The position numbers and the translations under genes were made by a program. Under the pieces are notes generated by a model. That model had not been told where the DNA came from and did not search any database. It saw only the letters and a list, made by a program, of their open reading frames with translations. Shown piece by piece: positions 1-23,024 of a stretch of 23,024 nucleotides of DNA. The DNA is from a virus, in IMG/VR virus record IMGVR_UViG_3300032288_001215, positions 1 to 23,024 of that record, one strand, 5' to 3'. Within the stretch, counting starts at the first letter, position 1. Each line of letters opens with the position of its first letter.

Positions 1-786
1 CGGATCTCGCTGCTGTCTGGCCACCTGCTGAAGGGGCCACAGCGGATTGCTTTGCGTCGCGCATCTAGTACAGAAGAGGCCGATCTGTTGCTGATGACCA
101 ACAGCAATGATGGCAGCATGGCAGTCTTTTCGATTATGCGCAGCCAGCAGATTACGTCGCCGTCTGAGTACACCACCGATGGTGAATTCATTGATGTGGG
201 CGTGGATGTGACGCAGATCTACTGCGTGGCCAAGCGGGTATTCAATGGCACAACAAGGTACTTTGTTGAGCGCTTCCAGGATGATCTGTATACAGATTGC
301 GCATTTACTGGTGCCGCTGCAGCTAGCGCATCTGGCCTGCCGCATATTGGCAAGGCGTTGGATGTAATCACGGACGGCGTGCCGCAGTCGGATGAAACTG
401 TTAGCGGTGGCGGCTCGGTGACATTTGATCGGGCATCGACCGTTAGCTACGAGGTTGGTCTGCCGATCACGGTCTACGTCAAGACTATGCCTGTCGAGAT
501 TAAGCTGCAGACCGGCAGCCGGGTATCGTTCAAGAAGCGCATTGTTGAGATTGCTGCGGTACTGGAGGAGACACAAAACATTGTGATCAACAATCAGCCG
601 GTGGCGTTTAGGCTGTTGGACAATCCGCTACTGGATGATCCAGAGCCAACCTTCACTGGCATTAAGCGGGTCAATGGTGTACTAGGTTATAGCCGAGAGC
701 AGTCAATTGAGGTGTCGCAGAACTTGCCATTGAAAATGAACTTACTAGGCCTTGACTACCGCGTGGCCGTTTACTCGGGAACATAG
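1..786 (+). CDS. Tail tubular protein B-like (T7 gp12-type) nozzle protein, 5' partial
   Basis: The reading frame is open from base 1 and ends with TAG at 784-786, giving about 261 C-terminal residues; the true start lies upstream of the window. The segment around residues 30-80 (a DDG/NDGS-like turn, then hydrophobic strands, then a conserved-looking RTYFVERF-like strand) is typical of the tubular tail nozzle proteins of T7-like and BPP-1-like podoviruses. These form the distal part of the short tail tube. The remainder is beta-rich with no catalytic motif. The next gene starts 2 bases after the stop, and everything downstream is ejection and fibre genes, which supports a tail role. The assignment rests on recalled family resemblance plus gene order. 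The exact family (gp12 versus P22-like stabilisation protein) is less certain. Confidence 0.72.
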   Translation, partial: RISLLSGHLLKGPQRIALRRASSTEEADLLLMTNSNDGSMAVFSIMRSQQITSPSEYTTDGEFIDVGVDVTQIYCVAKRVFNGTTRYFVERFQDDLYTDCAFTGAAAASASGLPHIGKALDVITDGVPQSDETVSGGGSVTFDRASTVSYEVGLPITVYVKTMPVEIKLQTGSRVSFKKRIVEIAAVLEETQNIVINNQPVAFRLLDNPLLDDPEPTFTGIKRVNGVLGYSREQSIEVSQNLPLKMNLLGLDYRVAVYSGT

Positions 787-788
787 AC

Positions 789-1451
789 ATGGCTGATATT
801 GTTAGGGAAGAATTACTTGGTGCTGCCGGTGGTGGCGCACCTGCAACAGGTGGCATCTCAGGCGGCTCAATAGTTGCAGCCGCAGGGTTTATCTCGGCTT
901 ATGGCGCAGCTCAAGCACAGCAGGCTGCCGCTATCCAGCAGCAGACCGGCTACCTATTGCAGGCACGCGACAACCTCACGGTTGCTGAAGTGCGTGCAGA
1001 TATGTCGCAGCAATATGCTGAGATCCAATCTGGCAGACTGTTAAAGAAAGCTGAGATTGAGGCAAGGAACTACCAGATTGCTGGCAACCAATTGCTAAAG
1101 AATCTGCGCTCGGTAAATGCCACAGCTCGGGCTCGGGCTGCTGCTAGCGGTGTCGCATTCGGCGAAGGTAGTACCGCAGCGGTTCAGCGAGAGAATGTGC
1201 AGAACGTCATGTTTGATGTTGGCATCATGGATTTGAATGCGCTGACAGCTAAAGTGATGGGCTTTGAAGATGCGGCTGCAATGCTGCAATCAACTGAGTA
1301 CCAGAACTTCTTGAATGTGTTTTCGGCACAGCGGCAGGCTGGCCAATACGAGCAAGCAGGCAGAGCGGCGCGTCAGCAAGGTAGCCTGCTGGCTGGTGCT
1401 ACATTGACCCGTGGTGCGGTTGAGCTTGGCCAGACTGTATACAGAGGGTAA
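789..1451 (+). CDS. Internal virion protein, T7 gp14-like
   Basis: 220 residues. The N-terminus (about 1-40) is Gly/Ala-rich and weakly hydrophobic. It is followed by a long Gln/Ala-rich helical region (about 40-150) and an Ala/Gln-rich C-terminus. Such small helical proteins sit directly after the tail tube genes in T7-like podoviruses. There they are carried inside the capsid and ejected, the T7 homologue forming an outer-membrane channel. Position and composition both fit. There is a moderately conserved-looking segment 'ARAAASGVAFGEGS' near residue 115, resembling the 'AxASGVxxxxGS' block of many gp14-like proteins. The start ATG lies 2 bases after the upstream stop. The next gene begins 3 bases after this one ends. 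Confidence 0.7.
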   Translation: MADIVREELLGAAGGGAPATGGISGGSIVAAAGFISAYGAAQAQQAAAIQQQTGYLLQARDNLTVAEVRADMSQQYAEIQSGRLLKKAEIEARNYQIAGNQLLKNLRSVNATARARAAASGVAFGEGSTAAVQRENVQNVMFDVGIMDLNALTAKVMGFEDAAAMLQSTEYQNFLNVFSAQRQAGQYEQAGRAARQQGSLLAGATLTRGAVELGQTVYRG

Positions 1452-1454
1452 GAC

Positions 1455-3248
1455 ATGGCAACCAGAATCGAATCGCGTGGCGTTCAAATAGCAGCACCAG
1501 GTGGCACGCCTATGGAACGCGTGGTGCCGCAGCAGGTGGATTATATGGTGGCTGCCCGCGAAGAAGCGCGTACCTCTGCGACGATGGCTGACATTCTTGA
1601 CCGTATGTCGCAGACTGTATTTGGCATGGCAAAGGATATGGCGGCAGAAGAGGCGTTAAAGTTTGCTGCACAAAATCCAATTACCGATCAGCAATTGCAA
1701 CTGGCAAAAGAGGGTATGCCGTCGGCCATTCCTGGCGTTGGCAAACTTGGCAGCGACTTTACTGTCTACGGCAAGGCATTGCAAAAAGCCAGGATGCTGC
1801 AACTGTCTGGCCACTTTGAGATGGAAGGCCGCAACGAGCTAACCAAGCTGCTGGTAGATGTGCAGAATGGTAATGCCGATTCGCAAAACGTTGCTACTAA
1901 AATTGCCAATGTTACTGATGGCTATGCTAAGTCACTGTCGCAGATTGATGGCGAGGCTGCCATCAAGTTTCGTGCGACGATGGCAACGCATGGAAACACG
2001 GTATTGAATGCTGCATACGAAGCAGAGCAGAAGCGCAAGAAAGCCGCAGACATTTCCAAGTTTGACCTAGACTTTGACAATACTAAGCAGTTGCTTGAAG
2101 CTGCTGTATCTAGGGGATATTGGATTGATGAAAACAATCAACAAAGATCGGTTGATGACCTTTCTAGCATGATTCAAACAGCAATCGTCAATCAGTCAAT
2201 TTTGATTGGTGATGCTGGCATACAAAAAGAATACAGTGAAAAGTTTATGGTTGCGCTGCGTACAGCAAAGATCAATGCTGTAACTAAACATTTGACATCC
2301 GATGAGTTTCTAGCTGATCCATTGGCTACGCTAGACAAAATTAGGCGTGGCGATGTTGGAAAGATGAGCGCAGTGCTGCAGGAAATGACAAGAAATGATT
2401 TTGAGTCTGTGGCAAAGATCTCTGCTAATTTCATGCTGGCAGTAAACCAGCGCGAAGAGATTGGCAGGCGTAAGCGCGAAGATGAAAAGCGCAACGCAGA
2501 AGCAACAGCAATTGATTTGCTTGAGCAGATATATCCAATCAAAGACACCAAAAACCCAACACGCATAAAACTTGTTGAGAAACTAATGGCGCTGCCGCCT
2601 GGGTCGCTTCCTATTGGAACGATCAAGGATCTTCTCGAGCCGGAGAAAGAAGGATCTGGTGATTTGTTGGCTGAATACAATGCGGAAGGTTTAATCTTTG
2701 ATAACAAGATTACTACCAAAGCGCAGCTAGATAGAATTCCTGGTTTAAACCTTAAACAAAGAATGTCATTGCAACGGTTGATGAATAAGGAAAATAAATC
2801 TGGCGATAGAGAGCTAGATTCTGGATTGAACAAACTTGCCGGTATAAATGCCGATCCTGGAACAATTGTTGTGCTTGACAAGAACAGCGAAGAATTTAAA
2901 CGCAAACAAAGGTTAAAAATTAGATCTTTAGAAATACAGTCTGAGGCAATAGCAAAAGGCGAAACAATAAATGAGCGTCAAGTTTTGAATAAACTTGAAT
3001 CTGAAATTTTTGCAAAAGCAAATACTTCTGACGCAAAGCAAGCCAAGGAATCGCTAGATTACTTTGTGATTGATAAGAGCGGTCGCGCAAAGCCAGACAA
3101 GGATTGGATTACTGGCCCGATCAATCGGCAGACTTTGCCAGCGCTAAAGCAAAAGGCTGAAGCGACAAAAGATCCTGGTGACCGTACTAGAAGGCTGCGC
3201 CAGATCCAAGAACTTGAGCGCCTGCTAAAAATATCTGAGGGAGGCTGA
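1455..3248 (+). CDS. Internal virion (DNA ejection) protein, gp15-like position
   Basis: 597 residues, almost wholly predicted helical and charged, with no signal peptide or membrane segment. Residues about 30-75 contain an amphipathic Met/Ala-rich helix; residues about 330-360 are a Lys/Arg/Glu-rich coiled-coil-like stretch. Size, helical nature and position after the gp14-like protein match the middle internal core protein of T7-type podoviruses, which helps form the trans-envelope ejection conduit. I see no enzymatic motif. The ATG is preceded by AGAGGG. Base composition becomes visibly more A/T-rich from about 2500 to 3060 than at the gene's start, suggesting mosaic origin. Function is inferred mainly from context. 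Confidence 0.6.
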   Translation: MATRIESRGVQIAAPGGTPMERVVPQQVDYMVAAREEARTSATMADILDRMSQTVFGMAKDMAAEEALKFAAQNPITDQQLQLAKEGMPSAIPGVGKLGSDFTVYGKALQKARMLQLSGHFEMEGRNELTKLLVDVQNGNADSQNVATKIANVTDGYAKSLSQIDGEAAIKFRATMATHGNTVLNAAYEAEQKRKKAADISKFDLDFDNTKQLLEAAVSRGYWIDENNQQRSVDDLSSMIQTAIVNQSILIGDAGIQKEYSEKFMVALRTAKINAVTKHLTSDEFLADPLATLDKIRRGDVGKMSAVLQEMTRNDFESVAKISANFMLAVNQREEIGRRKREDEKRNAEATAIDLLEQIYPIKDTKNPTRIKLVEKLMALPPGSLPIGTIKDLLEPEKEGSGDLLAEYNAEGLIFDNKITTKAQLDRIPGLNLKQRMSLQRLMNKENKSGDRELDSGLNKLAGINADPGTIVVLDKNSEEFKRKQRLKIRSLEIQSEAIAKGETINERQVLNKLESEIFAKANTSDAKQAKESLDYFVIDKSGRAKPDKDWITGPINRQTLPALKQKAEATKDPGDRTRRLRQIQELERLLKISEGG

Positions 3249-3249
3249 A

Positions 3250-5640
3250 GTGGCATACAGCCAAATTGAACAGCGTTACATGGACATGATTGTGGAGGGG
3301 TACTTCCCCACCACGCCACCAGAGCCTGCGCCAGAGGAGCCTAGCCTAGAAGGTGTCCAGCTGGCCGCTGGCCCGAGCAAAACGCGCACAGACGCGCCTT
3401 CTGGTGCTGGCTTGCCTAAAGCGCCGACCACGCCTGAACAGGCTGCGGAGATGATGCGCAATATGCCGCTGGCAACGCAATCGGAAATGATCATGCGCAG
3501 GATTGCAGAGGATCAGAAGGCTGGCGTTGTAGGCTCTGTCATTCCAAAAGATATGACAATGCGTCAAAATATGGTTAGCGGTATGCAGCAGATGCTTATT
3601 GATAATACAGGCATGGACAATGCACGCGCACGCAAACTATCTGAAACGATGTTTGGTGGCGAAAGCTCTGGCATACCGTTAGGTATTGGCTTGATAGATT
3701 TAACGCCGTTTGTCATTCCACTTGCCGCGCAGGAGGCAGGCATCTCTGCTGGTGAGGCAAGAGAGGCTGCGCAGGCGGGCGAGTATGGCAAAGCTGCATT
3801 GAGTTACGGAACTGGCGTGCTGCAGGGATTGGATGTTGTGCCTGGCGTTGCGCTTGCCGCAAAAGGTGGCAAGGCTGTAGGCGAAGCGCTGGCACCAGTA
3901 GCCGGTGAAATGATTGAAGGCTATTTGCGCAAGACTGGCGGCTTGATGGATGTCGCTCCTGGCGGTGGGGCTGGAAATCCACTAACGCCAAAAATTGATT
4001 TGCTACCAGGCGTTAACGTCAATCCAGGAAATAAGATTGGCGTTGAACAAGATTTACGAGTTAAGGTTGCTGATTTAAATTTTGAAATGCCAGACAAGCC
4101 ATTGCTTGTTTTGTCTACTAATGAAAAGAATGTAAGCAAGCAAATTGAAAACTTAGATGTAATTTTTAATAAATTCCCGGATCCAATACTGACGCAAGAC
4201 TCTTGGACAAAAATACTGGGCTATGCTTTTAAAACAGACGAAGTTCCAGTTCCTCCATACGCAGCAATTAAAGCTCTTGAGTCTCCAGAAAATTTAGCAG
4301 CACCATTGCGTAAATTAACGCAAGGACAAATTGATGACGCAAGCGCAGGATTTAAAAACGCAGAACAATTTAAAGAGCTATATACATCTGGCAAAGCTGA
4401 TGTAGTTACTACTGGCAAACTATTTTTGTGGTCGTTCTTGTCTCGCGGTGTAAGCCCATATGTGCAAGAAGGTTTGTTTATGGACGCAATTAGCGGGATT
4501 GAACCTTTTATAAAAAAGGCAGCATCTGGAAAATTTGATAAAGCAGATTTGAATGAGTATTTGAATTGGGCATCAACCGTTGCTGGTAAGGGTTCTGGTC
4601 AACCAGGCTCTGGCGCAATGCATAACCTTAATGCGTTTGGCAAAAACTTTTTAACAAAGTTGGCAATTAAGGATGCTGATGGAATTACTGGCTTGCAAAA
4701 AGTCCATGAAATGATGGCAAACCCAAATATGAGCGGGCCACAAATTAGGCGAGAGTTTGCAAAGATCGGAACAGGTGTCGGTATTGATAATAAGGTTGTA
4801 AGTTTTACGTTGCTTGTCAGTGGCCGCACTGATGTGCTTGTGATTGATCGGGTGCAATTAAGAAACCTTTGGGATGATGGAAGATTTGCTGGTAAGAATC
4901 TGTGGGATGGCCGTTCTGAAAAAAGAATGGTTAAGAAAAAAGACGGAAAAGAAGTGGAAGAAAGCGCTCAAATTGCAGGCACCGCACTTTCCGAAATTAC
5001 ATATGGTGCCAAAGGTTTGCTTGTGTATGAGGCAATTGAAAGAGCGATGGCGCAGCGCCTTAAGGAAGCGTACCGATTGGTTGGCCGCGAAGGCGATGCC
5101 TCGCTTGGTCGCTATCATTGGGAAACATGGGTTGCTGGATCACAGCAAGAAGCTAGCCACGGAACAATTGACGCGATCATGCGTGAAGCCGCTGGAGTGC
5201 CGCAGCCATTTAAGGGTGTGACGGCCAAGCAAGGCGAATACGGAATGTATGACTACGGGGCAAAATATGGTGTGGATGATGCCGGGCCATATTTTATTTA
5301 TGACAACTCTAAAGGCGAACAATATAGGTTTACCGTGCCAGAATACCGTGATATGTTGACGGCAATAAAAGATCCAAAATCAGGTGTTGTTCCAAAAAAT
5401 TTCAGAGTTTCTTCCAGTGGCAACGCGCCTTGGTTTGAACGGCCTGAAGTCAATAGGAGTAAGTTAGATGAACTTATCGCAGCAAGAGGCAGCAGAATTG
5501 GAAACGCGCCAGGTGGAGAACAATCTATTCCAGCAAATGGCAAAAGTCCAACAACCAATGCAGCCAGAACAAGAACCGCAAGAGCAAGAAGCTCAATCGT
5601 AAAAGGGAGCGCCATTGCTCCAGAACAAGGAGCTGAATAA
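3250..5640 (+). CDS. Internal virion protein with an Ogg-like HhH DNA glycosylase signature
   Basis: 796 residues from a GTG start one base after the upstream stop. Residues 1-60 are Pro-rich, then a helical region, then a hydrophobic Gly/Ala stretch at about 141-215 that could insert in a membrane. Residues about 430-560 hold the notable part: GIDNK (Lys515), a Ser, a hydrophobic run, Gly525, then VIDR (Asp533) and a Leu/Arg-rich helix. This matches the helix-hairpin-helix-GPD pattern of archaeal Ogg glycosylase/lyases, where a catalytic Lys and Asp are also 18 residues apart. A further conserved-looking block, YHWETW, lies near residue 625. The C-terminal 60 residues are low complexity. Context says it is packaged and ejected; enzymatic activity is inferred only from the motif. 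The A/T-rich 4017-5000 segment contains the domain. Confidence 0.62.
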   Translation: MAYSQIEQRYMDMIVEGYFPTTPPEPAPEEPSLEGVQLAAGPSKTRTDAPSGAGLPKAPTTPEQAAEMMRNMPLATQSEMIMRRIAEDQKAGVVGSVIPKDMTMRQNMVSGMQQMLIDNTGMDNARARKLSETMFGGESSGIPLGIGLIDLTPFVIPLAAQEAGISAGEAREAAQAGEYGKAALSYGTGVLQGLDVVPGVALAAKGGKAVGEALAPVAGEMIEGYLRKTGGLMDVAPGGGAGNPLTPKIDLLPGVNVNPGNKIGVEQDLRVKVADLNFEMPDKPLLVLSTNEKNVSKQIENLDVIFNKFPDPILTQDSWTKILGYAFKTDEVPVPPYAAIKALESPENLAAPLRKLTQGQIDDASAGFKNAEQFKELYTSGKADVVTTGKLFLWSFLSRGVSPYVQEGLFMDAISGIEPFIKKAASGKFDKADLNEYLNWASTVAGKGSGQPGSGAMHNLNAFGKNFLTKLAIKDADGITGLQKVHEMMANPNMSGPQIRREFAKIGTGVGIDNKVVSFTLLVSGRTDVLVIDRVQLRNLWDDGRFAGKNLWDGRSEKRMVKKKDGKEVEESAQIAGTALSEITYGAKGLLVYEAIERAMAQRLKEAYRLVGREGDASLGRYHWETWVAGSQQEASHGTIDAIMREAAGVPQPFKGVTAKQGEYGMYDYGAKYGVDDAGPYFIYDNSKGEQYRFTVPEYRDMLTAIKDPKSGVVPKNFRVSSSGNAPWFERPEVNRSKLDELIAARGSRIGNAPGGEQSIPANGKSPTTNAARTRTARARSSIVKGSAIAPEQGAE

Positions 5641-8558
5641 TGGCCAACTCACTTGAGCAGCGTCTAGGTTCTATCCTGCCTGACCCAGCGGCACCGGCTA
5701 CCGGTGAGGTTCCGCTTGAGCCGTTCCCAATAGAAGCGCCTGCAGAGTCGCCTGATATGCTGGCTGGTGATCCTGGCTCACCCAGCATGGACGGGATGCA
5801 GGTTGCTGGTCTTGGCTCTATCCTGCGCAAAGCAGTCACCAAAGCAGAGCCCAGCGCTGGCCGCCGGATACTGAGCGATGTAACGCCAGCAGGTGAATTG
5901 CCGGAGGCTGGCAAGGTCGGTCGGATGACCGTTATTCCTGAAGCTGACCAGGCATTGGCTGACAAGGTTAAGCAGGCCACAGAGGCCCGCCAGGCTGCTG
6001 GCGCAACCAAGGGCAAACCATCACCCACCACCGCAGAGCGTGCCGCTGGTGTGCCGGTTGAGCCATTTAACCTATCGCGCTACCAGACTGATGACGCTGC
6101 CGCTGTAGTTGGTGGCGTGGCTGATGCGCTTGGCATCAAGACCCAGCGCGTCACGTTTGATGAGATCAAGCAGAAGGCAGAAGCCAGCGGTATTAGCGAG
6201 TCATTCCTTGCCAGGCTAACCACGCCTGATGGCGGGATGCTGCCCAGCGCTGTGGATACCTACAAGGCACTGCAGGTGCTGGAGTCGAGCGCTGTTGAAC
6301 TAGATCGTTTATTCAAGCTGGTGGATTCTGGCATGGCCACCGATGTGGACAAGCTGGCGCTACGTCAGCAGATTGCTTTCCACGGGCTGGTGCAGAAGGG
6401 TGTCAAAGGCATCCAGACTGAAACAGCTCGAGCGCTGGCTGTGATGCGTATGCCACGCGATGGCAAGTCACAGGCACTGCGCCAGGTGCTGGATGAGTTT
6501 GGTGGCGACAATGCGCTGACCGATCTGGCACGGTCTTACATATCGCTGGAGGGTCGCGCAGCCAAGAATGCTCTGGTAGAAAAGTCGATGATGTCAGGTG
6601 TCAAAGACGTATGGATGACAACCTGGATCAATGGCCTGCTATCGTCGCCTGTGACCCACGCCAAGAACATTGTTTCTAACTCGCTATTCGGTCTGTACCA
6701 GATCCCCGAACGCTTGGTGGCTGGCCTGTATTCCAACTATTTGCCGCAGAAGATAAGAGCCGGAGAGCTGCTACCTGGGCTGCGCTGGTTTGGCGACAGA
6801 GTGCCAGGCAGCGAGGCCGAGCGCATTGAACTGGACGAAGCATTGACGATGACGTTGTCGCTGCGCAATGCCATCATGGAAGGCTTTGAGCTGGCCTCCA
6901 AGGCGTGGAAAACGAACAGCCCACAGCTCGACATTGCCAGCAAGGTTGAACTCAGCCGCGCCCCTATGGAAGGTTTGGGCGAATCCTTGCAGCGCATGAC
7001 AGGTGCCAAGCCTGATAGTTGGATTGGCAAGGGCATGGATTACTACGGCACAGCGATCACCTTGCCTGGCCGTGCGTTGATGACTGAAGATGAATTCTTC
7101 AAGGGCGTGCTGTACCGCATGGAGATGAATGCGCAGATAACGCGCCGCTCGAAGAAGATCTACCGCGAGTCGCTGGCATCTGGCATGAATGAACAGGACG
7201 CAATTGCTCGGGCAACCAAGGAAGCCGAGGATCTGCTGGCCAACCCGCCACGCGACTTGGATGAGGCTGCGATGGAGTTTGCCAAACAAGGCACTTTCCA
7301 GGCAGATCTGCCACCAGCTCTGGCTTCACTGCAGCGCGTATTCAATCACCCAGTTGGCAAGATCATCGTGCCATTCTTTAAGACACCGGCAAATATTGGA
7401 TTGAATGTTGTGGAGCGCACACCGTTTGCTCCGCTGTCATCTCGGTGGCGGCAGGAGATTGCAGCCGGTGGCCCGCAGCGCGACATGGCAATGGCCAAGG
7501 TATCGCTGGGCTCAACCGTGTTGGCAGGCTTTGCCTTGTGGGCTGCAGAAGGCAACCTGACCGGTCGCGGGCCAGAACGCAAAGAAGAGCGCGATGCCTT
7601 GATGCGCACGGGCTGGCAGCCCTACAGCATGAAGCTGGGCGACAAATGGTACAGCTTCCAAGGCATGGAGCCGATTGGCGCTTTGATGGCCATTGCTGCT
7701 GACTATGCCGAGTATGCCAAGCATGAGCCAGATGCTGGCAAGGTTGAGGAGGTATTCCTTGGCGCGACCTATGGCTTGTATGAGTACCTGAAAGAGCAGC
7801 CCTATTTGCAGGGCATTGCTGATGTTGGCAAGCTGATTGGCTTCAATGAGTCTGGCCGGGTTGATGGCGAGAAGATTGTCAACGGACTGACCAAGCAGTT
7901 TGGTGGTTTCCTAATTGGCGGCTCGCCTGGCGGCGCATACAGCTCATCGGTAGCAGCCATTGATCGCCTGCTAGATCCGACTAGGAAGGACACCAAGGCC
8001 AGTCCAGATCTGCCAATGGGCGTGCGTGGTTTTGTCGAAGCATTCAACCAGTACCGCAGCCGCTTGCCTTACTTCAGCGAGTCTGTGCCTGATGCGCTCA
8101 ATCTGTGGGGCGATACCATGAAGCGCAGCCAAGGCAACCCACTAGAGCTGGTGCTGCCGACCAGGGTGTCGCCAGATCAATTCTCTGAGGTGGATGACTT
8201 GCTGGTGGAGATCGGCTCACCGATTGGTGTGCCTGACCGCAAGACATCATTTACCCTGGGCGAAGGTGCAGGCTCAATGTCATCACCAATTGAATTGTCG
8301 CCAGAGCAATATAACCGGCTGCTGACAATTTATGGCAAGGAAACTGCAGCCAAGCAGACGATTCTCGACACCATGCAAATGCCAGGGTATGACCTGCTGC
8401 CGCTGGATCAGAAACAGAAGATGATTCAAGGCGTACACAGTAAATTCATGGGCTTTGCAAAAAGACAACTGATGTCAGAATTCCCTGAAATTCAAGACAA
8501 AATCATAGAGGTTGGCGAGGCTCGTCAATCCTATGGCATCTATTACAAACCAGATTAA
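5640..8558 (+). CDS. Large internal virion / DNA ejection protein
   Basis: 972 residues; the ATG overlaps the preceding TAA (TAATG). Residues 1-130 are Pro/Ala/Gly-rich and probably unstructured. The block around residues 320-350, containing TWINGLLSSPVTHAKN, is a motif I associate with very large phage ejection proteins. Residues about 600-640 contain a hydrophobic Ala/Leu/Val stretch ending in ALWAAEG that could be a membrane helix, and other Gly/Ala hydrophobic segments follow around 760. I find no lytic transglycosylase motif, unlike T7 gp16. As the largest protein of the late cluster, placed just before the fibre, it is likely the inner ejection protein that crosses the cytoplasmic membrane. 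Composition is G/C-richer than in the upstream gene, so the junction near 5600 may be a recombination boundary. Confidence 0.62.
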   Translation: MANSLEQRLGSILPDPAAPATGEVPLEPFPIEAPAESPDMLAGDPGSPSMDGMQVAGLGSILRKAVTKAEPSAGRRILSDVTPAGELPEAGKVGRMTVIPEADQALADKVKQATEARQAAGATKGKPSPTTAERAAGVPVEPFNLSRYQTDDAAAVVGGVADALGIKTQRVTFDEIKQKAEASGISESFLARLTTPDGGMLPSAVDTYKALQVLESSAVELDRLFKLVDSGMATDVDKLALRQQIAFHGLVQKGVKGIQTETARALAVMRMPRDGKSQALRQVLDEFGGDNALTDLARSYISLEGRAAKNALVEKSMMSGVKDVWMTTWINGLLSSPVTHAKNIVSNSLFGLYQIPERLVAGLYSNYLPQKIRAGELLPGLRWFGDRVPGSEAERIELDEALTMTLSLRNAIMEGFELASKAWKTNSPQLDIASKVELSRAPMEGLGESLQRMTGAKPDSWIGKGMDYYGTAITLPGRALMTEDEFFKGVLYRMEMNAQITRRSKKIYRESLASGMNEQDAIARATKEAEDLLANPPRDLDEAAMEFAKQGTFQADLPPALASLQRVFNHPVGKIIVPFFKTPANIGLNVVERTPFAPLSSRWRQEIAAGGPQRDMAMAKVSLGSTVLAGFALWAAEGNLTGRGPERKEERDALMRTGWQPYSMKLGDKWYSFQGMEPIGALMAIAADYAEYAKHEPDAGKVEEVFLGATYGLYEYLKEQPYLQGIADVGKLIGFNESGRVDGEKIVNGLTKQFGGFLIGGSPGGAYSSSVAAIDRLLDPTRKDTKASPDLPMGVRGFVEAFNQYRSRLPYFSESVPDALNLWGDTMKRSQGNPLELVLPTRVSPDQFSEVDDLLVEIGSPIGVPDRKTSFTLGEGAGSMSSPIELSPEQYNRLLTIYGKETAAKQTILDTMQMPGYDLLPLDQKQKMIQGVHSKFMGFAKRQLMSEFPEIQDKIIEVGEARQSYGIYYKPD

Positions 8559-8569
8559 GCTAGTACAAT
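8542..8569 (+). promoter_or_regulatory. Weak candidate promoter ahead of the tail fibre gene
   Basis: The only real gap in the structural block (8559-8591) holds TACAAT at 8564-8569, one base off the sigma-70 -10 consensus. ATTACA lies 16 bases upstream at 8542-8547 (four of six -35 positions). It would give the fibre module its own transcript. Such matches arise easily by chance, so confidence is low. Confidence 0.22.
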
Positions 8570-8591
8570 TTTGACAAGGAAGGGTTAAACC

Positions 8592-11087
8592 ATGGGCGTG
8601 CCAATTAGTAATGTGACAAGGCGGGTGGTCTATGCCGCAAGCGGCACCGGCCCGTATAACTTTACGTTTGAGATCCTGGCTGCTGGTGACATTGCGGTGT
8701 ACCGCGATGACACGCTGCTGACGCTGACCACCAATTACACAGTCACCATCAACAGCAACGGCACAGGCTTTGTGACGCTGACTGCTACGCCGACAGGTGC
8801 TACACAGATTGCTATCGTCGGCAACCGTACCATCTCGCGCACGACTGACTTCGTGACCGGCGGTGATTTTTTTGCTAACACGCTGAACGATGAACTAGAT
8901 CAGCAGACCATCTTTAACCAGCAGAATGCTGAAGGCCTGCAGCGTGCGTTGATTGCGCCACAGACAGACCCGACCACAATTGACATGACGCTACCGAGGG
9001 CGGTAGATCGTGCCAACAAAACGCTGGCATTCGATGCCAACGGTGACCCAACGCTAGGCATTAGCGCTGCCGATGTAGCCAATGCGGTGACCTATGCCAC
9101 CAACGCTGCCAACAGCGCGACAGCCGCAGCTTCGTCTGCCTCGGCTGCATCCAGCTCGGCCTCGAGCGCCAGCAGCTCGGCCAGCACGGCAACGACTCAG
9201 GCATCCAACGCTAGCACCTCGGCTACCAATGCCGCTAACAGCGCAAGCGCTGCATCTACGTCAGCTACTAATGCAGCCAGTTCTGCCAGCACGGCGGCAA
9301 CGCAGGCCAGCAATGCGTCAACGTCTGCGACTAACGCTGCCAGCTCTGCTTCTGCTGCCAGTACGTCGGCATCGAATGCTGCGACCAGCGCGACCAATGC
9401 ATCTAACAGCGCATCTGCTGCTGCAACCAGCGCATCCAATGCGGCGACAAGTGAAACAAATGCAGCGAACTCTGCTTCTGCTGCGGCTGCATCTGCGGCT
9501 TCAGCGGCCAATACCTTCGACAGCTTCGATGACCGCTACCTCGGCACCAAGGCAAGCAACCCAACACTCGACAACGACGGCAATGCGCTGGTAGCTGGTG
9601 CGCTGTACTTCAGCACATCTGAAAACATCATGAAGGTGTACGACGGTGCGAGCTGGATTGCTGCAACGTCAGCAGGCAACGTCAGCTTCTTGCGCTTCAG
9701 GTACGTCGCCACCTCCGGCCAGACCACCTTCTCGGGCAGCGACTCCAACAGCGCTACACTGACCTACACGGTCAACAACGTTGTGGTGTTCTTGAACGGT
9801 GTTTCGCTAGATCAGACCGAGTACACAGCAACCAGTGGCACCAGTGTTGTGCTGGGTGCTGGCGCTGCGTTGAATGATGAGTTGGTGATCGTTGCCTTCA
9901 AGTCGTTTGTGACTGCTGACATGGTGCCTGCGTCAACCGGTGGCACCTATGCTGGTGCGGTGCGTTTTGTTGCTGGCTCGGCCTCGGTGCCGTCGATCTC
10001 GGTTAGTGGCGATACCAACACGGGCATATTCTTCCCTGCTGCGGATACGGTAGCTATTGGTACAGGTGGTACGGAAGCGTTGCGGGTGAATAGCTCGCAA
10101 AGTTTGTTGCTAAACACAACAAGCGCTCCAGCAGCAAGCGCAAAAATGAAGATTGCAACTTCTGCCCGCACAGGAGCGTTCTTCGATCTTACTGCGACTG
10201 GCGGTGAAAACTGGATTATTGACTCCACGAATACAACGGGAAGTACTGACGTTCTCGGCATTTATGCCAACGGAGCTACCGGTTTGTATCTCCAAGATAA
10301 TGGCAACGTGGGGTTTGGTACGAGTTCGCCTTTAGGTACGCTTGAGATTATTAGAAATACCGCAAGCGCTACGTCAACGGCTTATCCAAGTCTTCGCTTA
10401 GATAATCAAAACGCATCTGGATACACGGGAATTTATCTTCTTCAAAGCGCGGTTTTAAAAGCTTGGTTTGAGGTAAGTAATAGCCTCGGCGCATTGCAAA
10501 TTGGTGTTGGTGGTACCGAACGCGCCCGTATCACCAGCGGTGGTGATTTTTTATTTGGGAAAACAGCAACAGATGTCACAAACCCCGGCGCATTTTTTGA
10601 ATCATCAAGTCTCAACTACGGTCGATTAAATTTTGTTAAGGGTACTGCATCAGGAACTGGCGCGACTGCAGCTTGTGCGTTTTACTACAACAATAGCGCG
10701 GTTGGGTCGATTACTAATACATCCACAGCGACTGCATACAACACTTCGTCGGATTACCGACTAAAAGAAAACGTGCAGCCGATGACTGGCGCACTTGCAA
10801 AGGTTGCTGCACTCAAGCCTGTTACTTACACATGGAAGTTGGATGGGTCTGCAAGCGAAGGCTTCATTGCTCACGAACTTGCCGAAGTGTGTCCACAAGC
10901 CGTGACGGGTGAGAAAGATTCGGTTGAAACATACACCGATGAAGATGGTAACGAGCAGACAAGACCAGCTTATCAGGGCATTGACACTTCATTCCTAGTC
11001 GCAACCTTGACCGCAGCCATCCAAGAACTAAAAGCCATCGTTGACGCACAAGCAGTAGAGATAGCAGCATTGAAAGGCACAGCATGA
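8592..11087 (+). CDS. Tail fibre with T7-type N-terminus and self-cleaving S74 chaperone
   Basis: 831 residues. Residues 1-150 resemble the T7 gp17 N-terminal domain that attaches the fibre to the tail. Residues about 165-310 are an Ala/Ser/Asn/Thr repeat shaft like lambda side-tail fibres. Residues about 490-680 carry several copies of a Gly-rich beta unit (GGTEALRVNSS, NGNVGFGTSSP, GGTERARITSGG), as in trimeric fibre shafts. The C-terminus is a Peptidase_S74 intramolecular chaperone: SDYRLK at 720-725 supplies the Ser/Lys pair that cleaves in endosialidase-type chaperones, followed by GFIAHEL and a helical tail. Self-cleavage would release about 112 residues after trimer folding. RBS AAGGAAGGG lies 6 bases before ATG. 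The final codons overlap the next ORF (ATGA). It probably recognises the host surface. Confidence 0.88.
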   Translation: MGVPISNVTRRVVYAASGTGPYNFTFEILAAGDIAVYRDDTLLTLTTNYTVTINSNGTGFVTLTATPTGATQIAIVGNRTISRTTDFVTGGDFFANTLNDELDQQTIFNQQNAEGLQRALIAPQTDPTTIDMTLPRAVDRANKTLAFDANGDPTLGISAADVANAVTYATNAANSATAAASSASAASSSASSASSSASTATTQASNASTSATNAANSASAASTSATNAASSASTAATQASNASTSATNAASSASAASTSASNAATSATNASNSASAAATSASNAATSETNAANSASAAAASAASAANTFDSFDDRYLGTKASNPTLDNDGNALVAGALYFSTSENIMKVYDGASWIAATSAGNVSFLRFRYVATSGQTTFSGSDSNSATLTYTVNNVVVFLNGVSLDQTEYTATSGTSVVLGAGAALNDELVIVAFKSFVTADMVPASTGGTYAGAVRFVAGSASVPSISVSGDTNTGIFFPAADTVAIGTGGTEALRVNSSQSLLLNTTSAPAASAKMKIATSARTGAFFDLTATGGENWIIDSTNTTGSTDVLGIYANGATGLYLQDNGNVGFGTSSPLGTLEIIRNTASATSTAYPSLRLDNQNASGYTGIYLLQSAVLKAWFEVSNSLGALQIGVGGTERARITSGGDFLFGKTATDVTNPGAFFESSSLNYGRLNFVKGTASGTGATAACAFYYNNSAVGSITNTSTATAYNTSSDYRLKENVQPMTGALAKVAALKPVTYTWKLDGSASEGFIAHELAEVCPQAVTGEKDSVETYTDEDGNEQTRPAYQGIDTSFLVATLTAAIQELKAIVDAQAVEIAALKGTA
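9094..9513 (+). repeat. Degenerate Ala/Ser/Asn/Thr repeat region inside the tail fibre gene
   Basis: About 420 bases of GC-rich near-repeats encode units such as SATNAANSASAAST and SASNAATSATNASN, with a rough 7- or 14-residue periodicity. Stop-free frames on the other strand and in +1 here are by-products of this composition. The repeat forms a flexible or coiled trimeric shaft segment and is a likely site of length change by slippage or recombination. Confidence 0.8.
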
Positions 11088-11236
11088 AATTCGAACTAGA
11101 CCAAAACGAAGCGCAGTTTATCGTACAGGTAATCGGCAACCTGCCTACTCAGTCAGGAGCGCATCCTCTGTGGATGAAACTAGCGGCGCAACTAAACGAG
11201 CAGCAACTTAAATCTGAGCAGGAGGCGGCACCATGA
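11084..11236 (+). CDS. Small fibre-associated protein, 50 aa
   Basis: The ATG overlaps the fibre stop codon (ATGA) and the ORF's own TGA overlaps the next ATG, so it is translationally coupled on both sides. It encodes 50 residues beginning MKFELDQNEAQFIVQVIGNL, predicted to be two short helices, and rich in Gln and Leu. Small proteins of this kind (short amphipathic helices starting with MKxxL...) are frequent beside phage fibre genes, with no established function that I can name. A role as a fibre or structural accessory is inference from position. No signal peptide, metal motif or membrane segment is visible. Confidence 0.6.
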   Translation: MKFELDQNEAQFIVQVIGNLPTQSGAHPLWMKLAAQLNEQQLKSEQEAAP

Positions 11237-12231
11237 CACGCGCAAGAGAACTGGCAGAACTAGCTGCTGCTTACGATAGTGGCGGTGGGTTTGGTTTTAG
11301 AAATCGGATTATCAATCCGGGAATGGTGATCGATCAGCGTAATGCTGGTGCGAGTGTTAACCCTAGCACTGGCGCGTATACCCTTGACCGCTGGAACGGC
11401 GGTGGTGTTCATGACGGAGTGCTTGCGATTCAAAGAGTAGCAGACGCTCCAACTGGATTTGTAAACTCACTTCGCGTAACCGTTACCACTGCGGATTCTT
11501 CGCTGGGCTCTACGCAGTACGCCCGCGTCGGCCAGATCATTGAAGGATTCAACGTCGCTGATCTTGCTGGTGGCACGGCTTCTGCTGCCACAGTCACGCT
11601 GTCGTTTTGGGTAAAGAGTACTCTGACAGGAACATTTGGTGGGTATCTGTCAAATGGTGATGAAACTCGCGCATATGTTTTTCAATACACAATTAACGCT
11701 GCAAATACATGGGAGCAGAAAACTGTCACGGTAACGCTACCTGCAAGCGGAACATGGGCAACCGACAATACTGCTGGCATGAGAGCGTTTTTTAGCCTTG
11801 GTTCAGGTTCAACTTACATCAACACGGCTAATACTTGGTTGACTAGTATTGCGCTCCAAGCTTCTGGAAACGTCAACGTCATCAACACACTTAACGCCAC
11901 ATGGCAAGTTACCGGCGTACAACTAGAAAAAGGCAGCACAGCGACGAGCTTTGATGTCAGAGACTATGGACGCGAATTGATGTTATGCCAAAGATATTAT
12001 GAAACCCTTGACTTAAAAAGTTTAATGGCGGTTACGGGTGGATTTACTGTTGCTACCGGATATTTCAAGGTTGAGAAAAGAGCAGCGCCAACATTAGGCA
12101 CTTATGTAAGCAGCCCACAGGGTTCGCTTATTGCGCCTAGTGGAACTGATTTTATTGGAACAAGAGCCGTCGCATTTGCCAAAGACAATACTTCTATGAA
12201 CTTTTCTGTTCCTGCCTCTGCGGAGCTTTAA
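11233..12231 (+). CDS. Second tail fibre/receptor-binding-like protein, carbohydrate-binding jelly-roll type
   Basis: 332 residues, beta-rich and Gly/Thr/Ser-rich. After about 20 residues comes a segment (FRNRIINPGMVIDQRNAG) typical of phage tip proteins. A long beta-sandwich-like region follows (about 30-240) with alternating strands resembling carbohydrate-binding modules. Around residue 230-250 is VTGVQLEKGSTATSFDVRDY then ELMLCQRYYE, a combination I recognise from many phage receptor-binding proteins. The last 80 residues vary in style and probably form the tip. The start ATG overlaps the 50-aa ORF stop, with GGAGG at 11220-11224 upstream. It likely forms a second adhesin on the tail or an extension of the main fibre. 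The gene is A/T-richer than the proximal fibre gene, which suggests independent exchange. Confidence 0.7.
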   Translation: MTRARELAELAAAYDSGGGFGFRNRIINPGMVIDQRNAGASVNPSTGAYTLDRWNGGGVHDGVLAIQRVADAPTGFVNSLRVTVTTADSSLGSTQYARVGQIIEGFNVADLAGGTASAATVTLSFWVKSTLTGTFGGYLSNGDETRAYVFQYTINAANTWEQKTVTVTLPASGTWATDNTAGMRAFFSLGSGSTYINTANTWLTSIALQASGNVNVINTLNATWQVTGVQLEKGSTATSFDVRDYGRELMLCQRYYETLDLKSLMAVTGGFTVATGYFKVEKRAAPTLGTYVSSPQGSLIAPSGTDFIGTRAVAFAKDNTSMNFSVPASAEL

Positions 12232-12233
12232 TT

Positions 12234-12395
12234 ATGTACCAAACACTAAAAAATGTAATTACTGGTGAAATAGCACCCATGATAAAACGCCTATCAGACG
12301 GAGCAACGATACCAATGGATGAACAAAATGTTGACTATCAGGAATATCTAAAATGGATTTCCGAGGGTAATCAACCGGAGCCAGCAGATGAATAA
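12234..12395 (+). CDS. Small fibre accessory protein, 53 aa
   Basis: The ORF starts 2 bases after the receptor-binding protein stop. It encodes 53 residues beginning MYQTLKNVITGE. The C-terminus (YLKWISEGNQPEPADE) matches the aromatic-W-x(4)-GN-x-P-x-PAD ending I recall from tail-fibre assembly and accessory proteins. The last 8 bases overlap the start of the HNH gene, a sign that the HNH gene was inserted at or beside this end. A near-copy of its C-terminal 19 residues reappears at 12846-12923 on the other side of the HNH gene. Function is unproven; fibre assembly or attachment is the best guess. Confidence 0.6.
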   Translation: MYQTLKNVITGEIAPMIKRLSDGATIPMDEQNVDYQEYLKWISEGNQPEPADE

Positions 12396-12849
12396 TTTGT
12401 TTGAATACAAAGATGGCAAGTTGTTATGGAAAATAAGCCGTAGCAATGCTATTGTCGTCGGGCAAGAGGCTGGAGCTAAGTACACTAGGGGTTATCGCAG
12501 GGTGTACTTTGACGGAAAGACCCATGCTGTACATCGAGTGATTTGGCAAATGTTCAATGGAAACATTCCCGATGGGATGCAGATTGACCACATTGATGGC
12601 AATCCTCTAAACAATAAGATAGAGAATTTGCGATTGGTTACAGCAGAACAAAACTCTTTGAATAGGGCTTACAAAGGAAAGACAAAAAATGTGTCTTTTT
12701 GTTCTGAAAATAATAAATACAAAGTGAGTTTGAAATCATCAGGCAAGCGAATCTTCTTTGGTTATTTTGAAGATTTTGAACTTGCAAGTTTGGTGGCAGA
12801 AGAAGCCAGACAAAAATATCATGGAATCTACGCAAGAGGTGCAGCATGA
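12388..12849 (+). CDS. HNH homing endonuclease with AP2-like DNA-binding domain
   Basis: 153 residues. Residues about 46-91 form an HNH_3-type beta-beta-alpha metal site: VHR with His49, then IDHIDG with Asp67-His68, then NPLNNKIENLRLV with conserved Asn residues. Residues about 100-148 look like the AP2-like domain often attached to phage HNH nucleases (aromatic/basic strand pattern NVSFCSENNKYKV... then YFEDFELA helix). Such genes are free-standing homing endonucleases that cut phage genomes lacking them and spread by repair. It is A/T-rich compared with neighbours. It sits between two copies of ATGAATAA (12388-12395 and 12846-12853) and between a 53-aa gene and a partial copy of that gene's end, so it looks like a recent insertion in the fibre module. 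Confidence 0.85.
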   Translation: MNNLFEYKDGKLLWKISRSNAIVVGQEAGAKYTRGYRRVYFDGKTHAVHRVIWQMFNGNIPDGMQIDHIDGNPLNNKIENLRLVTAEQNSLNRAYKGKTKNVSFCSENNKYKVSLKSSGKRIFFGYFEDFELASLVAEEARQKYHGIYARGAA

Positions 12850-12923
12850 ATAACCAAGCCTATTTGAAGTGGCTAGAAGAAGGCGGTCAGCCATTGCCAG
12901 CAGATGAGGTGGGTGATGCCTGA
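12846..12923 (+). pseudogene. 25-aa remnant or paralogue of the fibre accessory protein C-terminus
   Basis: The ATG overlaps the HNH stop. The 25 residues begin MNNQAYLKWLEEGGQPLPAD, which aligns with the last 19 residues of the 53-aa ORF ending at 12395: YLKW, two acidic or similar residues, EG, QP, PADE. DNA identity is partial, including a shared GCCAGCAGATGA. It is probably the distal part of a related gene left behind when the HNH element entered, but it could still be translated. Its end overlaps the next gene's start at 12916. Confidence 0.55.
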
Positions 12924-13194
12924 GTGGTTGACTAATGTCGGCGTAGGTATCGCTGCTGCTGGTGCTGGTGCTTACGGTATGTACCAGAAGATCATGGCAG
13001 ACAGTCGCAGCAACAAAGCGGCTGACGTTACCGACGCTGCTTGGCAGCAGGTGATCGCTACCCTGCGCGAGGAAGTGTCACGCCTGTCTGATCGGCTGGC
13101 TACAGTCGAAGAGCAGAACCGCAAGTGCGAGGAAGCGAACGATGCCTTGCGCGAAGAGATCATTGCAATGAAGAAGCAGTTGCATTTGTTCTGA
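12916..13194 (+). CDS. Small membrane-anchored coiled-coil protein of the lysis region
   Basis: 92 residues when started at ATG 12916, which has AGGTGGG 2-5 bases upstream. An in-frame ATG at 12904 would add four residues but lacks an RBS. Residues 6-24 (LTNVGVGIAAAGAGAYGMY) are a short hydrophobic, small-residue-rich segment that could cross the membrane. Residues about 45-88 form a heptad-like coiled coil with many Glu/Arg/Leu. An N-terminal membrane anchor plus coiled coil recalls holin-like or spanin-like phage proteins; however, the Rz/Rz1 pair lies elsewhere, so its role is open. It overlaps the 25-aa ORF by 8 bases and is followed one base later by the next gene. Confidence 0.6.
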   Translation: MPEWLTNVGVGIAAAGAGAYGMYQKIMADSRSNKAADVTDAAWQQVIATLREEVSRLSDRLATVEEQNRKCEEANDALREEIIAMKKQLHLF

Positions 13195-13195
13195 T

Positions 13196-13894
13196 GTGCT
13201 TGACCCGATCACAATTGCTGCGGCCTACAAGGCCTGTACCACAGCGATTGATCTTGCGAAGAAGGGTGTCGATCTTTACAAGCAGATCAAGTCAACAAGC
13301 GGCGATGTAAGCGATGTACTGAAAGACCTGAAGGAACAGTATCACAAGATAGTTGACCCTAGTCCAGAGCAGAAGAAGCAGTACAACGAAGAAGTAAAGA
13401 AGGTTCAGGAGATTGCCAAGGCTGTACCCGATGATGTTCTTGGTGACATCTGGAATAACTTAGGCACCTTCATTGACCAGTACGAAGCCTTGCTGAAGAT
13501 ATATGTGCAGAGCGAGGCGGCAGCAAAGGAAGTATACCGGGGCGATATGTCGCTCGGTCGCAGGGCGTTGGAGCGTATCAGGCTGGAGTCTAAACTGAAC
13601 GATATGCTGGCGCAGGTACGAGAGCAGATGGTGTACAACACGCCGCCAGAACTAGGCTCGGTCTGGTCTAGATTTGAGAAGGCGTGGACTGACATACAGA
13701 ACGAGCAAGCTGATGCACTAGCAATCGAAACAAGAAAGTTACAGGCGGCGAGATGGCAACGCAGAAGGGCAATAAATCGCCTCAAGGGTCGTCTGGTATG
13801 GATTGGAGCAGTCGTGTTCGTAATAGCGTGGGCGGTGGGTCTAATGTGGCTAATAACGAGAAGCGCGATTCAGAGGATGTCCCTTGGTCTTTGA
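13196..13894 (+). CDS. Helical protein with C-terminal transmembrane anchor
   Basis: 232 residues from a GTG start one base after the upstream stop. The body (1-190) is helical and charged, beginning MLDPITIAAAYKACTTAIDL. Residues about 199-222 (VWIGAVVFVIAWAVGLMWLI) form a clear membrane helix preceded by a dense Arg/Lys cluster (RWQRRRAINRLKGR), consistent with a tail-anchored protein having most of its mass in the cytoplasm. I do not recognise the family beyond its recurrence next to phage lysis genes. Its last 142 bases overlap the following gene in another frame. It could be involved in lysis control or a structural function; neither is shown by the sequence. Confidence 0.62.
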   Translation: MLDPITIAAAYKACTTAIDLAKKGVDLYKQIKSTSGDVSDVLKDLKEQYHKIVDPSPEQKKQYNEEVKKVQEIAKAVPDDVLGDIWNNLGTFIDQYEALLKIYVQSEAAAKEVYRGDMSLGRRALERIRLESKLNDMLAQVREQMVYNTPPELGSVWSRFEKAWTDIQNEQADALAIETRKLQAARWQRRRAINRLKGRLVWIGAVVFVIAWAVGLMWLITRSAIQRMSLGL

Positions 13895-14064
13895 TTGTGA
13901 CGGTCATGGCATTGCTGCTAACCTTCTTCATTGTCATGCCTATCCTCGGGGTGATGTACTACGATATGTTTATAGTCCATCAGGCTGCGGTGCATGAAGT
14001 AAAGAAGATGAAACAATTAAGGCGTGAAATACTAGAGGAACGAAATCTATACAGGGGTAATTGA
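13753..14064 (+). CDS. Small single-pass membrane protein overlapping the preceding gene out of frame
   Basis: 103 residues. Residues 1-43 are polar, Ser/Gly/Asn-rich. Residues about 46-73 (LIVTVMALLLTFFIVMPILG) are a strong membrane helix, and the C-terminal 30 residues are a Lys/Arg/Glu-rich helix. The start ATG at 13753 lies 142 bases inside the previous gene. An alternative ATG at 13798 would drop 15 residues and shorten the overlap, but has no better RBS. The unique downstream part (13895-14064) has no other frame to explain it, so the gene is real even if the start is uncertain. Its TGA overlaps the endolysin ATG (TGATG). A holin or antiholin role is possible. Confidence 0.6.
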   Translation: MATQKGNKSPQGSSGMDWSSRVRNSVGGGSNVANNEKRDSEDVPWSLIVTVMALLLTFFIVMPILGVMYYDMFIVHQAAVHEVKKMKQLRREILEERNLYRGN

Positions 14065-14699
14065 TGCTGACTGAAAGCCAACTGAAGCAGATGATTCCTG
14101 GCAACAAGCACGTTGGCTACTGGCACAATGCGCTCGAGCAACTGCTGCCTGACTACGACATCAACACCCCGCAGCGGATTGCTGCCTTCATTGCGCAGTG
14201 TGCGCATGAGTCTGGCAACTTCACCACGCTCAAAGAGAATCTCAACTACAAGCCAGCCACGCTGCGCAGGCTATTCCCCAAGTATTTCCCAACAGATGAG
14301 CTGGCAGAAGAATACTGCCGCAAGCCAAACAAGCAGGAAGCGATTGCCAATCGGATCTATGCCAACCGCATGGGCAACGGTAGCGAGGAGTCTGGCGATC
14401 CTGCCAAATGGATTGGCCGAGGATTAATCCAGCTCACTGGCCGCCAGAACTATCAAAACTTTGCCGACAGCATTGAAGTAGATGGCAGGCCGCTCGACAT
14501 TAACGAAGTGCCTGAGTACCTTTCTTGCTTCGAAGGAGCAGCCCAAAGCGCTTGCTGGTTTTGGGAAACTAATAAGCTCAACCAGTGGGCCGACGCTGGC
14601 GACATCCTTACCCTAACCAAACGGATCAATGGCGGGACGATAGGGCTTAACGACCGGATCAAGCATTACAAGCACGCGCTTCATGTCTTGGGGGTGTGA
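14064..14699 (+). CDS. Endolysin, glycoside hydrolase family 19 (chitinase-like muramidase)
   Basis: 211 residues from ATG 14064, with AGGGG 7 bases upstream; the TTG at 14061 is a less likely start. The GH19 signature is clear: IAAFIAQCAHESGNF with the proposed catalytic Glu49, a second acidic position at Glu58, then YANRMGNG, and the substrate-cleft block GRGLIQLTGRQNY at about 118-130. Phage GH19 enzymes cleave peptidoglycan between the sugars. There is no signal peptide, so release to the periplasm should depend on a holin, for which nearby membrane genes are candidates. It is a single-domain enzyme with no separate cell-wall-binding module, usual for Gram-negative hosts. The stop overlaps the next ATG. 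Confidence 0.92.
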   Translation: MLTESQLKQMIPGNKHVGYWHNALEQLLPDYDINTPQRIAAFIAQCAHESGNFTTLKENLNYKPATLRRLFPKYFPTDELAEEYCRKPNKQEAIANRIYANRMGNGSEESGDPAKWIGRGLIQLTGRQNYQNFADSIEVDGRPLDINEVPEYLSCFEGAAQSACWFWETNKLNQWADAGDILTLTKRINGGTIGLNDRIKHYKHALHVLGV

Positions 14700-14881
14700 T
14701 GAGATACCTGCTAATTCTGCTGCTACTGGCTGGCTGTGAGGATCGGTTCCGTTATCCCTGCCAGGACAATAAGAACTGGAACAAGCCAGAGTGCCAGCGT
14801 CCAACCTGTGCTGTGACCGGCACCTGCCCTGATCAATTGCTACCTGCTGCAGACCTAAAGCCGGAGGAACCTAAACAATGA
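14699..14881 (+). CDS. Small lipoprotein, 60 aa
   Basis: Starts at ATG 14699 overlapping the endolysin stop (TGATG); GTG 14696 would add one residue. The N-terminus MRYLLILLLLAGC is a short signal peptide with lipobox LAGC, so Cys13 should be lipidated. The mature part is about 47 residues with four further Cys (two CQ/CP pairs and TCAVTGTC), likely disulfide-linked in the periplasm, and an acidic Pro-rich end. This resembles small lipoproteins in lysis or lysogenic-conversion cassettes. It is not the Rz1 homologue, which is embedded further downstream. Its TGA overlaps the next ATG. Confidence 0.72.
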   Translation: MRYLLILLLLAGCEDRFRYPCQDNKNWNKPECQRPTCAVTGTCPDQLLPAADLKPEEPKQ

Positions 14882-15306
14882 AATGGACACCCGACCTAAT
14901 TGATAGCATCATCAAATTGATTATTGGCTCGACGTTCTGCCTAGTAATTCTGATGATGTCGAGCCTAGCTATGTACTCAGTTGTGTTTGTAACGCAACCG
15001 TATTTCATGTCGCCTGCTGATAAGCAATTTTTTTTATTGCTTTCCGATATGTCAAAGTACGTATTGGGGTCATTGGCAACATTACTTGCCATCAAGGGTA
15101 AGGACGGCGCGGCCAAGCTGATCGACCCACCACCTGGCGTATCGAAGGCCAGCGATTGGACTGACCCACCGCCACCTGCACCAAAGGCACCAGCTCCGAC
15201 CCACGCACCTGTGCGCATGGAGCCGCAGCTCGAGCCTGCAGCGCCTGTAGTTACCGGCTTCAATGGCAAAGCAGCACCACCAGCAGCACCACAACCTGAA
15301 CTCTAA
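14878..15306 (+). CDS. Candidate holin: membrane protein with Pro/Ala-rich tail
   Basis: 142 residues. Two hydrophobic segments are visible, about 13-38 (IIKLIIGSTFCLVILMMSSL region) and about 48-73 (FFLLLSDMSKYVLGSLATLL), followed by a Pro/Ala-rich tail from about 85 to the end. Two membrane helices next to an endolysin without a signal peptide fit a holin, although the long proline-rich C-terminus is unusual for one. GGAGGAA lies upstream of the ATG, and the start overlaps the lipoprotein stop (ATGA). No sequence family is certain; the call comes from topology and position. Confidence 0.55.
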   Translation: MKWTPDLIDSIIKLIIGSTFCLVILMMSSLAMYSVVFVTQPYFMSPADKQFFLLLSDMSKYVLGSLATLLAIKGKDGAAKLIDPPPGVSKASDWTDPPPPAPKAPAPTHAPVRMEPQLEPAAPVVTGFNGKAAPPAAPQPEL

Positions 15307-15315
15307 GGGGGAACC

Positions 15316-15501
15316 ATGAACACACTGCTACTGATCCGCATGGCTGCAACCGTGGCCGCTAGTATGTTGCTGGCATTCAACGTACACGCTGGCGGCGAGA
15401 TGAAAAAGGTCTGCCGGGAAGATCCCAAGACCAAGAAAGAAGTCTGCCGCGATGTGAAGGTACATAAGAAACTTGAAGGCACCAAGGTGCCGCCAAAATG
15501 A
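15316..15501 (+). CDS. Secreted small basic peptide, 61 aa
   Basis: A good RBS (AAGGGGGA) sits 4 bases before the ATG. Residues 1-25 form a signal peptide (charged start, hydrophobic AATVAASMLLAF core, cleavage expected after VHA). The mature peptide is about 36 residues, strongly basic, with two Cys in the repeated pattern VCRED/VCRDV. Those two Cys could form a disulfide in the periplasm. I do not recognise a family. Location between the holin candidate and the spanins suggests an accessory role in lysis. The stop overlaps the Rz start (ATGA). Confidence 0.65.
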   Translation: MNTLLLIRMAATVAASMLLAFNVHAGGEMKKVCREDPKTKKEVCRDVKVHKKLEGTKVPPK

Positions 15502-15968
15502 ATCCCTGGTTCATTGCTGGGGCTGTGATTGCGGTGGCCGTGGCTGGTGCTGGCGGCTATGCCAAGGGCACAGCGCACGGCAAGGCCGAGGTGCAGGCCC
15601 AATGGGATCAGGAAAAGGCTAAACTCGCGCTTGAGTACGCTGCTGCCCAGGCTGCTGCGCGTGAGAAGGAACAGGCACTGCAGGCCCAGGCTGATCAACT
15701 ACGAGAGGATGCCAATGCGAGGATCAAAGATATTGATAGTCGTGCTAACAAGCTGGTTGACAGCTTGCGCAACCGCGCCGAGCGCCCCGCCACCCAAGCA
15801 GGTGCCGTGTCCAATTCCTCCCAATCTTGCAGTGGAGCGAGTGGAGCGGAACTGGATCGGAGAAATGGAGAGTTTCTTGCGTGGTACGCCGCCGACGCAG
15901 CCAGGCTTGCCAGCGCCCTCGACACCTGTCTCAAGCAGTACGAAGCAGTAAGGAACACCTCCCGCTGA
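15498..15968 (+). CDS. Rz: Rz-like inner-membrane spanin
   Basis: 156 residues. Residues 4-22 are an N-terminal membrane anchor (FIAGAVIAVAVAGAGGYAKG), followed by a long Ala/Gln/Glu/Lys coiled coil (about 28-95) and a C-terminal periplasmic part with two Cys. This is the topology of lambda Rz, the inner-membrane subunit that, with Rz1, fuses the inner and outer membranes in the last step of lysis. A complete Rz1-type lipoprotein gene lies inside it in the +1 frame, the classic embedded arrangement. The start overlaps the previous stop. The TGA at 15966-15968 lies inside the stem of the first terminator hairpin. Confidence 0.87.
   Translation: MNPWFIAGAVIAVAVAGAGGYAKGTAHGKAEVQAQWDQEKAKLALEYAAAQAAAREKEQALQAQADQLREDANARIKDIDSRANKLVDSLRNRAERPATQAGAVSNSSQSCSGASGAELDRRNGEFLAWYAADAARLASALDTCLKQYEAVRNTSR
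15715..15951 (+). CDS. Rz1: Rz1-like outer-membrane lipoprotein spanin, embedded in Rz
   Basis: 78 residues wholly inside Rz in another frame. The start ATG 15715 follows GAGAGG at 15703-15708 with 6-base spacing; an ATG at 15709 is too close to that RBS. MRGSKILIVVLTSWLTAC is a lipoprotein signal with lipobox LTAC (Cys18 lipidated). The mature part is Pro-rich (APPPKQVPCPIPPN), as in lambda Rz1, which spans from the outer membrane to meet Rz. Proline content, lipobox, size and nesting all agree. The stop TAA lies 17 bases before the Rz stop. Confidence 0.87.
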   Translation: MRGSKILIVVLTSWLTACATAPSAPPPKQVPCPIPPNLAVERVERNWIGEMESFLRGTPPTQPGLPAPSTPVSSSTKQ

Positions 15969-16036
15969 CCCTGCGCCACTCCTGCGCGACCAAGGTGGAT
16001 CAGCGGGTTTTCCCGGTTACTCGCCGGGATTTTTTT
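15961..16036 (+). terminator. Composite terminator ending the late operon
   Basis: There are two hairpins in series. First, CCCGCTGA (15961-15968) pairs perfectly with TCAGCGGG (16000-16007) and is followed by TTTT. Second, CCCGG (16012-16016) pairs with CCGGG (16024-16028), followed by A and seven T. The T-runs orient both for the + strand. The leftward recT gene ends at 16017 in the second loop, so convergent transcription meets here; I see no T-run for the - strand. Confidence 0.8.
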
Positions 16037-17039
16037 CCTTGTCATTCATGGTGGCACCCAAGATCTTAAGCCTGCGCTGATACTGCTCGGTGTGCTTGGT
16101 CTTGGCCACCAGGTCTAACCTGTCAATGGTGTCCTTGTTGACATCCTTCAACTGCCGCAGCGCTGTCATTCGCTGGCGCTCGGGTGCCTTGCCTGCGGTC
16201 AGTGTCTTCTCAGCGATTGCTTCATAGGCATCCGACCATTCTTGCTGGCTGTTGTGGCCTGACAGAATGCGCGGTTCACTGTCTTCGCCTTTCCCTGGCA
16301 CCAGCAGAAGCAGGCCTTCAGGCACAGCAGGTTCTGCAGCAGGTTCTGCAGCAGGTTCTGCAGATTCGGCAGCCGCATTCTGCAACTCAGCATTGATCTC
16401 ATCCAGGTCTGGCACATACTCATCTGCGGTTGGCAGCGGAGCTGGTGGCGGGATCATGTCCAGCGGATTGGCAGGCAGTGGCGTGACATCCTTTGGTGGC
16501 CGTGGCTTTGCCTCATCTGGAAAGTCTTGCGCTTCTTCGACAGTGATCAGGCCTTTCAACGCGTCAGGAAAGGCATCTCTTAAGGCGAAACCTCTGGCCC
16601 GCATCTGCATCATGCGCTTTGGGTACGCCTGCCACGGGCCTTGCTTGCCCCATAAGCCAGCACGCTTGGCATCCTCGACGCTGAACTTAGCGACCACCGG
16701 CTTGCGGCCACGGCGCTTGGCCACGCAGACTGCTGTCGGGTTGGGCGTGTTCTCATTCTCAAAGTATTCTTCGATGTCCTCGCAGTGTGGCGAGGCCTGC
16801 ACCAGGGCCATTGCTGCGTCACCGTAGACGCTAGGCTTCCCATTGATGACCGCGATATTCTGCAGTGCCTGCATCGGTGCCAGGCCAATCTCAGCGCCCC
16901 ACTGCATGGCCACCAGCACATCGAGTGGTTTGCCGGTGTAGGCCTTTGGCACCAGGCTGGACGATGCCAGCTCCTCTGCAAACTGCCTGGCTTCGGTAAA
17001 GGTAGTGGGTGCGAATCCTTGTCTAGTGGTTAGTTGCAT
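16017..17039 (-). CDS. recT: RecT-family single-strand annealing protein
   Basis: 340 residues from ATG 17039; that start is preceded by AGGAG with 6-base spacing, whereas ATG 17045 lies against the RBS. Residues about 5-175 match the RecT/Bet style I know from proteobacterial phages: FAEELASSSLVPK, then DVLVAMQWGAEIGL, ALQNIAVINGKPSVYGDAA, AKRAGLWGKQGPWQ and MMQMRARGFALRDAFPDAL. RecT coats ssDNA and anneals complementary strands in exonuclease-dependent recombination. The rest (about 180-340) is a Pro/Ala/Glu linker with AAEP repeats and a basic C-terminus. It is the last gene of the leftward operon, two genes after its partner exonuclease, and ends in the terminator loop. Confidence 0.9.
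   Translation of the reverse strand: MQLTTRQGFAPTTFTEARQFAEELASSSLVPKAYTGKPLDVLVAMQWGAEIGLAPMQALQNIAVINGKPSVYGDAAMALVQASPHCEDIEEYFENENTPNPTAVCVAKRRGRKPVVAKFSVEDAKRAGLWGKQGPWQAYPKRMMQMRARGFALRDAFPDALKGLITVEEAQDFPDEAKPRPPKDVTPLPANPLDMIPPPAPLPTADEYVPDLDEINAELQNAAAESAEPAAEPAAEPAVPEGLLLLVPGKGEDSEPRILSGHNSQQEWSDAYEAIAEKTLTAGKAPERQRMTALRQLKDVNKDTIDRLDLVAKTKHTEQYQRRLKILGATMNDKEKNPGE
16328..16363 (-). repeat. Triplicate 12-bp repeat in recT linker
   Basis: Three exact tandem copies of CAGGTTCTGCAG (+ strand). On the - strand they encode a repeated AEPA unit in the linker after the annealing domain. In-frame slippage would only alter linker length. Confidence 0.85.
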
Positions 17040-17211
17040 CGTCATCTCCTGGTGTCGGTAAAAAGGCTTGCAGTGTGTACAGAATCAGCGCGGTAAAAGC
17101 CTCGACAATCTCCTCGGCTTCTTCCTCGCTGCACTTAGGTATGGTGTTCAGCAGCGAAACAACAGCGCGTGCGTGTGCTTCTTCAAGTTTGGTCGGGTCG
17201 CGCCAGATCAT
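17023..17211 (-). CDS. Small acidic protein between exonuclease and recT
   Basis: 62 residues beginning MIWRDPTKLEEAHARAVVSL. A strong RBS (AAGGAGG) lies 4 bases before the ATG, and the ATG overlaps the exonuclease stop (ATGA). It is acidic, mostly helical, with one hydrophobic helix (EAFTALILYTLQAFL) that may be amphipathic rather than membrane-spanning. Its end overlaps the recT start by about 17 bases. I do not recognise the family. Tight coupling between exonuclease and annealase genes suggests a recombination-associated role, an inference only. Confidence 0.65.
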   Translation of the reverse strand: MIWRDPTKLEEAHARAVVSLLNTIPKCSEEEAEEIVEAFTALILYTLQAFLPTPGDDDATNH

Positions 17212-18164
17212 GCGACCTCCTTGATCGACAGCGTTGACTGCCTGATGCTATACGCATCCTTCGCAGGCACAACCTTCTCTGCTGTGGCTTTGTAGCTGCG
17301 CATTGGCCAGCGGATCTCGAAGCGTCCAATGCTGGCCTTGGCAGCCTGGCCCATCATTGCCTTCAGCTCAGTCTCAGCTTCGCTGCGGCGACCCTCGGCT
17401 GCCTTGATGTCGGCGTTGGCGGTCACGATCTGATCGACCAATTGCTCGGCTCGACCAGGCAGGTTGACCACCAGGTTTTCGTCGGCTGCCGGGTACATAC
17501 GGTCGGCATCCTTTGGATTGGCTGGCGGGTAGAAGTCGATCTCGCCTGTAGCTTTGTACTTCTCGAGCTTGTTCTGGAACTCCAGCACGGCTGTCTTAAT
17601 GGTGTAGAGGGTCTGCTGGTGTGGCTCAAAGAGGAAGATGCGCAGGGTGGTGCCTTGGTACAGCACGGCCAGCGCACCCCACTTCGCCTGCATGATGTCC
17701 ATCTGTGCCTGCAACTGCACTGGCCCACGGTACAGCGCTGGGATCTCCTCGGGTGCCACGGCTGTCAGCTTGGCCTCGAGTACGCCAAAGCCGTCGAGCA
17801 TGATCTCATCCTGGCCAACCACGATGATGCCTGCGTCAGTGTCGGTGCGGATCTTCTGGCCACGGCCATGCGCGTAGCCATCCAGGCTGCAGGCTAGCGG
17901 CAGTGTGTCGTGAAAGAATGCCGAATCAAACTCGGTAGACAGCTCGAACAGCTCGAGCCGCTTGGCAGTTTCCCGCAGGATCATGGACTCGAGCCGATCA
18001 CCCCAGGCCATTGCTTCGTTCTGTTTGTCTTCGCGTGGCACACCCTTGGCTGCGTTGATTGAGAACTGCAGCTCATCGTTGGGTGTCTGATACTTGGACA
18101 GGCCCAGCAGCGCAGGCAGGCGGCTGGCGCTCATCATGTAATCAGGTGTTTTTTTTCCGGCCAT
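17208..18164 (-). CDS. YqaJ/lambda-Exo-type 5'-3' exonuclease
   Basis: 318 residues. The PD-(D/E)XK nuclease core is readable: SASRLPALLGLSKY at the N-terminus, WGDRLES with an acidic residue near 56-59, CSLDG with Asp95, LEAK with Glu130 and Lys132, and the helical Q-motif PVQLQAQMDIM at about 149-157. This is the YqaJ/lambda exonuclease arrangement, which resects one strand of dsDNA to produce the ssDNA that RecT anneals. Residues about 235-300 contain a helical region not needed for catalysis. The RBS AGGAGA lies 6 bases before the ATG. Together with RecT this forms a Red/RecET-like recombination pair. Confidence 0.88.
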   Translation of the reverse strand: MAGKKTPDYMMSASRLPALLGLSKYQTPNDELQFSINAAKGVPREDKQNEAMAWGDRLESMILRETAKRLELFELSTEFDSAFFHDTLPLACSLDGYAHGRGQKIRTDTDAGIIVVGQDEIMLDGFGVLEAKLTAVAPEEIPALYRGPVQLQAQMDIMQAKWGALAVLYQGTTLRIFLFEPHQQTLYTIKTAVLEFQNKLEKYKATGEIDFYPPANPKDADRMYPAADENLVVNLPGRAEQLVDQIVTANADIKAAEGRRSEAETELKAMMGQAAKASIGRFEIRWPMRSYKATAEKVVPAKDAYSIRQSTLSIKEVA

Positions 18165-18166
18165 GT

Positions 18167-18457
18167 TTATTTCTCCTCATTGAGTTTGTAGATCCGCACC
18201 ACGCGAGCGTGGGCGGCCTTGTGTGTGGCTTCGGTAAAGCCAATTGCTGTGAATTTTTTACCTCTGAAAACAGCGCCAAGCACTGATGGATGCAGCTCCG
18301 CAGGTAAGCTGATGGCAGCTCGGACATCATTGATAGACACGCTGCCCTGGCTCTTGGCAATGTCGGTAGCAATACGCCGACAGTGGGCCAGGAAGTCGGC
18401 ATCACGCTGCTCGAAGAGCGCTAGCTGCGCGTCACGCAGGATCTGGCCGGTGATCAT
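18167..18457 (-). CDS. Small hypothetical protein, 96 aa, probably DNA-binding
   Basis: I choose ATG 18457 (MITGQILRDAQLALFEQRDA) because it overlaps the stop of the 26-aa gene and follows GGCGGG. The longer open frame up to 18541 runs into that gene and has a Cys/His-rich, unlikely N-terminus. Residues about 20-60 (two helices then NDVRAAISLPAELHPSVLGAVFRG) look like a winged-helix or helix-turn-helix. The end HARVVRIYKLNEEK is strand-like and basic. Proteins of this type, with a GAVFRGKxF-x-AIG-(F/Y)T ending, recur in phages without a known function. It precedes the exonuclease by 2 bases. Confidence 0.62.
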   Translation of the reverse strand: MITGQILRDAQLALFEQRDADFLAHCRRIATDIAKSQGSVSINDVRAAISLPAELHPSVLGAVFRGKKFTAIGFTEATHKAAHARVVRIYKLNEEK

Positions 18458-18534
18458 ATGACACCCGCCACAAAGAACAGGGCAAAAATGACGGCCATGC
18501 CGAGCAGGAAACCGTTGAAGAAATCGTCGCTCAT
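18454..18534 (-). CDS. 26-aa membrane peptide
   Basis: ATG 18534 overlaps the recombinase stop (ATGA) and is preceded by GAGGTG with 5-base spacing. MSDDFFNGF is followed by a continuous hydrophobic helix (LLGMAVIFALFFVAGVI) to the end, so it should be a single-pass membrane peptide. Its stop overlaps the next ATG (ATGA). Overlaps on both sides and the RBS support translation despite the small size. Function is unknown. Confidence 0.6.
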   Translation of the reverse strand: MSDDFFNGFLLGMAVIFALFFVAGVI

Positions 18535-19178
18535 GCTGCACCTCGCTGGATTAGGTTGGAGACTTGGGCTGGCAGCCACTTGGTATTGCCACGGGCTGTC
18601 TGCACGCCACGGGCCTGCAGAGCGGTGGCGATTGCACGCAGGCTGGTGGCACCAGAGCGCTGGATGTCGGCGATGATGGGCATCACCTTGGCTGCGAATG
18701 CGTCAGCGTTGGCACGGCCAGCGGCTGCACCTGCGACGGCTGCTGCTTGCGGGTTTGGGTTACCCAGGCGAACGCCACGGGCCTTGGCAGCCTGCAATGC
18801 TGCCTTGGTGCGGCGGCTGATCTCCTCGCGCTCATGCTGTGCGACCACAGCGCGGATACCAAACTCAAGGGTGCCAGCGTGTGGCATATCGGCTGCAACG
18901 ATCTGCACACCAGAGTCACGCAGGGTCAGCAGGAAGGCTGCCTGGCGGCTCAGTCGGTCGATCTTGGCGATCAACAGTGCGCTGCCGGTGGCTTTGCACA
19001 TTGCGATGGCGGCGGCTAACTGTGGCCGGTCATCGTGCTTGCCTGATTCAATCTCGGTAAAGCTGTGGATGATGCTGTCAGCGTAGGCTTTGACTTGTGC
19101 CTGCTGGGCTTCGAGGCCCAGGCCTGACTGGCCCTGGCGCTCGGTGGAAACGCGGAAGTATGCGACGTAGGAGGTCAT
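18531..19178 (-). CDS. Small serine recombinase (resolvase/invertase family)
   Basis: 215 residues. The N-terminal catalytic domain starts VAYFRVSTERQG with nucleophile Ser11 and Arg9; KIDRLSR (about 72-78) is the conserved arginine loop. QHEREEISRRTKAALQAAKARG (about 114-135) is the long E helix. The C-terminal 45 residues (TSLRAIATALQARG then KWLPAQVSNLIQR) are a helix-turn-helix. The size fits resolvase/invertase enzymes rather than large phage serine integrases. It may resolve multimers, invert a segment, or act in lysogeny; no crossover site is evident. RBS GGAGG precedes the ATG by 7 bases. The position at the head of the recombination operon, close to the control region, could place its target there. 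Confidence 0.9.
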   Translation of the reverse strand: MTSYVAYFRVSTERQGQSGLGLEAQQAQVKAYADSIIHSFTEIESGKHDDRPQLAAAIAMCKATGSALLIAKIDRLSRQAAFLLTLRDSGVQIVAADMPHAGTLEFGIRAVVAQHEREEISRRTKAALQAAKARGVRLGNPNPQAAAVAGAAAGRANADAFAAKVMPIIADIQRSGATSLRAIATALQARGVQTARGNTKWLPAQVSNLIQRGAA

Positions 19179-19180
19179 GA

Positions 19181-19426
19181 TTAAGCCTCCACTGCCGCAT
19201 TGATGATGGCCTTCATCTCAGGCGACTTATATGCCGCTAGAGCTTCTTCAATTGACCAAAAGGTGCGACCAGTACCGCGAAATGCTTTATGTGAAGCATT
19301 CTTGCAGCACACATTTATGCTGCCGGTAAACTTGCCAAACCACACATAAGCAGATGTTTTGCCGCAGTTTGCTTCGAAGAACTTGCCTGACTCGAGTGCG
19401 CCGAATTCGATGATTTGTACTTGCAT
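19181..19426 (-). CDS. First gene of leftward operon, 81-aa hypothetical protein
   Basis: 81 residues beginning MQVQIIEFGALESGKFFEAN, with RBS AGGGAG 6 bases upstream. It contains four Cys (Cys21 and a NVCCKN pair) and several aromatic strands; the C-terminal helix is EEALAAYKSPEMKAIINAA. The strand-rich first half followed by a helix could be a small nucleic-acid-binding fold, but I recognise no family. It ends 2 bases before the recombinase. As the promoter-proximal leftward gene it may be an early regulator or anti-host protein, which is inference from position. Confidence 0.6.
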   Translation of the reverse strand: MQVQIIEFGALESGKFFEANCGKTSAYVWFGKFTGSINVCCKNASHKAFRGTGRTFWSIEEALAAYKSPEMKAIINAAVEA

Positions 19427-19488
19427 TTCAATCTCCCTGTATCTCGGTGAGGTTGCGGTCTTGAGTGACCGTAGACAGAAGATCTCAT

Positions 19489-19503
19489 ATATCGCAGCGA
19501 TAT
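19489..19503. promoter_or_regulatory. Perfect 15-bp palindromic operator candidate
   Basis: ATATCGC-A-GCGATAT has 7-bp arms around a single central base. It adjoins TTGACA on the leftward strand. Binding by the ribbon-helix-helix protein or by the serine recombinase is possible; neither is shown. Confidence 0.6.
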
Positions 19504-19553
19504 GTCAACACCCCAAAGCAAAATAATTTGTAGTGCTATCAAAGTGGCAACCG

Positions 19554-19583
19554 TTGACGATGTTACGGTGCTGGCTTTATATT
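19554..19583 (+). promoter_or_regulatory. Rightward early promoter (sigma-70 type)
   Basis: TTGACG (19554-19559, five of six) and TATATT (19578-19583) are 18 bases apart; a TTATAT one base earlier gives 17. The imperfect operator at 19578-19594 covers this -10, so a bound repressor should block polymerase. The first gene's RBS AGGGGG follows about 16 bases later. Confidence 0.62.
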
Positions 19584-19608
19584 CGGGCGATATACACAAG
19601 GGGGCAGC

Positions 19609-19791
19609 ATGAAAGAGGGCAAGATGTTTCTAATGCGTATGCGGCCAGAGGTCAGGCAGTTGCTTGACCAGGCTGCAGCCGAGCAGCGTCGCACGCGGGT
19701 GTCGATCCTGGAGGAGCTGATTCTGGAGGCCTACGGTAAGCGGTACGAGACTACCCAGGAGCGTCTAAACAAACTGCTGGGGGATCGGTGA
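19609..19791 (+). CDS. Ribbon-helix-helix (Arc/CopG-like) transcriptional regulator
   Basis: 60 residues: KMFLMRMRPEVRQLLDQAAAE is a beta-strand (alternating FLMRMR) followed by helix A; RTRVSILEELILEAY is helix B with the typical turn. This strand-helix-helix order is that of Arc/MetJ/CopG regulators, which dimerise and insert the strand pair in the major groove. It is the first gene of the rightward operon with an operator-like site on its promoter, so autoregulation and control of the leftward promoter are likely. RBS AGGGGG lies 4 bases before the ATG. The stop overlaps the next start. Confidence 0.75.
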   Translation: MKEGKMFLMRMRPEVRQLLDQAAAEQRRTRVSILEELILEAYGKRYETTQERLNKLLGDR

Positions 19792-20261
19792 TGCGGATCA
19801 TGGACATACCCGGCCATGAGGGTCGCTATGCCGCCAGCGAGTATGGCGAAATCTGGTCGCACATCAGCAAAAAGTGGCTGAAACAATGCACCACGCCAAA
19901 CGGTTACCGAGTAGTTGGTTTGTGGAAGCCTGGCGCAAAGAATGCAAAAGCGACCTTTGTGCATCGACTAGTTGCGGAAGCGTTCCTGCCTTTTGATCCG
20001 GTAAGAAATCGGGTGAATCACATAAATGGGATTAAGGCAGATAACCGACTGGTCAACCTCGAGCGTTGCACCAGTAGCGAAAACAATCAACACGCGTATG
20101 ACGCCGGACTTAAAGCGCCTGCACACCGAAAGTTGACCCAAGAGCAGGCAAGACGTGTTCGTTATGGTGGCGAGCGCCTGAAAGATTTGTCTGCTGAGTT
20201 GGGCATGTCGATGTCTGCTCTATGCCAAGTGAGAAGCGGCGCAACCTGGAGAAATTTATGA
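19791..20261 (+). CDS. NUMOD4-HNH endonuclease with C-terminal HTH
   Basis: 156 residues from ATG 19791 (GTG 19788 is an alternative one codon earlier). Residues 5-35 (IPGHEGRYAASEYGEIWS) are the NUMOD4 module. Residues about 55-92 are the HNH_3 core: FVHRLVAEAF with His58, VNHINGIKADNRLVNLE with His77 and Asn residues. Residues about 114-150 (KLTQEQARRVRYG... LKDLSAELGMSMSALCQVRSG) are a helix-turn-helix of the type that ends many phage homing nucleases. It lies between the regulator and the resolvase-like gene in an otherwise compact operon, and may be a homing element or a phage DNA-processing nuclease. Confidence 0.88.
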   Translation: MRIMDIPGHEGRYAASEYGEIWSHISKKWLKQCTTPNGYRVVGLWKPGAKNAKATFVHRLVAEAFLPFDPVRNRVNHINGIKADNRLVNLERCTSSENNQHAYDAGLKAPAHRKLTQEQARRVRYGGERLKDLSAELGMSMSALCQVRSGATWRNL

Positions 20262-20614
20262 ACGGTCGGGGGCGTAGGAACAAAGGGAGCCACGCCGAAC
20301 GTGAGATCGCTGCGATATTGACCGATCAATTGGGTTTTGTTGTGAAACGCAATTTAGGACAAGCGCGTGATGGTGGGGATGACATCACCATTGGTCAGTA
20401 TCGACTTGAAATTAAGCGCCAGGAGCGGCTGCAGATTGATGCGTGGTCGCAACAGGTGGAGGCCTGCGCCAATCCCAGCGAGGTGCCGGTGGTAGTCTAC
20501 AGGCGCAACGGCCAGCCCTGGCGGGTCTGTCTTTTACTGGAGGACTTCATACCGATGATGCGCGATCAGTTAACAGGAGGAAACAATGCAGAACACTTTG
20601 AAGTTGGCGACTGA
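20258..20614 (+). CDS. PD-(D/E)XK nuclease, Hjc-like Holliday-junction resolvase type
   Basis: 118 residues from ATG 20258, with GGAG upstream and overlapping the HNH stop (ATGA). A start at 20222 would lie inside the HNH gene without need. The catalytic pattern is clear: RNKGSHAEREIAAIL with Glu14/Glu16, RDGGDDITI with Asp41/Asp42, and LEIKRQ with Glu51 and Lys53, in the order used by archaeal Hjc and phage resolvases. It would cut four-way junctions during recombination or packaging. The last third (SEVPVVVYRRNGQPWRVCLLLEDF) forms the expected closing strands. It complements the Exo/RecT pair of the opposite arm. Confidence 0.72.
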   Translation: MNGRGRRNKGSHAEREIAAILTDQLGFVVKRNLGQARDGGDDITIGQYRLEIKRQERLQIDAWSQQVEACANPSEVPVVVYRRNGQPWRVCLLLEDFIPMMRDQLTGGNNAEHFEVGD

Positions 20615-20786
20615 TGAGATGCCGCCAAAGAAAGAAAAGAAGCAGGACACCACGCCAAGTGTCTGGAACCCAAACTTTAAGTATCAGCCAGCAGGCACGG
20701 CGATGGATCTAGCCGCCAAGTTCAAGCGCATCCAGCGTGAGCAGGCCAAGGCTGCCAAAACAGCCAAGGTGAGGCGGGTCAAATGA
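20586..20786 (+). CDS. Small basic protein, 66 aa
   Basis: A strong RBS (AGGAGG, 5 bases before ATG) lies inside the end of the resolvase-like gene, with a 29-base overlap. The protein is Lys-rich (MPPKKEKKQDTT, then KFKRIQREQAKAAKTAKVRRVK). A central VWNPNFKYQPAG segment resembles the unstructured linker of small phage DNA-binding proteins. No known domain. The TGA overlaps the next ATG. Confidence 0.65.
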   Translation: MQNTLKLATDEMPPKKEKKQDTTPSVWNPNFKYQPAGTAMDLAAKFKRIQREQAKAAKTAKVRRVK

Positions 20787-20896
20787 TCAGACTGTGGCGG
20801 GCATTCAGGATGTGGCGCTATGCAGGCCTGGGCATCATTTCGGCTGTCAGGCAGACCAAGCGGTACGCACGCAGACATGGTGGCCGCAGGCTATGA
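20783..20896 (+). CDS. Small Arg/Trp-rich basic peptide, 37 aa
   Basis: ATG overlaps the previous stop (ATGA). It encodes MIRLWRAFRMWRYAGLGIIS followed by a basic end (RQTKRYARRHGGRRL). The regular spacing of W/L and R residues suggests an amphipathic, possibly membrane-associated helix; I recall similar short phage ORFs but no function. It overlaps the next gene by 20 bases. Confidence 0.5.
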   Translation: MIRLWRAFRMWRYAGLGIISAVRQTKRYARRHGGRRL

Positions 20897-21164
20897 GTAC
20901 TGCCAGCACTGCGATAGGGCTCACTGGAAGCCACGCACGGTGCTGGTGGATGGTAACCAGGTCTGTACCCACAGCGAGGCGTACAGGCACGATTGCGAGG
21001 CCAGGTGGGCGCTAAAGCTGCCTGACAAGGCACGCAAACCAAAGATAACCAAGCTGGAGTACCTGGGCCTTGTCGAGCAGCAGCGAGGCTACGAGGAGCG
21101 AGTAAGGCTGCGAAATGAAATGTTAAGGAGATATAAAAGTGGAAAAACCACGGACACCAAATAA
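20877..21164 (+). CDS. Small Cys/His-rich, probably zinc-binding protein, 95 aa
   Basis: I prefer ATG 20877 (MVAAGYEYCQHCDRAHW); ATG 20820 in frame would duplicate the space of the 37-aa gene and its extra residues look unstructured. CxxC (CQHC), then HxxxxC-type residues (VCTHSEAYRHDCEARW) give a plausible zinc site. The C-terminal half is helical and basic (KARKPKITKLEY... EERVRLRNEMLRRYKSG). The start has no good RBS, so it probably depends on coupling. Function unknown; nucleic-acid binding is a guess. Confidence 0.55.
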   Translation: MVAAGYEYCQHCDRAHWKPRTVLVDGNQVCTHSEAYRHDCEARWALKLPDKARKPKITKLEYLGLVEQQRGYEERVRLRNEMLRRYKSGKTTDTK

Positions 21165-21351
21165 GTTGCTGGACACACTGATTGCGGAGCTACCAGCGAG
21201 GAACGATGCACACATTGCGGTCAAGATGAAGTGGCCACAGGGTTTTGTGAGCAAGTACCGGCACGGCCATGTCAGCTTCACATCCAACCGCATCCTCGAG
21301 CTGCACGATGCCACAGGCTGGGAGATCAGCCGGATCAAGGCGCTGCTGTGA
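21139..21351 (+). CDS. Cro/YdaS-like helix-turn-helix protein, 70 aa
   Basis: GTG start at 21139 with AAGGAG about 9 bases upstream, overlapping the previous gene by 26 bases. The sequence (LLDTLIAELPARNDAHIAVK, then QGFVSKYRHGHVSF, then ILELHDATGWEI) follows the pattern of small phage HTH proteins in which a first helix carries LLDxLI, a recognition helix carries VSKxRHG, and a final helix carries HExTG. It is probably a DNA-binding regulator of the early operon. The WPQGFV substitution in the turn, in place of a usual small-residue segment, is a slight oddity. Confidence 0.7.
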   Translation: MEKPRTPNKLLDTLIAELPARNDAHIAVKMKWPQGFVSKYRHGHVSFTSNRILELHDATGWEISRIKALL

Positions 21352-21452
21352 TCTGGATGTTTGCCGCGATGTTTCTATTTGGGGCTGGCGTTGCGGTGCT
21401 AGCGATGCTGATTGCGCTGTGGGTAGCGCTTATAACAGGGGAAGAGCCGTAA
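21348..21452 (+). CDS. Small membrane peptide, 34 aa
   Basis: GTG start 21348 overlaps the HTH stop; ATG 21357 is possible. Nearly the whole peptide is hydrophobic (MFAAMFLFGAGVAVLAMLIA and on to WVALIT) and it ends in GEEP. Its stop overlaps the next ATG. One membrane helix is expected. Function unknown. Confidence 0.55.
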   Translation: MIWMFAAMFLFGAGVAVLAMLIALWVALITGEEP

Positions 21453-21601
21453 TGAACTTGAGAGAAAAGAAAAAGGAATATTTCCTACTGGGCATCTGCA
21501 TTGGTGGCATGGCTATCTGTGCGTTGTTGAACTGGCGAGATGGTGTTCATATGTGCGCTGGCGGTAGCTTCGCTGCTTTGGCGGGAGTTTTTGATGACTG
21601 A
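21452..21601 (+). CDS. Small membrane protein, 49 aa
   Basis: ATG 21452 overlaps the preceding TAA. A basic N-terminus (MNLREKKKEY) is followed by a hydrophobic segment (FLLGICIGGMAICALLNW), then a short loop and a second weakly hydrophobic segment (AGGSFAALAGVF). The positive start suggests the N-terminus stays in the cytoplasm. Not recognised. Confidence 0.55.
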   Translation: MNLREKKKEYFLLGICIGGMAICALLNWRDGVHMCAGGSFAALAGVFDD

Positions 21602-21653
21602 CCGTATAAGGAATTCGGAAAACCGTATACGGAATTCGGAGCTGGCGTTGTGA
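21594..21653 (+). CDS. Very small ORF, 19 aa, over the direct repeat
   Basis: ATG 21594 lies inside the end of the preceding gene and the TGA overlaps the next GTG start (GTGA), so it could couple translation across the repeat. It encodes MTDRIRNSENRIRNSELAL, a doubled RIRNSE unit reflecting the DNA repeat. It may simply be a leader; weakly supported. Confidence 0.25.
   Translation: MTDRIRNSENRIRNSELAL
21602..21640 (+). repeat. Tandem 18-bp direct repeat with palindromic core
   Basis: CCGTATAAGGAATTCGGA (21602-21619) and CCGTATACGGAATTCGGA (21623-21640) differ at one base and have a 21-base period. The second copy contains the perfect palindrome CCGTATACGG, and both contain GAATTC. Two helical turns apart, they could be bound by adjacent protomers of a regulator or initiator. 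Confidence 0.8.
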
Positions 21654-22399
21654 TTCACTATCACGGGTTGCCAATAACACCAGCCACAGCGGCTGTGCAG
21701 GCCATTGATGGCGGCCATGCATTTGTTAGCTTTGTGCATTCAGATCAACTGTCGATTGCGTTGGAGGTTGCGCAGTCATTTGCTTTGGATAACGGCGCAT
21801 TCTCAGCCTGGCGCAGCGGTAAGCCGGTGACTGATTGGGGTGATTACTACGAATGGATTGCCGAGTTGCACCGATACCCAGGCTTTGACTTTGCCGTGAT
21901 TCCTGACGTTATTGACGGCGACGAAGCTGCCAACGATGCGTTACTTGATGAATGGCCGTGGCGTAACTCGGCTCCTTGGGTTGGTGCGCCTGTGTGGCAT
22001 TTGCATGAGTCGCTGGAGCGTTTAGAGCGGCTTGTATTGAGCTGGCCACGTATTTGCCTGGGCAGTTCTGGCGACTACGCTGTAATTGGCACTGATGCCT
22101 GGTGGCAGCGTATGAGCCAGGCAATGGACGTTATTTGCGACCGTGCTGGCCGACCAGCGTGCAAGGTGCATGGGCTTAGGATGCTAGATCCAGCAGTGTT
22201 TTCAAAGTTTCCATTTGCCTCGGCAGACAGCACAAACATTGGCAGGAATGTCGGCATTGATAGCAAGTGGCGTGGAACCTACACGCCACCGACCAAGGAA
22301 GCTCGAGCAGCAGTCATGCGCACTAGGATTGAGGCACACCAAGCACAGGTGTTCTGGGATCGGAAGCTAAATCCTATTCAGCAGGGATTGTTTACATGA
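21650..22399 (+). CDS. TIM-barrel TGT/DpdA-like transglycosylase candidate
   Basis: 249 residues from GTG 21650. Motifs fall in the order of the TGT fold: FALDNGAFSAW (Asp47) resembles the LDSGGFQ base-binding loop; FAVIPDVIDG (Asp86) the second Asp loop; PVWHLHE and ICLGSSG the GLAVGE-like turn; CKVHGLRMLDPAVF and FASADSTNIGRN (Asp193) the region holding the nucleophile. In tRNA-guanine transglycosylases and phage DpdA these swap guanine for a 7-deazaguanine. No zinc motif is evident, as in some DpdA-type proteins. No queuosine/preQ0 synthesis gene is in the window, so any base would come from the host or genes elsewhere. The overlap with neighbours ties it to replication genes. Confidence 0.6.
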   Translation: MIHYHGLPITPATAAVQAIDGGHAFVSFVHSDQLSIALEVAQSFALDNGAFSAWRSGKPVTDWGDYYEWIAELHRYPGFDFAVIPDVIDGDEAANDALLDEWPWRNSAPWVGAPVWHLHESLERLERLVLSWPRICLGSSGDYAVIGTDAWWQRMSQAMDVICDRAGRPACKVHGLRMLDPAVFSKFPFASADSTNIGRNVGIDSKWRGTYTPPTKEARAAVMRTRIEAHQAQVFWDRKLNPIQQGLFT

Positions 22400-23024
22400 A
22401 CCCGTTACCTACAAACATTGTGGAGTTCAAGATCCCAAAGAAGCCCAGGGTCAAGGAGCGTGAGCCAGAGCCAGACCGGCGTAAGGTGGCTGTGCTGCCG
22501 ATTAAGGCTGTGTTCGACCAGAAGCTGACGCACGGTGGTTTGCAGGTCTTGGCGGCGATCTGCTCGTTTGCCAACAGGGCTGGCATCACCTGGGTGAGTC
22601 AGACCAGGCTAGCCAAAGACCTGGGGATCAGCCAGCAGGCTGTCAGCAAGCAGGTGATTCAGTTGCGAGAGCTGGGCTACCTGCAGACAGTCAAGAAGGG
22701 CTTCAAGGGCGAGAGATCGGACACCATCAGGGTGATATTTGACCCAACGATAGACACCGAGACAGCGATTGCAGTCACCAGTTCAATTGAAGACACAAGG
22801 CCACTTTATATGAAAGAGAAGCAACAGCAGGAACAGGACAACACCATCGATCCCGAAGGATTGAAACGCATCCAAGACATGATCCGAGGTGTTGTCAAAC
22901 CAATCAATGAACCAGCGAAGGAGTACGCCATGCCGAAGGGTAAAGACACCGTAACTGTTGCCAAGATGAAACAGCAAATCGCTGCCAAAAAGACAAAGAA
23001 AGAGGCTAGCAATCACAACCCTCA
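22396..23024 (+). CDS. Replication initiator-like winged-helix protein, 3' partial
   Basis: ATG 22396 overlaps the upstream stop (ATGA). About 209 residues are visible and the frame stays open at the end of the window. Residues about 33-117 form a winged helix: IKAVFDQKLTHGGLQVLAAI, then WVSQTRLAKDLGISQQAVSK as helix-turn-helix, and LRELGYLQTVKKGFKGERSD as the wing. This is the arrangement of phage replication protein O-type and RepA-like initiators. Residues about 140-205 are Gln/Lys-rich and flexible. It probably binds the origin and recruits a helicase, but the deciding C-terminal part is missing. Confidence 0.7.
   Translation, partial: MNPLPTNIVEFKIPKKPRVKEREPEPDRRKVAVLPIKAVFDQKLTHGGLQVLAAICSFANRAGITWVSQTRLAKDLGISQQAVSKQVIQLRELGYLQTVKKGFKGERSDTIRVIFDPTIDTETAIAVTSSIEDTRPLYMKEKQQQEQDNTIDPEGLKRIQDMIRGVVKPINEPAKEYAMPKGKDTVTVAKMKQQIAAKKTKKEASNHNP

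What the first reader, a model, noticed from the sequence alone, without database searches (positions are those of the whole stretch)
4600..4900. Ogg-type DNA glycosylase/lyase signature inside an ejected virion protein
Residues around 505-540 of the 796-aa protein read G-[IV]-D-N-Lys515, Ser518, Leu, Gly525, D-V-L-V-I-Asp533-Arg. In archaeal Ogg (for example the Methanocaldococcus enzyme) a GIGMK...IIDRH motif gives a catalytic Lys and Asp 18 residues apart, exactly the spacing here. The surrounding composition is A/T-rich compared with the gene's ends, as if the domain had been acquired. If active, a base-excision enzyme would enter the cell with phage DNA, possibly to repair it or attack host modified bases.
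Basis: partly seen in the sequence, partly recalled or inferred. Interest (0 to 1): 0.8.

Follow-up and report, generated by a model that had tools for sequence, protein, structure and literature searches.

The report
Swappable DNA-glycosylase-like cassette in phage protein
A phage protein that probably enters the bacterium together with the viral DNA carries a domain shaped like a DNA-repair enzyme that cuts bases out of DNA, and related phages swap this piece for other effector pieces, which suggests an injected, interchangeable DNA-attacking or DNA-editing tool.

Summary
Lys515, Ser518, Gly525 and Asp533 lie where stated and are identical in 43/43 relatives. K-18-D spacing alone is weak (3 pairs in the protein), but independent tests agree. 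A 43-sequence profile ranks Methanocaldococcus jannaschii Ogg first in the PDB (E 0.031, catalytic Lys/Asp in register). The AlphaFold2 model (pLDDT 90) matches the four Ogg2 structures listed best (Z 14.0-14.6, up to 204/207 residues).

So it is an HhH-GPD glycosylase-fold domain with the lyase Lys/Asp pair. It is not shown to be an 8-oxoguanine enzyme: the Ogg2 C-terminal Lys sensor cannot exist here, and DRH is DRV. Activity and substrate are untested.

New here: the domain fills an exchangeable cassette (about 3960-5630). Relatives with matching flanks carry ART-PolyVal, DUF7178-type modules or nothing instead. One DUF7178-type module, without significant sequence similarity to this one, also folds like Ogg2. 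Distant relatives carry the module in proteins of about 1,000-3,900 aa, three of four scanned with polyvalent-protein domains. Neighbours are internal virion proteins, so ejection is likely but inferred.

The parts
3250..3966 (+). constant N-terminal part of the 796-aa protein (residues 1-239)
   Evidence: shared at 77-98% identity by 21 IMG/VR loci whose C-terminal parts differ
3960..5630 (+). exchangeable cassette
   Evidence: DNA similarity to eight relatives stops at 3875-3961 and resumes at 5617-5652; GC3 drops from 0.48 to 0.27 at its left edge
4270..5160 (+). HhH-GPD, Ogg2-like core (residues 341-637)
   Evidence: AlphaFold2 model pLDDT 90; VIA-align Z 14.6 to MjOgg over model residues 95-385 and to TmOgg over 89-385
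4735..4818 (+). helix-hairpin-helix (residues 496-523, hairpin GVGIDN)
   Evidence: model secondary structure; G509, G511, D513, N514 are 43/43
4792..4794 (+). Lys515, predicted Schiff-base/catalytic lysine
   Evidence: aligned with the catalytic Lys position of MjOgg; 43/43
4846..4848 (+). Asp533, predicted catalytic aspartate
   Evidence: aligned with the Asp of IIDRH in MjOgg; 43/43
5116..5130 (+). His623 to Trp627, likely at the place of the Ogg2 Asp194/Trp198 pair
   Evidence: H and W 43/43; spacing of 4 as in Ogg2; position inferred from the aligned ends, residue level not verified
5161..5490 (+). extra C-terminal part of the module (residues 638-747), no counterpart in Ogg2
   Evidence: predicted with confidence, outside the aligned range
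789..1451 (+). internal virion protein family (phrog_418), context
   Evidence: E 1.5e-5
1455..3248 (+). 597-aa unassigned neighbour in the same gene order as relatives
   Evidence: 43% identity over 328 aa to the equivalent gene in L006
5640..8558 (+). internal virion protein family (phrog_6651), context
   Evidence: E 1.5e-32

Best explanation
The protein is an internal virion (ejection-type) protein with a constant N-terminal part and an exchangeable C-terminal effector cassette. In this phage the cassette is a diverged HhH-GPD DNA glycosylase/AP-lyase domain of Ogg2-like fold. Proposed mechanism: it enters the cell with the genome, binds DNA through its HhH, flips a base out, Asp533 assists cleavage of the glycosidic bond, and Lys515 can form a Schiff base and nick the strand. 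The base is probably not 8-oxoG as such but a modified or damaged base, either in host DNA or placed by the host on incoming phage DNA. Shown here: sequence, conservation, predicted fold, cassette exchange. Inferred: ejection, catalysis, substrate, biological role.
For: K515, S518, G525, D533 invariant in 43 relatives. Profile of A3 ranks MjOgg first among 177,635 PDB sequences with Lys and Asp in register (E 0.031). Pfam Ogg-HhH matches 3 of 43 members, best E 0.0028. Model pLDDT 90, pTM 0.86; top 28 VIA-align rows are all HhH-type glycosylases or the related Qng1, Ogg2 first at Z 14.0-14.6, later rows 4.6 or less. A second module from the same slot gives an Ogg2-first list as well (Z 11.8). 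Internal virion protein neighbours, same order in L063; relatives in large proteins with LPD22 or ART-PolyVal. Cassette edges by blastn.
Against: No single-sequence family hit; the sequence-level links are near threshold (E 0.0028-0.03), hhalign is not significant, and Foldseek alone is weak (E 0.88). Helical models can reach high Z by arrangement alone (note). The hairpin is GIDNK, not GIGYK. Ejection and activity have not been measured. Invariance is partly a sign of general strong conservation (about 90 invariant columns of 495).
Confidence: 0.68

Rival explanations
1. A true 8-oxoguanine glycosylase (functional Ogg2) delivered to repair oxidised phage DNA on entry.
For: Ogg2 is the nearest fold and the nearest PDB sequence; the stacking Trp appears to be kept.
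Against: The C-terminal Lys carboxylate needed by Ogg2 to tell 8-oxoG from G (PMC3397491) cannot be present; DRH is DRV; Asp194 appears to be His. Exchange with ADP-ribosyltransferase modules fits an effector better than routine repair.
Confidence: 0.1
2. An enzyme of the same fold that acts on a nucleotide or a hypermodified base rather than as a DNA glycosylase, for example like Qng1 (queuosine-nucleotide hydrolase) or the phage glycinyltransferase PUGT.
For: Qng1 (Z 8.8) and PUGT (Z 4.6) appear in the structure list; Qng1 entries there are titled with active-site mutants K199C and D231N, so it too uses a Lys and an Asp. Polyvalent proteins are said to include enzymes altering nucleotide signalling (PMC5512222).
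Against: Ogg2, endonuclease III and OGG1 score clearly higher; the K-18-D spacing in an HhH is that of the DNA glycosylases.
Confidence: 0.12
3. A catalytically dead HhH-GPD fold used only to bind DNA during packaging or ejection.
For: HhH motifs bind the DNA backbone; ejection proteins may contact DNA; no activity has been shown. The second Gly of the hairpin is replaced (GIDNK).
Against: K515, D533 and other polar residues are invariant in 43/43, and a Lys/Asp pair 18 apart is invariant in the sister module of 32 sequences; a binding scaffold would not need them.
Confidence: 0.08

Closest known systems
Ogg2 8-oxoguanine DNA glycosylase/lyase (MjOgg 3fhf/3knt, TmOgg 3n0u, SsOgg 3fhg; Pfam PF22175 Ogg-HhH)
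   Same: Fold over nearly the whole enzyme, Lys and Asp 18 apart at the same places, probable stacking Trp.
   Different: No C-terminal Lys sensor, DRV for DRH, extra N- and C-terminal parts, fused to a virion-type protein, about 11-16% identity.
DUF7178 (Pfam PF23802) modules of related phages
   Same: Fill the same cassette slot; an L242-type member folds like Ogg2 with Lys and Asp 18 apart.
   Different: No significant sequence similarity to the window module (hhalign E 0.26); other conserved residues (SGPKVNSF, TNDAWMA).
Polyvalent proteins of phages and conjugative elements (PMC5512222)
   Same: Multi-domain, thought to be injected with DNA; relatives of this module sit beside LPD22 and ART-PolyVal.
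   Different: That paper's text names no glycosylase domain; the window protein itself is short and has no matched LPD domain.
Brig1, bacterial anti-phage DNA glycosylase (PMC11078745)
   Same: Base excision used as a weapon in phage-bacterium conflict.
   Different: Brig1 is a bacterial defence with a uracil-glycosylase fold, monofunctional; here the enzyme would be on the phage side with an HhH-GPD fold.

Membership tests
HhH-GPD DNA glycosylase superfamily | HhH-GPD all-helical fold | tested here: met
   Top 28 VIA-align rows are HhH-type glycosylases or the related Qng1, Z 5.5-14.6, next rows 4.6 and below; prediction, not a solved structure
HhH-GPD DNA glycosylase superfamily | catalytic Asp after the HhH, and Lys in the lyase members | tested here: met
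   K515 and D533 align with the MjOgg pair, 43/43; superposition at residue level not available
HhH-GPD DNA glycosylase superfamily | match to the Pfam HhH-GPD model PF00730 | tested here: not met
   no match in the window, control genomes ring; the Ogg2-type model PF22175 is matched below cut-off by 3 of 43 relatives
HhH-GPD DNA glycosylase superfamily | base excision activity | not testable with these tools
   needs purified protein
Ogg2 | best structural match over the full enzyme | tested here: met
   204 of 207 MjOgg residues aligned, Z 14.6, rmsd 2.9
Ogg2 | strictly conserved C-terminal Lys whose carboxylate reads 8-oxoG | tested here: not met
   MjOgg end matches about residue 637; the chain continues to 796
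Ogg2 | His two residues after the catalytic Asp (DRH) | tested here: not met
   DRV in 43/43
Ogg2 | Asp and stacking Trp four residues apart near the C-terminus | tested here: inconclusive
   His623 and Trp627 four apart, 43/43; placement inferred only
Polyvalent / ejected phage protein | several unlike effector domains, LPD or ART-PolyVal context, exchangeable | tested here: met
   met in relatives and in the cassette slot; in the window protein itself only one effector module
Polyvalent / ejected phage protein | protein packaged in the virion and delivered to the cell | not testable with these tools
   needs virion proteomics and a delivery assay; gene neighbours are internal virion protein families

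The most novel reading that the evidence does not exclude
Phages use a single slot in an ejected virion protein as a swap-in bay for DNA-glycosylase-fold enzymes of several sequence families (this Ogg2-like module, DUF7178 types and perhaps more), alternating with ADP-ribosyltransferases. Base excision would then be an injected, rapidly exchanged weapon or counter-defence, the phage-side mirror of bacterial glycosylase defences such as Brig1.
Probability: 0.45. Interest if true: 0.85.

Novelty: new variant of a known kind. Interest (0 to 1): 0.72.

Why it matters
No glycosylase domain is named in the text of the catalogue of injected polyvalent proteins (PMC5512222), and the module was not found in about 50,700 phage records. 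If active, phages would deliver base excision at the first moment of infection, before any gene is expressed. The natural set of phages with the same flanks but a different module, or an empty slot, is a ready comparison for finding the target. It also points to a fold, and so a testable function, for DUF7178, which is common in viral contigs (544 stretches encode a relative of the L017 module).

Tried and rejected
K-18-D spacing as evidence by itself: rejected, it occurs three times in the protein. Single-sequence searches in Pfam, NCBIfam, PHROGs and PDB: nothing significant. tblastn in INPHARED phages: nothing; plasmids: three weak short hits (E 0.6-9) treated as chance. hhalign of the module with small Ogg and Nth alignments: best alignments put Lys and Asp in register but are not significant. 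Link to 7-deazaguanine DNA modification through the TGT-like gene at 21650-22399: not pursued as a general link, 0 of 39 module-bearing contigs have it, though the contigs are fragments and no positive control was in that set. PF00730 in the window: none. Genome scan for cellular homologues: one contig only, in an alphaproteobacterial MAG. Fold of the extra C-terminal part (residues 638-747): barely tested.

Full report
Observation. The ORF at 3250-5640 (GTG start, 796 aa) holds the stated residues: K515, S518, G525 and D533 in GVGIDNKVVSFTLLVSGRTDVLVIDRVQ. The K-D spacing of 18 is correct but occurs three times in this protein, and a degenerate form of the motif appears in 2.8% of shuffles, so the motif needed independent tests. 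GC and GC3 drop abruptly at residue 241.

Sequence evidence. No single-sequence search found a significant family. Three rounds of IMG/VR searching gave 68 loci with the module in the last round, down to about 42% identity. In the 43-sequence alignment A3 K515, S518, G525, D533 and the Arg-Val after the Asp are 43/43. A profile of A3 against the PDB ranks MjOgg (3fhf) first, E 0.031, and places the module's Lys and Asp on the MjOgg pair. Counted along the printed 3knt chain these are positions 129 and 147; 3knt itself carries Gln at 129. Pfam Ogg-HhH (PF22175) matches 3 of 43 members, best E 0.0028, below its curated cut-off. hhalign against small Ogg and Nth alignments keeps the same register but is not significant. 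No one of these is decisive; all point the same way.

Structure evidence. AlphaFold2 of residues 253-747 gave pLDDT 90 and pTM 0.86. The helices 496-506 and 514-523 enclose the hairpin, K515 lies at the start of the second helix, and D533 stands just before the next helix. VIA-align 2 puts four Ogg2 entries on top (Z 14.6, 14.6, 14.3, 14.0; 203-208 residues aligned), then endonuclease III-3 (10.2), OGG1 (9.5), ROS1 (9.5), Qng1 (8.8), MagIII, MutY, AGOG and, lower, PUGT (4.6, 4.0); unrelated proteins start at 3.3. Foldseek alone was weak (E 0.88, prob 0.90). The VIA notes warn that helical models can reach Z 13-14 by arrangement alone; here the consistency of the list and the gap below it argue against that.

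What it is not shown to be. Ogg2 enzymes recognise 8-oxoG through the carboxylate of a strictly conserved C-terminal Lys, with an Asp and a Trp on the base (PMC3397491). In the structural alignment the MjOgg C-terminus matches about residue 637, yet the protein continues to 796. The His of DRH is Val. A Trp (W627) is kept, with His623 four residues before it where Ogg2 has Asp (placement inferred). So the catalytic features are met and the 8-oxoG reading features are not: it probably works like a base-excision glycosylase/lyase but should not be filed as an Ogg2.

Setting. Upstream lies phrog_418 (internal virion protein, E 1.5e-5), downstream phrog_6651 (internal virion protein, E 1.5e-32). 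In the distant relative L063 a phrog_418 gene and a 590-aa gene again precede the module gene, which there is 2823 aa long. Many relatives are 1,000-3,900 aa proteins, three of the four scanned with LPD22 or ART-PolyVal, the marks of polyvalent proteins, which are thought to be injected with the DNA (PMC5512222). That paper's text does not mention glycosylases. Ejection of this protein is therefore likely but inferred.

Cassette exchange. The first 240 aa are found in 21 loci. In L011, L012, L014, L016, L017, L228, L230 and L242 DNA similarity to the window stops at 3875-3961 and resumes at 5617-5652, around the end of this gene. Between these points relatives carry DUF7178 (L017, L237, L238, L244), DUF7178-related modules (L242, L243; weakly L240), another module (L016, L229, L239, L241), ART-PolyVal (L228), unassigned short modules (L014/L231, L230), or almost nothing (L011, L012, L226, L234, L235). 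Conversely L003 and L007 share the cassette (4005-5644) but not the DNA of the N-terminal part.

A second glycosylase-fold module. The L242-type module (Pfam DUF7178 at 34.0 bits, cut-off 27) has Lys178 and Asp196, 18 apart, invariant in 32 sequences (A8). Its own AlphaFold2 model (pLDDT 92.8) again matches the four Ogg2 entries best (Z 11.8, 11.7, 11.1, 10.9). The two modules show no significant sequence similarity (hhalign E 0.26, but with Lys and Asp aligned without a gap). DUF7178 proper has an invariant Lys232 and Asp253 (spacing 21) in A7; it was not modelled. The resemblance of the L229 and L240 types is by eye only.

Mechanism. Most likely: delivered with the genome, the domain binds DNA by its HhH, flips a base, cleaves the glycosidic bond with help of D533, and may nick the abasic site through K515. 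Exchange with ADP-ribosyltransferases favours an effector role in host takeover or counter-defence over routine repair. Target base and beneficiary are unknown. Rivals are a real 8-oxoG enzyme, a nucleotide or hypermodified-base enzyme of the same fold, and a dead DNA-binding scaffold.

Verdict. The larger point, not in the original finding, is the swap slot with at least two glycosylase-fold families.

Noticed in passing
L242:5215-6153 and Pfam PF23802 (DUF7178): A DUF7178-type module from the same slot models as an Ogg2-like HhH-GPD fold with an invariant Lys/Asp pair 18 apart; DUF7178 has no described function and no paper in the library names it.
   Followed up: partly
L011, L012, L226, L234, L235: The same gene with the cassette missing: a protein of about 230 aa that joins the flanks almost directly.
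   Followed up: partly
L228:4501-5841; L014 and L231; L230: The slot holds an ART-PolyVal ADP-ribosyltransferase (L228, E 9e-17) or short unassigned modules that look ART-like by eye.
   Followed up: partly
L229, L239, L241, L240: Further modules in the slot with K..F..NL.G....D.W patterns reminiscent of the same fold; L240 matches DUF7178 at E 0.0023, below cut-off. Not modelled.
   Followed up: no
window 21650-22399: Gene of the phrog_887 'queuine tRNA-ribosyltransferase' family (E 1.5e-72), similar to proteins of 104 phage records; could be a DpdA-like DNA transglycosylase. Absent from the 39 module-bearing contigs checked.
   Followed up: partly
L002:6763-8280: A close relative lacks about 38 residues right after the DRVQLR motif, a stretch predicted as a beta-hairpin in the model; natural deletion or assembly fault not resolved.
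   Followed up: no
L104:8001-9476: The only copy of the module found in the bacterial genome collection lies on a 58.6-kb contig of an alphaproteobacterial MAG; prophage or co-binned phage not resolved.
   Followed up: no
window 16017-18164, 18531-19178, 20222-20614: RecT-like annealing protein, RecE-like exonuclease, DNA invertase/integrase-type recombinase and RusA-like resolvase families, on a contig that also has internal virion proteins of podovirus type.
   Followed up: no

Follow-up and report, generated by a model that had tools for sequence, protein, structure and literature searches.

What would a base-exchanging transglycosylase do in a phage record that carries none of the genes for making the base it inserts? 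The question is raised by a gene on the plus strand, at positions 21650..22399, of an IMG/VR virus fragment that spans 23,024 bases, comes without a host genome and is referred to here, over its full length, as the window. The gene is a complete open reading frame of 249 amino acids that opens with GTG, and an RBS-like GGAG (21638-21641) followed by an 8-nt spacer and the start codon (21638..21652, plus strand) reads as a putative ribosome-binding site. An earlier note, made from the sequence alone, had delimited this reading frame exactly, picked out Asp47, Asp86, a GSS motif and Asp193, and assigned the product to the TGT/DpdA-like transglycosylases. The product is probably a small phage enzyme of the singleton DpdA group, a 2'-deoxy-7-deazaguanine transglycosylase that would exchange guanine in DNA for host-derived preQ0. 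This reading was built on sequence family, conserved residues, fold, a record in which no preQ0 genes were found, and QueC and TGT in the genomes that carry relatives.

The content of the window is podovirus-like (tail and internal virion proteins, tail fibres, endolysin, spanin, and RecT- and RecE-like genes), and megablast of the whole window matched no named phage. The position of the gene directly before a replication initiator, pointed out in the earlier note, was borne out: its stop codon overlaps the start of the next gene as ATGA (22396-22399), and that gene (22396..23022, plus strand), still open where the window ends, hits replication-initiation families (best E 4.5e-8) and is present as a complete copy in a near relative (L003:2297-3232). 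A 70-aa open reading frame of the same operon, helix-turn-helix-like by eye, lies upstream (21139..21351, plus strand) and recurs in the same arrangement in that relative (L003:1241-1453). DpdA would probably be made early, with the replication genes. Just 5' of the dpdA-like gene, at 21601-21642, are two tandem 21-nt copies, ACCGTATAAGGAATTCGGAAA and ACCGTATACGGAATTCGGAGC, the second of which contains the perfect palindrome CCGTATACGG; these are possibly an operator or a duplication. Elsewhere in the window, a serine-recombinase-like gene (18531-19178, minus strand; DNA invertase E 5e-31, integrase family E 8e-23) could reflect lysogeny or an invertible segment in this podovirus-like genome, and two HNH endonuclease-like reading frames (12388-12849 and 19788-20261; PHROG 99 and 59, respectively) are perhaps homing endonucleases.

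The window protein matched PHROG 887 ('queuine tRNA-ribosyltransferase') at E 1.5e-72, and the same family takes the DpdAs of Seuratvirus slur01 (8.2e-96) and Pseudomonas phage MiCath (2.2e-94), both encoded within folE-queD-queC-queE clusters, those of phages 7-11 (7.1e-74) and MED16 (3e-70), and the singleton DpdAs of HK106 and SEN1. When used as a tblastn query, the protein returned 105 phage records at E<0.01, and a single IMG/VR scan yielded 490 relatives, a number that marks the singleton dpdA as a common phage gene. Among named phages, the closest by tblastn identity were Acinetobacter phage vB_AbaM_AB3P2 (58.5%; WOZ15013.1), whose gene likewise lies in an early region upstream of replication genes but has its end overlapped by a Vut_1/YhhQ-like transporter gene, and Salmonella phage SPN3UB (54.9%). 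The DpdA of Pantoea phage vB_PagS_MED16 (gp38; DpdA/TGT_1) has the same motifs and is 41.5% identical across 91% of the protein, and no preQ0 genes were found in its phage, as in the window record; however, its C-terminal third diverges and MED16 is a siphovirus of Pantoea. Similarly, Salmonella phage 7-11, of the singleton group of PMC6884629, has a lone dpdA whose product is 36.7% identical (E 1e-23), but its annotated start gives a shorter N-terminus and the phage belongs to the Grimontviridae. Seuratvirus-type DpdAs are more distant (approximately 28% identity, E 0.1-1), and in the tree the singletons, including the window DpdA, were split from slur01 and MiCath with 100/100 support, with the DpdAs of MED16, 7-11, SEN1 and HK106 forming a subclade separate from the window protein and most inner forks unsupported either way.

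Sequence searches of Pfam, NCBIfam, PADLOC and the PDB with the window protein gave no useful match. The Pfam model PF01702, which finds TGT in all 14 control genomes, did not match in the window, a miss that does not count against DpdA, since Pfam also fails to detect other DpdAs of the family. Alignment of a shallow DpdA profile to 14 TGTs with hhalign gave nothing significant, pairing only the DNGAFS/DSGGFQ segment (E 0.07).

Residues conserved across the family point the same way. By motif and strand order, Asp47 (codon 21788..21790, within LDNGAFS) is the putative equivalent of TGT Asp102, while Asp86 (21905..21907) is a candidate for TGT Asp156, Gly138-Ser139-Ser140 (22061..22069) would occupy the position of the TGT GG loop, and Asp193 (22226..22228) would correspond by motif to the TGT nucleophile Asp280 (all on the plus strand). 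These residues, together with His117, His174 (codon 22169..22171, plus strand) and Ser194, are invariant in 52 relatives spanning 45-98% identity. An alignment with the DpdA of Enterobacteria phage 9g showed D47, G90, P114, H117, G138, H174, D193 and S194 to be common to both proteins, pairing D47 with D72, H117 with H141, G138 with G162, H174 with H196, D193 with D215 and S194 with S216. His196 is the residue that separates DpdA from DpdA2 (PMC6884629), and its equivalent H174 is invariant in all 22 aligned sequences. Membership of DpdA2 (Vibrio phage nt-1 type), defined by lack of the His196 equivalent and by escape from detection with 9g-type DpdA, was rejected on the presence of H174; the nt-1 protein R9TGF0 itself gave only a weak structural match (E 3.4e-3). 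The 9g/Seuratvirus proteins thus share the PHROG (tested for slur01 and MiCath) and these residues with the window protein, but are longer (306-317 aa), are accompanied by a full folE-queD-queC-queE cluster and differ at Asp86, which aligns to Ser111 of 9g and to Ser in slur01 and MiCath. As Asp is invariant at this position among the singletons, Asp86 marks the singleton group and not DpdAs in general, and the alignment suggests that the two types may use a different base-recognition residue.

The only cysteines of the window protein are at positions 136, 163 and 171, leaving no CxCxxC zinc motif. The earlier note had offered a new subfamily lacking zinc ligands as one of three options; this was not upheld, as the DpdAs of slur01, MiCath, 7-11, MED16 and HK106 are also without CxCxxC, making the missing motif normal for phage DpdA. 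Published work knows this group under two names, singleton DpdA (PMC6884629) and DpdA/TGT_1 (PMC8306585), and the window protein is an ordinary example of it and not a new subfamily.

The structure prediction that the earlier note had called for supports the same superfamily. In an AlphaFold2 model (pLDDT 83.4, pTM 0.83; poorly predicted at residues 1-7 and 195-206), the chain forms a TIM barrel whose conserved residues lie at the ends of strands or close to them, and the best 50 PDB entries by VIA-align all belonged to the TGT superfamily (Z 12.1-13.5). The top match was the Cap10-CdnD complex (9ntn_A; Z 13.5, 227 aa, 3.7 Å), followed closely by arcTGT 1j2b (Z 13.1, 224 aa, 4.7 Å) and 1iq8 (Z 13.0, 221 aa, 3.8 Å), with Zymomonas mobilis TGT at Z of about 12-12.8; identity in the structural alignments with TGT and arcTGT was 6-10%. 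Queuine tRNA-ribosyltransferases were also among the best viral structural matches. The window protein therefore resembles bacterial TGT and arcTGT in its barrel fold (Z 12-13) and catalytic motif order, but differs from them in having neither the zinc motif nor a PF01702 match. Since Cap10 and arcTGT are tied by Z, the fold does not choose among DNA, tRNA and protein as substrate. Ranking by Foldseek E-value was ambiguous, placing dehydroquinase and TrpA TIM barrels first at approximately 1e-3; these identities were rejected, being outside the best matches by Z and without a sequence family link.

The earlier note saw no QueC, QueD, QueE or FolE homologue in the window, and this was confirmed: Pfam models for PTPS/QueD, Vut_1, FolE (GTP cyclohydrolase I) and radical-SAM found none in the 23 kb record, and tblastn with phage QueC sequences found no QueC. 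Nor did PTPS, Vut_1, FolE or radical-SAM matches appear in the contig from which L003 derives, which is 98% identical and reaches approximately 8 kb further downstream, and preQ0 genes are likely absent from the whole phage of which the window is a fragment. Among related virus records, tblastn with phage Que proteins detected no preQ0 genes near the relatives but missed divergent QueD-like genes found by clustering, and profile searches were therefore used instead. With these, QueC exceeded the family cut-off in 0 of 50 related records, being found only in the slur01 control, and neither FolE nor radical-SAM turned up in the window or the other related records, slur01 again serving as the control.

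Close relatives of the gene occur in 14 bacterial genomes, including Janthinobacterium, Roseateles, Duganella, Achromobacter, Pseudomonas and Acinetobacter, and these genomes encode TGT in 14 of 14 cases and QueC in 13 of 14, a frequency that agrees with supply of preQ0 by the host but discriminates weakly because host Q genes are common in Proteobacteria. In the one genome lacking QueC the TGT frame is also broken, which may reflect poor assembly. Of the three options in the earlier note, use of host preQ0 is the best supported, with a precedent in 9g: dpdA alone in E. coli produces dPreQ0 from the host pool at 0.03-0.3% of G, and dpdA together with gat-queC works without TGT in E. coli.

Relatives of the window protein are accompanied by modified DNA at comparable levels. 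LC-MS of virion DNA detected dADG at approximately 0.13% of G in MED16 (PMC8306585) and approximately 0.02% of G in 7-11 (PMC6884629), both phages without preQ0 genes, and the dPreQ0 level obtained with 9g dpdA is similar. Such low levels match the output of 9g dpdA when its own Gat-QueC is missing. In MED16 and 7-11, DpdA and dADG are connected by correlation. The published rates correspond to a computed 9-33 dADG per genome in these two phages; site-specific modification was considered as an explanation and set aside, as precursor limitation is simpler given the similar level reached by 9g dpdA on the host pool. For the window DpdA, the proposed mechanism is that Asp193 would attack the glycosidic bond of guanosine in DNA and Asp47, acting as general acid/base, would assist the release of guanine, whose place would be taken by a free 7-deazaguanine, in the likeliest case preQ0. 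With no genes for preQ0 synthesis found in the phage record, the host would supply the precursor through its queuosine pathway. Evasion of host nucleases is the putative benefit; dADG at 0.02-0.13% of G looks too low for broad restriction protection, and most enzymes tested cut MED16 DNA (PMC8306585). What singleton DpdAs gain and how their precursor is supplied are questions raised in both PMC6884629 and PMC8306585.

The fold is equally compatible with other substrates, and the option in the earlier note that the enzyme acts on tRNA, which would change the Q modification of the host during infection, has several points in its favour: the model fits arcTGT and TGT no worse than any other structure, Asp86 is kept as in TGT and unlike 9g DpdA, and databases name the family queuine tRNA-ribosyltransferase. 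It is nevertheless improbable, as the window protein has no C-terminal zinc motif, PF01702 is silent in the window while positive in every control genome, the relatives in MED16 and 7-11 belong to phages with 7-deazaguanine in their DNA, 9g dpdA failed to rescue an E. coli tgt deletion (PMC6884629), and the genomes carrying relatives already own a TGT. Less probable again is that the gene is vestigial, encoding a catalytically dead DpdA kept for another reason, as might be suggested by a genome fragment without synthesis genes and by Mycobacterium phage Orion, which has a singleton dpdA and no modification (PMC6884629). However, every candidate catalytic residue is invariant in the 52 relatives, and comparison with the nearest relatives (L002 and L003, 98% protein identity) gave 53.5 synonymous against 8.5 nonsynonymous differences (dN/dS 0.036), indicating strong purifying selection. 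Moreover, the host of Orion is without preQ0 synthesis, unlike the genomes with relatives of the window gene.

The least probable of these readings, and a very unlikely one, is a protein-modifying enzyme of the transglycosylase fold resembling CBASS Cap10, which could add a tag to a host or phage protein or remove one. Cap10 and NDG act in protein conjugation, with Cap10 binding a protein N-terminus tagged with 7-amido-7-deazaguanine (PMC11996544), and Cap10-CdnD was the top structural match. Its Z of 13.5 over 227 residues is, however, tied with the 13.1 of arcTGT, sequence searches linked the protein to neither Cap10 nor any PDB chain, a Cap9/QueC-like partner exceeded the cut-off in none of the related virus records, and both the sequence family and the DpdA residues indicate DpdA. 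A singleton DpdA working on DNA with host preQ0 thus remains the preferred reading.

The part that may be new lies in the neighbourhoods of the relatives. Approximately one fifth of related loci have an adjacent lone QueD/PTPS-like or YhhQ-like gene, never with QueC or FolE in the records searched. Clustering of neighbour genes identified the QueD/PTPS-like gene at 14 loci (5 groups at 70% identity; 65.6 bits against PF01242, cut-off 22.4) and the Vut_1/YhhQ-like gene at 11 loci (4 groups), in each case with at most one small gene between it and the dpdA-like gene. In whole-record searches, PTPS was found in 14 records and Vut_1 in 12 (control excluded), with both in 0. The PTPS-like gene lies directly upstream of the dpdA-like gene in L047, L048, L051-L053, L090, L129, L131, L134-L136, L138 and L147, and directly downstream in L167; its product keeps the HGH and LDH motifs, and the catalytic Cys of slur01 QueD is replaced mostly by Ser or by another residue. 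The Vut_1/YhhQ-like gene, from a family of preQ0 transporters, is offset from the dpdA-like start by +719 in L082, by -470 in L070/L071 and by +698 to +976 in L154, L164, L166, L168, L169 and L172-L174. Some phages are known to encode YhhQ, without correlation to any group (PMC6884629), and within the limited literature consulted no published report of either gene adjacent to a singleton dpdA was found. It is conceivable, if rather unlikely, that singleton DpdAs are served by a one-gene accessory (the QueD/PTPS-like protein without its usual Cys, or the YhhQ-like protein) supplying or altering the 7-deazaguanine base by an undescribed route, or have a main target other than bulk phage DNA, such as specific sites, tRNA or protein. 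Relatives of the window DpdA offer a natural comparison between no accessory gene, a lone QueD-like gene and a lone transporter.

In approximately 11 relatives (L006, L010, L031, L095, L096, L130, L157, L158, L162, L168 and L173), a further gene, encoding a PAPS-reductase-like N-type ATP pyrophosphatase, lies no more than 6 kb from the dpdA-like gene, and genes akin to it may be the source of weak, sub-cut-off QueC matches in other records.
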